DNA of 64,000 bases from Acetanaerobacterium elongatum. Lineage in GTDB: Bacteria; Bacillota; Clostridia; Oscillospirales; Ruminococcaceae. Made by a program: the position numbers and the translations under genes. Shown piece after piece: positions 1 through 64,000 of the stretch. The DNA lies in assembly GCF_900103835.1 (NCBI RefSeq), contig NZ_FNID01000005.1, positions 1 to 64,000 on the forward strand, given 5' to 3'. Every line of letters begins with the position of its first letter. The first letter of the stretch is position 1. A model generated the notes under the pieces. It made no database searches, was not told the DNA's origin, and saw nothing but the letters and a program-made list of their open reading frames with translations.

Positions 1-134
1 ATGATTACCAGTTCCATTTTTTCTTGTCGGTTTGTCCCTGTATTAAGCATTGATTTTTCCTCATTTCATGCGGTTTTCTTCCCTTCTATTATACCATATT
101 TTTCATATATTTTCTCCCTTTTTTGCATAAAAAT

Positions 135-165
135 AGACCGCTGACTTGGACTTTGTCAGCGGTCT
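135..165 (-). terminator. Rho-independent terminator
   Basis: A perfect 11-bp stem (135-145 with 155-165) has a 9-nt loop. On the minus strand it is followed by a T-rich run, so it would end minus-strand transcription from the S41-like remnant. Confidence 0.7.
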
Positions 166-219
166 GTGTTTTGTTACCAACAAAACTGTTTTTCTTTGGA
201 AGGATTTTTTTATTCATTC

Positions 220-699
220 CTAGGATTTTATACAACACGGGAAGTTTCGTTTCCTCTGTAAAATATGGTATTTCCTTATCAACCAGAGCAGTTGCCAAGC
301 CGCCGTATTATGCTTATCCTGATATTCTCCATCTACCGTTACCGTGTATTGCTCCCCGTCTGCATTAAGTAAAGAGATTTCGAATTTTTCGGGCTTTTCA
401 ACAAACTCATAGTACTCATATCCAAAATGATTTCCTGCAATATACTGTGCAGCGGCAACGTTATCTCCATCATGGCTGATATTTTTATTCATACATGTAA
501 TTATTTCATCAGAGCTGTTGCCATTAATACTTAATAATATATCACCAGCCTGAATTCCGAATTTTTGATTTGAGTTTCCGGCAACAATTTTGCCGTCTTG
601 GATTTTAACACTGACCGGGAAAAACAGAGCTCTATTTTTTCTATACTCTATCAGCGCCTTTGAGACGGACAGATTTGTCTTACCGCCGGTGTTGGCACT
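220..699 (-). pseudogene. Remnant of an S41-family peptidase (PDZ-like N-terminal part)
   Basis: A 160-codon open frame on the minus strand closes upstream at an in-frame stop (700-702) and has no start codon with a ribosome site at its 5' end. The translation contains a PDZ-like segment with a GIQAGDILLSING motif, then a YEYYEFVEKPEKFEISL stretch and a TVTVDGEY strand. This order resembles the N-terminal half of clostridial S41 (C-terminal-processing-type) peptidases. The S41 catalytic core, with its Ser/Lys region, is absent because the frame stops soon after the PDZ-like part. I infer a fragment truncated at both ends; the family assignment rests on motif memory only. Confidence 0.5.
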
Positions 700-713
700 T
701 TAAGCTGCAAAAT

Positions 714-752
714 GCAGAAGGGCGGCATCTGCGCAAGATGCCGCCCTTCTGC
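714..752 (-). terminator. Strong hairpin terminator
   Basis: A perfect 17-bp stem (714-730 with 736-752) with a 5-nt loop lies just past the stop of the Ig-repeat gene. The minus-strand sequence after it is moderately T-rich. Confidence 0.75.
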
Positions 753-795
753 TATTGGGTTTAAACCCTATGGGAAGAAAATGTAGATTTTAAGC

Positions 796-2370
796 TTACG
801 TTTTGTTTCCAACTGTAAACTCTACAGTCTTGCTCGCTCTAGAGCCATCAGTAGCTGTTGCAGTTACGCTAAACTTCGACCCAGCTTTTGGGGAGTTTTG
901 TAATTTTACTAAACCAGTCTTATCAACTTTCGCATACTGGGAGCCCTTGCTGATTGACCAAGTAACACCAACATTAGAATAGTCATGTCCACTCGGGCCG
1001 GTTGCTTTTGCAGTCAGTTGAACGCCTTTGGTGTCACCGCTTGGAACAACTATGGGGTCGGTAACATCAGTACCATTATTTTGAATCGTAACACCGGTAG
1101 CAAGCAACCTTACCTCAAGCTCTATTGTACCTTTTACTCCGCTGCCGTCTTTAGCTGTAGCAGTAACAGTGAACTTGCCGTTCTTTACGGTTTTATCCGC
1201 TGTAATCTTGCCGTTCTCGTCAATCGATACACCCAGATCCTTAGCGTTGTCAGAAATTTCCCATACAACGCCGGGGGTTGCAGGCTTGATTTTAGGATTG
1301 TCTGAATCTGTTGTAGCGCTTAACTGAAGGGTTTTACCGTTGTTGATGTAACCCGGATAACCCTTGGGTGTATTAATGGTAACCTTTTTAACAAATTCAC
1401 CAAAGTTCACAACAATGGTTGCAGATTTGCCGCTGCCATCCATTGCGGTGGCGGTAATGGTTACACTCTTAACATTGCCAATTTTACCAACAGTAAGGAT
1501 TACAGGTTCGTTTGCACTGGTTGTGGCCTTGTTAAGGAATGCAACAGCCGGGTTGGAAGACTTCCAAGCAATAGCGCCGTAGAATTCTGCCGCACCTTCT
1601 GCATCTGCTGAAAGTGTATAGAAGTGGTTTGCCTCAGCGGTAAAGGTGGAAGGAACGTTAACCTTTGTAGCTGCCGGAGCAATGAAAACGTAAATTTCAT
1701 TGCTGGTTACAGGCTTGTCATTATCGGTGGAAGCAGCGGTTACCTTTACAAAGCCGTCTTTAATAGCAGCGTCTGTCCTTACCGTCAGTAAGCCGTTCTT
1801 ATCAATCTTTACACCTTCGACTGTCTTACCACTTTCGTCAGTCACAGAATAGGTAATAGCCTTATTGGATGCATTCTTCGGTTCAACGGCGGAGGTAAAC
1901 TGCATGGTCTTACCCTTGAGCAGGATCTTTGCGCCGATATAAGGCGCCTCAGCACCTACTACTGTCGGGTTAGTGCTCTTTGCATTGCTGATAGTAATTT
2001 TATTAACCTGTTCGCCAAGCTTAACAACCAGTGTGCCAACCTTGCCGCTACCATCGGTTGCATAGCCGGTAATGGTTACGGAGGTGGCCTTGCCGATATC
2101 CTTGGCAATTGTTAAGGTGTTTTTACTATTAATCTCTGTTACATTAGCTGCAAAAGAGGTTATTGCGGGGTTGGAGGATACCCACTTAATCTTGCAGGAA
2201 GTCGGATTCGCGTTTGCAGCATAAGCAATTATGTCTGCTTTGCCATCCGCTTTAAGGGTGAGGTTTGCGGGGGTGAAGGTAACGGCTGTAGCTGCGGGTG
2301 CAACGTAAAGTGTTATAGTTTCGGATACGCCCGAGCCATCGGCGGTCGTAGCGATATTGGCGACTGTTTT
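796..2370 (-). pseudogene. 5'-truncated bacterial Ig-like (BIG2) repeat surface protein
   Basis: The minus-strand frame is open from 2370 to a stop at 796 (524 codons), but an in-frame stop lies at 2371-2373. No plausible start codon, ribosome site or signal peptide lies at the 5' end. The protein is made of about five BIG2-like Ig repeats of 85-90 residues. Each ends in a variant of VTATATDGSG (GYATDGSG, TATAMDGSG, TATAKDGSG, TATATDGSR), and each has a W/S-S-N-P or WEISDN core. Such repeats normally form extracellular stalks of cell-surface proteins. Homology breaks off sharply at about 2371, so the exporting N-terminus is lost. An internal start (Met at 1905) would give a 369-residue cytoplasmic protein, which seems unlikely to be functional. 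Confidence 0.7.
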
Positions 2371-2610
2371 TTATAAATATTGTGCTCAAATTTTAAAATT
2401 TGCAAAAATCATGGCCATTAGTTACTACATAAGGGGATTAAGTAAACACCGCCAATTTCAGCAGCTTCCGCTACAAATAAACAATTGAAACAGCTGATTC
2501 TGCTCGCATTTCATCTTAAGGCGGCGAAACCTTTTTCACGGATAAATAGGCTTCATCAGCCGACAATACAAGAAAGACTTATCACTATTAAACGCTAAAG
2601 GTGAACGGCT
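2371..2610. other. Non-coding junction between two gene remnants
   Basis: This stretch has stops in all frames and matches nothing I recognise. It separates the break in the Ig-repeat gene from the LigD-like fragment and probably is a deletion or recombination scar. One minus-strand frame reads ADEAYL near 2535-2555, which faintly recalls a transposase D-E-T-Y motif, but too weakly to call. Confidence 0.4.
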
Positions 2611-2753
2611 ATGGCCGGCTTGGAAGAATACAACCAAAAAAGGAATTTTGAAAAACCGCCGAACCAGAGGGCTGCGGTGCACAGGCTTATATAAAGGCAC
2701 CCGAAGAGCCGACTGCAGCTTATATAATACTTGCGATACCCGCCTTGCTATGA
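2611..2753 (+). pseudogene. Frameshifted fragment resembling the start of a LigD-type DNA ligase
   Basis: An ATG with an upstream AAAGGTG site begins a frame reading MAGLEEYNQKRNFEK. After a run of five A (2651-2655) the frame must move by one base to continue with TAEPEGCGAQAYI. The combined L-E-E-Y-x-x-K-R-x-F-x-K-T-x-E-P-x-G pattern resembles the first residues of LigD 3'-phosphoesterase/ATP-dependent ligase proteins. The strongly conserved HYDFRLE region that should follow is missing. A terminator overlaps the end. The similarity is short (about 20 residues), so the assignment is tentative. Confidence 0.35.
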
Positions 2754-2766
2754 GGCGGGTTTTATT
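2738..2766 (+). terminator. Rho-independent terminator
   Basis: An 8-bp GC-rich stem (2738-2745 with 2753-2760) with a 7-nt loop is followed by TTTTATT. It ends the LigD-like remnant and insulates the LuxR gene downstream. Confidence 0.75.
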
Positions 2767-2823
2767 CTATCCGAGGAACAATTCTACTTTTTGTATGAAC
2801 CAGTAGTAAAACTTACCTGTGAA

Positions 2824-2832
2824 TGCTATAAT
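2824..2832 (+). promoter_or_regulatory. Extended -10 promoter of the LuxR-type gene
   Basis: TGCTATAAT is an exact extended -10 element about 57 bases before the chosen start. No convincing -35 hexamer is present. Confidence 0.5.
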
Positions 2833-2889
2833 AGCATAAACACGGCATTATTTATAATGAAAAGTGTATACAGACGCGAGGTGTCGCAA

Positions 2890-4326
2890 ATGGTCAAGCC
2901 AGCCAAGAATGGTCTGCTTGCGAATTTTTTTAACAGCGATAATGTTGCCAATATTAAAGGGATAAGGTGGCAGAATCTGCCCTACTTTTTGATATGGCTT
3001 ATCTACTATGCTTGGATTGTTGCGTTTTCTACATGGTGGACAGCTTCCCCGCTTTCAGAGAATCTGTTCGGCACAGGGGTAAGGGAGCTGCTGCATTCGC
3101 TGAACCTTCTTTCATCAGCTGTTTTTGTACTGTTCATTAAAAAGGAATGGTATATTCAAACGGCTCGCATTGGTGCTGCGCTGATTGTTGCGGGAATGAT
3201 TGTTTACCGCGTAACACAAAACGCTTATCTTCAGCTGGCATCCTCCGCACTGCTGGGTATATTCTTTGGTATTGTAAATATCAGTATTCTGATGCCGTTT
3301 GTTTTCGTCTTAAATAATACCGAGAAGTTTTTTGCGGTGGCAGGAAGCTTTGCGCTTGTAAACCTGCTCTCGCTGCTTCAGGAAAACGGCGTACTGCAAG
3401 GCAGCGGGGGGATTATCGTTTCGTTTGTAACCCTTCTTCTTGCATTGAGCATGACGCTGTTCTTTAAAAGCGGCTGTATTCCCGCTGATTTGGAACAAAC
3501 AGCCGACACCCCGAAAATTAAACCGCGCGCTTATTGGACCTTGTTTTTCAACTGCCTGTTTGTTATTTTGTGCAAAGGTGCGGGCAAAGGCATTTTGAAT
3601 CGAACAGCGGAGAGCTCTTGCTACCCGCTTCTGCTGTGGTATTGTATCGGCGGTTTAGCGGGCTGCCTGCTTTTTATTGCGATTTTTATCTTGGTTAAAA
3701 AGATAATGGCCATTCTTTGGAATATTGCCTTTGCGTGCCTTGCAGTAGGGCTTTTCTGCAATGCGTTTGCGCTGGAAACGCCGGAGCTCGTTACTGTTTT
3801 CGCCTTTCTGCTTGGCGTAGGCAACACGATAGGCATGATAAATGTGTATTACCTGCTGGGCGTTATCGGAAAGAAATACAACAGCATACTATATGTGCGG
3901 CATTCGATTATTCTTATCGGTATCTGCGGGGGTATTTCGGGTATTGTGGTGGGCCGCGTTCTGAATAATTCCACCTCCACCTCCCCTATGTCGATTGCCA
4001 CCTCCTTTGTTTCGGTTGGAATCATCACACTGTTTCTGATTTTATCCCCCGTTCTTTCGCAGACCAAGGAAGGGGATGAATGGACAAAAGACATTAACCG
4101 GATGGAGGTTAATAACGACAGCGCACAGGCCTTTAAGAAATACCAGCTCAGCAAGCGCGAAACAGAGGTTTGCCGTTTGCTTTTACAGGGCTACACCCTG
4201 CGCCAGATTTCGGTGATGCTTTCAATCGCCTACCCCACCGCCAATACATACTGCACTTCAGTTTACCGCAAGCTGAATATCAACAGCCGCACCGAGCTGC
4301 TTTTGATGTTTAAGGATGAACACTGA
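2890..4326 (+). CDS. LuxR-family regulator with multi-pass membrane N-terminus
   Basis: The protein (478 aa) has a long hydrophobic region of about twelve membrane segments resembling an MFS fold. A GerE/LuxR helix-turn-helix follows in the last ~65 residues (LSKRETEVCRLLLQGYTLRQI, then NINSRTELL). Proteins of this build are common as orphan membrane regulators in gut Actinobacteria and Firmicutes; their ligands are mostly unknown. I place the start at ATG 2890, with GAGGTG six bases upstream, because the frame further upstream overlaps the preceding terminator and promoter. It is monocistronic as far as visible. Direct sensing of a membrane-bound ligand is inference. Confidence 0.8.
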   Translation: MVKPAKNGLLANFFNSDNVANIKGIRWQNLPYFLIWLIYYAWIVAFSTWWTASPLSENLFGTGVRELLHSLNLLSSAVFVLFIKKEWYIQTARIGAALIVAGMIVYRVTQNAYLQLASSALLGIFFGIVNISILMPFVFVLNNTEKFFAVAGSFALVNLLSLLQENGVLQGSGGIIVSFVTLLLALSMTLFFKSGCIPADLEQTADTPKIKPRAYWTLFFNCLFVILCKGAGKGILNRTAESSCYPLLLWYCIGGLAGCLLFIAIFILVKKIMAILWNIAFACLAVGLFCNAFALETPELVTVFAFLLGVGNTIGMINVYYLLGVIGKKYNSILYVRHSIILIGICGGISGIVVGRVLNNSTSTSPMSIATSFVSVGIITLFLILSPVLSQTKEGDEWTKDINRMEVNNDSAQAFKKYQLSKRETEVCRLLLQGYTLRQISVMLSIAYPTANTYCTSVYRKLNINSRTELLLMFKDEH

Positions 4327-4496
4327 TTAAATTGATAATATACATATTACTAGTTGATACAACCATATACGGGCTCTATGCCTGCTATTTAAAAAAATAA
4401 GATTATTGAATATTGGTTTCAAAGTCGTAAAACCATCAAAAGGAACTTATAGTAAGTCAAAAGTTTTTGAGAATTAATTCGTACTTAGCAATTGTT

Positions 4497-4533
4497 TTGC
4501 AAAAATATTTCTTGCAACATATTGCTTTTGCAA
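4497..4533 (+). promoter_or_regulatory. Three phased TTGCAA motifs upstream of the AT-rich gene pair
   Basis: TTGCAA occurs at 4497-4502, 4512-4517 and 4528-4533, spaced 15-16 bp, directly upstream of the likely promoter of the 4581 gene (TTGCTT at 4522, TATTAT about 16 bases later). The spacing suggests a regulator site; no regulator is identified. Confidence 0.35.
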
Positions 4534-4580
4534 CAATGTATGGTATTATTTTGCATAATAATAATTAGGGTGGTTATTTT

Positions 4581-5006
4581 ATGAATTATGAAAGGGTAAT
4601 ATTGAAATTAATAGAGGATGTCGAAGCTTTAAAAGAGCAGGTAGCCGACTTAAATCGTAAACTTATCACCAATGAATCAAATGCTCAAATGAATGAACAT
4701 TCTGATTTAACCTTCTATGAATACCTCACATCTATAAAAGGAATGAAATATTCCACTGCTCAGTCACGAGTCTCAAATTGTAAGCGTGTTGAAAAATATG
4801 AAGGAGATTTAGAAGAGCATTATTATAAGGATAAGTGCAAACTACTTTTGAGTAAATTGGAATACTCTATGGAGGATCAAGTTAACAATAGGCATGCAGC
4901 GCACAAGATTCCAATAGATGGTAACACATTCAATGGCACAGCAACACTTAAGCAGGCAGTTAATTTATATATTAACTACCTCAATTACTTGAATAATGTG
5001 AGGTAA
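4581..5006 (+). CDS. Hypothetical protein, coiled-coil N-terminus
   Basis: This 141-residue soluble protein is not one I recognise. Residues 1-32 (ILKLIEDVEALKEQVADLNRKL) form a heptad-like helix suited to oligomerisation. The rest is charged and helical, with a YEYLTSIKGMKYSTAQSRVSN segment that recalls the small helical N-terminal domain of integrase- or restriction-associated proteins, without a catalytic motif. It is much more AT-rich than its neighbours, uses A/T-ending codons heavily, and is followed after four bases by a second AT-rich gene whose ribosome site overlaps this stop codon. I infer a two-gene, probably acquired, unit. Confidence 0.7.
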   Translation: MNYERVILKLIEDVEALKEQVADLNRKLITNESNAQMNEHSDLTFYEYLTSIKGMKYSTAQSRVSNCKRVEKYEGDLEEHYYKDKCKLLLSKLEYSMEDQVNNRHAAHKIPIDGNTFNGTATLKQAVNLYINYLNYLNNVR

Positions 5007-5010
5007 CAAT

Positions 5011-5685
5011 ATGACAGAAAACGAAATCTTAAGAGAATTGCATAGTTGCGGAATGTGGTTTTTTGTTGAATACTTCAATCTTTTACAGCGATTTTCATCT
5101 GACAATAATCCTGACTTAATAAGAGAAGAAATTATCAATGATTTAAACTATCATAAAAGACCAGACGGAGGCACATATAAGAAATCGGGAACAGATATCA
5201 GATTAGCCAGTGCATTTATAATTTTTAAAAACCATGCTGAATATGATTCTTTAAAAATAATTACAAATGCGCACCGTGTTGATGAGCAGACAAAAGAAAA
5301 AGCAAGAACCCTATTAGCAAATTATCAAATAAAAGATACCAACGAGAACAATGGCAGTAGTATACATAAGGTAATAGAAATAAATCCAATCACTAGCGAT
5401 GATATAATAGTCAACCCTATAAATGATGATACTCTCAATTTGGATTCATATCATACAATAGACAATCAGCCTATTATCTATGTTGATACTCTCAATTCGG
5501 ATTCATATCATACAATAGACAACCAGCCTATTATCTATGTTGATCCGTCAGCTTGCTCAATTAAAGAGGTTAAAGATATAAAACATGATAATAAAATAAA
5601 CAAACACTTACCTTTAGGTAAATTAATTATAATTACATTATTGATAATTCTAGCTATATATATTGTTTCAACTATTATAAAATGA
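5011..5685 (+). CDS. Hypothetical protein with internal tandem repeat and C-terminal membrane anchor
   Basis: This 224-residue protein is not one I recognise. The first ~110 residues are a mixed charged domain (YHKRPDGGTYKKSG). Residues of about 145-185 contain an almost exact duplication of a ~20-residue unit (DTLNxDSYHTIDNQPIIYVD), encoded by two ~60-bp direct repeats near 5428-5545. The C-terminus (LIIITLLIILAIYIVSTII) is a single membrane helix, giving a tail-anchored layout with the bulk in the cytoplasm. It is coupled to the upstream gene, with GAGGTAA serving as both stop region and ribosome site. Base composition is strongly AT-rich, suggesting transfer. Confidence 0.7.
   Translation: MTENEILRELHSCGMWFFVEYFNLLQRFSSDNNPDLIREEIINDLNYHKRPDGGTYKKSGTDIRLASAFIIFKNHAEYDSLKIITNAHRVDEQTKEKARTLLANYQIKDTNENNGSSIHKVIEINPITSDDIIVNPINDDTLNLDSYHTIDNQPIIYVDTLNSDSYHTIDNQPIIYVDPSACSIKEVKDIKHDNKINKHLPLGKLIIITLLIILAIYIVSTIIK
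5428..5545 (+). repeat. Tandem duplication of ~60 bp inside a coding region
   Basis: Two adjacent copies encode nearly identical ~20-residue units in the 5011 gene, differing at only a few bases. The near identity indicates a recent duplication or an unstable coding repeat. Confidence 0.8.
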
Positions 5686-5693
5686 TATAAAAT

Positions 5694-5728
5694 GCCCGGT
5701 CATATTAAGTACTGAAATATGACCGGGC
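5694..5728. terminator. Bidirectional terminator
   Basis: A perfect 13-bp stem (5694-5706 with 5716-5728) lies between the convergent 5011 gene and glmS, with A/T-rich flanks on both sides. Confidence 0.8.
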
Positions 5729-5744
5729 TCTACTATTATAAATA

Positions 5745-7571
5745 TTATTCTACCGTAACAGACTTCGCGAGGTTCCGGGGCTTATCAATATCCAAGCCCT
5801 TTCCCTTTGCCGTATAGTAGGCCAGCAGCTGCAGTATCGCCGCCGTTAAGAACGGTTGGGTAAACTCGTCGCACTCCGGCAGGTGGATGCTGGTATCGGC
5901 AGTTTGATCGTCGAGCATAACTCCTTTGCTCAATACCGCAACCACATATGCACCGCGTGCCTTTACCTCTTTGATATTGCTTATGGTCTTTTCAAACAGC
6001 TTCGGCTCCACGGCTAAGGCAATTACCGGCACACCGTCGGTAATCAGCGAAAGGGTGCCGTGTTTCAGTTCACCTGCGGCATAGGCCTCGCAATGGATGT
6101 AGGAAATCTCTTTGAGTTTAAGGGCGCCCTCCATCGACAGGTAGTAATCACGCCCACGGCCGATAAAGAAGATATCGGGTGCTTGCACAATATGCTGTGC
6201 CGCAGCCTGCACCAGAGAGGTATCGGATAGCATTTGCTCAAGTGTTTCACCTACTGCACCGAGCAAGGAAACTAAGCGCTTACCCTCAGCTTCATCAATC
6301 ATGCCCTTTAACAGGCCGAGGCGGACGGCAAGCAGGTGCAGCACCGAAAGCTGAACCATGTAGGCTTTGGTGCTGGCCACGGCAATTTCCACACCCGCAT
6401 GGGTATAAACCACGCAGTCGGCCTCACGCGCGATGGAAGAACCCACTACGTTTACTATTGCGAGCGTTTTTGCGCCCTTGTTCTTGGCCAGGCGCAGGGC
6501 CGCCAGTGTATCGGCGGTTTCGCCAGACTGCGAGATGATAATTACAAGGTCACCCTCGTTCACCAGCGGGTCGCGGTAGCGGAACTCGGAGGCAATATCT
6601 ACATTTACCGGAACGCGCGCAAGCCGCTCCATAACCGACTTGCCCACCAGCCCCGCATGCATCGCGGTGCCGCAGGCGGTGATATGAATTGCCTTCGCGT
6701 TCTTTAACAGCTCATCCGGCACATTATCAGAGGAAAAGTTTGGCAGGCCGTTTTTAACACGAGGTGTGATGGTATTTTGAAGCGCCTTGGGCTGCTCGTA
6801 AATCTCCTTGAGCATGAAGTGCTCATAACCGCCCTTCTGCGCCTGTTCCAACGTAAAAGCCGCCGTTAAAAGGGGCTTTTGCAGCAGACTGCCATCGGGG
6901 GCAATAAAGGTAACGCCGCCCTTGGCGAGCACCGCAATCTCGCCCTCCTCCAGCACATAGTAGCGCTTGGTGTAGGCCAGAACGGCGGGGATATCGGAGG
7001 CGATAAAGAATTCGCCTGCGTCCTCACTCTGTGCCACAATCAGCGGATTATCCTTGCGCACGGCGTAGATGACGTCTTTTTTGTCGTAAAACACCATACC
7101 CAGCGCGTATGCCCCTTTTACCCGCGCCAACGCTCCGCGAATGGCGGCAACCGGGTCGCCATCGTAAAGGCTGTCGATCAGGCGGGCCAGCGACTCGGTA
7201 TCGGTTTGCGAAACAAAGGATATGCCCTTATCCATAAGCTCTTTGCGTATTTCAAGGTAGTTTTCAATAATGCCGTTATGCACCACCGATACCTTCTCGG
7301 TAGCATGGGGGTGCGCGTTGATGTCTGAAGGCATGCCATGTGTTGCCCAGCGTGTATGGCCGATGCCGCAGGTTGCGGGCAGTGGACCGATTTCTTCAAG
7401 CTTTTGCTCAAGTCTGTCAATCTTACCCAGTGATTTAACCGTTTTTACCGTATTGTTATTAAACACCGAGATACCGGCGGAATCATACCCGCGGTATTCC
7501 AGCATTCTAAGCCCTTCAATAAGCACCTCTGTGGCATTTCGGGCGCCAACATAGCCGACGATTCCACACAT
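5745..7571 (-). CDS. glmS: Glutamine--fructose-6-phosphate aminotransferase (isomerizing)
   Basis: This cytosolic enzyme makes glucosamine-6-phosphate from fructose-6-phosphate and glutamine, the first step to UDP-GlcNAc and peptidoglycan. The sequence starts MCGIVGYVG, with Cys2 as the N-terminal nucleophile of the class II glutamine amidotransferase domain (to about residue 220). Two SIS sugar-isomerase domains follow, with the signatures ACGTA, SQSGET and STKAY. The C-terminus is the usual DKPRNLAKSVTVE. At 608 residues it is full length. The start has AGGAG eight bases upstream. Expression is almost certainly controlled by the glmS ribozyme in the 5' leader. It is flanked by terminators or promoters and looks monocistronic. 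Confidence 0.98.
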   Translation of the reverse strand: MCGIVGYVGARNATEVLIEGLRMLEYRGYDSAGISVFNNNTVKTVKSLGKIDRLEQKLEEIGPLPATCGIGHTRWATHGMPSDINAHPHATEKVSVVHNGIIENYLEIRKELMDKGISFVSQTDTESLARLIDSLYDGDPVAAIRGALARVKGAYALGMVFYDKKDVIYAVRKDNPLIVAQSEDAGEFFIASDIPAVLAYTKRYYVLEEGEIAVLAKGGVTFIAPDGSLLQKPLLTAAFTLEQAQKGGYEHFMLKEIYEQPKALQNTITPRVKNGLPNFSSDNVPDELLKNAKAIHITACGTAMHAGLVGKSVMERLARVPVNVDIASEFRYRDPLVNEGDLVIIISQSGETADTLAALRLAKNKGAKTLAIVNVVGSSIAREADCVVYTHAGVEIAVASTKAYMVQLSVLHLLAVRLGLLKGMIDEAEGKRLVSLLGAVGETLEQMLSDTSLVQAAAQHIVQAPDIFFIGRGRDYYLSMEGALKLKEISYIHCEAYAAGELKHGTLSLITDGVPVIALAVEPKLFEKTISNIKEVKARGAYVVAVLSKGVMLDDQTADTSIHLPECDEFTQPFLTAAILQLLAYYTAKGKGLDIDKPRNLAKSVTVE

Positions 7572-7598
7572 GATGTTATTCTCCTATTCAATTAAAAT

Positions 7599-7748
7599 GT
7601 CTGCCTATGCCGCAGCTTTGTTTTTCGGTTTCCCGACAGTTTGTCTGCTAGCTTCGTTTCAGGCAGAAAACGGAGAGGCATCCGCCGAAGATTCGATACT
7701 CCTCTCTCCTCGTTAACCATACGGCAAATCCGCATGGTGCTTGGCGCT
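7599..7748 (-). ncRNA. glmS ribozyme-riboswitch
   Basis: The minus-strand leader of glmS carries the conserved core of this self-cleaving RNA. AAAGCGCC gives a predicted cleavage between A (7748) and G (7747). It is followed by GGTTAACGAGGAG, GTATCGAA, and TTCGGCGGATGCCTC, matching the pseudoknotted P2/P2.1/P2.2 core of known glmS ribozymes. A distal stem pairing TCTGCC with GGCAGA (about 7599-7668) matches P4. In the known class, glucosamine-6-phosphate acts as cofactor; cleavage exposes a 5'-OH and the mRNA is degraded. Position and orientation relative to glmS are exactly as expected. Confidence 0.93.
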
Positions 7749-7978
7749 TTAAGGTACCCTGTATATATTGACTGCTTCCCACCTCCTGTTTTTCGGCCCT
7801 GTATGCTTAAAATGTCTACCCTCCTTACTTCTCATATGTTCAGGGCTATTTAATTATTATAGTGTATCAAGAAAATAAAATAAATAAGAATTTGTTAAAG
7901 TTAAGGGCTTGAGAAATTTTTTACAGTAGCCGCTTACAAATATGGCCTAACCGCTCCATCTTTTCCTATATTATTTTG
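7749..7978. other. glmS promoter region and intergenic spacer
   Basis: On the minus strand a TATAAT-like box lies near 7855-7862, about 110 bases before the ribozyme, with a poor -35. Otherwise I see no gene in this AT-rich stretch between the divergent transcription units. Confidence 0.4.
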
Positions 7979-8007
7979 TTGATATAGCTTGTTTGCTGTG
8001 TTATAAT
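7979..8007 (+). promoter_or_regulatory. Sigma-A type promoter
   Basis: TTGATA (7979-7984), a 17-bp spacer and TATAAT (8002-8007) form a near-consensus promoter. Transcription should start at about 8014, in front of a structured leader. Confidence 0.75.
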
Positions 8008-8013
8008 TTTAGG

Positions 8014-8087
8014 TAATAATCGTGTCGAAAAGGCTTAGACCCCATAGGTACGACAGATTATGCTTTTCGGAAGGGCGATTAAGTAAT
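8014..8087 (+). promoter_or_regulatory. Structured 5' leader with possible Spo0A box
   Basis: The predicted ~74-nt leader can fold with TAATCG (about 8017-8022) pairing to CGATTA near 8075-8080, and CGAAAAG (about 8026-8032) pairing to CTTTTCG near 8063-8069. It contains TGTCGAA (8023-8029), identical to the Spo0A 0A-box consensus, and an inverted near-match TACGACA. No known riboswitch class was recognised. An alternative is that translation begins at GTG 8022 and this is coding. Confidence 0.35.
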
Positions 8088-8909
8088 ATGAACCTACTGC
8101 AGAGCGTCAGCTTTCTGGTTTGCTTATGCCTGCTGATTTGCATGATAGCCTCTGCAATCTACCTTTTGCGCTACATGGCTGTAAAATCACGCAAACAGGG
8201 CAAGTTCTCACTTTCCACCCCGCCTGCCGCAACAGCGCTGGGTGTTTTTGTGTTGTCGCTTGCCGGCGCGGTACTGGTGCTGATCTTTGGCATGGCGCCG
8301 GAAGCGGCAGGCCCCGACGGAACACCGGTAAATACTGCTTCTGCCGATAACGCCACGCTGTTTTTAAAAGAATCCAGAACCGTTTTGGGGCAGATAGTGC
8401 TTGGTGAGCAGGATACCGAGGCGGCTAAGCAGCAGCTTGATAAGTTAAAGCGCAGTTACCCCTCTGAAAATACAGGGGCTTATTACATATCTGCAGTTTC
8501 ACAGCTAAACGCCGCTAAGAAGGCTCAGGGTTATCTTTCCGCAATTAAGGCGGGGGATAACAAGACCATAGACCGATTGGTGCGGTTTTATTACGAAGAT
8601 TACCGAAAAAACAGCCTTCAATACAGTGATGTGCCAGAATATAAGATTTTCGCCTTAATCTGCGAAGACAAGCTGCTAGTTGGCAATGCCGATGCAGCTG
8701 CGGCTATACAGGCTGGCGCTGTTACCTATATGAACTATTGTATGCAGTGCCCCGCAACAAAGACACGACTTGAGATCCTGTTTTATCTGAGCGGCCTGCT
8801 CAAGGATGTAGGACTTGATAACGAACAGGCCGATTATTTTTCTGAAAAGGCAAATACAGTACTCTGCTCCCCCACCGATATTGTGCTTGTATCTTCTAAG
8901 GCAGAGTAG
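8088..8909 (+). CDS. Hypothetical membrane protein with extracytoplasmic domain
   Basis: The 273-residue protein begins with a signal-anchor helix (LLQSVSFLVCLCLLICMIASAIYLL compressed into residues 2-27). A basic loop and a second helix (ALGVFVLSLAGAVLVLIFGM) follow, then ~190 soluble residues rich in helix formers with a tetratricopeptide-like flavour (TEAAKQQLDKL, LSAIKAGDNK). I do not recognise the family. ATG 8088 is preferred over GTG 8022 because it puts the hydrophobic segment at the N-terminus, though its ribosome site (AAGGG, 11-nt spacing) is mediocre. It lies 125 bp before a membrane-anchored kinase-like protein on the same strand, so the two may be co-expressed. Confidence 0.7.
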   Translation: MNLLQSVSFLVCLCLLICMIASAIYLLRYMAVKSRKQGKFSLSTPPAATALGVFVLSLAGAVLVLIFGMAPEAAGPDGTPVNTASADNATLFLKESRTVLGQIVLGEQDTEAAKQQLDKLKRSYPSENTGAYYISAVSQLNAAKKAQGYLSAIKAGDNKTIDRLVRFYYEDYRKNSLQYSDVPEYKIFALICEDKLLVGNADAAAAIQAGAVTYMNYCMQCPATKTRLEILFYLSGLLKDVGLDNEQADYFSEKANTVLCSPTDIVLVSSKAE

Positions 8910-9034
8910 TGTGTTATAAAACCTTGCCACAAGCGCTAACCCGATTTTGGTTTTACTTGTAAGACGCAGTGTTGCTGCGCGGTGTTCATACATCGGTATC
9001 ATCTGCAACAATCTGAGAAAAGGAGAGAAAAGCT

Positions 9035-10816
9035 TTGGAAAACAACCAATTCAGGGGCTTTGATATAATTTCTGAACTTGGCAGCGGCGCCTTTTCTAAA
9101 ACCATGCTGGCTGATCAGGATGGAAAGCGTGCTGTTATTAAGATTATTGAGCTGCCGAACGAGGCGACCATTAGCGAATATGCACCCGTTTTTACCAAAA
9201 GCCCTCAGTTTACCGAAGCCATGCGCAATACCGGAACAGAACTGCATAAGCTGCTTAAAACCCTTACCGCAATGCCGCAGACTACCGGTATTTTAAAATA
9301 CTACGATTATACCCTAAGCCTTGACAGTGCAAGGGGTATCTATACCCTTGGCATCCTGATGCAGTACGACACTCCGTTATATACCGTTCTCGCGGGCGGA
9401 GACGTGCCTGTGGGGGCTATCCTGCGTATGGGTTCACAGCTCTGCGAGGGGCTTGAAACCATGCTTAAAAAATTTGTAGTACACGGAAACATTAAGGAAT
9501 CCAACATCTTTTATAACCAGAAAACAGGGTTTGCGCTGGGTGATTTTTATATCAACGACATCCTAAGCACCTCACTGCTGCCCGATAAGCAATTTAAAAG
9601 CTATGGCTACCGCTTTTTAGCACCGGAGGCCTATACCGGCGGTGATTACTCGTTTAAAACCGACATCTTCAGCCTTGGCATGATGCTGTATAAGATCTTC
9701 AACCATAACCATCTACCCTACGACGATGCGCCAAACACCCCGCTCAAGAAGATTAAAGCTACCTGGGATTCGGCTAAATCGCTGCCGCTTCCCGCTTTGA
9801 ATATCCCCGAGATTACCCGTGTGCTTGCGAAGGCCACCGCGTATAACATTGAAGAACGCTATGTAAGCTTTATGCAGTTTAAAAATGCGCTTGACCGTCT
9901 GCTTGCCACACTTCCCAAAGAGGTGCTGTACACCAAGATACCGGCACCCGCTATGGCTGCGGCAAGTACGGCTCCCTCCGCTTCTAAACTTTCCCCCGCT
10001 GAGGCTGCGTTCCATCCGGCAGCTCCGGCTGTGATTGCCGCACCCGCTAAGGCTAGGCCTATGGCTTCAGACGTTATATCTGCCAATACAGAGCCCGCCG
10101 CAGTGGCAAATCCCGTGCAATCAGCGGTGGTTGCCGCTCCTGTACAAGCGGCTGATGAGCCTGTGATGCGCGCACGGAGCCATGTTCGCAGAATTCCTGC
10201 CGCTGAACAGCCGATACCGAAAAAAGAGCCTGAGGTTCGGCCAACCGTTGAAGCAGAGCTTCCCGAGAGCCAACCGATCATAAAGAAGATTCATACGCCT
10301 TCTGCAGTAGAAAAGACCGAAACGATTATTGATTTTACTGCCCCTGCTGAAAAGGCGGCCCCCACCGAGCCGATGCTTTTTGATAAAGCTAAAGACGATG
10401 CCAAATCATCTGTTTTTGAAGAGGACAAACCCAATGAGCTTCCTATTACGCCAAAACGCGGCGACAGGGTGCATAAACGTAACCCACTGCTGATTCCAAC
10501 CGCCGAGGATACAGCTGACGAACCCGCTGTTCAACAAAACGTACGCCCTCTTCGGCATTACGAGCAGCCTGCCGGCATTACTGAAGCCGACAGCAAAACC
10601 CCACCCCCCATTACCATGGAGCCTGCCCCCAAGAAGAAGCGCCGTACGCGCATTCCCAACGAGGATTTCAACTATTTTGATTTCAACAGCGAAGAGTTTA
10701 TTGATACCAGCCCCAAACGCCGTAACAAGCGGTTTATTATCTTCGCCGCGGTGGTATTAGGGGTAGCTATACTGGCTATCACAGCCGGATTCGTTTTTAA
10801 GTTCTTAATTAGGTAA
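9035..10816 (+). CDS. Membrane-anchored Ser/Thr kinase-like protein, probable pseudokinase
   Basis: The 593-residue protein starts at TTG, supported by AAGGAG nine bases upstream. Residues 8-290 have the Hanks-type kinase fold: a glycine-rich loop (LGSGAF, 15-20), the VIK lysine (Lys36), an APE motif (196-198) and the helix F Asp (Asp210). The catalytic loop reads HGNIKESN (150-157), so the usual catalytic Asp of HRD is Asn152, and the Mg-binding DFG is DFY (170-172). Phosphotransfer is therefore doubtful. An Ala/Pro-rich linker of ~270 residues leads to one membrane helix at the C-terminus (about 569-591), leaving only a few residues outside. Bacterial PknB-like proteins usually carry PASTA domains there; none is present. 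A signalling scaffold role is inference. Confidence 0.85.
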   Translation: MENNQFRGFDIISELGSGAFSKTMLADQDGKRAVIKIIELPNEATISEYAPVFTKSPQFTEAMRNTGTELHKLLKTLTAMPQTTGILKYYDYTLSLDSARGIYTLGILMQYDTPLYTVLAGGDVPVGAILRMGSQLCEGLETMLKKFVVHGNIKESNIFYNQKTGFALGDFYINDILSTSLLPDKQFKSYGYRFLAPEAYTGGDYSFKTDIFSLGMMLYKIFNHNHLPYDDAPNTPLKKIKATWDSAKSLPLPALNIPEITRVLAKATAYNIEERYVSFMQFKNALDRLLATLPKEVLYTKIPAPAMAAASTAPSASKLSPAEAAFHPAAPAVIAAPAKARPMASDVISANTEPAAVANPVQSAVVAAPVQAADEPVMRARSHVRRIPAAEQPIPKKEPEVRPTVEAELPESQPIIKKIHTPSAVEKTETIIDFTAPAEKAAPTEPMLFDKAKDDAKSSVFEEDKPNELPITPKRGDRVHKRNPLLIPTAEDTADEPAVQQNVRPLRHYEQPAGITEADSKTPPPITMEPAPKKKRRTRIPNEDFNYFDFNSEEFIDTSPKRRNKRFIIFAAVVLGVAILAITAGFVFKFLIR

Positions 10817-10837
10817 ATGTTGAAACCTACCCTAATG

Positions 10838-10899
10838 ATATGCTCCCTTTATGAGAAACAGTGAAACAACATACACTGTTCATCATGAAGGGAGCATAT
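10838..10899 (+). terminator. Long hairpin after the kinase-like gene
   Basis: Arms of about 26 nt (10838-10863 with 10874-10899) pair with few mismatches across a 10-nt loop, beginning 20 bases after the stop codon. The downstream run ATTACATTTT is a modest U-tract. Confidence 0.6.
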
Positions 10900-11102
10900 T
10901 ACATTTTAAGGGTTGCTTATGCTTTTGGTAAAAAACGATTTTGTCTGCGGAAGATTGCGAAACTTAATATAAGGGTGTATTCCTTATTTTGTGTAAGCTT
11001 AGAATTGGCATAAAACAGAATGGTCTGCCGCCCCATCAAGTAAAGTTAATGAAAGTTGAGAACCCGAAAAAGCCGGTGGCCTTTTGCGCTTAAGCTACAA
11101 AA
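10900..11102. other. Intergenic spacer, no gene seen
   Basis: Between the convergent kinase-like gene and the three-gene unknown operon I see no open frame, RNA gene or repeat beyond the flanking terminators. Confidence 0.5.
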
Positions 11103-11137
11103 GCAAAAACCACCACCATGGCAGGCAGTGGTTTTGC
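11103..11137 (-). terminator. Terminator of the three-gene operon
   Basis: GCAAAAACCACC (11103-11114) pairs with AGTGGTTTTGC (11127-11137), overlapping the stop codon. The minus strand continues into TTTTTGC. Confidence 0.55.
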
Positions 11138-11814
11138 TAACCCATCATAATGTACACCAGCGCCAGCATCAGCATACGGTCGCCATCATCGGTAATCAGT
11201 ACAAGCAGTAGCCCGCCAATCAGCAGAACATCGCGGTCGATATCAATGTCGCCCAGTATCGGGATATTGATCTTGCCAAAGGATGGCGCTGCTGGCTTCT
11301 GTTCGCTTTGGGAGGCTTCGGTATATTCTTCATGAGTTGAAGATGCACCTATCGTCTCGGCATTGGCAGCTTCATTGAGGGGGCCTTGCCTGGCCTGTGC
11401 CGCAGGATTTGCTTGGCGGGTGTTGGTATTTCGGCGGCCGGATGGCGGCCGTTGAGGGGTGGTATTTCCGACGTTCTGCGGCTTATTCTGCATACGGTTA
11501 GGGTTCTGTCTGGGTGTTGCTGCCGGTCTGCCCCTACCCCTGCCTGCTTTGGGCTGATTATTGGGGGAGCTTACATGCTTACCGTCGATTATTGGGCTTC
11601 CGCAGTTCGGGCAGCGCTGCGGCTCCTGTGCGGGTGTATTGGGTGGAGGGGATGCGGGCGGCTGTGCCTGCTGCACATTCTGCCATCCATCCGTTGAGGG
11701 GCTGACATTAGCGGTTGAGGGCGCGGCACGGCGCTGCATCTCTTTGGCCTGGTTGATGGCGTCTTGCTTCATGCGCATAAAATCGTACTCGTTGTACCCC
11801 GCCTTGCTCCACAC
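11137..11814 (-). CDS. Conserved hypothetical protein, Pro/Gln-rich with hydrophobic C-terminus
   Basis: The protein (~225 aa) has a short helical N-terminus (YDFMRMKQDAINQAKEMQ), a CPNCGSP half zinc-ribbon, and a long low-complexity Pro/Gln/Asn/Arg linker. The C-terminal ~40 residues carry two short hydrophobic stretches around charged turns (DIDRDVLLIGGLLLVLI, TDDGDRMLMLALVYIMM). I recall this last motif as typical of small clostridial membrane-associated proteins of unknown role. The start is taken as GTG 11814, with AAGGGGGG eight bases upstream; TTG 11838 is the alternative. It is the last gene of a three-gene operon. Confidence 0.7.
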   Translation of the reverse strand: MWSKAGYNEYDFMRMKQDAINQAKEMQRRAAPSTANVSPSTDGWQNVQQAQPPASPPPNTPAQEPQRCPNCGSPIIDGKHVSSPNNQPKAGRGRGRPAATPRQNPNRMQNKPQNVGNTTPQRPPSGRRNTNTRQANPAAQARQGPLNEAANAETIGASSTHEEYTEASQSEQKPAAPSFGKINIPILGDIDIDRDVLLIGGLLLVLITDDGDRMLMLALVYIMMG

Positions 11815-11843
11815 AATCCATCCCCCCTTAAAGCCCAATCCGC

Positions 11844-12317
11844 TTACTTCTTACCGAAAAGGTCGCCTAAAATGCCGCTCTCCTGTACCAGCGGCAGAAT
11901 GGCGATAAGCTTCATCATCTGGATTGCCTCATCCACACGGCCCTGACGTCTGTCTGAAAGCATGGGTTTTAGCGCCAGCAGCAACCGGGTGTTATCATCG
12001 TTGCCGCTGCCGGAATAGGCGCTCATCAGCCGCATTACCTTGGAGATGTCAATGTTATTGAACAAATCGCCTAAGCCACCCAGCGGGTCGGTGCCACCAT
12101 AGCTCTGCTGGCTGCGGCTGTAATCGTTTCGCGGGGGGGTGTTTGAACCCCCGCCTCCGTCCCTGCTCTGTGAAAACAGGGAACCAAGCGCGGAAAGATC
12201 CGGGCCGTCGTCGGAATCACCGCCCAGCCCAAACATCTCGGCCATCTGCTTAATGCGGTTGAGCCCTTCCTCGCTGTTGAGAAGGTCGTTAATCTTCTGG
12301 GCGAGATCGTCATCCAC
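11844..12317 (-). CDS. Conserved hypothetical protein of unknown operon
   Basis: The 157-residue soluble protein starts MDDDLAQKINDLLNSEEG, with GGGAGGTG upstream. The middle is a Gly/Ser/Asp-rich linker. The C-terminal ~60 residues form the conserved part (TRLLLALKPMLSDRRQGRVDEA, then MMKLIAILPLVQESG), predicted helical. I recognise the C-terminal pattern as recurrent in Firmicutes proteins without known function. It lies 33 bases after the upstream gene and 29 bases before the next. Confidence 0.75.
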   Translation of the reverse strand: MDDDLAQKINDLLNSEEGLNRIKQMAEMFGLGGDSDDGPDLSALGSLFSQSRDGGGGSNTPPRNDYSRSQQSYGGTDPLGGLGDLFNNIDISKVMRLMSAYSGSGNDDNTRLLLALKPMLSDRRQGRVDEAIQMMKLIAILPLVQESGILGDLFGKK

Positions 12318-12350
12318 GGCGCCACCTCCCTTCGCGCTCTTTTGCTACCC

Positions 12351-12653
12351 TCAGCGCTTCCCCTGAGCGTTTTGATTGTTTGGGCCTGCGGTCTGCTTGG
12401 TGTTTTGAATAATCTGGTTTAGGTTGTTGCGCGCTTCCGGGCTTGTGAGGATATTATCCACAAGCTTTGGGTTGCTAACCAGATTCTCAAGCTTCTTTGC
12501 ATCGTTTTCACTTAGGTTCTTCACCACATTGTCAAACGAGCCGTCTTCCAGCTTGCTGCGCAGCATGTTTGGGGACATCCCCATCTTCTTTGATACGATA
12601 TTGATCAGCAGGTTGAGCTTATCTTCGGAAATTTCGCCCTTATTCTGAGCCAA
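12351..12653 (-). CDS. Conserved hypothetical small protein
   Basis: This 100-residue, highly charged helical protein starts at TTG with GAGGTG seven bases upstream. It is the first gene of the three-gene operon. Its sequence (GMSPNMLRSKLEDG, NLSENDAKKLENLVSNP) looks like a small helical-bundle protein. All three operon products are short and partly disordered, and the pattern N-terminal helix / linker / conserved C-terminus recurs, suggesting one complex. Function is unknown. Confidence 0.7.
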   Translation of the reverse strand: MAQNKGEISEDKLNLLINIVSKKMGMSPNMLRSKLEDGSFDNVVKNLSENDAKKLENLVSNPKLVDNILTSPEARNNLNQIIQNTKQTAGPNNQNAQGKR

Positions 12654-12746
12654 ATTGCGTCACCTCACACTTGAACTCTAACTAATCTTTATGATACAGT
12701 AAAGGGAAATAGAATGAATTCAAACACCTTTTTGCCGGGGAAGGTT

Positions 12747-12797
12747 TTGTACTTTTCGGTTGAAAACCGAAATTTTGGCTTTGCCGAAACCGTACAA
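12747..12797 (+). other. Imperfect long inverted repeat upstream of the phosphoesterase gene
   Basis: TTGTAC (12747-12752) pairs with GTACAA (12792-12797), and TTTCGG pairs with CCGAAA just inside, enclosing a smaller TTTTCGGTT/AACCGAAA hairpin. It lies 24 bases before the start of the 12821 gene and may be a leader structure or a terminator-like element. Confidence 0.4.
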
Positions 12798-12820
12798 TTC
12801 CCAGAAAGGAAGATTAACAA

Positions 12821-13297
12821 ATGAGAATCGTAGTGATTTCAGATACACATCGAAGCTACCGCGTGCTGCGCGAGATTGTAGAGAAGCACGAGCGGGATGC
12901 CGACCTGTTTCTGTTTGCCGGAGACGGAGAGCGTGAGCTTGAGGATATACGGGACGAATTTATTCGCAAGACCTTTCTTGCCGTTTGCGGAAACTGCGAC
13001 TTTGCTTCACTGGAGCCGACCAGACGTATTGTGATGGCAGGCAATGTGAAGATTTTTTTAACACACGGGCATATGTACGGTGTAAAGGGGAGTACCGCGG
13101 GGATACTTTCTGCGGCAAGGGAAAGCGGTGCTGAGGTAGCGGTATACGGCCACACCCATGTTGCCTACGCGGGGTACGAGGATGGCATCTACCTGTTAAA
13201 CCCCGGCAGTGCCGCCCAGCCTCGGGCGGGAAGGCCAAGCTACGGGATTATCGACATCACGGCAGGCGGTATTGTACCGCTGATTGTGGAACTGTAA
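12821..13297 (+). CDS. YfcE/MJ0936-family metallophosphoesterase
   Basis: This 158-residue cytosolic protein is a minimal calcineurin-like phosphoesterase. Metal-site motifs are all present: DTH (Asp8, His10), GD (Asp35), GNCD (Asn58), THGH (His82) and GHTH (His111, His113). Family members hydrolyse phosphodiesters, and in Firmicutes the gene often follows rdgB/rph, which are not here. It is full length and has AAAGGA upstream. The next gene, birA, starts about 70 bases downstream on the same strand and may be co-transcribed. Confidence 0.9.
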   Translation: MRIVVISDTHRSYRVLREIVEKHERDADLFLFAGDGERELEDIRDEFIRKTFLAVCGNCDFASLEPTRRIVMAGNVKIFLTHGHMYGVKGSTAGILSAARESGAEVAVYGHTHVAYAGYEDGIYLLNPGSAAQPRAGRPSYGIIDITAGGIVPLIVEL

Positions 13298-13364
13298 AGC
13301 CGTGGTGGGATAATTTCCGGTTATGCCGCATTGCTCCTTGGATTTGAAAGGAATGGTCACAGGG

Positions 13365-14177
13365 ATGAACGAGCTTAAGCTTTTAAAGGAAACGACATTG
13401 CAGAGCCTGCAAGCAAAAAGCCTTGGAAGAACCTTTTTGTGGTTTGAGTCGCTTTCTTCCACCAACGATTACCTCAAAGAGCACGGCCACAGCCTGCCGC
13501 ATGGCACAGCAGTTTCAGCTTTGCGCCAGCTTGCGGGCAGAGGGCGTACCGGACGAAGATGGGAAGATACCGCTCAATACGGAGAGACAAAATCACTTGC
13601 GCTTTCAGTTTTATTGAAACCGCCCACGGTTTATCATACTCCGGTGCTGCCGCATGTGTGCGGTTTAGCCGTGAAAAAAGCGTTGGAGCAGCTTTCTGGG
13701 GTTTCCTCGGGAATTAAATGGCCAAATGATATTGTAATAACCCGCAGCAAGGTGTGCGGGATTTTGTGTGAGAGTGTGATCGCGGGCGATGAACTCTATG
13801 TCGTATGCGGTATGGGGGTAAACCTGCTGGAGACCAAAGAGGAGTTTACCCGCCTAGGCCTTGAACACGCCACCTCGGTTTATCAGGAGAGCGGCAAACG
13901 TCTTGATCTGCCGGAAACTGCCGCGGCAATACTGAACGCGCTGGAGGGCTATTATGAGCGCCTGCTGCAGGGCGGTTTTGACGCGCTGCTTGACGAATAC
14001 CGCGCTGCCTGCGTTACGGTGGGAGCCGACGTTCGGGTGCTGCAAAACGGCACCGAACAAACCGGTGCCGCGGTAGATATTGCCGCAGACGGAACTCTGC
14101 TTGTAAACATCGACGGAAAGTTATGTGCCATCCGTTCCGGCGAGGCCTCGGTACGCGGGCTTTATGGGTATGTTTAA
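13365..14177 (+). CDS. birA: Biotin--[acetyl-CoA-carboxylase] ligase, monofunctional
   Basis: The enzyme activates biotin as biotinyl-AMP and attaches it to the carrier Lys of carboxylases. The conserved biotinyl-5'-AMP loop GRGRTGRRW (58-66) and the KWPNDI motif (118-123) with the downstream CGIL are present. The C-terminal ~45 residues form the small SH3-like domain. No N-terminal DNA-binding domain is present, so it should not act as the biotin repressor. I start it at ATG 13365 because the frame upstream of it is unlike the family; AAAGGA lies 12 bases before it. ATG 13323 is the longest alternative. Confidence 0.92.
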   Translation: MNELKLLKETTLQSLQAKSLGRTFLWFESLSSTNDYLKEHGHSLPHGTAVSALRQLAGRGRTGRRWEDTAQYGETKSLALSVLLKPPTVYHTPVLPHVCGLAVKKALEQLSGVSSGIKWPNDIVITRSKVCGILCESVIAGDELYVVCGMGVNLLETKEEFTRLGLEHATSVYQESGKRLDLPETAAAILNALEGYYERLLQGGFDALLDEYRAACVTVGADVRVLQNGTEQTGAAVDIAADGTLLVNIDGKLCAIRSGEASVRGLYGYV

Positions 14178-14227
14178 ACCTTAATACGTTTGCCCACTAA
14201 GGTTCTGTCATCTTATATAAACGAACA

Positions 14228-14265
14228 CCCCCGTAGCCTTCGGTTTATCCGTTTGGCTGCGGGGG
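14228..14265. terminator. Bidirectional terminator
   Basis: An 11-bp stem with one G-T pair (14228-14238 with 14255-14265) lies between convergent birA and the ferredoxin gene. Confidence 0.7.
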
Positions 14266-14286
14266 CTGCTGTTTATACAGTATTTT

Positions 14287-14478
14287 TTATTCCTCTACGG
14301 TAATAACCGAAACGGGGCAGCCTTCCTGCGCCTCTACGGCGCGCTCCTCGGCCTCCTTCGGCACATCCTCCTGATACACCTCGGCAATGCCGTCCTCCGC
14401 CATGCGAAACACCTCCGGGCAGGTTTCGGGGCACAGCCCGCAGGAGATACAGCCGCTTCTGTCTAACGTTGCTTTCAT
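14287..14478 (-). CDS. 4Fe-4S ferredoxin
   Basis: This 63-residue electron carrier has the CISCGLCPETCP motif (Cys10, Cys13, Cys16, Cys20) and a lone CP pair at Cys54. That arrangement indicates one [4Fe-4S] cluster (Cys10/13/16/54) rather than the two-cluster clostridial type. It is acidic, as usual for ferredoxins. ATG 14478 is preferred over the ATG six bases upstream because AGAGGA sits at correct spacing. It is monocistronic; the redox partner cannot be told from context. Confidence 0.92.
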   Translation of the reverse strand: MKATLDRSGCISCGLCPETCPEVFRMAEDGIAEVYQEDVPKEAEERAVEAQEGCPVSVITVEE

Positions 14479-14625
14479 GTGCATTCCTCTTTTCTGTAAT
14501 ATTATGCTTTTATACTATTTTAACCGCAATAGAATAGGTTATACTTTACCCGCTACTATTGTTAGGTTGTTTCCGCTGTGATAAAATAATCATGTATAAT
14601 ACTTATATAAACGGAGAACAGCAGC

Positions 14626-15909
14626 ATGGAAAACATCAACATAAACCTGTTTGACATATTAACCTGTCTTTCGGGTGCCATAGACCTAGCGCGGCCCGAG
14701 CTTTCAAATCACCATCATCAGGTGGCCTACCTTGCCTGCAGGCTGGCGGAAAAGCTGAACCTGCCCGCCGAACAGCAGCGTGACATCCTTATTGCAGGGC
14801 TTGTTCACGATATAGGCGCTTTTACGGTGGATGAGCGCCTATCGCTGATTGAAGACGAACGTGTAACCGCACACAGCCACGCATTTCGTGGTGCAAAGCT
14901 GCTGAGAGAATGTCCTCCTTTTGCCAAAGTGGCAGACACCGTATGCTACCATCATCTGCCGTGGGATAACGGAGCGGGGGCAGATTTTATGGGCAGCCCG
15001 GTTCCTTTTGCAAGCCATATCCTGCACCTGGCCGACCGAACCAGCGTGTTAATCAGCCGGGGTAAAACGGTGCTCTCACAGGTTCCCGGCATAATGGAAC
15101 GGATAAAGCAGCAGTCCGGAGATATTTTCTGTCCGACGGTGGTTGACGCGCTGACAGGGCTTTCCGACAAAGAGTCGATCTGGCTGGAGCTTACCGACAA
15201 GGCCCCGCTCGATTGTATACCCGACATCTCGTACTGGGGCATGGTGAGGCTTTCACTTAAGGACATTGTGAGTATTGCCGAGCTGTTCTCGCAGATAATC
15301 GACTTTCGAAGCCGCTTTACCGCCACCCATTCCGCAGGGGTGGCTAAAACTGCCCAAAAGCTTGCGGAGCTGATTGGCTTTTCGCCGAATGAGTGCCTGC
15401 TGATGCTTACCGCGGGGTATCTGCACGACCTTGGCAAGCTCGCTATCGATAACGAGGTATTGGAGAAGCCCTCCGCCCTGGACACCCGTGAGTATGATAT
15501 TATGCGCAGCCACACCTATTATACCTACCGTCTTCTTGGGCAGATTAAGGGGTTTGAGACCATCAACCAATGGGCATCGTTCCACCACGAAAAGCTGGAC
15601 GGCTCCGGATATCCCTTTAATCTGAGCAACGAGAGCCTGCCGCTCGGTGCCCGAATTATGGCGGTAGCGGATATCTTTTCGGCAGTAACCGAGCACCGGC
15701 CATACCGCGCGGCGATGAGCATGGCGCAGGTAGCACATGTGCTGCAGAGGATGGCGGATGATCAGGCTATCTGCCCGAAGGTAACACGCGTAGTACTTGA
15801 AAATCTCGGCCTGCTGACCGACACCTGTCAGGAAGCCGAAAGGGATGCCTTGGAGCGATATCAGCGTTTTTTGAATGAAAAGCCCGACTCCCGCTCCGAT
15901 AACAGTTAA
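14626..15909 (+). CDS. Tandem HD / HD-GYP domain protein, candidate c-di-GMP phosphodiesterase
   Basis: The 427-residue cytosolic protein has two HD-type domains. The first has VHDIG (His61, Asp62) and downstream histidines HSH and YHH. The second is a full HD-GYP domain with LHDLGK (His267, Asp268), SFHHEKLDGSGYP (HHE at 320-322) and ADIFSAVTEHRPYR. HD-GYP enzymes hydrolyse c-di-GMP or related cyclic dinucleotides with a bi- or trinuclear metal site. There is no receiver or membrane sensor domain. GGAGA lies nine bases before the start. No GGDEF partner is in the window. Confidence 0.9.
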   Translation: MENININLFDILTCLSGAIDLARPELSNHHHQVAYLACRLAEKLNLPAEQQRDILIAGLVHDIGAFTVDERLSLIEDERVTAHSHAFRGAKLLRECPPFAKVADTVCYHHLPWDNGAGADFMGSPVPFASHILHLADRTSVLISRGKTVLSQVPGIMERIKQQSGDIFCPTVVDALTGLSDKESIWLELTDKAPLDCIPDISYWGMVRLSLKDIVSIAELFSQIIDFRSRFTATHSAGVAKTAQKLAELIGFSPNECLLMLTAGYLHDLGKLAIDNEVLEKPSALDTREYDIMRSHTYYTYRLLGQIKGFETINQWASFHHEKLDGSGYPFNLSNESLPLGARIMAVADIFSAVTEHRPYRAAMSMAQVAHVLQRMADDQAICPKVTRVVLENLGLLTDTCQEAERDALERYQRFLNEKPDSRSDNS

Positions 15910-16004
15910 CATCCTTCAGCCCTGCTTTCAGAGGTTTCTTTGACAGCAGGGTATGTTATTCTAATGAACTGGGTATTATTCGAATTATTGGCTAGAGAAT
16001 AACG

Positions 16005-16049
16005 TTGACGGCTATGGAAAGCAGCGTTATAATTATAGTATACATGTAT
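16005..16049 (+). promoter_or_regulatory. Promoter and palindromic candidate operator of the Rrf2 gene
   Basis: TTGACG (16005-16010), a 17-bp spacer and TATAAT (16028-16033) form a strong promoter. The perfect palindrome ATACATGTAT (16040-16049) overlaps the expected transcription start, a typical place for autorepression. Confidence 0.65.
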
Positions 16050-16082
16050 GTTTTATCGGATTACAGAAGGTAGGCAGCCAAT

Positions 16083-16529
16083 ATGAGAGTATCCTCCAGA
16101 GGGCGGTATGGTCTTGCCGCGATGATGATAATAGCAGAATACGCCGACAGCAATGAGGCAGTGACTGTTATCAGCATTTCTGAAAAGCTGGGCATCTCAA
16201 AGATTTATCTTGAGCAGGTTTTCGCACTGCTAAAAAGGGCAGGTCTTGTAACCGCCATCAAGGGCTCGCAGGGTGGGTACCGGCTGGCTCAGCCCCCCGC
16301 CGCTATAACGGCACTGGACATCCTGCAGGCGGTGGAGCACTCTTTATTTGAATCAGCCGAAGAATCGGTGCTTAAAAATGCACCGAATATCGAAGAGGCT
16401 CTGCAATCTGATGTTTTTATGGCACTTGATACTGCGGTGGCAGACACGCTGAAAAAGGTTACATTAGTCGACCTTAGCGCACACGCGCAGCGACTGCGAA
16501 GCGACGGCGGAGTGATGTTCTATATCTAG
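16083..16529 (+). CDS. Rrf2-family transcriptional regulator
   Basis: The 148-residue protein has the Rrf2 winged helix at its N-terminus (MRVSSRGRYGLAAMMIIAEYA, ISISEKLGISKIYLEQVF, KGSQGGYRLA). The C-terminal half lacks the three-Cys cluster ligands of IscR, so it is unlikely to bind Fe-S and is closer to CymR-type members, which control cysteine metabolism in Bacillus. That parallel is only suggestive; the sulfur genes at 51-53.5 kb are far away. It is monocistronic with its own promoter and terminator. Confidence 0.88.
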   Translation: MRVSSRGRYGLAAMMIIAEYADSNEAVTVISISEKLGISKIYLEQVFALLKRAGLVTAIKGSQGGYRLAQPPAAITALDILQAVEHSLFESAEESVLKNAPNIEEALQSDVFMALDTAVADTLKKVTLVDLSAHAQRLRSDGGVMFYI

Positions 16530-16543
16530 CCTTAAATATATAC

Positions 16544-16580
16544 CGCCTCCGGCTTAGCTGTTATTGCTAAACCGGAGGCG
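16544..16580. terminator. Bidirectional terminator
   Basis: A 15-bp stem with one G-T pair (16544-16558 with 16566-16580) separates the Rrf2 gene from the convergent maltodextrin operon. Confidence 0.8.
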
Positions 16581-16610
16581 ATTTGTTGACAGTATTAATA
16601 TCGGTAAAAG

Positions 16611-18335
16611 CTATCGTTTAAAGATGGTATACCCATATGGCGAAAGAGAATTACACTCAAGCCCTTCCCTAGCAAGCAGTTCCTGCCCCTGTGAGATAAA
16701 GTTGCCGATTTCAACATGCTCAGATGAAGCATTTAGTAATATTACTATCGTTTCATCCGCGTTTGCTCGTTCATAGGCATACAAGCCAGAGCCTTTTTCT
16801 GCTGAAATAGTTTTAAATCCACCTTCTATCAGTGCCTGATGCTGCTTGCGGATGGCAATCAGCCTTTGATAGAACTGAAACAGGCCGCTTTCATCCGTAC
16901 CCCAGTACATCGGGCGGCGATATTCATGCTCCAGCCTACCCGCAAGGCCTTTCTCATCACCGTAAAATACCGAAGGTATGCCGACAAAGGTCATCTGAAA
17001 TATTACCGCCAGCTTAAAGCGTGCTTTGTCTTCGCCGCAGAGGGTAAAAAAGCGTGAAACATCATGGCTGTCCAGCAAATTGAGCTGCCCGTAAAGGATA
17101 TTTTGGGTATAACGCATACGCATTGCGGTTACACGCGCGTCAAACCCATCGGCGTCAATCTGCTCAAGGGCAAAGAAATCCCGGCAGTTTTTCCGCAGAT
17201 CGTAGTTCATAGAAGAATCGAACATATCTCCCCGCAGCCACGGTTGGGCAGATTCCCAAACTTCACCAATCAGTACGCAATCGGGTTTTACCGCTTTTAC
17301 CGCTCTGCGGAAGGCGCGCCAGAAATCGAAGTTCACCTCATTGGCTACATCCAGACGCCAGCCATCGATATCAAACTCCTTTACCCAGTATCTGCCCACA
17401 TCGCAGAAGTACTGCTCCACCTCTGGGTTGGCGGTATTAAGCTTCGGCATCTTTCGCTCATACGCAAAGCAATCGTAGTTTGGAATCTCCTCGCCGTTAT
17501 CCGGCCTTACCACTGGGTATGTGAGACGGTAAAACCAGTCCTTGTAACGCGAATTCTCGCCGTTTTGCACAACATCCTCAAAGGCAAAGAAGTGCCAGCC
17601 GCAGTGGTTGAATACACCATCAATGATTACGCGGATACCGCTTTTGTGGCAGCTATCCACTAGCACCTTAAAATCTTCGTTTGTGCCGAAGCACGGGTCA
17701 ATATGGTAGTAGTCCAGCAGGTCGTACTTGTGATACTCCTCAGCCGCAAAGATGGGGTTTACGTAGATACAGTTGATACCGAGATTGAGCAGGTATGTGA
17801 TGTTATCGGCAATACCCCTCAGGGTTCCGCCATTTTGCCCCGTTGTTACAGTTGCGTTAAAATACGCCGCTTTTGCCTTTTCTGCGATGTACTCCTTTGA
17901 CGTTGCAAAGCTGTCGGGGAAGATATTGTATACTACCGCCTCCTTCAGCCATGCCGGAACTTCGGCAATATCGTTTCGATGATTAAAAGGAAACTGATAA
18001 TACTCCGAACGCTCATCCGCATGCTTTTGCGTAAACTGGTCGGCATAGTACAGAATGGTTTCTTGGCCGTCTGAAAGCTCAAAGTAATAGCAAACGCGTG
18101 TGTAGGGGGCTTCGAGCACCACTTCAAAATAATCATACAACGTGTCGCTAGCCGCAAGGCGCATAGGCTGAGATGTAAAAAGCACGGGATTAACCCGGCA
18201 GGCCCTATCGGCATAATATAGTGTACAAGCGGTTAAGTCCCCTTTAGCGGAACGTATGCGGAATACCAAATGACGTTCGTCAATGCCATGTGCATACTGT
18301 GACATGGGTATATGAAGGATTGCTTCGCGCAACAT
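16611..18335 (-). CDS. GH13 alpha-glycosidase (neopullulanase/cyclomaltodextrinase-like)
   Basis: This 574-residue enzyme cleaves alpha-1,4/1,6-linked maltodextrins. An N-terminal beta-domain (about 1-120) precedes the catalytic barrel. GH13 motifs are DGVFNH (region I), DGWRLDVANE (nucleophile Asp), GEVWE (acid/base Glu) and LLDSHDVSR (third acidic residue). No signal peptide is present, so it is cytoplasmic and acts on imported oligosaccharides. It is the last gene of malE-malF-malG-GH13, 33 bases after malG, with AAAGAGG upstream. Confidence 0.93.
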   Translation of the reverse strand: MLREAILHIPMSQYAHGIDERHLVFRIRSAKGDLTACTLYYADRACRVNPVLFTSQPMRLAASDTLYDYFEVVLEAPYTRVCYYFELSDGQETILYYADQFTQKHADERSEYYQFPFNHRNDIAEVPAWLKEAVVYNIFPDSFATSKEYIAEKAKAAYFNATVTTGQNGGTLRGIADNITYLLNLGINCIYVNPIFAAEEYHKYDLLDYYHIDPCFGTNEDFKVLVDSCHKSGIRVIIDGVFNHCGWHFFAFEDVVQNGENSRYKDWFYRLTYPVVRPDNGEEIPNYDCFAYERKMPKLNTANPEVEQYFCDVGRYWVKEFDIDGWRLDVANEVNFDFWRAFRRAVKAVKPDCVLIGEVWESAQPWLRGDMFDSSMNYDLRKNCRDFFALEQIDADGFDARVTAMRMRYTQNILYGQLNLLDSHDVSRFFTLCGEDKARFKLAVIFQMTFVGIPSVFYGDEKGLAGRLEHEYRRPMYWGTDESGLFQFYQRLIAIRKQHQALIEGGFKTISAEKGSGLYAYERANADETIVILLNASSEHVEIGNFISQGQELLAREGLECNSLSPYGYTIFKR

Positions 18336-18368
18336 AGATGATACCTCTTTAATATGTATTTATATAAG

Positions 18369-19214
18369 TCAGCCCTTTACGCCGCCAGCGGTAAGCCCAG
18401 AAACCATATGCTTCTGAATGGCAAAAAATACCACCAGAATTGGCAACGAAGCCAACAGCGAGGCTGCTGAGAATACGGGCCAGTTTCGGGTATATTCGGT
18501 GGCCTGCAACGAATAAAGCCCCGCAGCAAGCGTGTATTTTTCTGCACCTGTCATAAAAGTTACGGCGAATATATACTCGTTCCACACAAAGATGAGAACC
18601 ATTACCGCAGTGACGATAATAGAAGGCTTGGCAAGTGGCAGTACTATTTTGGTGACGATCTGAAAGTCATTGGCGCCGTCAATCTTCCCTGCCTCCTCAA
18701 TCTCCTCCGGAATGGTGTCAAAATAGCCTTTCATGTTCCACAGGCCGAAGATACCCATGGTGCCAACGTAGATGAGAATCAGTCCCTGATAAGAGTTTAC
18801 GAGCCCCATTGGTTTAAGCAAGTTATATACCGCAAACATTGAAAGAATACCCGGAAAGGCATTAAGCAGCAAAAGAATATAGAGAATTGCCTTACGCCCT
18901 ACAAACCGGCGGCGTGAAAAGGCATAGGCGGCTGGAACCGAAACGGCTATGGCCGCAACTACCGTAGCCAACGAAAGTAGACCGGTATTAAAAAGCCAAA
19001 CAAGAAACGGCTTATCAAACAGAATCATTCTATAGTTTTCAAGTGTAAGCTCTTTGGGGAAAAACGAAAAACTAGAGCTTATCACTTCGTTGTGCGCGTT
19101 CAATGAAACCGAAATGGCATACAGAATTGGCAGCAAAGCAAGCAGGCAGATAATAATCAGTATTAGATTAAGAGCGGCCAGCTTTGCACCGCGACTTATT
19201 TTTATACCGGTCAT
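18369..19214 (-). CDS. malG: Maltodextrin ABC transporter permease, MalG-like
   Basis: The 281-residue inner-membrane permease has six predicted helices and the EAA loop (EEIEEAGKIDGANDFQIVTKIVLP split around the conserved G) that contacts the ATPase. It ends HMVSGLTAGGVKG, a C-terminus typical of MalG/UgpE proteins. Its start overlaps the malF stop by four bases. The operon has no ATP-binding subunit, so a shared MsmX/UgpC-type ATPase elsewhere is needed (known for Firmicutes; inferred here). Confidence 0.93.
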   Translation of the reverse strand: MTGIKISRGAKLAALNLILIIICLLALLPILYAISVSLNAHNEVISSSFSFFPKELTLENYRMILFDKPFLVWLFNTGLLSLATVVAAIAVSVPAAYAFSRRRFVGRKAILYILLLLNAFPGILSMFAVYNLLKPMGLVNSYQGLILIYVGTMGIFGLWNMKGYFDTIPEEIEEAGKIDGANDFQIVTKIVLPLAKPSIIVTAVMVLIFVWNEYIFAVTFMTGAEKYTLAAGLYSLQATEYTRNWPVFSAASLLASLPILVVFFAIQKHMVSGLTAGGVKG

Positions 19215-20095
19215 CGGCCTTCCTCCTTTAAATCCTTGCGTGTGAAGATGGAAAGAACGATAATCATCGCAAAGATTACAATAGAAACCGCCGAGCTATA
19301 ACCAAAGTTGTTAGTAATAAATGCTTTTTCATAGACATAGGTGATTATAGTATGAATATCTGCACCTGTTTTCGCGCCCTGCTGCTGGGTGAGCAGGTAG
19401 ATGATATCAAACTGCTTGAATGTCGTAAAGGTTGACATAATAATTGCTGGTGCTACAATCGGACGTAAAAGTGGCACCGTTATTTTACCGGTTCGAGTGA
19501 AGAAGCCTGCACCTTCAAGCGTTGCACTTTCGTAATACGCCTTATCAATGCTTTGCAACGCGCCATCAATCATCATAATCATAAACGGAAGGGCAAGCCA
19601 CAGGTTTACCACTGTACAGCAGGTAAAGGCCATTACATTACCGCTAAGCCAGTTGATATTCTCAAAGCCCATTGTCCTTAACCATTGATTGAGCATACCA
19701 AACTCGGTGTTGAACATACCCATGCGCCACAACAGAATGGATACATAACCTGGCATAGCCCAAGGGAACATTAGCAAGGTTTTGTAAAGGTTCTTTAGCC
19801 TTAACCCCTCGGCGTTTAGTGCCAGTGCAATAAAAAAAGCAAGTACCACTTGAAGCATCATGTTGATTACTGTCCACAACAGGGTTCGCAAAACTGCGGG
19901 TATAAATCCGGAATCCATTACAAACAGGGCTTTTACATAGTTGTCCAGACCAATGAATGAATAGTTAAACCAGTGATAGATGTTCATATTGGTTAGTGAG
20001 ATATACCCCGTATATAGAATAGGAAACAGCACAATTAGGCCGATTACAAGCAGAGCGGGAAAAGAGTACAGATATGGCAGCAGCTTTTTCTTCAT
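19211..20095 (-). CDS. malF: Maltodextrin ABC transporter permease, MalF-like
   Basis: The 294-residue permease has six helices and the EAA motif (YYESATLEGAGFFTRTGKITVP). It pairs with MalG to form the channel. GGGAGGAG lies seven to ten bases before the start. It is separated from malE by a hairpin and overlaps malG, implying coupled translation. Confidence 0.93.
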   Translation of the reverse strand: MKKKLLPYLYSFPALLVIGLIVLFPILYTGYISLTNMNIYHWFNYSFIGLDNYVKALFVMDSGFIPAVLRTLLWTVINMMLQVVLAFFIALALNAEGLRLKNLYKTLLMFPWAMPGYVSILLWRMGMFNTEFGMLNQWLRTMGFENINWLSGNVMAFTCCTVVNLWLALPFMIMMIDGALQSIDKAYYESATLEGAGFFTRTGKITVPLLRPIVAPAIIMSTFTTFKQFDIIYLLTQQQGAKTGADIHTIITYVYEKAFITNNFGYSSAVSIVIFAMIIVLSIFTRKDLKEEGR

Positions 20096-20140
20096 GCAAC
20101 CGCTCCTCCCTTTTACAATTTACTAAGCATCATTACTTTT

Positions 20141-20178
20141 ATAAGCAGGCAATACACATCCGTGCACCGCCTGCTTAT
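20141..20178 (-). terminator. Intra-operon hairpin between malE and malF
   Basis: A perfect 10-bp stem (20141-20150 with 20169-20178) sits just after malE, with TTATAAAAG following on the minus strand. Such attenuators or mRNA stabilisers usually keep the binding protein more abundant than the permeases. Confidence 0.6.
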
Positions 20179-20190
20179 TTGCGGAAAGGA

Positions 20191-21465
20191 TTATTTCATT
20201 GCTTCAATCTGGCTAAGTGCTTCTTTCTGGGCCTTTTCGCATTCAGTCTTCGGGTCTGCGTTGTTCTTGTTTACGGCCGAAAGCATATTCTCGGTAATGC
20301 TCCACATCACGTCCATGGCGGGTACATTGGGCATGGGCACTACGTTATCGGCGGTTTTCTTCATGGCGACGATCATCTCATTAGCACTGATAGACGCATC
20401 GTCATAGCACTTGGTATTAGCTGGTGCACAGTTTGCTGCTTTCGCAAGAGCGATGCCGATATCTGGCTTTAATAGCTGCTTTAAGATGGCAGTAATCGCA
20501 TCCTTTTTGGTTTGAGCCGCCGATTTCAGTACACTTACGCCCTGTACACCAGAGAAAGGGGTAATCGGCTTATTGGTTGAATTGATGGTAGGCATTGGGG
20601 CGATACCAAGATCGATACCGGCCTTCTTTACATCGGGAACCAGCCACGGGCCGCTGATGATGGAGTGTGCTTTGCCTTCTTTAAACAGGGTAGTAACCGT
20701 ATTGTATTCACCATCTGCAGGCATGTATTTTACAAATTGCTGATGGTAGGTAACAGCATCGATCATTTCTTGCTTGTTGAGCCCCGGTTCTGCCTTATCA
20801 TTAATTATAAAGCCACCGAAACCCTGCATCCAGCCTGCAGTGTAATAAGCAGTGCTGTGCTGCTCTACATAACCGTAACTGCCGTTCTTGGTATTCGCCT
20901 TCATATAAGCAAGCAGATCGTCGGTGGTTTTTGGAACTTCCTTCATCAGTGCCTTATTGTACATAAACAGCAGGGTTTCAAAGTAGAGGGGCAGTTGATA
21001 GATATTTTCTTTGTATGTACCGGCAGGAATAGTCATAGGGATCATCGAAGAGAGGTCTTCCTTAGTAATAAAGTCGGTAATAGGAGCAAGGATACCCATC
21101 TCTGCAAACAGGCCGATTTTATCGTGTGCGAAGAAGTACATATCTGGTGCACTGGCAGGGTCGTTACCCACAAGCTTGAGCGCCTCGCTCATCTTTTCTT
21201 TACGCTCCACCTTTACCACAATATCGGGCGCGAGCTTATTGAGTTCGTCCTGAATTGTCTGAGCGATGGTGGCATCGCATTCATGCCAGATGGTAACAGT
21301 AACGGGTTCTTTTGCTTTTTCGTAAGATGCGGCTGCGGAGGATGCCACCTCGCTGGACGCGGCATTATCCGCTGATGAGGTAGCTGGTGCAGCAGACTGT
21401 GCGCACCCCCCAAACAGGGTTAACAGCATAAGTGCAGAAAGTATCACAGCAACAACTCGTTTCAT
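20191..21465 (-). CDS. malE: Maltodextrin-binding lipoprotein, MalE-like
   Basis: The 424-residue family 1 solute-binding protein has a lipoprotein signal (MKRVVAVILSALMLLTLFGGC) with lipobox LFGGC. A Ser/Ala-rich linker follows, then the two-lobe binding domain (VTVTIWHECD, YQLPLYFETLLFMYNK, ISGPWLVPDVKKAG). It delivers sugar to MalFG at the cell surface. ATG 21465 is chosen because GGAGG lies directly upstream. It is first in the operon and divergent from the LacI gene. Confidence 0.93.
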   Translation of the reverse strand: MKRVVAVILSALMLLTLFGGCAQSAAPATSSADNAASSEVASSAAASYEKAKEPVTVTIWHECDATIAQTIQDELNKLAPDIVVKVERKEKMSEALKLVGNDPASAPDMYFFAHDKIGLFAEMGILAPITDFITKEDLSSMIPMTIPAGTYKENIYQLPLYFETLLFMYNKALMKEVPKTTDDLLAYMKANTKNGSYGYVEQHSTAYYTAGWMQGFGGFIINDKAEPGLNKQEMIDAVTYHQQFVKYMPADGEYNTVTTLFKEGKAHSIISGPWLVPDVKKAGIDLGIAPMPTINSTNKPITPFSGVQGVSVLKSAAQTKKDAITAILKQLLKPDIGIALAKAANCAPANTKCYDDASISANEMIVAMKKTADNVVPMPNVPAMDVMWSITENMLSAVNKNNADPKTECEKAQKEALSQIEAMK

Positions 21466-21492
21466 AATAGCCTCCAATAATTTCGTTGTTTA

Positions 21493-21647
21493 GGAAACCG
21501 TTTTACTTTGCGTTTAATAATTAAAACGGCTTATTTCCCTATTTCGTTTATCATTATATACAATCTTACGCATTGATACAACGATTTTTTATAAATAGTA
21601 TTGATTATTTTAGGAAAACGGTGTACTATTTTAATATATCGTTTTCC
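21493..21647. promoter_or_regulatory. LacI-type operator cluster between malE and its regulator
   Basis: AAAACGG half-sites occur at about 21495-21505 (inverted, AAACCGTTTTA), 21532-21540 and 21614-21621. GGAAAACG (21613-21620) and CGTTTTCC (21640-21647) form an inverted repeat. These are good candidate sites for the adjacent LacI protein, controlling both directions. Confidence 0.6.
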
Positions 21648-21713
21648 TTACTATATACTGATATTCCATTTCATTTTTACAAAAACCACATAGAAAGGGG
21701 CATAATCCTGAAT

Positions 21714-22730
21714 ATGTCTGTCACTATTAAGGATATCGCCAGAGAAGCGGGAGTTTCCGTTTCTACCGTTTCAAAGGTAATAAACGGCTCTTCATCAATC
21801 TCTGAGGCAACCATACAGCGCGTACAGTATATTATGAAGCTGCATAACTACTACCCCAATCAACGCGCACGCAGCTTCGCGCAGCAGGCCACCCACAATG
21901 TAGTGTTCATCTCACGGTTAGAGCGGGACATTGCCTTTACCAACCCGCACATGTTCGAGATACTCTGCGGCGTACAGAAGGCTCTGGGCAAAAAAGATTA
22001 TGCCTTAACCCTATGCGGTGTGGGAGCAGAGGATGACGAGATTGCCGTAATGGAACGCATTATCGCCCAGAAGAGTGCCGACGGTATTATGATACACGGC
22101 TCAGCCATCAGTACGCGCCTGGCAGAACTCATGAACCAGACGGGTTTTCCACACATCGTTATTGGTAAGCCAGATTTCGATAGCCAGCTGTGCTGGATAG
22201 ACATCAACAACTACCTGTCAGGCGAGATTGCAACCAAACATCTTTATGACTGCGGCCGCCGCTCTCTGGCCTTTATAGCCGGTCATTTGGCAGACCAGAT
22301 TTCAGCCCACCGGCTGCAGGGGTTCAGAACCACTCTGGTACAGAAAGGGCTGCCGGTAAACCCCGATTTCATCCGTTATACAGATTCTACCAAGGATGGT
22401 AGTTTCGACGTGATGAAAGAGCTGCTTTCAGCCGGAAGCCTTCCCGACGGGGTGGTGTGCGAAAACAACAGCATTGCGCTTGGTGTTGTTAAAGCCATCA
22501 AGGCCGCCAGGCTGTCTATTCCCGATGATATTGCGGTAATCGGATTTGACGACTACCCCTTTTCTCGTATCGTAGAGCCAATGCTTTCGGTAGTTAACAT
22601 CGACGTATACGATATGGGCCTGCAGGCGGGTTCGCTGCTGGTGCGCAAGATCAAGAACCCCATGCTGCAGATACAATCCTACACCACCTTGCCGCAGTTA
22701 ATGGTAAGAGCCTCTACCGCAAAAGAATGA
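21714..22730 (+). CDS. LacI-family regulator of the maltodextrin operon
   Basis: The 338-residue protein has the LacI helix-turn-helix (VTIKDIAREAGVSVSTVSKVI, hinge NYYPNQRARSF) and a periplasmic-binding-protein-like effector domain (SADGIMIHGS, PDGVVCENNSIALGVVKA, AVIGFDDYPFSRIV). It probably represses the divergent malEFG-GH13 operon until a malto-oligosaccharide binds; the effector is inferred from context. Translation is taken from ATG 21714, where the HTH begins; AAAGGGG is somewhat far upstream (about 13 bases). Confidence 0.92.
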   Translation: MSVTIKDIAREAGVSVSTVSKVINGSSSISEATIQRVQYIMKLHNYYPNQRARSFAQQATHNVVFISRLERDIAFTNPHMFEILCGVQKALGKKDYALTLCGVGAEDDEIAVMERIIAQKSADGIMIHGSAISTRLAELMNQTGFPHIVIGKPDFDSQLCWIDINNYLSGEIATKHLYDCGRRSLAFIAGHLADQISAHRLQGFRTTLVQKGLPVNPDFIRYTDSTKDGSFDVMKELLSAGSLPDGVVCENNSIALGVVKAIKAARLSIPDDIAVIGFDDYPFSRIVEPMLSVVNIDVYDMGLQAGSLLVRKIKNPMLQIQSYTTLPQLMVRASTAKE

Positions 22731-22740
22731 CTGATAACAA

Positions 22741-22782
22741 AAACGCCTTGATTCCCGCTGCATTGCGACAAACAAGGTGTTT
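22741..22782. terminator. Bidirectional terminator
   Basis: AAACGCCTTG (22741-22750) pairs with CAAGGTGTTT (22773-22782) between two convergent genes, with T-rich flanks. Confidence 0.65.
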
Positions 22783-22796
22783 ATCTTTCTAATTTT

Positions 22797-23714
22797 TCAT
22801 GGCAGTTTCTTCCCTGCAGCCAGATAGAGTGCGTACCACTCTTCGCGGGTAAGTGTAATATCCGAGGCTTTGCAAATTTCCCGAAGCCGCTCGCGGTTGG
22901 TAGTACCCACAATAGGCTGAATTTTTGCCGGATGCCGCAGTATCCACGCAATGGCGATGGCGTTGTTCGTCACGTTATATTTTTCCGCCAGCTCGTCAAG
23001 CACCCGGTTGAGCTCGGGGTACTTCTCGCTGCCCAGGAATATGCCTTCAAAGAAGCCGTACTGGAAGGGCGACCATGCCTGAATAGTAATATCGTGCAAA
23101 CGGCAGTAATCCAGTACCGCACCGTCGCGGTTTATACCAGCCTCGTTGTGCATGTTCACGTTCAGCCCCGCGTCTATCATCCCGCAGCTGGCAATACTCA
23201 GCTGCAGCTGGTTAATCAACAAGCGGCTCTCGCAGTATTGGTTCAGCAACTCAATCTGGTAAGGGTTGTGGTTGCTAACGCCGAAATACCGTACCTTGCC
23301 GCTCTCTTTTAAAACGCGAAAGGCCTCGGCAACCTCCTCAGGCTCCATCAGTGCGTCTGGGCGATGTAACAGCAGGATATCGACATAATCGGTGTTTAGT
23401 CGTCTGAGGCTACCCTCTACTGATTTCAGAATGTGTTCCTTTGAAAAATCATAACAGCAACCCGGACGGATGGCACACTTGGTTTGTAATATCATCTGCT
23501 CCCGGATGCCACTGTTCATCCCCACTACCTTGGCAAATATCGCCTCTGCCTCGCCGCGGCCGTAAACATCGGCATGGTCAAAGAAGTTTACCCCAAGCTC
23601 CATAGAGGTGCGTATCAGGCGCTCTGCCTCGGCAGGTTCCATCTTCGGAAGCCGCATACAGCCAAGACCTATCTCCGGTGCCGAAATAGTGCTGCCTAGC
23701 ATCAAATTCTTCAT
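22797..23714 (-). CDS. Aldo/keto reductase
   Basis: The 305-residue NAD(P)H-dependent oxidoreductase has the AKR barrel and catalytic tetrad region: FDHADVYGRGEAE (Asp, Tyr), TKCAIR (Lys region) and LLLHRPD (His). It resembles the YdhF-like AKR subgroup (VRYFGVSNHNPYQIELL). The ATG at 23714 with AGGAG at seven bases is chosen over the longer frame. It lies 33 bases downstream of a short-chain dehydrogenase gene; the shared substrate is unknown, possibly a sugar derivative. Confidence 0.9.
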   Translation of the reverse strand: MKNLMLGSTISAPEIGLGCMRLPKMEPAEAERLIRTSMELGVNFFDHADVYGRGEAEAIFAKVVGMNSGIREQMILQTKCAIRPGCCYDFSKEHILKSVEGSLRRLNTDYVDILLLHRPDALMEPEEVAEAFRVLKESGKVRYFGVSNHNPYQIELLNQYCESRLLINQLQLSIASCGMIDAGLNVNMHNEAGINRDGAVLDYCRLHDITIQAWSPFQYGFFEGIFLGSEKYPELNRVLDELAEKYNVTNNAIAIAWILRHPAKIQPIVGTTNRERLREICKASDITLTREEWYALYLAAGKKLP

Positions 23715-23747
23715 TTTATTACTCCTTTTGTGTTGCATGCTGCATTA

Positions 23748-24524
23748 TTACGGCTGATAAGACCAGCCCTCGTCGTTGTGGTAAATCATGCGCTTGGTCA
23801 TGCCGCCATCCACCGTAATGTTTTCGCCGGTGATAAAGGCGGCATCATCACTGCACAGAAACAGCACTGTTTTGGCGATATCCTGCGGTACACCGACGCG
23901 GTGCACGGGGTGCTGTAACTGATCGGGTTCGGAATGCTCGGGTGATAAAGCGGCATCGCTTTGATAGGCACCCGTTTCAATCCATCCGGGGCTGATTGCA
24001 TTTACCCTCACCCTGCCCGCTAAACTGACCGCCATCGCGTGGGTAAGTGCGCTGATACCGCCCTTTGCCGCCGTATAGCTCTCGGTATCGCTCTGGGACA
24101 TGAAGGCGCGGGTGGATGCGATATTCACCACCGAGGCTCCCGTGGCAAAGGAACCATTCAACAGCTTTGTGAGGTAATAAGGGGCAGCCACACCCAAGCG
24201 AAGCACATAATCAAAATCCTCAAATCCACAGCCGGATAGGAGACCTTTTTTGCTTAAGCAGGCGTTGTTAATCAGGTAATCCACTCGCCCGAAACGGCGA
24301 AGTACCTCACCGGAGAAGACCTCGATTACTTCCTTTTGAGCGATATCGCCATGCATAAACAAAATACGTTCCGTGCCATAGCGGGCGACAAGCTTTTTGC
24401 CGGAGTAGGCATCTATGTCTATGATTGCTACATTCGCACCCGCCAGCAAAAACTCCTCGGCGATACAGCGGCCTATGCCGTTCGCGCCCCCTGTAATTAC
24501 GCACACCTTGCCGTTAAAGTTCAT
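23748..24524 (-). CDS. Short-chain dehydrogenase/reductase
   Basis: The 258-residue classical SDR has the nucleotide-binding TGGANGIG motif (11-18), an acidic residue after beta-2 (IIDIDAYS, suggesting NAD preference), an N-N-A motif, catalytic Ser and YTAAK. GSGASV is replaced by ATGASVVNIAS. The C-terminus has the common ITVDGGMTKRMIY. It lies 19 bases after the upstream membrane-protein gene and precedes the aldo/keto reductase. Its substrate is unknown. Confidence 0.9.
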   Translation of the reverse strand: MNFNGKVCVITGGANGIGRCIAEEFLLAGANVAIIDIDAYSGKKLVARYGTERILFMHGDIAQKEVIEVFSGEVLRRFGRVDYLINNACLSKKGLLSGCGFEDFDYVLRLGVAAPYYLTKLLNGSFATGASVVNIASTRAFMSQSDTESYTAAKGGISALTHAMAVSLAGRVRVNAISPGWIETGAYQSDAALSPEHSEPDQLQHPVHRVGVPQDIAKTVLFLCSDDAAFITGENITVDGGMTKRMIYHNDEGWSYQP

Positions 24525-24543
24525 ATTCCTGCTCCATTCAACA

Positions 24544-25812
24544 TCAGAAAGTATTCTTGCTCTGCCCTACAGAACCGAGGTTCCCGTTCACCACACTCTT
24601 TAAGGTGAGCTCATACCCGGTGCCGCTTTCGGCATACTCCAGCACGGTATCGGCCTTTTGGTAGACGCCGCTGTTGCCGAACATCTCCTTCTCGCCGTAC
24701 CATTTTGCACCGGTAGCGTATTTTACAATGTAGCTGCCCTGATCCAGATCGGTTTGTATTGAATCGCCGCTGCGGATAAACAAGGTTTTCACAAGGCCGC
24801 CGCTGGCAGAGTAAATCTTAATATAGGTGGGGTTGCCGGAAGCGGTATTGATTTTAAGAATACCAAACCCTGAACCGCTGGTATTGTCGGTAAGTACTCC
24901 CGTCGCCGGATAGTCTAACGCTTTCGTTTCCGAAACGCTGCTTTCCTTAGCGGCAGATGACGTTACGCCCACCTCGCCTGCTTTCTCCGGTTTCTCGGCA
25001 GCAGAAACGGTACTTACTACAGCACTGCTTTCCTCTTTAAACTGGTAGTGCGGCGCCGTTTCAGGCAGCGAAGCCACCCAATCTCCCCTGCCAAGCGGCA
25101 GTGTAAAGGATGGGTTTGCATTGGTGTAGGTATAATCAATCGAGCCGGTAAAGCTGCCCTGCCCGTCTATGGTGCCGAATAACATGCCGTCGCTGCCCAG
25201 CGGGATTGCAAAATCCTCCATATCCGCCGGATTGCTGCCGTTGTAGGTTACAGATGTTTCTTCCATCTCAATTTTCGATTTACCCGTAGTGGTGGAATAG
25301 ACGGTACTCAGCCCTTTGAGCGTTACGGTAATATCGCCGATTTGGGTATAATCCTCTGAAACCGTAAAGCTGATAAGCGCTTCTTTTACATCAAAGGAGT
25401 TAAACTCAATCTTGCCCGCACAGGGGTAGCCTGCCATTGGCGGTTCGCTGGGTATCTCGCTTTGCACGTCAAGCGGCTCGGAGCTTACTGCGGAAGCGGC
25501 ATTATCCACCGAGGCAGGTGCGGAGGCTCCCATATCGACGGATTGGGTATCGGCTGTTTGCGCCGTCTGCAGGTGTGTTCCCGCAATATACAATCCCACA
25601 GATGCCAGAACCAGGCAGGCAACGCCGCGCATCCAGCCCTGAATACGGTAACGCTTCAACAATGCCCCGAGCGGCGGCAGGATGAGTACCGCTGCAAGCA
25701 GGATAAGCAGCCCTGCAATAAAGTAATTCATTACCCAATATACGCTTAAAAACACAAGAAAGCCAAAGACAATCCACGCCAAGACGGTTAGAACAACCGG
25801 TGTTTTTTTCAT
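24544..25812 (-). CDS. Hypothetical membrane protein with extracytoplasmic beta-domains
   Basis: This 422-residue protein has three N-terminal membrane helices (about 7-90). A Ser/Ala/Pro linker leads to a beta-rich domain (GKIEFNSFDVKEALISFTV), a second linker and a C-terminal domain (ILKINTASGNPTYIKIYSA, YIVKYATGAKWYGEKEMFG). I recall this last domain from other clostridial envelope proteins of unknown function. It is first of three genes on the minus strand with the two oxidoreductases, but a functional tie is not evident. Its ribosome site is weak. Confidence 0.75.
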   Translation of the reverse strand: MKKTPVVLTVLAWIVFGFLVFLSVYWVMNYFIAGLLILLAAVLILPPLGALLKRYRIQGWMRGVACLVLASVGLYIAGTHLQTAQTADTQSVDMGASAPASVDNAASAVSSEPLDVQSEIPSEPPMAGYPCAGKIEFNSFDVKEALISFTVSEDYTQIGDITVTLKGLSTVYSTTTGKSKIEMEETSVTYNGSNPADMEDFAIPLGSDGMLFGTIDGQGSFTGSIDYTYTNANPSFTLPLGRGDWVASLPETAPHYQFKEESSAVVSTVSAAEKPEKAGEVGVTSSAAKESSVSETKALDYPATGVLTDNTSGSGFGILKINTASGNPTYIKIYSASGGLVKTLFIRSGDSIQTDLDQGSYIVKYATGAKWYGEKEMFGNSGVYQKADTVLEYAESGTGYELTLKSVVNGNLGSVGQSKNTF

Positions 25813-26067
25813 AACTAACCAACCCTTACTTTAAAGTGAGGAGATGCGGCGCTATTTGATGGTGCCTGTTTGACTGTGTTTCTTTAACGTTATTATAGCT
25901 TTTCAGCTTAGTATATGTCAATTATTTCCGTATTATCTTCCTATGCTTGTAACGCTAATGTCACCCTCACAATCTAAAATTATGCTATAATAATACTTGT
26001 CTGATTAGAACTGAAACGCCATCGTAAGAAAGGTTGCTCAGATTGTTTTTGGGGAGGTGGCCGGGTA

Positions 26068-27771
26068 GTGTTTGCCGCAGTGCTGTGCGCTTTAAACTCA
26101 AAATACGTTCATTCCTCGTTGGCGCCATGGTGTTTGCTGGCGGGGGTGAAAGCGTATTGCCCTGCCGACATCCAAGCATGTGTGGTAGAGGGTACGATTA
26201 ACGAAGCCCTGACTGATATTTCGGCACGGATTGCTAAAAAGCAGCCCGCCGTGGTGGGGCTGAGCTGCTATATCTGGAATATTACACCCGTGCTCGAGCT
26301 TGTAAGAATCTTAAAGGCGGAGCTTCCGCAGGCGGTCATCGTTCTGGGAGGACCGGAGGTAAGCTATAACGCCGCGGAGGTACTTACAAACAATTCGCTG
26401 GTGGATTATATTGTTTCGGGCGAGGGGGAACGGCCTTTCGCGCTGCTGTTGAATGCGCTGTACCAGTCAACGCAAGTAAAATGTATCCCCGGCGTGTGCG
26501 GGAGAACGGAAAGCGGTGTTTACACCTCACAGCCCTATACCCCCGAGGATGAACCGCCCAGCCCTTACACCGAGGAATACTTTTCTGCCCTGAACGGGCG
26601 TATTGCCTACCTTGAAACCAGCCGCGGCTGCCCTTTTTCCTGCGCGTTCTGCCTTTCGGGGCGTTGCGGGGGCGTGCGCAGCTACCCGTTGGAGCGTGCA
26701 AAGAAGGAATTGCTCTGCCTTGCCGTAAGCGGCACACAAACCGTTAAGCTCGTAGACCGCACCTTTAATGCCAACCGCCCGCGTGCATTAGAGCTGTTCC
26801 GGTTCATTCTGCAAAACTATGGCAGGGCCATTCCACCTGGGGTATGCTTTCACTTTGAGGTGGCGGGTGACCTGCTGGATGATGAGACCATCACCCTGCT
26901 CGCCCAGGCACCTGCAGGAGCAATACAGCTTGAAATCGGCCTGCAGAGCTTTAACCCGCTAACGCTTGCCGCCATTCACCGCAAAACCGATATTACGCGG
27001 CTAACGCACAACCTTGCGCGGGTGATTGGGAACGGGAATATGCACATCCACCTTGACCTGATTGCCGGTCTCCCGTTTGAGGATTACGCGAGCTTTGCGC
27101 AGAGCTTTAATACTGCCTTTGCACTGCGCCCGAACATGCTTCAGCTAGGCTTTTTAAAGCTGCTGCACGGCGCCCCCATGCGAGAAAACCCACAGGAATA
27201 CCCTTGCAGCTACTCTGATAAGCCGCCCTACGAGGTAACCGAAACCCCGTGGCTTACCTCACGCGAGCTTGCGCAGCTGCATCAAATTGAGGATGCAGTA
27301 GAACGCCTTTATAACAGCGGACGGTTTAAACGAACGCTTAACTATCTGCTGGAGTGCCTTACATGTACTCCTTTTGAACTGTTTGAAAGGGTTGCGGAAT
27401 CTTCCGGCAAGCATATGGAAGAGCGTATCACGCTTGATGACTATACCGCTCTTGTTTATGAATACTTCAGCGGCCTGCCGAATATAGATAAAACCGTCCT
27501 GCGGGACAACATGGTATGTGACCGCCTTGCCACCAATGCCTCCGGTCGGCTGCCGCCTGTTTTATACCGCAAGGATGAGACCTTGAAACGCATATTTACT
27601 CAGATGAACGCCTGTGAGGAAACCCGCGCACCAAGCGGAGTGAAGCGCGGCATAGCGTGGCTCTATTCCAAGCATTGTGTAGTGTATGCCGATTACAGGC
27701 CGGAAACCAGAAAACCCGTAACAGGTGAATACCCCTTGCACTATTACTATCCCAAAATGGATATGGCGTAA
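26068..27771 (+). CDS. B12-binding domain radical SAM protein
   Basis: This 567-residue protein joins an N-terminal cobalamin-binding Rossmann domain (VVGLSCYIWNITPVLELVR, VLGGPEVSYNA, VSGEGE) to a radical SAM barrel with Cys188, Cys192 and Cys195 (RGCPFSCAFC). A helical DUF4080-like C-terminal region follows. The usual DxHxxG cobalamin ligand is not seen, as in many members of this branch. Substrate unknown. Translation starts at GTG 26068 with GGGGAGGTGG upstream. It is monocistronic. Confidence 0.88.
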   Translation: MFAAVLCALNSKYVHSSLAPWCLLAGVKAYCPADIQACVVEGTINEALTDISARIAKKQPAVVGLSCYIWNITPVLELVRILKAELPQAVIVLGGPEVSYNAAEVLTNNSLVDYIVSGEGERPFALLLNALYQSTQVKCIPGVCGRTESGVYTSQPYTPEDEPPSPYTEEYFSALNGRIAYLETSRGCPFSCAFCLSGRCGGVRSYPLERAKKELLCLAVSGTQTVKLVDRTFNANRPRALELFRFILQNYGRAIPPGVCFHFEVAGDLLDDETITLLAQAPAGAIQLEIGLQSFNPLTLAAIHRKTDITRLTHNLARVIGNGNMHIHLDLIAGLPFEDYASFAQSFNTAFALRPNMLQLGFLKLLHGAPMRENPQEYPCSYSDKPPYEVTETPWLTSRELAQLHQIEDAVERLYNSGRFKRTLNYLLECLTCTPFELFERVAESSGKHMEERITLDDYTALVYEYFSGLPNIDKTVLRDNMVCDRLATNASGRLPPVLYRKDETLKRIFTQMNACEETRAPSGVKRGIAWLYSKHCVVYADYRPETRKPVTGEYPLHYYYPKMDMA

Positions 27772-27878
27772 CGATGACTGCATACCCAGCACCGGTATGT
27801 GGCAAGATAAGACAGTTGAGTTTCTGTCCTTCTTACAACCGTAATTCTAAGGATTATAGATGAAAGGATTGTTTTACA

Positions 27879-28517
27879 TTGAGAAAACTGCTGCTATTTA
27901 TGCTGTGCATTGCCATACTATTAAATCTTACGGCCTGCAACCTTTTTGAGCGGAAGGCCTCAGCGGTATCCTCACAGAAAGCCAGCTCGGCTGTAAGCTC
28001 GTCGGTTCCCTCCAGCAGCGCCGCATCTGTGGTTTCTGTGCCCGAGGTAGTGGTGCAGGACGGCAAGGTAAAGGTTACCCTGCCCGCCTACCTGTTTAAC
28101 GGGAATGAGGATTTTCAGCTGGACGGTTTAGACAGGAAGGACATCACCAAAAACCCTGACGGCTCCTATACCATCATGCTGGATAAGGAGAAGTATGCCG
28201 AGCAGCTGAAGAAATACAAGGCGGATGTACAGGCAGCCTTTGACGAGGTAACCAAGAACTTCGGTTCGGTGAAGTCGATTAAGGCAAACGAGAATTTCAC
28301 CGAGCTTACCGTTACCGCCGACCGCGAGGCGTTTGAAAACAGCCTTGACGGCTTTGCTATCCTAGGTGTTGCCGTGGGTGCGCTCACCTATCAGGCCTTT
28401 ACCGGTACAAAGCAGGAGGATATGGACGTACTAATTAACGTAAAGGACGAGAAAACCGGCAAGGTGTTTTTCTCCAAGCACTATCCCGAGGCTTTCAGCG
28501 GAGGAAGCTCCAAGTAA
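27879..28517 (+). CDS. Hypothetical lipoprotein
   Basis: This 212-residue protein starts at TTG with AAAGGATT upstream. A lipoprotein signal (LLLFMLCIAILLNLTAC) ends in lipobox LTAC with Cys20. A Ser/Ala/Val linker precedes a compact domain that begins VTLPAYLF and resembles antigen-like clostridial lipoproteins (LPAxLFxG). A terminator follows. The function is unknown. Confidence 0.8.
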   Translation: MRKLLLFMLCIAILLNLTACNLFERKASAVSSQKASSAVSSSVPSSSAASVVSVPEVVVQDGKVKVTLPAYLFNGNEDFQLDGLDRKDITKNPDGSYTIMLDKEKYAEQLKKYKADVQAAFDEVTKNFGSVKSIKANENFTELTVTADREAFENSLDGFAILGVAVGALTYQAFTGTKQEDMDVLINVKDEKTGKVFFSKHYPEAFSGGSSK

Positions 28518-28537
28518 AATTCATCTTTGCAACAAAC

Positions 28538-28563
28538 ACAGAGGCGCCGAAAGGTGCCTCTGT
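28538..28563 (+). terminator. Rho-independent terminator
   Basis: An 11-bp stem with a GAAA tetraloop (28538-28548 with 28553-28563) is followed by TGTTCTT, ending the lipoprotein gene. Confidence 0.8.
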
Positions 28564-28592
28564 TCTTATACTTATGAGAGATTGGAATTAGC

Positions 28593-28648
28593 TTAAAGAA
28601 ATCTTAAAGATTTACCCCCTTGGTTTTTAATAAGATTTTTCTTACAAT
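28593..28648 (+). promoter_or_regulatory. Promoter with response-regulator-like direct repeat
   Basis: TTGGTT (28620-28625), a 17-bp spacer and TACAAT (28643-28648) make a promoter. Just upstream lie direct repeats TTAAAGA at 28593-28599 and 28604-28610, eleven bases apart, the spacing used by OmpR/PhoB regulators. Autoregulation is likely. Confidence 0.6.
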
Positions 28649-28741
28649 AGAACTCATAAGGTTTCTCTGCAGAGAACTTTACATAGCGCAGCGCTTCTAA
28701 CCCCGAAGGCAATAACAGGACTGAAAGGACTTGATTTTAAA

Positions 28742-29437
28742 GTGTATAACATCCTGGTTTGTGACGACGAGCGTGATATTGTTTCGGCACTCAAAATCTA
28801 CCTTTCGGCGGAAGGCTATAATCCCGTGGCAGCCGGAAACGGCAGAGAAGCGCTGCGTATCTTGGAAAACACTGAAATCCACTTAATTCTGATGGACATT
28901 ATGATGCCGGAGCTCGATGGCATTGCAGCTACGGCCCGCCTGCGTGAGAGCAGCAATATCCCCGTAATCCTGCTTACAGCTAAAAGCGAGGATACCGACA
29001 AGGTGTTGGGGCTGAATATCGGCGCGGACGATTACATCACCAAGCCGTTTAACCCTGTGGAGCTGCTTGCCCGCGTGAAGGCGCAGCTGAGGCGGTATAC
29101 CCATCTGGGCGGCATGGTGAAAAGCGAGGATGTGCTGTGTGTGGGCGGCATCCGGCTAAACGACAGGGAAAAACTGGTTACGCTGGATGACGAGCCCGTA
29201 ACGCTTACCCCCACCGAGTATGAAATATTAAAATTCCTGATGGGAACCCCCGGGCAGGTGTTTTCCTCCGCGCAGATCTACCAGCGGGTGTGGAACGACA
29301 GCGCCTATAAGGCGGAGGGCGCGGTCGCGGTACATATCAGGCACCTGCGCGAAAAACTGGAGATAAACCCCGCCGAGCCCCGATACCTGAAGGTGGTGTG
29401 GGGGCAGGGATACAAGCTGGAGCGCAACCCAAAATGA
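28742..29437 (+). CDS. OmpR-family response regulator
   Basis: The 231-residue protein has a receiver domain with Asp8/Asp9 and phosphoacceptor Asp52 (ILMDIMMPELDG), Thr/Lys switch residues, and a C-terminal winged helix (TLTPTEYEILKFLM, GAVAVHIRHLREKLE). It starts at GTG with AAAGGA upstream. The sensor kinase gene follows after 31 bases, so the two form a two-component operon with a lipoprotein gene. Confidence 0.95.
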   Translation: MYNILVCDDERDIVSALKIYLSAEGYNPVAAGNGREALRILENTEIHLILMDIMMPELDGIAATARLRESSNIPVILLTAKSEDTDKVLGLNIGADDYITKPFNPVELLARVKAQLRRYTHLGGMVKSEDVLCVGGIRLNDREKLVTLDDEPVTLTPTEYEILKFLMGTPGQVFSSAQIYQRVWNDSAYKAEGAVAVHIRHLREKLEINPAEPRYLKVVWGQGYKLERNPK

Positions 29438-29468
29438 AAACAGACAATTTGAAAGGGATGACATCCAT

Positions 29469-31355
29469 ATGAAAATGAAAAACAGCCTGATTGCGAAAAC
29501 AACCGCATTTATTCTGTTTATAGTTATGCTGATTACCGCCGCCGCGCTGGCCTACTGCATTGTGGATATGGCGCAGGCAGGCTACTACGACATTACCGGC
29601 TACAGCTTTTACGATACACCCGCCTGCTATTCCATTACCGAGGATTACGCCAACAGCGCCTTCTACGGTTATTATATGCGTAAGATCAAGCCAAACCCCA
29701 GCGCACAGGAGCTGGCGATTATCAAAGAGTTTGAGGCTCAGTTTTCACCCTCAAAAAGCAACTTCAGCTTTACGGTTCTGGACGAAAACAACAAGGAACT
29801 GTATACCAACTTTACCAGTGAAAGCTTTGGTATGCAGAATACCTTCCGTTTCGGCGATTATGTTGTGAATGCCTTTGTGCGCAGCCCCATTACGGCGCAG
29901 GACAACTATTTTCAGCCCTACAAGACGTTTAACTGGTTTTATCGTATGCGTTACGCACTGATAGCGTTTGCGGCTTTTGCGGGCATTGCGGCTATTGTGA
30001 TGATCATTTTTCTGCTTAATGCTTCGGGCCACCGCAAGGGGCAAGATGAGATCGTGCTGAACGTACTGGACAAAATCCCCCTTGACCTTTACGTCTTTGG
30101 TGTTGCAGTGCTGGCATATGGTTTACTGAACATTAACATCAATGTATGGTTTACCCTTTCTGCCTACCAGCAGTACTTTTTTCAGGGGGCACTGGGTATC
30201 GCGGCCTTACTGCTGGCTCTGGCGCTGCTGCTCACCCTTTCCACGCGTTTGAAGGCAGGCGGCCGGTGGTGGCAAAACACCGTATTGTATAGGGTGCTGG
30301 TTCCTGTTTGCCGTGGGCTTCGTACAGGGGGTAGGGCCTTGCTCACGTTGTTTGGAAACCTCCCTCTTATTTGGAAAACAGCGGTTGGGTTTATAGTATA
30401 TCTGTTTATTAATGCTTTATGGCTTGTAGCGTGTTATAAAACTTACGGGCATCCTATACCGGTCTTAATCCTGTTTCTATACAATATTGTCATGCTGGCT
30501 GGGGTATGCTATATTGCCCTGATTCTGCAACGGCTTAAAAAGGGCGGCGAGGTGATTGCAAGCGGCGATTACAGCCATAAAATTGATACCTCAAGGCTGT
30601 ACTGGGACTTTAAAACCCACGCCGTAACCTTGAATAACATCAGCAGCGGTATGACCGCGGCAGTGGAGGAGCGTTTAAAGAGCGAGCGTTTTAAGACCGA
30701 GTTGATTACCAATGTATCGCACGATATCAAAACCCCGCTTACCTCGATTGTAAACTATGTAGACCTTCTAAAGAAGGAACCTGCCGCAAGTGAAAATGCC
30801 AAGGAGTATCTGGAGGTGCTTGATCGACAATCCGCACGGCTGAAGAAGTTGATTGAGGATTTAGTGGAAGCCTCCAAGGCCTCTACCGGAAATATCCCGG
30901 TAAACGCAGGAAAGACCGATATCGTGGAGCTTATAAACCAATCTGCCGGAGAATATGCCGAACGCTTTGCACAAACCGGGCTGGAAGCGGTCATCAAGGC
31001 GCCGCAGGGCAGTGTTTTCATCTTTGCCGACGGCAGGCTGTTGTGGCGGGTTTTCGATAACCTGTTAAACAATATCTGCAAATACTCTATGCCCAACACC
31101 CGCATATATCTGGACATCGGCGATGATGAAAAGCGTGTAACGGTTACCCTTAAGAACATCTCAAGATACCCGCTCAATATCAGCACCGACGAGCTGTTGG
31201 AACGCTTTGTGCGCGGCGACAGTGCCAGAACCACTGAGGGAAGCGGGCTTGGGCTTTCCATAGCCAAAAGCTTAACCGAGCTGCAAAACGGCAGCTTTGA
31301 CCTTTCGGTGGATGGAGATTTATTTAAGGTAATCATCAGCTTTAATTGTCTTTAG
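29469..31355 (+). CDS. Sensor histidine kinase
   Basis: The 628-residue membrane kinase has an N-terminal helix and an extracytoplasmic sensor of ~130 residues. A second helix and further helices (about 170-360) follow, then a HAMP-like linker and HisKA with phosphoacceptor His418 (NVSHDIKTPLTS). The C-terminal ATPase has NNICKY and GSGLGLSIAKSL. The five-to-six-helix middle section is larger than usual. Its partner is the response regulator just upstream. The signal is unknown; cell-envelope stress is plausible. Confidence 0.93.
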   Translation: MKMKNSLIAKTTAFILFIVMLITAAALAYCIVDMAQAGYYDITGYSFYDTPACYSITEDYANSAFYGYYMRKIKPNPSAQELAIIKEFEAQFSPSKSNFSFTVLDENNKELYTNFTSESFGMQNTFRFGDYVVNAFVRSPITAQDNYFQPYKTFNWFYRMRYALIAFAAFAGIAAIVMIIFLLNASGHRKGQDEIVLNVLDKIPLDLYVFGVAVLAYGLLNININVWFTLSAYQQYFFQGALGIAALLLALALLLTLSTRLKAGGRWWQNTVLYRVLVPVCRGLRTGGRALLTLFGNLPLIWKTAVGFIVYLFINALWLVACYKTYGHPIPVLILFLYNIVMLAGVCYIALILQRLKKGGEVIASGDYSHKIDTSRLYWDFKTHAVTLNNISSGMTAAVEERLKSERFKTELITNVSHDIKTPLTSIVNYVDLLKKEPAASENAKEYLEVLDRQSARLKKLIEDLVEASKASTGNIPVNAGKTDIVELINQSAGEYAERFAQTGLEAVIKAPQGSVFIFADGRLLWRVFDNLLNNICKYSMPNTRIYLDIGDDEKRVTVTLKNISRYPLNISTDELLERFVRGDSARTTEGSGLGLSIAKSLTELQNGSFDLSVDGDLFKVIISFNCL

Positions 31356-31384
31356 AATATTTTTACAGGGGGGGATTTGAAACC

Positions 31385-31822
31385 ATGCGGAAGAAAAGGC
31401 GGAACCTGCTTATAATTATTGGCTGCTGCTTTGCAATACTTTTAACCGGGTGCGCATCAATCCACACCAATACTACTTCCATTCAGATGAGCTATTCGGG
31501 GTTTGATGGAACTAAAACCAAGGATATCTGCCTGAATTTCGACGAAAATCAGTTGAAAATCAGCGGCAGCATCACGATGTCAGACGGCAAGGTAAGGCTT
31601 TATGTAAGCGTTAAAGATACAGGTGAAGAGCTGTATTCTCAAGAATATTCGGTTGGTTACAACGGGAAGGTTAATATTGACATTGGAAATCTTCAAGAGA
31701 ATAAAGCTTTAGTATTAGGGCTGGATGCTACTAATGCAAAGGATTTAAAATTGGATTTGATCGCTAAGCAGACATTAATTCGCGACCCTGAAAAGCCTTC
31801 ATGTCATGAGGTGCATTGGTAA
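31385..31822 (+). CDS. Small lipoprotein of the two-component operon
   Basis: The 145-residue protein has a basic start (MRKKRRNLLIIIGCCFAILL) and lipobox LTGC. A beta-rich domain follows (KVRLYVSVKDTGEELYSQEYSV). ATG 31385 follows a G-rich ribosome site and starts 29 bases after the kinase stop, so it belongs to that operon. It may modulate or be the target of the sensor kinase; the function is unknown. Confidence 0.8.
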   Translation: MRKKRRNLLIIIGCCFAILLTGCASIHTNTTSIQMSYSGFDGTKTKDICLNFDENQLKISGSITMSDGKVRLYVSVKDTGEELYSQEYSVGYNGKVNIDIGNLQENKALVLGLDATNAKDLKLDLIAKQTLIRDPEKPSCHEVHW

Positions 31823-31859
31823 TGGTAATAAAATGAGACTGTTTCTGTATTCAAATGAT

Positions 31860-31882
31860 AACCCCCGCCGATGGCGGGGGTT
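31860..31882. terminator. Bidirectional terminator
   Basis: A perfect 10-bp GC-rich stem (31860-31869 with 31873-31882) with a 3-nt loop lies between convergent genes. Confidence 0.75.
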
Positions 31883-31886
31883 AATT

Positions 31887-32747
31887 CTATTTGCGCTGGT
31901 CGTCATTTTCATGCTTTTTGATAAACCATTCTATCAGGCTGCGGGAGACACTGATGGGGTTGGGAATATTCAGGCTTCGGAGCTCCTCTACAGTATACCA
32001 CCCCGCCGTTTCGATCTCCTGCCCATCCACCTGAATCTCTCCGCCCGCATACTCCGCGGTAAAGGCAATCATGAGCGAATCGGTATAGGGCCACGGCTGG
32101 CTGCCGAAATAGCGGATGTTCTTAGCTTCGATCTGAACCTCCTCGCGCAGCTCACGCCTTACACAATCCTCCAGCGTTTCGCCCGGCTCTACATAGCCGG
32201 AGATAACGCTGTATATATTGTTTGAAAAATACGCCGCGTGCGCAAGCAGCAGGGAGTTCCCCCGCTCTACCGCAACGATAATCGCAGGGGAAAGCTTGGG
32301 GTAAACCACTGCGCCGCAGTTAGGGCACAACTTTGCCCTTTCATCAGTTTTATCCCCGGTTTTGCTGCCGCACCGCCCGCAGAAGCGGTTGGCGTTATGC
32401 CAGTTTAGAATCTGCAGCGCACGCCCGGCCAGCAGAAATACCCCGTCCTCCATACAGCCAAATAACGCGCGTAGAGTTTCCAGCGCTGCTTCGGGCGGCA
32501 GGTTATCGTTATTATCCAGTTCCGCCGCAAAGCAGGCGCTGCCGTCGAGCGTACCGAGATACAGCGGCTGCGGCAACGATATGCCCCACTGCTGAAGCTG
32601 CAGGGCGGTTGGAATTTTAGCATGGCTGTTCTCACCGTAAACCAGCAGCTTATCCCCCACAAACAAAAAATATATGGCACTCTCATCTGTCTGTGTTTCC
32701 GGGGTAACACCGGGTTGATAGCGTGTATAGATACTTTCGTGAATCAT
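31887..32747 (-). CDS. nudC: NAD(H) pyrophosphatase / NADH-cap decapping enzyme
   Basis: The 286-residue Nudix hydrolase splits NADH (or NAD-capped RNA) into NMN and AMP. A four-Cys zinc ribbon (CGRCG, CPNCG) precedes the Nudix box (GYVEPGETLEDCVRRELREE). The diagnostic SQPWPYTDSLM motif of the NudC family follows. An N-terminal domain of ~130 residues is typical. An extended -10 (TGCTATAAT) lies about 70 bases upstream on the minus strand. It is monocistronic. Confidence 0.95.
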   Translation of the reverse strand: MIHESIYTRYQPGVTPETQTDESAIYFLFVGDKLLVYGENSHAKIPTALQLQQWGISLPQPLYLGTLDGSACFAAELDNNDNLPPEAALETLRALFGCMEDGVFLLAGRALQILNWHNANRFCGRCGSKTGDKTDERAKLCPNCGAVVYPKLSPAIIVAVERGNSLLLAHAAYFSNNIYSVISGYVEPGETLEDCVRRELREEVQIEAKNIRYFGSQPWPYTDSLMIAFTAEYAGGEIQVDGQEIETAGWYTVEELRSLNIPNPISVSRSLIEWFIKKHENDDQRK

Positions 32748-33032
32748 ACCTTCGTCTGCCTCTCGTGACTGTGAATTATACCCGTAAAGTTTGCAGATAA
32801 TTGTTATCGGTTATTATAGCATAATAAACTTTAGGATACACAATTCTTATTAAAAATTTCGTCTGATACAATTCTGGTTCAGGTTGCAGCTTGTATTGTT
32901 TAAACCGTTTGGGGAAACAATAAAACACGTTACAATGATGCCTGTGGTTTTACCCGAGGCTTCTTTTTAAATAAAGAAAAGCATTAAGGGTTTAGAATAT
33001 TGCTTTTAACCTGCAGGAGGGGGTAAACGGAT

Positions 33033-33590
33033 ATGGCTCACCATAATTTTGTTTTATTGCTGGTAATGGTCTATACCCTGCTTGAATTGCTGAGCATCGT
33101 TTTGCTTGCCCGTAAGAGAAGGTTAAAATATACTGCCGAATCCGTCTTGGTTTATGCCGCTTTTGCGATTTTTCTATTTTTTGAATATACAGGTGTATTT
33201 CACACCAGAGAATTTATCCTGATTTTTGTAATCGCAACGGTAGTTTTGCATACGTTAGTCGGCGAGGCACTTGATATCTACCATAAATCAAAGGTTTTCG
33301 ATTTTTGGCTGCATCTGCTTGGGGTCTTCTCATTTGCAATGTTTATCTATTCTATCATTAATAACGTTTTAAAACCAGCAGCACTTCCCGGCTTATACAT
33401 TGCAATTTATATAACGGCTTTAGGCACGGCTCTCGGTGCCCTGTTTGAGATATATGAGTTTGTAGGTGATATTACCAGCAAAAGCCCGCTCCCCAGCCAG
33501 CACGGGCTAAGGGATACCGACACCGACTTAATTGCCAATACCATCGGTGCGATACTGGCGGGAATCACTTCCCTATTCATAGCGCTGTAA
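33033..33590 (+). CDS. DUF2238/YjdF-like membrane protein
   Basis: The 185-residue protein has five to six membrane helices. Its signature is GALFEIYEFVGDITSK with QHGLRDTDTDLIANTIGA, matching the E-x-x-E / D-T-x-x-D-L-x-x-N/D-x-x-G-A pattern I recall from DUF2238 proteins. The acidic residues lie at helix ends. The function is not established. It has GGAGGGGG upstream. Confidence 0.75.
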   Translation: MAHHNFVLLLVMVYTLLELLSIVLLARKRRLKYTAESVLVYAAFAIFLFFEYTGVFHTREFILIFVIATVVLHTLVGEALDIYHKSKVFDFWLHLLGVFSFAMFIYSIINNVLKPAALPGLYIAIYITALGTALGALFEIYEFVGDITSKSPLPSQHGLRDTDTDLIANTIGAILAGITSLFIAL

Positions 33591-33612
33591 CTGCTCATTA
33601 TTCTTTGCAGGG

Positions 33613-35088
33613 TTACAGGTTTATAAGCATACCATCCCGCATCACCGAAAGCGGGCCGTGGCCGCCGCAGACGACACAGGGCTTATTGCTAATGCGGGAG
33701 ATCTCCTCTATCAGCGCGATAACCTGCTTTCGCATAGCAGTTGCTTTAGCTGAATCCACATTCACGCTTTTCATTAAAAACGGAGCGAGAGAGTTAAACT
33801 CGGCGCGCTCCTTTGAAAAGCCGCCGATGTTCACCAGCAGGTCTCCGGTAAAAACCAAGCCTGCCATTGCACAGGCATATACCATCTCCCCGCGCAGATG
33901 CCCGCCGCTGCCCTCGTATACCGTAAACTCATAATTGCCTATCTTAACAGTACCTATCCGCAGCAGATTTTCGTGCTCCTCGGGGGTGCCTGTGTCAAGC
34001 ACCTCCAGCTTTGTGATATCCGGCGGTGTATAGCCCGAGATAATCTGGCTGATACGGCTGTAGCCGAGATGCAGCTCGGTTTTCTCGCGGTCATCGGGCA
34101 GTCCCTCAATCTGCCGCTGAAAGCTCTCGCAGCTTTTGCGGTTAACAATGATGCGCACATCTTCTAAACTTGCCAGCAGGCCGCAATGGTCCACATCCGC
34201 ATGGGTAATCAGCAGCCTTTTGCTTAGTGTATTCCAATCGGGGAACAACTGTTGGAGTTCCTTTAAAGATTCTTGAGCATACGCAGCATAGCCGGTATCA
34301 ATCAGCACCAGTTCCGTAGGGGTTTTTAGAACATAGGTGTTGCTGCCGCAGGGAGGCTGTATACTGTAAACTGTTAAGTCGTCACCCGCCGAAAGAGTTT
34401 GTATGTCTGTTTTATAGCTTTCCCCGCGGTAACTGCTCACAAAATGTGCAAACCTTCGGATATACGCAAACACCTTGCCCGCATTCTCGCCGCCGGTTTG
34501 TAATGCCTGCAGAATACGGTTAGACTCGGTAATAAACGATATCGTCTGCGCGTTATTGAGGTTGAGCAGTGTTTTCATCTCGTTTGCAAGACGGATATAA
34601 AACACCGTATTATCGAGGTTTTCTTCCGAACTGTCACACTCCACAATATCAACAGGGTATATCCCGCTGATTTCATCAAGCAGGGTTTTAATGATGCGCG
34701 GATCTTCTATCAGCAGGCCAAGCCTGAAATACTGGCAGGGCTCGCCCTCAGCACAGGAATTAAGGTAAGAGATGTTGATATTGCTGCGGTTTAACACCTC
34801 CAGCACGGGCAGTACGGCACCGGGCTGATCGGGTATTTTTACCGCAATTTGTATCACCCGGGTTTCCACCAGCCCACTGTGGATGTATCCGATATCTGCA
34901 AGACTCTGCTCTATTTTACATAAGCTCTCTTCCGCAGCCTCAACCTCCAGAAACAGCATATGCAGGTCTACGGCCTTGTTATAGCTTACACGGATGATGT
35001 TCCCTTGATGTTTGGCTACAATCCGGGATGCCTGCAGGAAGGCTCCGGCCTTATCCGGCAGGCTGGTAACAAACGATTTCTTGGGCAT
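33613..35088 (-). CDS. ACT-ACT-metallo-beta-lactamase fusion protein
   Basis: The ~491-residue cytosolic protein begins with two ACT domains (SLPDKAGAFLQASRIVAKHQG; then KIPDQPGAVLPVLEVLNRSNI). A linker and a metallo-beta-lactamase domain follow, with LIDTGY, THADVDHCG, GGHLRGE, FTGDLLVN and CGGHGP. ACT domains bind amino acids, so the hydrolase is probably amino-acid regulated. Substrate is unknown; thiol-ester or glyoxalase-like activity is possible. ATG 35088 or GTG 35094 could start. It is monocistronic. Confidence 0.85.
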   Translation of the reverse strand: MPKKSFVTSLPDKAGAFLQASRIVAKHQGNIIRVSYNKAVDLHMLFLEVEAAEESLCKIEQSLADIGYIHSGLVETRVIQIAVKIPDQPGAVLPVLEVLNRSNINISYLNSCAEGEPCQYFRLGLLIEDPRIIKTLLDEISGIYPVDIVECDSSEENLDNTVFYIRLANEMKTLLNLNNAQTISFITESNRILQALQTGGENAGKVFAYIRRFAHFVSSYRGESYKTDIQTLSAGDDLTVYSIQPPCGSNTYVLKTPTELVLIDTGYAAYAQESLKELQQLFPDWNTLSKRLLITHADVDHCGLLASLEDVRIIVNRKSCESFQRQIEGLPDDREKTELHLGYSRISQIISGYTPPDITKLEVLDTGTPEEHENLLRIGTVKIGNYEFTVYEGSGGHLRGEMVYACAMAGLVFTGDLLVNIGGFSKERAEFNSLAPFLMKSVNVDSAKATAMRKQVIALIEEISRISNKPCVVCGGHGPLSVMRDGMLINL

Positions 35089-35312
35089 GAGCACCTTCAG
35101 CCTTTCACTATAATTCTACTCTTATTATACATCAGCAGAGTAAAATATACAAAAGGTATACCGGATACAATCCTATCAACTGCCTGAGCAACTGTTGTAT
35201 AATATTTGGCCCAAGGCCAATAATTAATACCAAAGCAGGATAAACAGGCCTTTACTCGACTTGCCCGGTACCCCATATCCCCGAATACTCCAAGAAAGGA
35301 ACGATAGCTTTT

Positions 35313-35531
35313 ATGCCGCGTGGAATAAGAAGAACCGCGAAAAGCATTGATGAGCAGATTGCCGAGATTCAGATGAAGATTCAAACCTGTCAATCCAAGA
35401 TTACCAAGCTGAATGCGGAACAAAAGTCGCTGCTGGCTTCTAAGGAAAAAGCCGAGATGGATGAGCTTTACCAGTTTGTAAAAAAGTCCGGCAAAACCCC
35501 GACGGAGCTGCTTTCGCAACTAACCCATTAA
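35313..35531 (+). CDS. Small coiled-coil protein
   Basis: This 72-residue basic protein has a heptad-like helix (IDEQIAEIQMKIQTCQSKI) followed by a short segment (LYQFVKKSGKTPTELLSQL) that resembles the tail of small mobilisation or H-NS-like proteins. AAAGGA lies upstream and a strong terminator follows, supporting a real gene. The function is unknown. Confidence 0.7.
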   Translation: MPRGIRRTAKSIDEQIAEIQMKIQTCQSKITKLNAEQKSLLASKEKAEMDELYQFVKKSGKTPTELLSQLTH

Positions 35532-35547
35532 CATAACCTCTAATACA

Positions 35548-35579
35548 CTAACACCCGGCGCTTTTGCACCGGGTGTTAG
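35548..35579. terminator. Bidirectional terminator
   Basis: An 11-bp perfect stem (35548-35558 with 35569-35579) lies between convergent genes. Confidence 0.8.
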
Positions 35580-35595
35580 TGTTCTATTGAGCAGT

Positions 35596-37890
35596 TTAGC
35601 TTTCATCGCCCGCAATTTTCTTTTTGCGGTAAAAGGTAAGGATGATAAGCGCAAGCAGTGATGCAACCGTTACAGTGAGGTAAACCTGTTTAAACCCGCC
35701 GTTTAAGGTTTTCTGAAATTCCGCTTCGAGTACAGTCTTGCGATTATCAATCTCGGCCAGGTAGTTGCTCTTTGCAGATTCAAAAGCAGCGGGCACCGCG
35801 TCTTTAAGTGCAGCCATCTTTCCGGTGATATCGCTCATCTCGGCCTTGGCCTGCTTCATGGCGTTTAAGCCCTTAAGCATCTCGCCCTGGCTCTTCCTGC
35901 TTTCGTTTAGCTTATCACTTATCGCCTGCTTTGCGGCCTTAAGCTGGGTGATCTTCTGCTCTAAATCCTGCATGGATTTGATACCGCTTAACTCGGTTAA
36001 TACCTGCTGCGGCAGTTTGCTTTTGATGTTTGGCGGAATCATCTGTGCTATACCAACCGAGCCGCCTTTCATTGCTGCCGCAGGCATGGCAGACATACTC
36101 TTTTTAAGCACCTCGAGCTGATTTAGTGCCTCGCTCTGGGATGCTACAGCCGATTCCATACCCTGAATCCCCTTGCCAAGCCCGTCATACCCCTTCTGCA
36201 GCTCGGTGATTTTTGTATCCATTTCGCTAATGCCCGAGCTGATACCGGTAATACCGCTTTGCACCCCGTTTTGGATATTGGTAATAATACTCGGCGACAT
36301 CTCGGCGAACATACGCTCCGCAAGCACCTTGCTGATCGGTACAATGGTGGTAACGTCGGAGGATTTCATCCGTTCCACCAGATCCTCCGGCATTTGATAA
36401 TCGCTGCTGGCGCTCATATTAATCTTTACCTTCTGCATAGAGGTAATGTCCGGCATCTCAACCCCGGCAAGCTTTTCCTTCATGTTTGGGTCGGATTTGA
36501 GCATTGTCAGTTTATCGGTAAGCTCCTGCGCATAGGGCAGTGCCGGAACATTTACCTCGGTGGGCAGCAGATTCATTACGTTGGTTTGAATGGCAGCGCC
36601 TGCGTGCGCAATAAAGCCTACCATGATTGCCGGAGCAATTGCCGTACCCACCGAACGGATGAGTGAAACCGTTGCAAGCGCAGAGTTCGACTCTTCCTTT
36701 CGGGTATTATCGAGCATCATATAATTGAGCGGGGTACCCATGGTGAACCCGATACCGAGACCGATGAGAACAAGGCTTACGATAACAGTAACCGTGTTGG
36801 GGTAGTTTGCCGCCACAAGGATAAGAAATGCGGAGCCCGCAATTGAAACCGCAAAGCCGAAGCCCAGCACCAGCTTTACCCCCAGCTTATCAATCAGTTT
36901 ACCTGAAACCGGTGCGCCCAGCCCCGCAAAAACCCCCAGGATAATAACAAAATACCCACCGCTGCCCGAGGCAATCTTCAGGGCGTTTTCAGAGAACTGG
37001 GGCACAAAGATCATGCCCATCATTACCAAACCCGTGATAAATGAAAGAATAAGCGTAATTACAATTCTTGAATTTTTAAAGTAGGAGAGGTTGATTACAG
37101 GGTCTTGTGCACGCTTTTCGGCCAGTATAAACAGCGGCAGTAAAACAACAAACACAATCAAAAACGGGTAAACCGAGGTGCTTTGAATCGTTGCGGCAAA
37201 ATCGAAGAAGTCGATATTCTTGAGGCCATAAAGCAGTGATAGCACCATGAGTGTTAATACAGTGATGCCCAAAAAGTCAATCTTCTTGACATTCGGTTCG
37301 CGTGTGTTCGGCAGGCAGATGAACCCGGCGATAAGGATAAACACCGTGATTGGAAGATTGATATAAAAGATATACTGCCAGTTGTCTTTGCCGAAAAGGT
37401 CTAGGATAGCACTGCCCGCAGAGGAACCGAAGATATTCGCAATCCCATAAACCCCGCCTACCAGCCCCAGCGCCATGCCGCGCTTTTCCTGAGGAAAGGT
37501 TGTGCCGAACTCAGCGGTTGCAACAGGCAGGATACCCCCGCCCCCGATAGCCTGAACCGCTCTGGCGGCAAGCAGACAGGTAAAGCTGCCAAAATCCTGC
37601 GAAAGCCCGCAGAACAACGATCCGAAACCAAAAAGAAAGATACTGATGAGGTATACATACTTCCTGCCGAATTTATCGGCGAGCTTACCCATAATCGGAA
37701 TGCTGGCGGCATAGGCCAGCGTATAGATGGTAATCATCCATATACCGGTTTTGTCATCTACCAACAGGTGGTTTTGAATTACCGTTCTGGCAGGGGTAAC
37801 GATTCCGGTATCAATCGCGCCCATAAAAATCCCTAGCAGATATACCACCATGATTAAGCCGAAATGCATCGTTTTATTCTGCTTTTGCAT
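35596..37890 (-). CDS. MFS drug efflux transporter (DHA2/EmrB type) with large insert
   Basis: The 764-residue proton antiporter has the 14-helix DHA2 plan with motif A (GKLADKFGRKYVYL) and motif C-like GGVYGIANIFGSSAG. Between the 13th and last helix lies an insert of ~290 residues, mostly amphipathic and coiled-coil (ITELQKGYDGLGKGIQGM, LEQKITQLKAAKQAISDKL), predicted outside the membrane. Such inserts could replace an adaptor protein. ATG 37890 with GGAG at eight bases overlaps the upstream marR by 17 bases, giving translational coupling. It is a MarR-controlled drug or biocide exporter by inference. Confidence 0.9.
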   Translation of the reverse strand: MQKQNKTMHFGLIMVVYLLGIFMGAIDTGIVTPARTVIQNHLLVDDKTGIWMITIYTLAYAASIPIMGKLADKFGRKYVYLISIFLFGFGSLFCGLSQDFGSFTCLLAARAVQAIGGGGILPVATAEFGTTFPQEKRGMALGLVGGVYGIANIFGSSAGSAILDLFGKDNWQYIFYINLPITVFILIAGFICLPNTREPNVKKIDFLGITVLTLMVLSLLYGLKNIDFFDFAATIQSTSVYPFLIVFVVLLPLFILAEKRAQDPVINLSYFKNSRIVITLILSFITGLVMMGMIFVPQFSENALKIASGSGGYFVIILGVFAGLGAPVSGKLIDKLGVKLVLGFGFAVSIAGSAFLILVAANYPNTVTVIVSLVLIGLGIGFTMGTPLNYMMLDNTRKEESNSALATVSLIRSVGTAIAPAIMVGFIAHAGAAIQTNVMNLLPTEVNVPALPYAQELTDKLTMLKSDPNMKEKLAGVEMPDITSMQKVKINMSASSDYQMPEDLVERMKSSDVTTIVPISKVLAERMFAEMSPSIITNIQNGVQSGITGISSGISEMDTKITELQKGYDGLGKGIQGMESAVASQSEALNQLEVLKKSMSAMPAAAMKGGSVGIAQMIPPNIKSKLPQQVLTELSGIKSMQDLEQKITQLKAAKQAISDKLNESRKSQGEMLKGLNAMKQAKAEMSDITGKMAALKDAVPAAFESAKSNYLAEIDNRKTVLEAEFQKTLNGGFKQVYLTVTVASLLALIILTFYRKKKIAGDES

Positions 37891-38323
37891 CAGTGTCGCT
37901 CCAATTCTGATTAAAAATTTTAAGTACGTTAGCCTCGATTTTTTCAGCGATTCTATTAAACTGTTCAATCTCCTCCCTGCTCAGCCCATCCATCATGCCG
38001 TCGTTCCACTCCTCCAGCACATTGTTCATAAGCCCCAGCATACTTTTGCCTTTGGACGTTAAAGAGATTAGGTTTTCTCGCTTATTTTCTTTGTTTGGAG
38101 ATTTTTCGATATGCCCCTTCTCTTCCAGCTTGCCTATGGTTTTAGCGATTGCACCCTTATCAATCATAAAATGATGCGCAATGGCATCCTGATTGATGCC
38201 GTCATGCTGAGAAAGGTACATTAGTACAACCTGCTCGGGAAAGCCGATATCGAACGGCTTCATCTTTCTTTCAGAAAAGTTGCGGCTGTATCGCACTATA
38301 ATAGAAAGCGCGTTCATGATCAT
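37874..38323 (-). CDS. MarR-family regulator of the efflux gene
   Basis: The 149-residue regulator has the MarR winged helix (NQDAIAHHFMIDKGAIAKTIGKL, NKENKRENLISLT). The start is ATG 38323 after GGGAAGTG; the longer frame runs through the operator. Its stop overlaps the transporter start. Like most MarR proteins it should repress its own operon and release on binding a transported compound. Confidence 0.9.
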   Translation of the reverse strand: MIMNALSIIVRYSRNFSERKMKPFDIGFPEQVVLMYLSQHDGINQDAIAHHFMIDKGAIAKTIGKLEEKGHIEKSPNKENKRENLISLTSKGKSMLGLMNNVLEEWNDGMMDGLSREEIEQFNRIAEKIEANVLKIFNQNWSDTDAKAE

Positions 38324-38341
38324 AAATTCACTTCCCATTTT

Positions 38342-38378
38342 AATTGTTGTCGTTACAATTGTTGCAACGACAACAATT
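38342..38378. promoter_or_regulatory. MarR operator: perfect 13-bp inverted repeat
   Basis: AATTGTTGTCGTT (38342-38354) is repeated exactly inverted at 38366-38378, and the 11-nt centre contains ACAATTGT. It lies 20 bases upstream of the marR start, ideal for autorepression. Confidence 0.8.
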
Positions 38379-38471
38379 GTAACTGTAAAAGCGGCCTGAG
38401 TCAATTGGTCGCAATTACAGAATGCATTGTTAAATTGAGATAAATATGTATATGTTGCCTAATCAGCGAAA

Positions 38472-38499
38472 AAATGCACCTGCTTACGCAGATGCATTT
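38472..38499 (-). terminator. Terminator of the GlsB-like gene
   Basis: A 12-bp stem with one G-T pair (38472-38483 with 38488-38499) lies just after the gene; the minus strand continues TTTTTTCGC. Confidence 0.75.
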
Positions 38500-38507
38500 C
38501 TATAAAA

Positions 38508-38768
38508 CTAATGAGATTTTCGGCGTTGAAATGCGTTTACAATCCAAAGCAGTATAACGGAGCCTAATATTGCTACCAGCAGGCTCCAAAGGTTAAAGCC
38601 GGTGATACCATAGCCACCCATAAGGTTCATAATCAGCCCGCCGATAAAACCGCCCACGATGCCCACAATGATGTTCATGCCAGCGCCCATCTGCTTGTCG
38701 TTGCCGGTAATCTTGCTAGCGATCCAGCCCGCCAGCGCACCGATGATAATCCATCCTACTATGCCCAT
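38508..38768 (-). CDS. GlsB/YeaQ/YmgE-family stress membrane protein
   Basis: The 86-residue protein has three membrane helices rich in Gly (GWIIIGALAGWIASKITG, NIIVGIVGGFIGGLIM, LLVAILGSVILLWIV), the hallmark of transglycosylase-associated family proteins. Family members are induced by stress; the biochemical role is not known. It is monocistronic with its own terminator. Confidence 0.92.
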   Translation of the reverse strand: MGIVGWIIIGALAGWIASKITGNDKQMGAGMNIIVGIVGGFIGGLIMNLMGGYGITGFNLWSLLVAILGSVILLWIVNAFQRRKSH

Positions 38769-38966
38769 CTTTAAGCCTCCTTTGCTTAAAGCTCATAACA
38801 ACTTTATTTTAAGCTTATATGAGCCGTGCAGTAATTGCCTGCGCATTGTTGAATATGCACGCTAAACTGAATACGGACTTTTCAATTATTACGTCAATAT
38901 TAGTATGAGTATTTCAATTTTCAGTAACCCATAAAATATGCACCATCAAATCTGTCATTTTTTAAA

Positions 38967-39007
38967 AAACAAAAATATCCGCCGATTTTGGGCAGATATT
39001 TTTGTTT
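38967..39007 (-). terminator. Terminator of the bceAB operon
   Basis: A 17-bp stem with one G-T pair (38967-38983 with 38991-39007) is followed on the minus strand by TTTTTTAAAAAATG. Confidence 0.8.
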
Positions 39008-39034
39008 GGATGATATGAATATTTTAAGAAATCA

Positions 39035-41011
39035 TCAATTTTTCGCTTGAACAATACGGTAATAGGTGCGTGCGGTAAGCTGGTAAACTACAAAATATAA
39101 AATTGCAAAAAGCAGTACGGCACCTATTGTACAAACCAAGAACAGCATCGTGTTGGTCAACTGGAAGGCCAGCAACAGCTTGCACAGCACCTTAAAGGCA
39201 ACCGCAATATGAATAACCGCCATACCGAGCGGCAGGAAAAACACCATCAGCACCTGCTTTTGAATAGTGCCGCGGACTTCTTTATCGCTCATGCCAACCT
39301 TCTGCATAATCTGGAACCGATCGTGGTCATCGTAGCCCTCGGTAATCTGCTTATAATAGATAATTAACACCGTTGCAATTAAAAACAGCGTTACAAAGAA
39401 GATACCTACAAACAAAAAGGTGCCATACATTCTGTAAAAGTCTTTCCTTGCATTATCGATATTTTCCGTTTGAGCCAACCGGGGTACGGTTTTGTTAAGG
39501 GAATCACGCAAGGTGCCGTAATATTCCTGCAGCTGCGCTTTGTCACCCGCAAGATCGTAACTGTAACTATACCACAACGTGCGTTCAGCTTTGCCACCCA
39601 GATATTTATTGTAATCATCACAGACACTTGCTAAATCGGAATACTCCGGCAGCACAATCAGAACATAGCTTGTAGAGTAGTTTGTATCCATGAATTCGGG
39701 AACCGGGATTCTGTCTTTTATTTGATAGTGCCTGTTAAGCAGGGTAAAGCTGGCGCTCTGTATGGGTTCAGCCTCCATATAGAGCAGCGCTTCCCCATCC
39801 TTCAGCGTATAATTGGAACCTGTATTCCGGTTATAATCCTGCAAAGGAACGAAATTTATGTTATAGGTGTCGGCGTCGTAGGATTGAACCGCGTTAAATT
39901 TGTCTCCGTCTTTGGTGGCAGGAAAGTAAAGGTTTGTATAGCCAAGTGCATTCTCAACCGTAAAGCCATATTCTTTGGCATGATCGGCAACCGCAGACTG
40001 CACTACCGAGCTGCTCTGCTCATCCGCAACGCAGGTGACCTGCACCTGTCGCGGATATTGGCTGTGAAGGATATCCTCCTCGCCGATATACAGGCTTACG
40101 GTGGACGAAAGTGTAACCAATACGCTGGTAGCAAGGATACAGATGCTGGCAAGCCCTGCGGCGTTTTGCTTCATGCGGTAGATCATGCCGGATACCGAAA
40201 TGAAATTGCGCGGCTGATAATAGTACGACCGGTTTTTGCGCAGCAGCTTAAGGAACACGATGCTGCCGGCGGTAAACAGGCAGTAGGTGCCGATGATAAC
40301 CAGCAGCACCGCGGGAAGAAATACTACCAGTGCCTGCGAGGGTGCCTGGACTGTCCACGAGAGGACATAGCCGCCGCCCAAGGCAAGCGCCCCGAACAGG
40401 GTAAGCAGCCAGTGAGATTTCGGCTCACGTTCGCCCTTTTTAGAGCTATGCAGCAGATCGATGGGGTTGGTTCGTGCCACGCCGATAACGTCAAAAACCA
40501 GCACCACCGCAAAGCCCGCTCCGTATAGAATCAGCGTGGTTAGTACCGAGGAAAGCGGTATCTGGAAGGTGAGCGCGGCGGGCACCCCGATAATCTTAAG
40601 CAGCAGTAAAAACAGCAGCTGGCTGAAAACCGCGCCGCCGACAATACCCAGCAGGATGCAAACAGCCCCTGTAATCAGCACTTCCCAGAACATGACAATA
40701 GAAATGTGACGTTTCTCCATACCCAGGATGCTGTACAGGCCGAACTCTTTTTTCCGGCTTTTAATGATGAAGCTATTGATGTAAAAAAGGATAATGAGGG
40801 AAAAGAAGCCGCAGATGCCGGTGCTCATAACCAAAAGAGCACCCATCGTGCTTCCACCCTCCATTTTGCTTTCACCAACCATAATCGATACGGAGCTGAG
40901 TATATAAAACAGCGAGATGATCAGGGTTCCCGCAAGCAGATAGGGCAGATAGAGGCTTTTGTTCTTTTTGATATTGGTTACGGCAAGTCGGGAGTAGAAG
41001 AATCTATTCAC
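39035..41011 (-). CDS. Bacitracin-type ABC transporter permease (BceB-like)
   Basis: The 658-residue membrane protein has ten predicted helices in the FtsX/BceB arrangement. One is N-terminal, then three, then a large extracellular domain (about 300-510) between helices VII and VIII, then the final ones. In known systems this domain recognises peptide antibiotics and communicates with the BceS kinase. Its start overlaps the bceA stop by eight bases. Confidence 0.93.
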   Translation of the reverse strand: MNRFFYSRLAVTNIKKNKSLYLPYLLAGTLIISLFYILSSVSIMVGESKMEGGSTMGALLVMSTGICGFFSLIILFYINSFIIKSRKKEFGLYSILGMEKRHISIVMFWEVLITGAVCILLGIVGGAVFSQLLFLLLLKIIGVPAALTFQIPLSSVLTTLILYGAGFAVVLVFDVIGVARTNPIDLLHSSKKGEREPKSHWLLTLFGALALGGGYVLSWTVQAPSQALVVFLPAVLLVIIGTYCLFTAGSIVFLKLLRKNRSYYYQPRNFISVSGMIYRMKQNAAGLASICILATSVLVTLSSTVSLYIGEEDILHSQYPRQVQVTCVADEQSSSVVQSAVADHAKEYGFTVENALGYTNLYFPATKDGDKFNAVQSYDADTYNINFVPLQDYNRNTGSNYTLKDGEALLYMEAEPIQSASFTLLNRHYQIKDRIPVPEFMDTNYSTSYVLIVLPEYSDLASVCDDYNKYLGGKAERTLWYSYSYDLAGDKAQLQEYYGTLRDSLNKTVPRLAQTENIDNARKDFYRMYGTFLFVGIFFVTLFLIATVLIIYYKQITEGYDDHDRFQIMQKVGMSDKEVRGTIQKQVLMVFFLPLGMAVIHIAVAFKVLCKLLLAFQLTNTMLFLVCTIGAVLLFAILYFVVYQLTARTYYRIVQAKN

Positions 41012-41772
41012 GGGAGATGCCCCCTGTCGAAAGCACGGTAAGGGTATCGGAGATACGCTGATACATCTCCTCGTTGCTTAAAGTACCCTTGTAAAGCTGA
41101 TGAATCACTATACCATCGCGAATAAACAGTACACGCCCCGCATGGCTGGCCGCGCGTGTGCTGTGGGTAACCATAAGAATGGTCTGCCCTTCCCTGTTGA
41201 TGCTTTCAAACACATGCAGCAGACTGTCGGTGGCCTTGGAGTCCAGTGCGCCGGTGGGCTCGTCGGCCAGCACCAGCTTGGGGTTTGTGATCAGTGCGCG
41301 TGCAACCGCTGCACGCTGCTTCTGCCCACCTGAAACCTCATACGGGTATTTCTCCAGCAGTTCGGCAATATGCAGCCGCTCGGCAATAGGCACCAGCAGC
41401 TTGATCATGTCCTCGTAACGCTTGTTGGAGAGTACCAGCGGCAGCAGGATATTATCCTTGAGTGAAAAGGTATCAAGCAGGTTAAAATCCTGAAATACAA
41501 AGCCAAGGTTATTGCGGCGGTAGGTTGACATCTGGCTGTCGGGGATTTGAGCGGTGCTTTTACCGTCTAAAAGAACCTCGCCGCTGGTGGGTTTGTCCAG
41601 CGCTGCCAAGATGTTGAGCAGCGTGGTTTTGCCTGAGCCGGACTCGCCCATGATGGCCACATACTCACCCCGCTCGACTGTAAAATTCACATCGCAAAGG
41701 GCTTGCACCTGATTCCCGCCAAAGCGGGTGGTGTATATCTTTTTTAAGTTGCGTACCTGAAGAAGTGACATT
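41004..41772 (-). CDS. Bacitracin-type ABC transporter ATPase (BceA-like)
   Basis: The 255-residue ATPase has Walker A (GESGSGKTT), a Q-loop (FQDFNLLD), the signature VSGGQKQRAA and Walker B (LVLADEPTGALD). It powers BceB and drives detoxification or target protection against peptide antibiotics. ATG 41772 is chosen, as the frame further upstream is unlike the family and would cover a hairpin-rich leader. Confidence 0.95.
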
Positions 41773-41785
41773 CTTATGACATTCC

Positions 41786-41809
41786 TTTCCGGCGTTTGCG
41801 CCGGAAAGA
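41786..41809 (-). promoter_or_regulatory. Hairpin sequestering the bceA ribosome site, with mini-ORF
   Basis: A perfect 10-bp stem with a 4-nt loop (41786-41795 with 41800-41809) contains GGAAAG of the Shine-Dalgarno region in its 3' arm on the minus strand. Directly after it comes ATG-TCA-TAA, a two-codon ORF, eleven bases before bceA. Upstream, AAAATTGC and GCAATTTT (about 41824-41878) enclose two smaller hairpins. Confidence 0.5.
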
Positions 41810-41959
41810 CACAAAACGCCATGAAAAATTGCGGTGCGGCTTTGCCGCAGGAGGAGTTTTGCTCCGACAGCAATTTTCCCGTGGTTTGAAAATTTGTTTT
41901 CAAACTTTGACCTTCTATGAAATTAAGCGGGATAAGCCCCAAAACACGAGGCATCTTCC

Positions 41960-41977
41960 TTACAATCAATATTGTAA
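41960..41977. promoter_or_regulatory. Inverted repeat TTACAAT-N4-ATTGTAA, candidate BceR site
   Basis: A perfect 7-bp inverted repeat lies between the bceS terminator and bceA, where a separate regulated bceAB promoter would be expected. Confidence 0.45.
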
Positions 41978-41983
41978 TAAAAA

Positions 41984-42020
41984 AAGAAATGCCCCGCTAT
42001 TTATCCGGCTTACATTTCTT
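41984..42020 (-). terminator. Terminator after the BceS-like kinase gene
   Basis: AAGAAATG (41984-41991) pairs with CATTTCTT (42013-42020); on the minus strand the stem is followed by TTTTTTTATT. Confidence 0.7.
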
Positions 42021-42052
42021 TTGTTTAATCTTACGTTTTGGTAAGGTAATAC

Positions 42053-43057
42053 TTATTCCACATCGAAGGCCTCACGAGAAAGCCCCAGCGTAACCACCGT
42101 GCCCTTGCCCAGCACCGACTGCACGCTGATGGTGTGGCCCAGCATTGTAAGCGCCTGCTTGCACAGGGTAAGCCCTACACCGGTGGAGCGCTTATCCAGC
42201 CTGCCGTTATAGCCGGTATAGCCCCATTCAAAGATAAGCGGCAGGTCCTCCGGCCGAATGCCAATGCCCGTATCCTCGATTACCAGTGTGTCGGGGGTAT
42301 CGGGTGAGGGGTAGATGGATACCGTACCCTCCGGTGTGTACTTCACCGCGTTGGTGAGCAGCTGCTCGATAACGAAAACCAGCCACTTCTCATCGGTTAG
42401 CACCACCATTTGTGTGGGCACTACCCTGACGCTGAGCTTTTTATAGATAAACAGCGACGAAACCTTTTTAAGCGCCTGCTTTACAATACTGTCAAGCGGA
42501 TACCGCTGCAGCAGCAGGTCGCCTGTATTCGTGCCAAGCCGCTGATAATGCAGCACCATCTCTACATACTGCTCTACCCTGAAAAGCTCCTGCTCCAAGG
42601 CGCGAGTATCAAGCACCGGCTCACCAAGCAGCAGCCGCATGGCAGCGATGGGTGTTTTAATCTGGTGCGACCAGAGGGTGTAATACCGTTTGGTGTCCTG
42701 CGCGTCCTTGCGCGCTTTCTCCTCGTTTTGCAGGCAGCGTGCCTCCTGTAGCCTGAGAGACTCCTGATAGCAGCGTTCAATCAGGCCGGTGGGCTCCGGC
42801 AGCTCGCCAAGATAACGGTTTGCGTGCTGTTTTAACGAAAGCAGCAGTTTGACGCGTTTGCGGTATGACCGGTAACTCAGGGTGCAGAACAGCACTGCAG
42901 CCGAGAATACAATAATAGAGGTATATACCGCGGGCCCCCATGGCAACCCGTAGAGACTATATACCAGATAGAGTGCGCCCATTAAAACTAAGGTGAGCAG
43001 CAGCACCTTCCAGTGTGCCTTTAGATAACCGACAAACAGCCTGATTTTGCCTGCCAT
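42053..43057 (-). CDS. BceS-like intramembrane-sensing histidine kinase
   Basis: The 334-residue kinase has two N-terminal helices with almost no external loop, as expected when the ABC permease does the sensing. HisKA has WSHQIKTPIAAM (His and following residues), and the ATPase domain has NAVKYTPEG, EDTGIGI and GVGLTL. ATG 43057 follows GGAGG. It follows the response regulator gene and precedes bceAB. Confidence 0.92.
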   Translation of the reverse strand: MAGKIRLFVGYLKAHWKVLLLTLVLMGALYLVYSLYGLPWGPAVYTSIIVFSAAVLFCTLSYRSYRKRVKLLLSLKQHANRYLGELPEPTGLIERCYQESLRLQEARCLQNEEKARKDAQDTKRYYTLWSHQIKTPIAAMRLLLGEPVLDTRALEQELFRVEQYVEMVLHYQRLGTNTGDLLLQRYPLDSIVKQALKKVSSLFIYKKLSVRVVPTQMVVLTDEKWLVFVIEQLLTNAVKYTPEGTVSIYPSPDTPDTLVIEDTGIGIRPEDLPLIFEWGYTGYNGRLDKRSTGVGLTLCKQALTMLGHTISVQSVLGKGTVVTLGLSREAFDVE

Positions 43058-43179
43058 TTTACCTCCATCTCGCCGTTTTGCGGCGACACAAATAGTAGAT
43101 AAGGGCACATGCCGCATAGCGGATGCCGGCCATACCTTCTGGCCGGCAAGTGCCTTTTTTCAAGCGTAAAAGACCTTTG

Positions 43180-43884
43180 CTACCGCCCCGCTTCAATCGT
43201 TAATTCGTCAGGCGCCTTTGCCTGATACCCAATACCCTTTTGGGTGACGATGAAATCGTGAAGGCCGATACCCTCCAGCCTTTTGCGCAGACGCGCAATG
43301 TTCACCGAAAGGGTGTTTTCATCCACAAAGCTTTCCGATTCCCACAGCTTGGTCATAATGACGTCGCGGTTTACCGTATTGCCCCTGCCCTCGATGAGCA
43401 GCTGCATAATCTTCAGCTCGTTCTTGGTAAGCTCCAGCCGTTCTTCCCCATAGGAAACCATAGAATTACTCAGGTTTAAGGTTACGCCGTTATACCGCAG
43501 CACGTTCATCTCCGCCCCAAAGCTGTAGGTGCGGCGCAGGATGGCCTGAATTTTTGCCAGCACCACCTCAAGGTTAAATGGCTTAGCCACAAAATCATCC
43601 GCACCCAGATTGATAGACATCACAAGGTTCATATCGTCGCCCGAGGAGGAGATAAAGAGGATAGGCGTTTGGCTGCATTTTCTGATTTCGGTGCACCAGT
43701 AGTACCCGTTATAGAAGGGCAGCGAAACATCCATCAGCACAAGGTCGGGCTGGCACTGCTCAAACTGCTCCAGAACACTGTTAAAGTCAAAAACTGTGCA
43801 CACCTGATAGCCCCATCGCTTTAAGTGCCGCTCCAACACCTCGGTGATGGTAGCATCGTCTTCTACAATCATGATCTTGTACAT
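43180..43884 (-). CDS. BceR-like response regulator
   Basis: The 234-residue OmpR-type regulator has a receiver (IVEDD, phosphoacceptor Asp in LVLMDVSLPFYNG) and a winged helix (LTKNELKIMQLLIEGRG, VNIARLRKRLEG). It activates bceAB-type operons on antibiotic challenge in known systems. ATG 43884 is chosen by homology; the longer frame has no receiver start. It heads the bceRS pair. Confidence 0.93.
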   Translation of the reverse strand: MYKIMIVEDDATITEVLERHLKRWGYQVCTVFDFNSVLEQFEQCQPDLVLMDVSLPFYNGYYWCTEIRKCSQTPILFISSSGDDMNLVMSINLGADDFVAKPFNLEVVLAKIQAILRRTYSFGAEMNVLRYNGVTLNLSNSMVSYGEERLELTKNELKIMQLLIEGRGNTVNRDVIMTKLWESESFVDENTLSVNIARLRKRLEGIGLHDFIVTQKGIGYQAKAPDELTIEAGR

Positions 43885-44141
43885 TCTTGCACCGCCCTTT
43901 TGCGCATCAATATTTGAAAAGCTCGTACCTATATCAATAAAACGCGATATCCGGCTCAATCACTTCAAACCAACCAACCCTAAAGGGTTAAGATTGTATA
44001 CAAACCAGCCTATGACAATATGTAATATGTTAAGAATATAACATAGAAATATTTACTTGTAAATCGGCCCCGGAAACACATTCCCGAGTTTATGAACATA
44101 GTATTGAATAGGCTGCAAACTTCATAAAGGAGTGTGAGAAC

Positions 44142-45365
44142 ATGACCGAAGACACCCCATTGGTGAGCATAGTAGTGCTTGCTTACAACCATCTGGATTA
44201 CACGCGCGAGTGCATCGAAAGCATCTACCGCTATACCTCACATCTGAGCTTTGAACTGATTACCATCAACAACGGCTCGAGCGACGGCACCGAGGAGTAT
44301 TTTAACAGCCTGCCGGATACCATCAAAATCAGCTTTCCGGAGAATATCGGGGTGTGCAGGGCCATCAATCACGGCTTTCGCATCGCGCGCGGAAAGTATA
44401 CCATGAACGTAAGTAATGATATTGTAGCGATGCCGCACTGGCTGGATAATCTGCTCATCTGTATGGAGAGTGACCCCAAAATCGGCATGGCGGTGCCGGT
44501 GTGCGACGCCTCATGCAACTACCAGCAGATGGTTCTCCCCTACCGGACAATGGAGGAGCTTAAGGAGAAGGCCGCGGTTTATAACGTCAGCAACCCCGCG
44601 CTGTGGGAGGAGCGGTTAAAGCTAAGCACCTATGCGGGCATCTACCGCACCGAGCTGCAGAAGGCGCTGGGCGGCTTTGACGAGGACTTTAACCCCGGCT
44701 GTTACGACGACGACGCCATCTGCTTTTCCATCCGCCGCATGGGCTATAAGGTGATCTTCGCCAAGGACTGCTTTGTGCACCACTACGGCGCGCACACCTT
44801 TACCGCGGAATATGACAAGGATAAGGGCCTTGCCATACGCAACAAGCTGCTGTTCATGCGCAAGTTTGCCGCCGAGCCCTATGTAGCAGGGCTGATTGAT
44901 TATAACATCATCGACCTTGTGCGGTACAGCGGCGGGGATAGTATCAGTATCCTTGGCTTAGGCAGCTCTTACGGCACTACGCCGCTGCAGCTGAAGAACA
45001 CCTGCAAAAGCAAGGGCAGCAGGAATATCGGCTTGTACTACCTTACTCAGGATGCGCACACCATGACCGATTTAAAAACTGTATGCGACGATTGCGCCTT
45101 CGCCCCCCTGGAGGAGGCCCCGGAGCTCTTCGGCGGCAGGGCATACGATTATATTATTGTGGAGGCTGACTCCCGCCAGCTGCAAAACCGTTCTGAGCTG
45201 TTCTCGGCTTTGTACGCAATGCTAAAAGCGGGCGGGCAGCTGGTGTGTACCGCGGCAAGCCCACAGATTCTTTATGAAATCATGGGGTTATTCTATAACC
45301 TTGACGCACGGCTGGAAAACCAGCTGAACAACTTCTATTATCTATGTTTCACTACTCCGAAGTAA
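44142..45365 (+). CDS. Family 2 glycosyltransferase with C-terminal methyltransferase-like domain
   Basis: This 407-residue protein starts with a GT-A fold (VSIVVLAYNHLDYTRECIESI, NNGSSDGT, VSNDIVAMP, GGFDEDFNPGCYDDD). Residues from ~265 look like a Rossmann SAM-methyltransferase-type domain (ISILGLGSSYGTTPLQLKN, YDYIIVEAD, LKAGGQLVCTA), though key SAM residues are not certain. AAAGGAG lies upstream. It probably modifies a surface glycan or glycoprotein; no cluster partners are present. Confidence 0.85.
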   Translation: MTEDTPLVSIVVLAYNHLDYTRECIESIYRYTSHLSFELITINNGSSDGTEEYFNSLPDTIKISFPENIGVCRAINHGFRIARGKYTMNVSNDIVAMPHWLDNLLICMESDPKIGMAVPVCDASCNYQQMVLPYRTMEELKEKAAVYNVSNPALWEERLKLSTYAGIYRTELQKALGGFDEDFNPGCYDDDAICFSIRRMGYKVIFAKDCFVHHYGAHTFTAEYDKDKGLAIRNKLLFMRKFAAEPYVAGLIDYNIIDLVRYSGGDSISILGLGSSYGTTPLQLKNTCKSKGSRNIGLYYLTQDAHTMTDLKTVCDDCAFAPLEEAPELFGGRAYDYIIVEADSRQLQNRSELFSALYAMLKAGGQLVCTAASPQILYEIMGLFYNLDARLENQLNNFYYLCFTTPK

Positions 45366-45418
45366 TCAAGCGCTGCAGATAATTTTCTGCAGTCGCAGCA
45401 CAATCTTTAAAGCATAAA

Positions 45419-45451
45419 AAAGCTGCCGTACCTTTTGGATACGACAGCTTT
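45419..45451. terminator. Terminator between the glycosyltransferase and ackA
   Basis: A 12-bp stem with one G-T pair (45419-45430 with 45440-45451) is flanked by an A-run at 45415-45421, which reads as a T-tract for ackA on the minus strand. Confidence 0.75.
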
Positions 45452-45464
45452 ACTGATATGATTA

Positions 45465-46673
45465 TTACTTCTTCAGGCGGTTCACAATCTCTACGGTATC
45501 GCGGGCGATGGTGAGCTCCTCGTTGGTGGGCACAATCCAGGTGCGAACCTTTGCGCCCTCGGCACTGATATCGTGCTCCTTGCCGTTGAACTCGATGTTC
45601 TTGTTCTCGTCAATCTTAATGCCGAAGAATTCCATGTTCTCGCAAACCTCGCGGCGCAGGTCAACAGAGTTCTCCCCGATACCGCCGGTGAATACCACGG
45701 CATCCAAACCACCCATGGCGGCGGTATAAGCGCCGATAAACTTCTTAATCTGGTAACGAAGCATGGTACCGGCAAGCTTTGCGCGGCGGTTGCCTTCGTT
45801 TGCGGCCTTGCGCAGGTCGCGGTCATCACTGGTAATACCGGAGATACCGAGGTAGCCGCACTTCTTGTTTAAGAACTCGCTGAGCTCTTTGCCGGCAATG
45901 CCTTCCTTCTCGGAGATAAAGGCTACCACCGACGGATCAATTCCGCCGGAACGGGTGCCCATCAGCACACCGTCAAGAGGCGTGAAGCCCATGCTGGTAT
46001 CTACCGAGCGACCACCGTCTACCGCGGTAACGGACGAGCCGTTGCCGATGTGGCAGGTTACAATCTTAAGCTCCTCAGGCTTCTTATTTAAAAGCTTTGC
46101 CAAGCGCTGGCTTACATAGCGGTGGGATGTACCGTGGAAGCCATAGCGGCGGATGTGGTCGTTCTCGTAGTACTCATAGGGAATGGCAAACATAAATGCC
46201 TTTTCGGGCATGGTGGAATGGAATGCGGTATCGAATACCACCACCTGGGGAACATCCTTGCTTAAAACCTTCTGGCAGGCACGGATGGCGAGCGCGTGCG
46301 CATAGTTGTGCAGCGGTGCAAGAGGCGCAATCTCTTCAATGGTGTCTACAACCTGATCGGTTACCAGCACCGATTCGGTAAAACGGTCAGCACCCTGTAC
46401 GATACGGTGGCCAACCGCCGAAACCTCATTCATGTCTTCAATAACCTTGCCCTCGCCGGAGGTTAATACCTCTTTCAGCTTCATAAACGCTTCTGCGTGG
46501 GTGGGGAAATCAGCAGCCATCTCGATTACACGGCCGTCGAATGTCTTGTGTGTGATAAACCCGCCGATGCCGATCTTCTCGCAATTTCCTTTGGCAATAA
46601 CCTTTTCCGTCTCCATATCAATCAACTGATACTTCAAAGACGAGCTTCCTGCATTAATAACCAGAACCTTCAT
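45465..46673 (-). CDS. ackA: Acetate kinase
   Basis: The 402-residue enzyme interconverts acetyl-phosphate + ADP and acetate + ATP, yielding ATP in fermentation. It has the N-terminal VLVINAGSSSLKY signature, RYGFHGTSHRYVS, HIGNGSS, DTSMGFTPLDG and FTGGIGEN. ATG 46673 with GGGAGGAG is chosen. The phosphotransacetylase gene is not adjacent, which is unusual but not rare in clostridia. A promoter (46846-46874) drives it. Confidence 0.97.
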   Translation of the reverse strand: MKVLVINAGSSSLKYQLIDMETEKVIAKGNCEKIGIGGFITHKTFDGRVIEMAADFPTHAEAFMKLKEVLTSGEGKVIEDMNEVSAVGHRIVQGADRFTESVLVTDQVVDTIEEIAPLAPLHNYAHALAIRACQKVLSKDVPQVVVFDTAFHSTMPEKAFMFAIPYEYYENDHIRRYGFHGTSHRYVSQRLAKLLNKKPEELKIVTCHIGNGSSVTAVDGGRSVDTSMGFTPLDGVLMGTRSGGIDPSVVAFISEKEGIAGKELSEFLNKKCGYLGISGITSDDRDLRKAANEGNRRAKLAGTMLRYQIKKFIGAYTAAMGGLDAVVFTGGIGENSVDLRREVCENMEFFGIKIDENKNIEFNGKEHDISAEGAKVRTWIVPTNEELTIARDTVEIVNRLKK

Positions 46674-46845
46674 TGAATGTGCTCCTCCCATATCTTCCTG
46701 CAGAGTAGTATTAGTGCTTCTAATAAGGAATTATGTCATTCCTTTGGATGATCAATTATCATGAAAGTCAGATTAAATAATCCTTCCATAATACCGGTAA
46801 ACATGAAAAAAAGCCCGCAGGCTTGACATGAAACCACCAAACTAT

Positions 46846-46874
46846 ATATTATTACATCAAAGGTGAAATTTCAA
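46846..46874 (-). promoter_or_regulatory. ackA promoter
   Basis: On the minus strand TTGAAA (46874-46869), a 17-bp spacer and TAATAT (46851-46846) form a promoter about 170 bases before ackA. The rest of the 46674-46988 spacer holds no gene I can see. Confidence 0.55.
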
Positions 46875-46988
46875 GTAAGAATTAAACTTTCGCAGATTTT
46901 TTCACAATTTATGCTTTAAAAATCCATATCGTCGTAATGAAATGTATGAATTTCCTTATGATGGCCATAAAACATATTAAGAGAGGAT

Positions 46989-48194
46989 ATGCGTCTTACA
47001 ATGACCATAGCCGGAATCATCGCCGAATATAACCCCTTTCACAACGGCCACGCGTATCAGATAGCCAAAACCCGTGCGCTCGGCGCCACCCATGTGGCGG
47101 TGTGCATGAGCGGAGACTTCACCCAGCGCGGGGAGTGTGCCGTTATTGAAAAACATGCGCGTGTAAAGGCCGCACTGCTTGGCGGTGCAGACCTTATAGT
47201 GGAGCTGCCGCTGCCCTATGCCGTTTCGTCTGCCGAGCGGTTTGCCTTCGGCGGGGTTTCGGTTTTAAACGCCCTCGGCTGTGTGGACATACTCTCGTTC
47301 GGCAGCGAAAGCGGGGATATTTCCGCGCTAAAACGAGTGGTTGAGGCGCTGGAGAATTCGCAGTTTGCACCTCTATTACAGAAGCAGCTGGATAAAGGGC
47401 TGGTTTTTCCCAAGGCACGGCAACTGGCGCTTACCGAATTGCTGGGCGAGGATGCGCTTGTACTCTCGCACCCAAACAACACCCTTGGTGTGGAATACAT
47501 CAAATGGCTTGAGCGTCTGAACAGCCGGATACAGCCGGTGACCGTTCCCCGGAAGGGCGTTTCGCATGGAAGCCCTCAAGCAAGCGGAGCGTATGCCTCG
47601 GCCTCGCTGATAAGGCGGCATATGCTTTCAGGGAAGGAAGACTGGCGGTGCTTTGCTCCCGCGCAGGCCGAGGAAATCTATCGTGCCGAGATTTTAAACA
47701 AGAAAGCGCCCTGTACCCTTGAATACATGGAGCGTGCTATACTGGCAAAGCTGCGCAGCATTGCAAGCGAAGCGTTTACCGCCTTCCCCGATGTAACCGA
47801 GGGGCTGGAGGGGCGTATCTATAAAGCGGCGCGCACCGCCGTAAGCCTTGACGAGTTATACGGTTTGATAAAAACCAAGCGTTATACCCTTTCGCGGGTA
47901 CGGCGCATGGTGCTGTGCACATTTTTGGGGATAGAGGCCTCTATGCAACTGCAGCCACCCCCCTATATCCGCGTTTTGGGCTTTAATGCCCGCGGGGCTG
48001 AGATTCTGGCCAAGGCAAAGCAGACCTGCTCCTTGCCGGTTTCCACCAGTCTTTCTGACCTTGCAAGGGTAAACGAACCATGTAAAAAGCTGGCCATGGC
48101 CGAAGCTGCGGCTGTTGATATTTTTGCGCTCTGCTCACCCCAAAACCTTCCTTGCGGGCTTGACTTTACCATAAAGCCTGTCATAATAAAGTAG
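46989..48194 (+). CDS. tmcAL: tRNA(Met) cytidine acetate ligase
   Basis: The 401-residue enzyme (YlbM family) makes acetylcytidine at the wobble position of elongator tRNA-Met, using acetate and ATP. It has the nucleotidyltransferase-like motifs AGIIAEYNPFHNGH, VCMSGDFTQRGE and SGAYASASLIRRHM. Its position next to ackA, both acetate-using, may be coincidence. ATG 46989 or ATG 47001 may be the start; spacing from GAGG favours neither clearly. Confidence 0.93.
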   Translation: MRLTMTIAGIIAEYNPFHNGHAYQIAKTRALGATHVAVCMSGDFTQRGECAVIEKHARVKAALLGGADLIVELPLPYAVSSAERFAFGGVSVLNALGCVDILSFGSESGDISALKRVVEALENSQFAPLLQKQLDKGLVFPKARQLALTELLGEDALVLSHPNNTLGVEYIKWLERLNSRIQPVTVPRKGVSHGSPQASGAYASASLIRRHMLSGKEDWRCFAPAQAEEIYRAEILNKKAPCTLEYMERAILAKLRSIASEAFTAFPDVTEGLEGRIYKAARTAVSLDELYGLIKTKRYTLSRVRRMVLCTFLGIEASMQLQPPPYIRVLGFNARGAEILAKAKQTCSLPVSTSLSDLARVNEPCKKLAMAEAAAVDIFALCSPQNLPCGLDFTIKPVIIK

Positions 48195-48269
48195 GTACCC
48201 TCTGCGTTACGCGGGGATATTATTACAACAGCCGAAGCAGCAAAATGACGGCGGAATGGGAGAATTAAT

Positions 48270-49205
48270 ATGTCGGTTGAGATAACAAAGATTGCACACA
48301 GTGAGTATGGCAATTGCTTAAAGATGGCAAACGGAGCGGCTGAGCTGCTGATAACCCTGGATTACGGTCCCAGAATCATGCACTGCTCGCTTGCGGGCGG
48401 TAAAAACCTGATGTACAATGCCCCGAAGGATGCGGTAATCGGGGAAGGCCCTCTGTTTGATAAAACCTTTTTTAAGGGCGCTAAGTGCATGCTGCGAGGC
48501 GGCCACCGCCTGTGGAGAAGCCCGGAGGTTTCGCCCGATACCTGTTACCCCGATAACGACCCGGTAGAGTACAGTATCGACGGCAATACCGTAAAGCTTA
48601 CCTGCACCCCCCAGGTGCACAACAACGTGCAGTATCGATTTGAGATAACTATGGATGCTTCTGAGCCGAAGGTAACCCTGGTACACCATATTACCAACGT
48701 TTCCAACGGCAAGATGACCTTTGCGCCGTGGTCTCTCACCATGATGGGTAAGGGCGGGCTTGAGATTGTACCCATGAACACCAAGGATACCGGCCTGCTG
48801 GCAAACCGCATTATCTCGGTTTGGTCTTACGCAAACCTTGGCTGCAAGCGGGTTGCGTTCCACGACCACTATTTTACCCTGCGGCAGAACCCCGAAATTT
48901 CTCGTGCATTTAAGATTGGCTTTGATAACGAAGCGGGCTGGGCGGCTTATATCAACCATGAAACACTGTTTGTAAAGCGTTATGACCATGTGATTGGCGG
49001 CAGCTACCCCGACAACGGCTGCTCGTATGAAACCTACACAAACAACGAGTTTTTGGAGATGGAGACACTGGGCGAGCTGAAAGAGGTTGCCCCTGCCGAA
49101 ACCCTCACCCACACCGAATACTGGTCGCTGAAGGCTGTAAACGAACTGCCGAACCAGCAGGATGGGGCCGCCATCGAGGCGTTTGTAAAGAAATATATCG
49201 GTTAA
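48270..49205 (+). CDS. DUF4380-like / mutarotase-fold protein
   Basis: The 311-residue protein matches the galactose-mutarotase-like beta-sandwich pattern (LLITLDYGPRIMHCSLAGGKN, GGHRLWRSPEV, PDNDPVEY). A sugar-binding or aldose-epimerase-related role is likely, but the catalytic His/Glu set is not evident. It lies 75 bases after tmcAL on the same strand. GGGAGAA lies before its start. Confidence 0.7.
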   Translation: MSVEITKIAHSEYGNCLKMANGAAELLITLDYGPRIMHCSLAGGKNLMYNAPKDAVIGEGPLFDKTFFKGAKCMLRGGHRLWRSPEVSPDTCYPDNDPVEYSIDGNTVKLTCTPQVHNNVQYRFEITMDASEPKVTLVHHITNVSNGKMTFAPWSLTMMGKGGLEIVPMNTKDTGLLANRIISVWSYANLGCKRVAFHDHYFTLRQNPEISRAFKIGFDNEAGWAAYINHETLFVKRYDHVIGGSYPDNGCSYETYTNNEFLEMETLGELKEVAPAETLTHTEYWSLKAVNELPNQQDGAAIEAFVKKYIG

Positions 49206-49332
49206 ATTAAAGTTCAGCCGCGGAGCCTTCGGGTTTCGCGGCTTTTGTTTTATGTTGACATAATGGGTTTGTAGAAGTATGCTCTTAATTGTAATTATTT
49301 TGAATTTATATAAAGATTTGAGGGCTCTGGGT

Positions 49333-50769
49333 ATGAGACGAAGAGCTTGGTATAGTTATATTATAGCTGTCATCATGATATTTACGGTTCTTTGTTCCAG
49401 CTGTTCCTATAGTGACGCCGCTGTACAGGTAAGCTCATCATCACAGGCTGAAAGCGAACCTGAATTGCCTTTAGCAGACAATTCAAGTTCTGCAAGAAGT
49501 TCAAGCCTAGAAAGCAGTTCAAGTTTGTCGTTGGAATCTTCGGCGGAAAATTCATCAGACCTTTTTTTGAAAGTGGAAAATATACTACCTGAGCAGGTTG
49601 TTCAATATATGAAGGAATCACTCAAGGGCAGCAAACTGCTTACCATCAGCCCAGAGGGGAAGGTGGTAAAAGCAGTCAGCTACCCCGGGCAATGCCTTTC
49701 AAATGCTCGGTTATCACCGAATGGAAGGTATATGCTGTGCCAAACCGATATTGAGAGCGGAGGTGAAAGCTTTAACTGTGATTATATCGTAATTGACCTG
49801 CAAACAGGTAAACAATATCGATCTCCTGATCGGCAATCGGGATATCAGAACCATATTATATTAAGCGATAACCTCATTGGTTACGCAGAAGGCACCCGAA
49901 TCAACGGGCCGGAACAGAATAAGCCTATAAAGCTGTACGATATGCAGTACCGTCCACTCGACATTGCCCTTGCCTTTGATTCCGGCAAAAGACTAGTGCA
50001 TGATTCCGGCGAAAGCTATGATGAGAACAGTATTACCGGTATCGGCTATAATCCACATAGCGAAACCTACTATGTCACCTATGCCAAAGACCTTTCACTG
50101 GATGGGTTAAAGGAGGGGGAGTACCAACAAATATTCTCGCAAAGCCGAATGGGGATAGCTGTTTTTAATAAAAACGGTATTCCCATAGATAACCGCTATC
50201 TTCCTAAGGAGTATTCCGCTCCGTATTCCGGTAACGTATTGTGGCTGATACCAAATAGCCCGGTTGTGCTGCCCGACGGATGGCTGGTGGTGAGTTCAAT
50301 AAAAAACTACAAGACTAATACCTTACTGCTTATAAACCCGAACGGTTGGGAGGTTAAGGAACTGAACTATCAGAGCCATAATGGCTGCGGATTAACCGAT
50401 AAGCTGCTGCCAGTGTATGAATATCAATTGCCTCAATACCCCAACACCACTTTACTCGGCTTCCAGAATGGTACTATAACCGCTAAGCATGAGCTCCCCG
50501 TTACAGTTAAGGCAGGCCTTAACGAATTCGAACCATTTGAAATAGAATGGAAAGATAATAAAGGGTACTTCTTGGCAATAGGACAGGGCACGGATTGGAT
50601 GAGTATTTACGGATTATTTTTTTGGGATGGTACTACTGCAAAACTCAATCATCTGCTCCCCATTGAATGCAATCTTGTTGGAATCGATAGCGAAGGGAAC
50701 AGTATGGTATTGCTTGATGGTGCAACCCCGTTAATGGCAGAAGAGTATGAGAATTTTATTGTTAATTGA
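49333..50769 (+). CDS. Secreted beta-propeller-like protein
   Basis: This ~478-residue protein has a basic-hydrophobic signal region (RAWYSYIIAVIMIFTVLC), a Cys-rich SSCS site that only loosely matches a lipobox, and a Ser-rich linker (ESSSSLSLESSAENSS). Repeated strand-turn units follow (LTISPEGKVVKA, ARLSPNGRYMLC, VIDLQTGKQYRS) typical of WD40/TolB-like propellers. ATG 49333 with GAGGG upstream is preferred over 49279. It ends 8 bases before the promoter of the metY leader. Function unknown. Confidence 0.7.
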   Translation: MRRRAWYSYIIAVIMIFTVLCSSCSYSDAAVQVSSSSQAESEPELPLADNSSSARSSSLESSSSLSLESSAENSSDLFLKVENILPEQVVQYMKESLKGSKLLTISPEGKVVKAVSYPGQCLSNARLSPNGRYMLCQTDIESGGESFNCDYIVIDLQTGKQYRSPDRQSGYQNHIILSDNLIGYAEGTRINGPEQNKPIKLYDMQYRPLDIALAFDSGKRLVHDSGESYDENSITGIGYNPHSETYYVTYAKDLSLDGLKEGEYQQIFSQSRMGIAVFNKNGIPIDNRYLPKEYSAPYSGNVLWLIPNSPVVLPDGWLVVSSIKNYKTNTLLLINPNGWEVKELNYQSHNGCGLTDKLLPVYEYQLPQYPNTTLLGFQNGTITAKHELPVTVKAGLNEFEPFEIEWKDNKGYFLAIGQGTDWMSIYGLFFWDGTTAKLNHLLPIECNLVGIDSEGNSMVLLDGATPLMAEEYENFIVN

Positions 50770-50777
50770 AAAAGCCC

Positions 50778-50806
50778 TTGACAATTCATTCAAGACAATA
50801 TACTAT
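50778..50806 (+). promoter_or_regulatory. Promoter of the metY leader
   Basis: TTGACA (50778-50783), a 17-bp spacer and TACTAT (50801-50806) form a near-consensus promoter. Transcription should begin near 50813, about 36 bases before the leader ORF. Confidence 0.8.
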
Positions 50807-50848
50807 AATGCATATAGAAATAATAGTAATTTAAAGGAGCAACAGCAG

Positions 50849-50974
50849 ATGGCGATTCAGGACAGCAAACAGATTAACTATAATAAAATGTCTGTCATGT
50901 ACATGTACGGCTTCATGCGCCGTTACATGCGCTTCGCTATGCCTATAACCAAATACTGTTGCCAACCGATATAG
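50849..50974 (+). CDS. Met-rich leader peptide of the metY attenuator
   Basis: A 41-codon ORF has AAAGGAG nine bases upstream. After the start it has Met at positions 14, 17, 19, 23, 27 and 31, followed by a Cys-Cys pair at 37-38. It is too short for a known family and ends just before a hairpin and a terminator. The next gene is O-acetylhomoserine sulfhydrylase. This is the arrangement of leader peptides of amino-acid operons, with Met (perhaps Cys) as the sensed amino acid. It differs from antimicrobial peptides in having no export or processing genes nearby. Confidence 0.75.
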   Translation: MAIQDSKQINYNKMSVMYMYGFMRRYMRFAMPITKYCCQPI

Positions 50975-51016
50975 AGAGTTCCCGGTTCATTAATTATTGT
51001 CTCTAAGCCGGTTAGC
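50961..51016 (+). promoter_or_regulatory. Candidate antiterminator hairpin
   Basis: GCCAACCG (50961-50968, inside the last leader codons) can pair with CGGTTAGC (51009-51016, part of the terminator 5' arm) at 7 of 8 positions. TAGAGA (50972-50977) pairs perfectly with TCTCTA (51000-51005), stacking on it across a 3 by 3 internal loop. This fold excludes the terminator. Confidence 0.55.
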
Positions 51017-51036
51017 GTAGCGCTAGCCGGTTTTTT
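51008..51036 (+). terminator. Attenuator terminator before metY
   Basis: CCGGTTAGCG (51008-51017) pairs with CGCTAGCCGG (51021-51030) with one G-T pair and a 3-nt loop, followed by six T. It lies 70 bases before the metY start and after the leader ORF. Confidence 0.85.
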
Positions 51037-51105
51037 ATATTTTAAGGACTTTTATAGGAAATCCTATGAAATATATTATACTTAAGAACTGAAAGGTTGA
51101 TTGTC

Positions 51106-52389
51106 ATGAGTGAAAAAAAATTACGTTTCGACACCCTGCAGGTGCATGCAGGCCAAACCCCCGACCCTGCAACAGGAGCACGTGCGGTACCCATCTACCA
51201 GACCACCTCGTATGTATTTAAAGATTCCGCCGAGGCGGAGGGGCGTTTTGCCCTTACCGTGCCGGGCAACATCTACTCCCGCTTAACCAACCCCACAGTG
51301 GATGTGTTCGAGCAGCGGGTAGCAGCGCTTGAAGGCGGCGCTGCCGGCTTAGCCACTGCCTCCGGCGCTGCAGCGGTGACCTACGCCATTCAGAATATCG
51401 CGGGCGTGGGGGATGAGATTGTTTCGGCCAGCACCCTTTACGGTGGCACCTACCATCTGTTCGCCGATACCCTACCCAAGTTCGGCATCAAAACCACCTT
51501 TGTAAACCCTGACGATCCCGAAAACTTTCGCAAGGCAATAACCGAAAAGACAAAGGCTTTGTACATAGAAACCCTCGGCAACCCCGGTATCAATGTCATT
51601 GATTTTGACGCTGTGGGTAAGATTGCCGCCGAAAACGGCATTCCACTGATTGTTGACAACACCTTTGCTACCCCCTACCTGTTCCGCCCGCTGGAGCACG
51701 GTGCAAACGTGGTGATACATTCCGCTACCAAGTTTATTGGCGGACACGGTACCTCGATAGGCGGCATTATCGTTGATGGGGGTAACTTCAACTGGGCAAA
51801 CGGTAAATTCCCCGAATTTACTACCCCTGATAAGAGCTACCACGGCATTAAATATGCCGAGCTGGGTAATGTGGGCTACGCGGTAAAGATTCGTGCCCAG
51901 CTATTGCGCGATACCGGCGCCACCCTTACGCCCATCAATGCCTTCCTTTTCCTTCAGGGGCTGGAGTCACTCTCCCTGCGCGTACAAAAGCATGTTGCCA
52001 ACACGCAGCGCATTGTGGAGTTCTTAGAGAAGCACCCGAAGGTGAAGAAGGTAAACTACCCCGGCCTGCCCTCCAGCAAGTATTACTCCCTCGCCCAGAA
52101 GTACCTGCCCAAGGGCACAGGCTCCATCTTTACCTTTACGATTGACGGCGATGCATCCGATGCAAAGAGCTTTATTGACAACCTCGAAATCTTCTCTCAG
52201 CTTGCGAACGTTGCCGATGCCAAGTCGCTTGCTATCCACCCCTCCTCCACCACGCACCAACAGCTTTCATTGGAGGAACAGGCCTTAACCGGAACCTACC
52301 CGACAGATGTTCGTCTTTCCATTGGTGTTGAAGATGCTGATGACCTGATTGAAGACATTACGCAGGCACTCAATAAGGTATTTGCTTAA
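51106..52389 (+). CDS. metY: O-acetylhomoserine sulfhydrylase
   Basis: The 427-residue PLP enzyme makes homocysteine (or methionine) from O-acetylhomoserine and sulfide (or methanethiol). It has the Cys/Met-metabolism fold with TVQVHAG-like start ([19 protein letters not shown]), YSRLTNPT, the PLP-lysine motif [10 protein letters not shown] (Lys209) and [19 protein letters not shown] 51106 is chosen with GAAAGG upstream. It follows the leader-peptide attenuator and precedes cysK, which has its own promoter. Confidence 0.95.
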
Positions 52390-52417
52390 CACCTTTCCAT
52401 GTAATATACAGCACCCC

Positions 52418-52462
52418 AAAAGTAACGGGATGGCGGATTATTTCTGCCATCCCATTACTTTT
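52418..52462 (+). terminator. Terminator after metY
   Basis: A 17-bp stem with one G-T pair (52418-52434 with 52446-52462) ends in TTTT and separates metY from the cysK promoter. Confidence 0.85.
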
Positions 52463-52505
52463 ATTGATTACCGCATTAATCATTTGGAATATTGCTAAAT
52501 ACCTA

Positions 52506-52534
52506 TTGACAAAATAGTAATTGAAGCGTATTAT
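52506..52534 (+). promoter_or_regulatory. cysK promoter
   Basis: TTGACA (52506-52511), a 17-bp spacer and TATTAT (52529-52534) form a promoter about 50 bases before cysK. It closely resembles the metY leader promoter. Confidence 0.75.
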
Positions 52535-52586
52535 AATAACATATTAAACATATATGAATTGTTTATATGAATGGAGGTAATTTCTA

Positions 52587-53519
52587 ATGCCAAAAATCTA
52601 TAAAAGCTTAACCGATTTAATCGGCAAAACCCCGCTGCTTGAGCTTTCCAACTATGAGAAGAAGCATTCGTTAAAGGCTACTGTTGCGGCGAAGCTGGAA
52701 TACTTTAACCCGGCTGGCAGCATAAAAGACCGTATTGCCAAAGCGATGATTGACGATGCCGAAAAGCGCGGTGTACTGAAGCCAGACTCGGTGATTATTG
52801 AGCCAACCAGCGGCAACACCGGTATCGGTCTTGCCTCGGTAGCGGCAGCAAGAGGCTACCGTATCATCCTCACCATGCCTGAGACGATGAGCGTGGAGCG
52901 CCGCAACCTGCTGAAGGCCTACGGCGCCGAGCTGGTACTTACCGACGGTGCCAAGGGCATGAAGGGCGCCATCGAGAAAGCAAAGGAGCTTTCGCAGGAG
53001 ATACCCAACGGGTTTATCCCCGGGCAGTTCGATAACCCTGCCAACCCCGCTGTTCACAAAGCCACTACCGGTCCCGAAATCTGGGAGGATACCGACGGCA
53101 AGGTGGATATTCTTGTAGCGGGTATCGGCACCGGCGGCACCATTACCGGTACCGGCGAGTTTTTAAAGAGCAAAAACCCAAATATCAAGGTTGTTGCCGT
53201 AGAGCCGTTTGATTCCCCCGTGCTCTCTGAGGGTAAAGCGGGAGCACATAAGATTCAGGGCATCGGCGCCGGCTTTGTGCCGGATGTACTCAACACCAAG
53301 ATCTACGATGAAATCATCAAGGTAAAGAACGAGGATGCGTTCCAAACCGGCCGGGAGCTTTCCAAGGCGGAGGGCCTGCTGGTGGGTATCTCCTCCGGCG
53401 CAGCACTTTGGGCCGCCACCGCCCTTGCAAAACGCCCCGAGAATGCGGGCAAGATGATTGTCGTGATCCTGCCCGATACGGGCGAGCGTTACCTCTCTAC
53501 CCCACTCTTTAGTGACTAA
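52587..53519 (+). CDS. cysK: Cysteine synthase
   Basis: The 310-residue PLP enzyme makes cysteine from O-acetylserine and sulfide. It has PLP-Lys47 in NPAGSIKDR, the phosphate-binding TSGNTG (74-79), [10 protein letters not shown] and GISSGAA. It is full length. GGAGGT lies at correct spacing. It and metY together form the sulfide-assimilation part of the window, each with its own promoter. Confidence 0.97.
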
Positions 53520-53552
53520 TTCCATCCATAAAAAATGTTTGCTCTACCAAGC

Positions 53553-53581
53553 AGGAGCAGCCGTTTTCAGCGGCTGCTCCT
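53553..53581 (+). terminator. cysK terminator
   Basis: A perfect 11-bp stem (53553-53563 with 53571-53581) has a 7-nt loop and a T-rich tail. Confidence 0.8.
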
Positions 53582-53644
53582 TGCATTTTGCATATTGTTT
53601 AATTACTGTTATAATATAACTGGTGTCTGGAAGGAGTGAGTACT

Positions 53645-53899
53645 ATGTTCTTGCTAAACAGCGAAAGTGTTTATATCGGGTATTCCATGGAAGAGCTTGA
53701 AAGAATCAAAAACCTACTTGCGCAGGAAGGGATTGAGTACCGTTGCAAGGTACTCAGCCACTCCGCCCAGTGGGGCACCATTGGTACCAAACGCGGCACC
53801 TTCGGCAGTGCCGGCTTAAACCAAGGCTATGAAAAGCAGTACGAGCTGCTTGTAAAATCGAAGGATTATGAAAAAGCCAAACGACTAGTGCACAAATAG
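53645..53899 (+). CDS. Small conserved protein, DUF2007-like
   Basis: The 84-residue protein (YIGYSMEELERIKNLLAQEGI, then YELLVKSKDYEKAKRLV) resembles the small alpha-beta fold of DUF2007 putative signal-transducing proteins. AGGAG lies eight bases before ATG 53645; GTG 53636 is the alternative. A perfect terminator follows. Function unknown. Confidence 0.75.
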   Translation: MFLLNSESVYIGYSMEELERIKNLLAQEGIEYRCKVLSHSAQWGTIGTKRGTFGSAGLNQGYEKQYELLVKSKDYEKAKRLVHK

Positions 53900-53911
53900 G
53901 TGAATCAAGCA

Positions 53912-53952
53912 AAACCGCAGGCATTCCGTGTAGCTTGGAATGCCTGCGGTTT
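53912..53952. terminator. Bidirectional terminator
   Basis: A perfect 16-bp stem (53912-53927 with 53937-53952) lies between the small gene and the convergent sugar ABC operon. Confidence 0.85.
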
Positions 53953-53998
53953 ATGACAAGAGGAGGTTAATTCTTAGCAAATGGGGGCTTACAGAGCA

Positions 53999-54835
53999 TC
54001 ATCCTTTTACAGCACCTGCGGTAACGCCCTTGATGATATGCTTCTGGCAGCTGAGGTAGAAGATGATAACCGGTATCATCGCCAGCACCAGCACCGCCAT
54101 CATGGCGCCCATATCCTTAGAGCCGTAGCCGCCCCTCAGGTATTGTACGGCTATAGGGATGGTACGGTATTTCGTACCGATTACAAGGTAAGGCAGCAGG
54201 TAGTCATTCCAGATCCACATGGTGTTTAAGATTGCGACTGTAATCGCGATGGGCTTAAGCATGGGGAATACTACAAGGAAAAAGGTTTGAATGGGGTTAC
54301 AGCTGTCGATCATCGAGGCCTCTTCAATCTCAAGCGGGATGCTCTTTACAAAGCCCGCGAACATGAATACCGAAAGCCCCGCGCCAAAGCCAAGGTAGAT
54401 AAAGATAAGCCCAAAGATATTATCCAATCCCAAGAGATTAGCCATCTTAGACATGGTGAACATCACCATCTGGAACGGTACAATCATCGAGAAAACAAAG
54501 GCATAATACAACCCGCTTGTAAACTTGCTTTTCACGCGGGTGATATACCAAGCCGTCATGGCGGTAAACAGCACAATCACCGCTACCGATGTGATGGTAA
54601 TAAATACAGAGTACCCTGCGGCACTTAAAAACCCGGTTTTGGTTATTCCGTTTATGTAGTTGTTAATACCCGCAAAGGTGTCGGTCGTCGGGAAAACAAA
54701 CGGCTCATCCGCAATAGAGAACCGGTTTTTAAACGAGTTCATCAGTACGATGAAGGCGGGGGCTAAGAATAGTACCGAAAGAAGCACCAGAAGTGCAATT
54801 AAAAACGTATTGCGAATCTTGCTCTTGGCCTGCAT
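53999..54835 (-). CDS. Sugar ABC transporter permease (MalG/UgpE type)
   Basis: The 278-residue permease has six helices and an EAA loop (LEIEEASMIDSCNPIQTFFLV; DSC instead of the usual DGA). The C-terminus is IIKGVTAGAVKG, as in MalG. It is last in a LacI-SBP-permease-permease operon, its start overlapping the previous stop as TAATG. No ATPase gene is present, so a shared one is inferred. Confidence 0.92.
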   Translation of the reverse strand: MQAKSKIRNTFLIALLVLLSVLFLAPAFIVLMNSFKNRFSIADEPFVFPTTDTFAGINNYINGITKTGFLSAAGYSVFITITSVAVIVLFTAMTAWYITRVKSKFTSGLYYAFVFSMIVPFQMVMFTMSKMANLLGLDNIFGLIFIYLGFGAGLSVFMFAGFVKSIPLEIEEASMIDSCNPIQTFFLVVFPMLKPIAITVAILNTMWIWNDYLLPYLVIGTKYRTIPIAVQYLRGGYGSKDMGAMMAVLVLAMIPVIIFYLSCQKHIIKGVTAGAVKG

Positions 54836-55680
54836 TAGTTCTCCACCTCCCTTTTACGGGTAAGGTACAGCTGAATGAAAGCTATAGCTGCCACCATAAT
54901 AAAGAATACCACGGCCTTCGCCTGCCCAACCCCTTCGTAGCCTACCCGGCCATAAAAGGTGTTATAGATATTTAAAGCCAGCATCTCGGTTTGTCTGGAG
55001 GGAGCACCGGCGGTGAGTGCAAGGTTCTGGTCAAACAGCTTAAAGGAATTCGTAAGCGTTAAAAACGTGCATATCGTAACGGAAGGCATTACAAGGGGAA
55101 TGGTGATATGGCGAAGAATCTGGCCCTTTGAAGCGCCGTCCACCGCCGCGGCATCCATCAGGTCACCCGAGATGTTCTGAATGCCCGCGATGTAGATAAC
55201 CATCATGTAACCGATCAGCTGCCAGTTCATGAGGACAACCAGCCCCCAAAAGCCGTAGTTCGGGTCGGTAGTGATGGTTACATCAAAGAAATACAGCACC
55301 CCGTTAATGATGAGCTGCCAGATATAGCCCAGCACAATGCCTCCGATTAGATTCGGAATAAAAAAGATTGTTCTGAAAACGTTGGTACCGCGCAGGCTTT
55401 TAGTAAGCAGCAGCGCCAACAGAAACGCAAACAGGTTTATAAAGATAACGGAAACAACGGTAAAGCGGAAGGTAAACCACAGCGAGTTTATAAACTCCTT
55501 GTTCGCGGTAAAGGCTTGAATGTAGTTATCAAAGCCAATCCATTTTGCGTCGGTTACCGTTTTAAACTTCGTGAATGACAGGTAAATGCCCATCAGGAAA
55601 GGGATAACAAAAGATATTAAAAAAGCAAGCAGTGTGGGCAGGGCAAAAAAAGCAAAATATTTTTTTAATGCTTTTTGCAT
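54835..55680 (-). CDS. Sugar ABC transporter permease (MalF/UgpA type)
   Basis: The 281-residue permease has six helices and the EAA motif (GDLMDAAAVDGASKGQILRHI). It pairs with the permease gene downstream. A long hairpin (55791-55825) separates it from the binding-protein gene. Confidence 0.92.
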   Translation of the reverse strand: MQKALKKYFAFFALPTLLAFLISFVIPFLMGIYLSFTKFKTVTDAKWIGFDNYIQAFTANKEFINSLWFTFRFTVVSVIFINLFAFLLALLLTKSLRGTNVFRTIFFIPNLIGGIVLGYIWQLIINGVLYFFDVTITTDPNYGFWGLVVLMNWQLIGYMMVIYIAGIQNISGDLMDAAAVDGASKGQILRHITIPLVMPSVTICTFLTLTNSFKLFDQNLALTAGAPSRQTEMLALNIYNTFYGRVGYEGVGQAKAVVFFIMVAAIAFIQLYLTRKREVEN

Positions 55681-55790
55681 GAGTTTTCTCCTCTCATTTC
55701 ACGCTGCAGGAAGGTTCTTGCCCATAGTTTATTTTAGTTCAGCGTAAATTATCATATATGGCTTGGTTGCAGACTTGATTTATTAAAGGT

Positions 55791-55825
55791 ACACCGCGCC
55801 GCGCCGCAAAGGCGCGGTGCGGTGT
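55791..55825 (-). terminator. Intra-operon hairpin after the binding-protein gene
   Basis: A 15-bp GC-rich stem with one G-T pair (55791-55805 with 55811-55825) lies between the binding-protein and permease genes, paralleling the malE-malF hairpin. Confidence 0.7.
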
Positions 55826-55840
55826 AAAATGTGCGGCTAA

Positions 55841-57274
55841 TTATTTAGCAGCTGCTGCTCTTTCGGTCTTCCAACCGTCGATTACAACCTTCTTCACATC
55901 GTCCCAGGTTTTTCCGCCCTGAACATACTCAAGAAGTGCTGCGCCGAAGTCATCCTTAAACTTCTGGCTGGGGAATGCCGCGAAGGTCCATGCAACGTTG
56001 TTGATGTCCTTCTTGCTGGACCATGCCAGTACTTCTTTAGCAAGAGGATCAGAGGGCTTTTCTGCATCGGTAAAGGTGTCAAACGGAGCAATGAAGCCGA
56101 GCTTGGTGGAAACGTAGGACTTACCCTTATCGCTTGTGAACAGCCAGTTGATGAAGTCGATAGAAGCCTTCTGCTTATCTGCAGAAACCTTGCTGTTGAT
56201 GGCAAAGAAGTTCTCGGTGCCTACGCACAGGCCCTGCTTTTCTTCGCCGGAAACACCGGTATAGATAGGCATAAACTTAACGTCTGCTTCTTTTACTGTG
56301 TTGCCGTCAACCTTGCTGATCTGGCCCCATGCCCAGTTGCCGTTCTGAACCATTGCAACGTTGCCGAGTGCGAATTCAGCCATCGAGTCGTCAACCGACT
56401 TACTGCCAAGCAGGCCCTTCTTTGTGCAGGAGTTGTTGGTGTACAGGTCGAAGATGTTCTTGTAGTTGTCGCTGTACTTAAAGGCAATCTCTTTTGCGTC
56501 GAGGCCTGCAAGAACGGTGCTGGGGAATGCGGTGTTCTCTTTGAACTCATAGAAGAAGGGGATGTTGGCCAGATGGGTCTGCCATCTCCAGTCTTCACCG
56601 GTGGTAAGGGAGGTGGAAGCGAACACGCCCTTGATGCCGAGAGCTTTGGCATTGGCGGTCATATCCTCAACAACCTCTTTCAGGGTAGCAAAGTTGTTGA
56701 TTTCGGCAGCGGAAGAAACCTTCGCTTTCTTATTGGGAAGCGCAAAATACTTGCTCATGATTGCGTTGTTGTAGATAATTCCGTAGCCCTCGATGGCGTA
56801 AGGGATACCGTATACGCCGTCGCCGCTGGTAACCGCAAGGCTCTTATCGGTGAGGTGCTTATAGAGCTCGGTATCTTTTAAATCCAGGCAGTAGTCCTTC
56901 CAGTTCTGGTAGCCAACCGGGCCGTTAATCTGGAAGATGGTGGGGGCCTCATCCTTAGCTATTTCGGAGGTCAGTGTCTGCTCGTAGGTGCCGCTTGCTG
57001 CGGTAACTACGTTGAGTTTCACGCCTGTTTCTGCTTCATAATCCTTGGCAATCTCATCATATACAGATGCAATTTCGGGTTTGAAGTTTAAGTAGTAGAT
57101 CTCTTTTGCGCCCTCTGCGGAAGCAGCCTGAGACGAAACCTCAGCCGAAGCTGCCTCACTGGATGCGGCTGCCGAGGATGCCGGAGCTGCCGGAGCGCTT
57201 GAGCATGCGGCAAGAGTAGAAAGAGACATTAGTGCAGCGAGTGAAAATGCTAATACTTTACTCACTTTGTTCAT
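55841..57274 (-). CDS. Sugar-binding lipoprotein (family 1)
   Basis: The 477-residue binding protein has a lipoprotein signal with lipobox LAAC and a Ser/Ala linker (SSAAASSEAASAEVSSQAAS). The two-lobe domain follows (EIYYLNFKPEIASVYDEIA, TIFQINGPVGYQ, ALGNVAMVQNGNWAWG). It captures an unknown sugar for the two permeases downstream. It follows the LacI gene by 68 bases. Confidence 0.92.
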   Translation of the reverse strand: MNKVSKVLAFSLAALMSLSTLAACSSAPAAPASSAAASSEAASAEVSSQAASAEGAKEIYYLNFKPEIASVYDEIAKDYEAETGVKLNVVTAASGTYEQTLTSEIAKDEAPTIFQINGPVGYQNWKDYCLDLKDTELYKHLTDKSLAVTSGDGVYGIPYAIEGYGIIYNNAIMSKYFALPNKKAKVSSAAEINNFATLKEVVEDMTANAKALGIKGVFASTSLTTGEDWRWQTHLANIPFFYEFKENTAFPSTVLAGLDAKEIAFKYSDNYKNIFDLYTNNSCTKKGLLGSKSVDDSMAEFALGNVAMVQNGNWAWGQISKVDGNTVKEADVKFMPIYTGVSGEEKQGLCVGTENFFAINSKVSADKQKASIDFINWLFTSDKGKSYVSTKLGFIAPFDTFTDAEKPSDPLAKEVLAWSSKKDINNVAWTFAAFPSQKFKDDFGAALLEYVQGGKTWDDVKKVVIDGWKTERAAAAK

Positions 57275-57342
57275 GATAATCCTCCCAAATGATAATGTTA
57301 TATTTAAAAGGCTTTGGGGCCTAACCCCACATAGTAATGATG

Positions 57343-58344
57343 CTACAGGCTGCGCACCGAATCGCCCTCGATGATTTCGGCATCCAGCAGCAGGTGCTGT
57401 GCCTGCTCGGTGCCGTGAATCGCACCCACCAGCATCTTTGCGCTGGAAACTGCGATGTTCTCACACGGCTGCCGGATAGTAGTAAGCTTGGGGCAGTAGT
57501 AGTTTGCAAGCTCAATGCCGTCAAACCCGATTACCGAAATATCATTCGGTACTGAAAGCCCCAGATCGCTGATGGCCCGTATGGTTCCGAAGGCCAGCAT
57601 ATCCGACATCGCAAAGATTGCAGTGAGCTGTGGGTTCTTCTGCAGCAGCTTCTTGGCTGCCTCGTAACCCGCTGAAATATTAAAGTGTGCCTGCTCAAAA
57701 TATTGATCGGTTAATTCCTGCCCATGCTCCTGAAAGCTTTGGCGGCATCCCGCAAAGCGAAGGCCGCTGGTGCAGGAGATATCTTCATTTCCGCCCACAA
57801 TGCCGATATGGGTATGGCCGTAAGCAAACAGGTAATCGACTGCCTGCTTCGCACATTTAACGTCATCTACGCTGACACTCGAAAGGTTTTCAAAACTCAA
57901 ACTCTGGGCACTGGTGGTACTGAGGATACAGGGGATAGCAATATTGGAAAAACGCTTTCTAAAGGTCTCGGGATTACCGCCTAAAAAGGTGATGCCCAGC
58001 GGCTTAATCTCTTTGCAGATTTGCTCGGCCATGCGCACCTCGTTTTCATCCTCGTTGAGGTAGTGAATGACGGTTTCATACCCCAGCCGGCTGATATGCG
58101 TCTGCATCTGCTCGATAATGGAGGCAAAGAACAGATTAAAACTACCCTTTACCAGAATCACAATGCAGTTGCTTACCTGCTGTTTGAGCTGCTTTGCATT
58201 GGAATTCGGAACAAACCGGTTCTCTTTGGCAATCTGCTTTATCTTATCCTTGGTTTCCTGGCTTACGTCCGGGTGGTCGTTCAGTGCACGCGATACCGTG
58301 CTGATTCCGTAGCCGGAGATTTTTGCGATATCCTTTATCGTCAT
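57343..58344 (-). CDS. LacI-family regulator of the second sugar operon
   Basis: The 333-residue regulator has the HTH TIKDIAKISGYGISTVSRALN and the effector domain (GITFLGGNPETF, IGIVGGNEDISC, IGFDGIELANYY). It heads the operon it probably controls, and a perfect palindrome lies about 50 bases upstream. The inducer is unknown. Confidence 0.92.
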   Translation of the reverse strand: MTIKDIAKISGYGISTVSRALNDHPDVSQETKDKIKQIAKENRFVPNSNAKQLKQQVSNCIVILVKGSFNLFFASIIEQMQTHISRLGYETVIHYLNEDENEVRMAEQICKEIKPLGITFLGGNPETFRKRFSNIAIPCILSTTSAQSLSFENLSSVSVDDVKCAKQAVDYLFAYGHTHIGIVGGNEDISCTSGLRFAGCRQSFQEHGQELTDQYFEQAHFNISAGYEAAKKLLQKNPQLTAIFAMSDMLAFGTIRAISDLGLSVPNDISVIGFDGIELANYYCPKLTTIRQPCENIAVSSAKMLVGAIHGTEQAQHLLLDAEIIEGDSVRSL

Positions 58345-58390
58345 ATTTAACTGCCCGGCCTTTCTTCGAACTTTGTCAGAAAACGTTACC

Positions 58391-58402
58391 GGAAACGTTT
58401 CC
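58391..58402. promoter_or_regulatory. LacI operator
   Basis: GGAAACGTTTCC is a perfect 12-bp palindrome of LacI/CcpA type. A second partial copy (GAAAACGTTACC) lies directly before it. The rest of 58345-58664 is AT-rich with no gene seen. Confidence 0.75.
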
Positions 58403-58664
58403 GATTTCTGAGTTCATAATACCACAACTTTTTAAAATACGCAACACCATTGTACAAAACCGTGATTATGTTAAATATGATAGGCACTAATTTGTTTATA
58501 TTGCGCAATAAGCGTACCGGATTTAATTAACTGCCAATAATTCAAGCTTTTTTTATTTTGTGAAATGTATCCTAAATTTTTATTATTCATTAAAAAATAT
58601 AAGTATTTGTATTGCTAAATTTTATCTGATTATGGTACAATTACAATTGCTTGGAGGTGTCTTG

Positions 58665-59708
58665 ATGGCTATAATAGATAGAGTAAAATTTGACGGCCTT
58701 AGGAGCCGGGATTGGATAGTTTTCAAGCATCCTGCCGATAATCTTGTTGTTGGTACCCAACTAATTGTGGGTGAGGGTCAGGCTGCTATCTTTGTAAAAA
58801 GTGGTAGAGTATGTGATCTTTTTAATGCTGGTACATATACCTTAAGCGCTGTTAATCTGCCTATACTTCAGAGTTTAGTTAACATACCCTTCGGCGGACA
58901 AACCCCTTTCACCGCCGAGATATATTATTTAAATGTTGTTTCTAATCTTGATTTGCAGTGGGGTACCTCTGATCCTATTCAGATAATCGACCCAAAGTAC
59001 TATACAAGGCTAAGGGTTCGGGCTTTCGGCCAGATGGGCTTGAAACTGTCTGATTATTCATTGTTCCTGAAGGAGCTTATTGGTGTACTCGGCCCAAACG
59101 ATATCGTAAAGTTTAATTTGATCATTGATTATTTCAAAGGTGTTTTAGTGCAAAAGCTGAAGGCAGTTATCGCAGATATCATTATCAATCAGAAAATATC
59201 CGCTTTAGAAATCAGCGCAAAGCTTGATAGTATTTCTGAAACTGCCATAGAACGAATCAAGCCTGAATTCAGCCGGTACGGTTTATCTATAGTGAACTTT
59301 TTTATTAAGTCCATTAACTTCCCCGAGGAAGACTTTGAACAGATTAATGAGATTTTGAAAAACCGTGCTGAGTTTGAGATTATGGGCGACAGTCGCTATG
59401 TAACAAAAAGATCTTTTGATGTTTATGATCATGCCGCTTCCAACGAATCCGGTGTTGCAGGTGCATTCGCTGCCGGAGGTGTGGGTTTGGGCCTTGGAAC
59501 TGCTATGGGGTATAAAATGCAAAACACCATTAATACTGAAGCAGTTCTGGATAGTATAAAATGTACCTCTTGTGGCATATCGATTGCGGGAGGCACAAAA
59601 TTTTGCCCTGAATGCGGCGCTTCATTGGCTCCAAAAACTTGCCAGTGCGGTGTAAAGCTGCCTGCCGGTGCCAAGTTCTGCCCGGAATGCGGCAAAAAAG
59701 TAGACTGA
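58665..59708 (+). CDS. SPFH-domain protein with C-terminal zinc ribbons
   Basis: The 347-residue protein has an SPFH/Band-7-like domain of the YdjI or virion-core-protein type (LVVGTQLIVGEGQAAIFVKSG, FGQMGLKLSDY, LDSISETAIERIKPEFSRYGL). A Gly-rich hinge follows, then two zinc-ribbon motifs (CTSCGI with CPECGA, and CQCGVKL with CPECGK). Such proteins scaffold membrane microdomains and often pair with stress-response genes. GGAGGTG precedes ATG 58665. Confidence 0.85.
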   Translation: MAIIDRVKFDGLRSRDWIVFKHPADNLVVGTQLIVGEGQAAIFVKSGRVCDLFNAGTYTLSAVNLPILQSLVNIPFGGQTPFTAEIYYLNVVSNLDLQWGTSDPIQIIDPKYYTRLRVRAFGQMGLKLSDYSLFLKELIGVLGPNDIVKFNLIIDYFKGVLVQKLKAVIADIIINQKISALEISAKLDSISETAIERIKPEFSRYGLSIVNFFIKSINFPEEDFEQINEILKNRAEFEIMGDSRYVTKRSFDVYDHAASNESGVAGAFAAGGVGLGLGTAMGYKMQNTINTEAVLDSIKCTSCGISIAGGTKFCPECGASLAPKTCQCGVKLPAGAKFCPECGKKVD

Positions 59709-59742
59709 TTTCCCTTATAATTAATTTATGGAGGATAATGAA

Positions 59743-60189
59743 ATGAGCAATCATCTTTGCCCACAATGCGGTGCCCCTAATGCTTTTGATGCCAAAGAAT
59801 GTGCCTATTGTGGTGAACCCCTGCCAGTTGAAGCTGTTCCCGCTGCACCAGTATACCAGCGGCCTGTAAATCAACAACCTCCGGTATACTCAAATCCGCC
59901 TGTTTACCCGCAGCAAAATGTAATAAACAATAATATTATATCTCCAGCCTATAATGGAATTGATCCAGCTTGGCCAATTAAGAGTAAGGTTGCTGCTGGA
60001 TTGCTGGCAATCTTTCTTGGAGGATTGGGCATACATAAGTTTTACCTTGGAAAAATCGGCATGGGGATCTTATATTTATGCTTCTGCTGGACCTATGTTC
60101 CCGCTATTATCGGCCTGATTGAAGGCATAGTTTATTTGGCTTCAAATGACCATAATTTTCAGGTCAAAAACCACGTAAGATTGAAATAA
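59743..60189 (+). CDS. TM2-domain membrane protein with N-terminal zinc ribbon
   Basis: The 148-residue protein begins with a zinc ribbon (CPQCG, CAYCG). A Pro/Gln-rich linker and a TM2 domain of two helices (AGLLAIFLGGLGIHKFYLGK, then CWTYVPAIIGLIEGIVYL) follow. TM2 proteins lack a known single function. It is 34 bases after the SPFH gene with its own GGAGG, forming a two-gene unit with shared zinc-ribbon motifs. Confidence 0.85.
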   Translation: MSNHLCPQCGAPNAFDAKECAYCGEPLPVEAVPAAPVYQRPVNQQPPVYSNPPVYPQQNVINNNIISPAYNGIDPAWPIKSKVAAGLLAIFLGGLGIHKFYLGKIGMGILYLCFCWTYVPAIIGLIEGIVYLASNDHNFQVKNHVRLK

Positions 60190-60204
60190 TATCTTAATAA
60201 TTTT

Positions 60205-60255
60205 ATTATCCAAAGGGGTGACTTATGCAAAGCATAGGTCACCCCTTTGGATAAT
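60205..60255. terminator. Terminator after the TM2 gene
   Basis: A 24-bp stem with one G-T pair (60205-60228 with 60232-60255) closes on a 3-nt loop. Confidence 0.75.
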
Positions 60256-60573
60256 GTAAAAATAATCAAAGAGACCATTTTGTATCGTATCCACCGGATA
60301 ATACCGATAGAAGTGAAAACCCAATAGTTGCATAAGTGTGCCCTTAAGCATTTGCCGGGGTGGCGTTTTTGGGGAATACAATGCCGTGCAGTAGCTCAGG
60401 GGGGATAACGAAAGCAACGCTCCCCATAGTTAAATAAAGAACTGGTTATGTCCCAATAAAACAGTACGTAAAATAACCGCTACGTCTATAAGCACAAGGA
60501 AGGCAGGCCTCTATCAAGCTCGTCTTCGCTTTTTAGCTTTCCCTTAGCATAAAGCACCAATCAGCTCTCCCCT
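60256..60573. other. Non-coding or decayed region
   Basis: No convincing open frame is seen here. Short minus-strand stretches near 60480-60560 read YAKGKLKSEDEL and may extend the broken kinase fragment, but frames are interrupted. Confidence 0.4.
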
Positions 60574-60766
60574 TCACTGCCGGTCTGGTACAATACTGCT
60601 GATTTCTGTGGCTGCCTGCAAAGCAACAATACCGCTGCCTTTATTGTGTCCATTCAGCTGTAAAAGTGGCAGACGGACGACACTGCGGTCAATAACCTCT
60701 ATTTACCGCTCACCGTGCTTTTGCCAACCCCATTGTGCCGTTAACGATAATCAGTTTCTTCATCAT
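60574..60766 (-). pseudogene. Broken P-loop nucleotide kinase-like gene
   Basis: The minus strand starts MMKKLIIVNGTM and needs a one-base shift within ATGGGG to continue as GVGKSTVSGK, a Walker A motif of small nucleoside or aminoglycoside-type kinases. After a stop, another frame reads IEVIDRSVVRLPLLQLNGHN and on to IVPDRQ, resembling the C-terminal part of such a kinase. The middle ~100 residues are missing. Frameshift plus deletion indicates a pseudogene. Confidence 0.5.
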
Positions 60767-60796
60767 GATGTCTAGCCATCCCTCAGTACACTGAAA

Positions 60797-60825
60797 CGGG
60801 CAGGAAAGTTAACCTTTCCTGCCCG
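60797..60825 (-). terminator. upp terminator
   Basis: A perfect 12-bp stem (60797-60808 with 60814-60825) has a 5-nt loop just after upp on the minus strand; the tail is only weakly T-rich. Confidence 0.7.
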
Positions 60826-60837
60826 ATAATGGATGAT

Positions 60838-61470
60838 TTATTTCGTACCGAAGATTCTGTCGCCGGCATCACCAAGGCCGGGAACAATATAGCCGTGATC
60901 GTTGAGGTGCTCATCGAGTGATGCACAGTAGATCTGTACATCAGGATGTGCGGTTGAAAGCGCCTTTAAGCCTTCGGGAGCGGCGATGATGCACATAAAC
61001 TTGATGTTTACGGCGCCGCGCGCCTTGATGAGCTTGATAGCATCCACAGCAGAACCGCCGGTAGCAAGCATCGGGTCAAGCACGATTACCTCGCGTTCCT
61101 CGATATCGCTGGGCAGCTTGCAGTAATACTCAACAGGTTCGAGTGTCTTGGGGTCGCGGTACAGGCCGATATGCCCAACCTTTGCGGCCGGAACCAGCTT
61201 CAGCACGCCGTCTACCATGCCAAGGCCAGCGCGGAGGATTGGTACGAACGCAAGCTTTCTTCCCGTAATAACCTTCGTACGCGCTACCGCAACAGGGGTT
61301 TCAATCTCCACCTCTTTAAGCGGCAGATCGCGGGTGGCCTCATAGCACATCAGCATTGCAATCTCGCTTACTAACTCACGGAACTCTTTAGAACCGGTGT
61401 TTTTGTCACGCAGAAGCGAAATCTTGTGCTGAATCAGCGGGTGATCCATAATAAAGGGTTTTAGTTCCAT
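60838..61470 (-). CDS. upp: Uracil phosphoribosyltransferase
   Basis: The 210-residue salvage enzyme makes UMP from uracil and PRPP. The PRPP-binding motif DPMLATGGS and the uracil-site C-terminus [17 protein letters not shown] are present. It lies 61 bases after tsaB in the tsaE-tsaB-upp direction, with GAAAGGA upstream. Confidence 0.97.
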
Positions 61471-61531
61471 ACCAATATACTTCCTTTCAGCCGAAGCTTA
61501 ATATTCTGAATGTAACGGGTTGTTATACCGC

Positions 61532-62242
61532 TTAAAGTGCCGCCTGCTTCTGGCGCAGCTCGCGCTCAGCCTGAGGCAAACGGAGGTACACAGGCGAAAT
61601 AGCTTCGGCGCCAACTGCCGCCAAAGGCTCTGCTTTCATTCTCTCCAGCGCAAGCCTGCATACACTGGCAGCACTTTGGTTTACCATATGCTCCGGCGCA
61701 AGCCTTGCATCGAAAAGACACACATTTTTATTATTATAACACAAACCGGCCCCGTCTCCAACAAAAAAAACAGGCTCTTGAAATTGTGTAAGTTGACGGA
61801 TAAGCTCCTCAATGGGCAGCGCGCTGTCTTCGGTGAGCCTTTCCACCGCTCCGCTGTGGGCACGGAAGCTGGCGGTGTAAACCTGATTGCAGCGTGCATC
61901 CATCACCGCACAGATAATCCCCTCAAACCCGCGCAGGTTATAGGCCAACGCTTCAAGTGTAGATACCGCAACGCAAGGCTTGTTTAGGGCCATTGCCATA
62001 CCCTTTACCGCCGCTATGCCGATGCGAAGCCCCGTAAAGGAGCCCGGGCCGGCAGAAACGGCAAATGCATCCACTTGATTCAGGGCAATGTGCGCGTTTT
62101 CGAGCATCGACTGCACCATGGGCATGATGGTCTGGCTGTGTGTAAGTTTAGTGTTTACCATAGCCTCGGCCAATAGCTGGGTTTCGTCGCAGATTGCGAC
62201 TGAAGCAGCCTTGGCCGAGGTATCAATCCCCAATAAAACCAT
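61532..62242 (-). CDS. tsaB: tRNA threonylcarbamoyladenosine biosynthesis protein TsaB
   Basis: The 236-residue protein is the non-catalytic ASKHA-fold partner of TsaD in making t6A37 of ANN-decoding tRNAs. It has LGIDTSAKAASVAI, AGPGSFTGLRIG and KGMAMAL. It follows tsaE; TsaC and TsaD genes are not in the window. Confidence 0.94.
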   Translation of the reverse strand: MVLLGIDTSAKAASVAICDETQLLAEAMVNTKLTHSQTIMPMVQSMLENAHIALNQVDAFAVSAGPGSFTGLRIGIAAVKGMAMALNKPCVAVSTLEALAYNLRGFEGIICAVMDARCNQVYTASFRAHSGAVERLTEDSALPIEELIRQLTQFQEPVFFVGDGAGLCYNNKNVCLFDARLAPEHMVNQSAASVCRLALERMKAEPLAAVGAEAISPVYLRLPQAERELRQKQAAL

Positions 62243-62314
62243 GCAGATAACTGTTCCTTTCGCTTAAACCGGGATTGCATGAAAGTACAGTCCCAGAGCC
62301 TGAGAGAATTTTGC

Positions 62315-62734
62315 TCAGACAGATTCCTCTATTATAATCTCACGTTCCTCATCCGAGATGCGGTTGAGGCTGATTTTTTTATACCCTTTAGGCAGCGCGC
62401 TTACGATATTCTCGCTCCATTCCACCGCGATGACTGCGCCGGTATCCAGATAGTCAAAGAAACCGGTGGAGTATAGATCCTCAAACGAGGTTACACGGTA
62501 CATGTCGAAGTGGTAAAGCGGCACCGTGCCCTCATATTCATGCACTAAGGCAAAGGTAGGGCTAAGCACCTCGCCCTTGACCCCCAGCCCGCGCGCAAGC
62601 CCGCGGATAAACGCGGTTTTTCCAGCGCCAAGGCCGCCGAAGAATGCCAGCACGTCATTCGGCTTGACGCTCTTTGCGTAGGTCTCAGCAATGGTCTCGG
62701 TATCCTGCGTGCTGTGAGAAAGATAGCGCTCCAC
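62315..62734 (-). CDS. tsaE: tRNA threonylcarbamoyladenosine biosynthesis ATPase TsaE
   Basis: The 139-residue P-loop ATPase has Walker A GGLGAGKTAFIRG, SPTFALVHEY and a Walker B-like VIAVEWSE. It regenerates the TsaBD complex. It starts at GTG with GAGGTG upstream, 31 bases after fhs, and precedes tsaB. Confidence 0.95.
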   Translation of the reverse strand: MERYLSHSTQDTETIAETYAKSVKPNDVLAFFGGLGAGKTAFIRGLARGLGVKGEVLSPTFALVHEYEGTVPLYHFDMYRVTSFEDLYSTGFFDYLDTGAVIAVEWSENIVSALPKGYKKISLNRISDEEREIIIEESV

Positions 62735-62765
62735 GCGCTCACCTCTTTAATTCGTACTATAAATA

Positions 62766-64000
62766 TCAGAACAGCCCTGTAATATTGCCGTTATCGTCCA
62801 CATCAATATTACAGGCTGCCGGAACCTTGGGCAGACCGGGCATGGTCATGATATCGCCGGTAATCACCACAATAAAGCCTGCACCCGCCGAAAGCTTGAC
62901 TTCCCGCACCGAGAGCTCAAATCCGGTGGGGCGGCAGAGCAGTGCCGGGTTATCGGAAAGCGAATACTGCGTTTTGGCAATACAGATGCGCAGGCTGGAT
63001 TTGCCCAGAGCCTCGATATCCTTGATGGCCTTTTCGGCGGCACTGCTGTAGCTGACGCCCTTTGCGCCGTAGATATTCTTGGCGATTATCTCGATCTTAT
63101 CCTTCACCGGCAGGTCTGTCTCATAGAGCGGCGCAAAATGATTCGGCTTCTCGCAGGCCTCGCACACCTTCTGCGCAAGGGTAAGCGCGCCGTCGCCGCC
63201 CTTCATAAACACCTCTGATAGCGCGAACTCGGCTCCTAAGGCAAGGCAGGCATCCTCGATAAGCTTAAGCTCCGCCTCGGTATCGCTTGCAAAGCGGTTA
63301 ATGGCTACCACAACGGGCACACCATATTTTTTCATGTTCTCCACATGCGCGCGCAGATTCTCCATTCCCGCTGATAGAGCGGAGAGATTCTCCTCCCCGG
63401 TAAGCGCCTTTGGTACGCCGCCGTTGTATTTCAGCGCCCGGGCGGTTGCCACAATTACAATGGCAGAGGGGGTAAGCCCCGCAGTGGGGCATTTAATATC
63501 CAAAAACTTCTCGGCGCCAAGGTCGGATCCGAAGCCTGCCTCGGTGATGCAATAGTCGGCGAGCTTCAGCCCTAAACGGGTTGCGCGAACCGAGTTGCAC
63601 CCGTGCGCGATATTGGCAAACGGCCCTCCGTGCATGAGCGCCGGGGTATTCTCAAGCGTCTGCACAAGGTTGGGCTTGAGCGCGTCTTTCAAAAGTGCCG
63701 CCATCGCACCCGCAACCTTTAAGTCACGGCAATACACCGGTGTATTACTGTAAGTATAGGCAACTAAAATATCCCCCAAACGGCGCTTGAGATCGGCAAG
63801 ATTTAGGGATAGGCACAGAATCGCCATAATCTCGCTTGCCACGGTGATGGTGAAGCCATCTTCACGCGGAACACCGTTGGGCTTGCCGCCGAGACCCACA
63901 ATGATTTCGCGCAGAGCACGGTCGTTCATATCCATTACACGTTTAAAAAGGATACGCCGTGGGTCGATACCGATTGGGTTGCCCTGCTGCAGATGGTTAT
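62766..64000 (-). CDS. fhs: Formate--tetrahydrofolate ligase, 3' part (5' end beyond window)
   Basis: The frame is open to the window edge, giving 411 codons of an enzyme usually of ~556 residues. It makes 10-formyl-THF from formate, THF and ATP. Visible motifs are [44 protein letters not shown], and [19 protein letters not shown] at the end. Clostridia use it for one-carbon metabolism and, in some, the Wood-Ljungdahl methyl branch. The start codon is not visible. Confidence 0.97.

Follow-up and report, generated by a model that had tools for sequence, protein, structure and literature searches.

What controls transcription of metY, and does the Met-rich leader upstream of it take part? This question is raised by the stretch of DNA analyzed here (64,000 nt, referred to as the window), in which metY is preceded by a promoter-like site, a short open reading frame (ORF) and a terminator. 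The leader very probably controls metY through ribosome-mediated transcription attenuation in response to charged elongator Met-tRNA, a reading based on sequence comparison and modeling. The parts of this region, their recurrence in relatives and their folding were read from the sequence, whereas translation of the leader, the kinetics of the switch and its response to Met are deduced and are worded conditionally below.

Architecture of the metY leader region

The following features were assigned in the window:

50778-50806, plus strand: candidate sigma-70-type promoter, TTGACA-17-TACTAT (by consensus match only)
50833-50839, plus strand: Shine-Dalgarno (SD) sequence of the leader ORF, AAAGGAG (read directly)
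50849-50974, plus strand: Met-rich leader ORF of 41 codons, MAIQDSKQINYNKMSVMYMYGFMRRYMRFAMPITKYCCQPI (sequence, shuffles and relatives)
50888-50941, plus strand: putative sensor, Met codons 14, 17, 19, 23, 27 and 31 (0/1000 shuffles)
50961-50977, plus strand: 5′ strand of the predicted antiterminator, comprising the last leader codons, the stop codon and 3 nt past it (folding)
51000-51016, plus strand: 3′ strand of the predicted antiterminator, which from 51005 onward also belongs to the terminator 5′ arm (folding)
51005-51033, plus strand: intrinsic terminator stem-loop of 13 pairs with a loop of 3, then a T run
51091-51096, plus strand: ribosome site of metY, GAAAGG (read directly)
51106-52389, plus strand: metY, the putatively regulated gene, O-acetylhomoserine sulfhydrylase family (TIGR01326, 641 bits against a cut-off of 495)

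Direct reading confirmed the promoter proposed in the initial annotation (-35 TTGACA at 50778-50783, -10 TACTAT at 50801-50806, spacer of 17 nt, 10/12 consensus matches), as well as the 41-codon ORF with AAAGGAG and six Met codons between codons 14 and 31, which begins with ATG at 50849, ends with TAG at 50972-50974 and has Cys codons at 37-38. The terminator reported there is also real, however its stem occupies 51005-51033, and the span originally given, 51008-51036, corresponds to the inner stem plus the T run. Three hallmarks of an attenuator are thus present: an SD-preceded short ORF, a codon cluster for the amino acid of the regulated pathway, and an intrinsic terminator that separates the ORF from metY. 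Six internal Met codons and an SD in one ORF arose in 0/1000 dinucleotide shuffles of the leader, and 0/200 shuffles folded as stably as the whole leader (z -3.2).

A search of the window leader against Rfam returned nothing at gathering score, including the SAM aptamer of the S-box (RF00162) and the T-box (RF00230). The sole gathering-score Rfam match in the 64-kb window is a glmS ribozyme at 7599-7759 on the minus strand. Both of the other control types occur in the genome: a single S-box match lies upstream of metK (TIGR01034, 611 bits against a cut-off of 309), and 11 T-box matches are all located on contigs other than that of the window.

Further elements surround the leader. Between the terminator and metY lies a perfect inverted repeat, ATAGGA-AA-TCCTAT, at 51054-51067, and AATCCAT is found at a similar place in several relatives. 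An AT-rich motif like AACATATATnnnnACTA occurs at 50810-50830, 3′ of the -10 box, and likewise in many leaders of families f1, f9 and f24, with AACATATATGAAT near the cysK promoter of the window (52547-52559); the motif pattern had no match in the metN-like leaders of family f13. This motif may be an operator of a CymR-like Rrf2 regulator. Downstream, a separate promoter-like site for cysK, TTGACA-17-TATTAT at 52506-52534, follows a terminator-like hairpin at 52427-52453, and cysK therefore need not depend on the metY attenuator.

Met-rich leaders upstream of metY in related genomes

Loci encoding metY were gathered by E-value cut-off. Matches came from 25 of 61 relatives, 61 of 394 genomes of the order and 17 of 300 genomes of the family of G387, to which the best 80 named contigs among the matches listed were added; with duplicates and short upstream regions removed, 165 distinct sequences 5′ of metY, the window among them, were compared. 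Met-rich leaders, defined as ORFs that contain five or more internal Met codons and follow an SD of at least 5 bases, were present in ten (the window as L004, L022, L033, L034, L035 on the same contig as L109, L110, L121, L163, L164 and L176) and absent from the remaining 155. The Met count of each of the ten was reached in 0/1000 shuffles, and five Met codons were reached in 1/260 control intervals. An eleventh upstream, L166, has five internal Met codons with a weaker SD and falls outside the ten. Among the matches listed, 14 distinct relatives have a MetY that is 71-83% identical, and seven of these carry a Met-rich leader (L109, L110, L163, L164, L176, L033 and L034), or eight with L166. 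A terminator follows 3′ of each Met-rich ORF in the relatives, except in L035, where the hairpin is weaker. According to the initial annotation, its reading would have to be abandoned if relatives lacked the Met cluster and both folds; related metY leaders have both. Met-rich ORFs with alternating hairpins, the pattern that it recommended looking for, were seen in all nine related metY leaders that were folded, window included, while remote L121 lacked the pairing.

Other metY upstreams differ in type. Two candidates were rejected as Met leaders, namely L165, for which two internal Met codons but no terminator were found, and L120, whose four Met codons were reached in 3/1000 shuffles, and L030, a close MetY relative, was not flagged by the leader scan. 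By reading, L005 appears to have a Cys-type leader. The Acetobacterium metY genes (L029, L031 and L032) follow a Cys-rich leader ORF (..HFCMCCSRTE..YC) at which the terminator scan found no terminator; as their MetY proteins are the closest among the matches listed (82-83%), leader type does not track gene relatedness. When the window leader peptide was searched against 197 genomes of the family, the window itself was the only match, and the leader peptide evidently diverges fast. An S-box precedes metY in L037, L039 and L041 (20 loci examined), so the same gene is elsewhere under another attenuator type. A second leader type consists of an SD-preceded short ORF with RM[CWYL], often within ..NFRNGRMCRC.., as in L132, L137, L149, L022, L127, L133 and L093. 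It was detected in 36/169 distinct metY upstreams vs 7/845 mononucleotide shuffles; L033 and L121 are also Met-rich, and the distance from the ORF end to metY is 24-68 nt in 25 of the 36. These leaders could encode a conserved arrest peptide or form a Cys/Met attenuator.

Leaders upstream of methionine uptake-like genes

A leader-peptide profile searched against 300 genomes (the family of G387) yielded 12 matches with E values of 1.3e-4 or lower, five of which are rows of the profile itself (L163, L164, L166, L176 and L110), and six of the other seven lie upstream of metN-like operons. Two leaders stand in tandem before a metN-like gene in L236; the leader is followed by an M20 peptidase and a metN-like gene in L237 and L239, by a PGA_cap-domain gene, metN-like and permease genes in L240, and by a metQ-metN-metI-like operon in L241. 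The leader of L238, before a galactonate-dehydratase-like gene, is a misfit to the methionine pattern. Weaker matches from an order-wide profile search (L243 and L247) are also upstream of metN-like operons. Among 12 profile-match stretches that were opened, L242, L244, L245 and L246 were judged false, as none showed a Met gene preceded by an SD, ORF and terminator in this arrangement. MetN was the best NCBIfam model for all seven ATPases tested, at 288-415 bits, which is under the curated cut-off of 499.7, and the genes are therefore named metN-like. A NIL domain was identified in 3/3 and a MetQ-type lipoprotein domain in 2/2 proteins tested. Genome G654 contains five leaders.

The MetN-like protein of L243 was then used as the query against 335 genomes (cut-off E 1e-95). 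Of 14 metN-like loci, nine (L248-L254, L256 and L259) have a terminator and an SD-preceded ORF with 6-10 internal Met codons, each reached in 0/500 shuffles, a proportion that is no rate for metN genes generally, since the query comes from a leader-bearing locus and the cut-off keeps its nearer relatives. L248 and L250 were already known from the leader search, and without them 7/12 loci were new with a leader. Four-Met ORFs occur in L255 and L258 (4 and 6/500 shuffles), L260 has one Met, and no Met leader ORF was found in L257 or L261. The same search gave no match in the genome of the window, and no Met-rich leader was found at the 8 ABC ATPase loci inspected there of 22 matches; thus, metY is the only gene of this genome known to follow such a leader. 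Its ABC ATPase closest to the MetN-like query, L262, has a T-box (L178) just upstream.

By locus, leaders are distributed over families f1, f9, f13, f18, f21 and f24 of the order. The genes that follow serve synthesis or uptake of Met, namely metY and, in relatives, metN-like and MetQ-like genes, with the exception of L238, and this agreement of codon and pathway is a further hallmark of attenuation. With somewhat less than even confidence, these leaders may constitute a Met-codon attenuator regulon that extends across six or more groups of family rank within a single clostridial order and controls metY and metN-like genes instead of S-box or T-box elements, many members reading Met and Cys and those like the window being ON by default. 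A regulon across several families would suggest that Met-tRNA is read for synthesis and uptake, with SAM sensing kept for metK.

Antiterminator and terminator folding

The competing fold of the initial annotation, in which 50961-50968 pairs with 51009-51016, stacked on 50972-50977 with 51000-51005, was reproduced base for base when 50955-51018 was folded, at -13.9 kcal/mol vs about -19.5 to -19.9 for the terminator. This antiterminator is exclusive with the terminator, overlaps the leader end, and recurs in relatives, but is not significant for the window alone: 21/200 and 35/300 shuffles were as stable, and the duplex had p values of 0.27 and 0.46 in two shuffle tests. It is individually weak, and its support comes from relatives.

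In nine of 11 metY leaders, the segment that begins at the last Met codon and ends with the terminator 5′ arm was folded; the remote L022 and L121 were left out. In all nine the antiterminator is in the same place, its last leader codons paired with the terminator 5′ arm, so that the layout originally described, with a shared arm and a start within the last leader codons, is general to this set. Values of z ranged from -1.26 (window) to -7.07 (L166), and the antiterminator is at least as stable as the terminator in 8/9, the window being the exception. Of the remote pair, L121, one of the ten Met-rich leaders, showed no antiterminator pairing, and the L022 duplex had a p of 0.34.

The covariation check proposed by the initial annotation gave a divided answer. 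In six aligned leaders, 90.4% of antiterminator cells are paired vs 35-54% when the strands are slid, however covariation against column shuffles is modest, with the paired cells reached in 14/500 shuffles, the covariation score in 33/500, and three pairs changed on both sides in 171/500. In L034, A-U at columns 9 and 95 is replaced by G-C, which retains the antiterminator pair, whereas the change in the terminator arm costs the terminator its pair at that column. Duplex energies compared with shuffles gave a Fisher chi-square of 42.2 (20 df) over 10 metY leaders, and pairing of the antiterminator strand with the terminator arm gave a Fisher p of 9e-6 over 27 leaders (11 before metY, 15 in metN-like loci, and L238), both of which overstate the evidence because the leaders are related and not independent. 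Individually, p was 0.1 or less in 10/27 leaders and above this value in 17/27.

Ribosome position and proposed mechanism

The effect of a ribosome on this choice was modeled. With the terminator 5′ arm just made, the antiterminator probability modeled for the window was 0.94 on ribosome-free RNA, 0.77 and 0.55 when Met31 or Met27, respectively, occupied the A site, and 0.0 when the ribosome stood at the stop codon, consistent with the proposal of the initial annotation that a ribosome at the stop codon masks the antiterminator arm. Once the terminator is complete, it is favored at equilibrium in every modeled ribosome state, so the switch must be kinetic. A kinetic decision between terminator and antiterminator is also found in known attenuators. 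Across the 27 leaders, with an assumed footprint of 34 nt before and 12 nt after the start of the A-site codon, arm pairing exceeded that of the stop state by more than 0.1 for the best Met stall in 25, for the median Met stall in 20 (leaving seven without this gain), and for ribosome-free RNA in 15, the near-zero pairing of the stop state being partly by construction.

With sufficient Met, the ribosome would run to the stop codon and mask 50961-50977, the terminator at 51005-51033 would form, and transcription would end. When Met-tRNA is scarce, the ribosome would stall within the Met cluster and leave 50961-50977 free to pair with 51000-51016 while RNA polymerase makes the terminator, and metY would be transcribed. 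If initiation of the leader fails, for example through scarce fMet-tRNA, the free RNA would also favor the antiterminator, making the window leader ON by default. This default matters because Met shortage would also lower leader initiation; if correct, it solves the problem that the same shortage starves initiation, as modeled in 15/27 leaders, and the default-ON reading would apply to part of the leaders only. The relatives' leaders, the folds and the ribosome-position model together support Met-stall attenuation as originally suggested.

Codon composition and alternative explanations

The composition of the leader peptides bears on which amino acid is sensed. Relative to nearby ORFs of at least 90 codons, a background that includes some spurious frames and some ORFs from false loci, the 27 leaders are enriched 9.9-fold in Met and 6.3-fold in Cys, and every other residue is at 1.3-fold or less. 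The Cys enrichment favors a variant of Met-tRNA attenuation, in which Cys and Met codons both stall the ribosome and shortage of either sulfur amino acid opens the gene, and modeled Cys stalls free the antiterminator in several relatives, e.g., L163, L237, L248 and L250. The Cys codons of the window lie at the antiterminator strand, however, where modeled stalls at Cys37 and Cys38 give an arm pairing of 0.0 and, by masking this strand, should not open the gene, so the added cysteine sensing suggested by the initial annotation is not borne out. The metN-like leaders L252 and L253 have a single Cys. A combined sensor is rather unlikely, and Cys sensing is possible in those relatives with alternating Met and Cys codons.

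In the eight close leaders, columns 1, 11, 14, 15, 18, 21 and 25 are invariably ATG while most adjoining columns vary, and dN is below dS in 27/28 pairs (mean 0.18 vs 0.62). Differences are spread near evenly over codon positions (184, 158 and 179), and differing codons are mostly nonsynonymous (305 vs 79 synonymous); the evidence for translation therefore comes from dN/dS and the invariant Met columns, from which the leader ORF is probably translated in this close group. The same dN and dS values would also suit a leader peptide that itself arrests the ribosome at a defined site on binding of Met, SAM or another ligand by the nascent chain, and the close group does share residues other than Met, e.g., a conserved Arg and those of MCIMCCGMPKM. 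Little except Met and often Cys, however, is common to this group and either the window or the metN-like leaders from other families, and the 9.9-fold excess of Met overall is the prediction of codon sensing and not of a fixed arrest motif, making an arrest peptide very improbable.

Even less probable is a role of the ORF as the gene of a small functional protein rich in Met and Cys, such as a metal binder, which the terminator just separates from metY. A dN below dS and the MC-rich pattern of L163, L164 and L176, taken here to resemble a metal-binding peptide, would suit such a protein, but none of the peptides tried matched NCBIfam or Pfam, the window carries Arg in a column occupied by Cys in 90% of ten aligned leaders, the last codons in relatives double as antiterminator, and the leader recurs upstream of both metY and metN-like genes. 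Control by a transcription factor at the promoter alone, to which the AT-rich CATAT-type motif near the transcription start of many leaders might point, is just as improbable, as an incidental leader ORF and terminator would account neither for the clustering of Met codons and its repeated occurrence upstream of metN-like genes nor for the antiterminator.

Comparison with known systems

Leader-codon attenuation is classic for Trp, His, Leu and other amino acids. Judged by its sequence, the window leader would work like such an attenuator, having its sequence-testable features, the antiterminator by way of relatives. The S-box riboswitch found before metY elsewhere serves the same gene, but senses SAM without a ribosome and was not found in the window leader.

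In Firmicutes, His leader attenuators with terminator and antiterminator hairpins are described in the available text of PMC9413887, and those in the portion of PMC2965389 consulted replaced T-boxes; they likewise use leader peptides with regulatory codons, but differ in having His codons and in serving his operons and hisS/hisZ. Sulfur amino acid codons are the proposed sensor in the cysS uORFC-8-2 of alpha-proteobacteria, with Cys codons in the uORF (PMC8632094, in part), and in the Cys leaders of Actinobacteria, where the excerpt of PMC1262725 states that conserved RNA structures were not seen before methionine operons; both differ from the present leaders in amino acid (Cys) and phylum. 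The part of PMC6892785 at hand contains nothing on a Met leader. A literature search, most subscription journals lying outside it, found no Met-codon attenuator in Firmicutes, the sole Met candidate being from Streptomyces.

This candidate is the metL leader peptide (MSTTSDRTPATEATTTPGARCMCRRMCAF) upstream of metNIQ in Streptomyces lividans, for which the available text of PMC8079986 reports no typical Rho-independent terminator. By its printed peptide, it resembles the present leaders in being a Met-containing candidate peptide upstream of methionine import genes; the RM[CWYL] leader type also resembles this printed peptide by eye. As the metL candidate is already published, the present case is a variant of ribosome-mediated attenuation, and what is new is the combination of sensed amino acid, genes served and lineage. 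Among sensed amino acids, Met stands apart in that it also starts the leader peptide. Compared with the part of the metL description available, which presents an actinobacterial leader with a leaderless start, two internal Met codons and no such terminator, the leaders described here have an SD, mostly 5-10 internal Met codons, an intrinsic terminator and often a foldable antiterminator, and they also serve metY.
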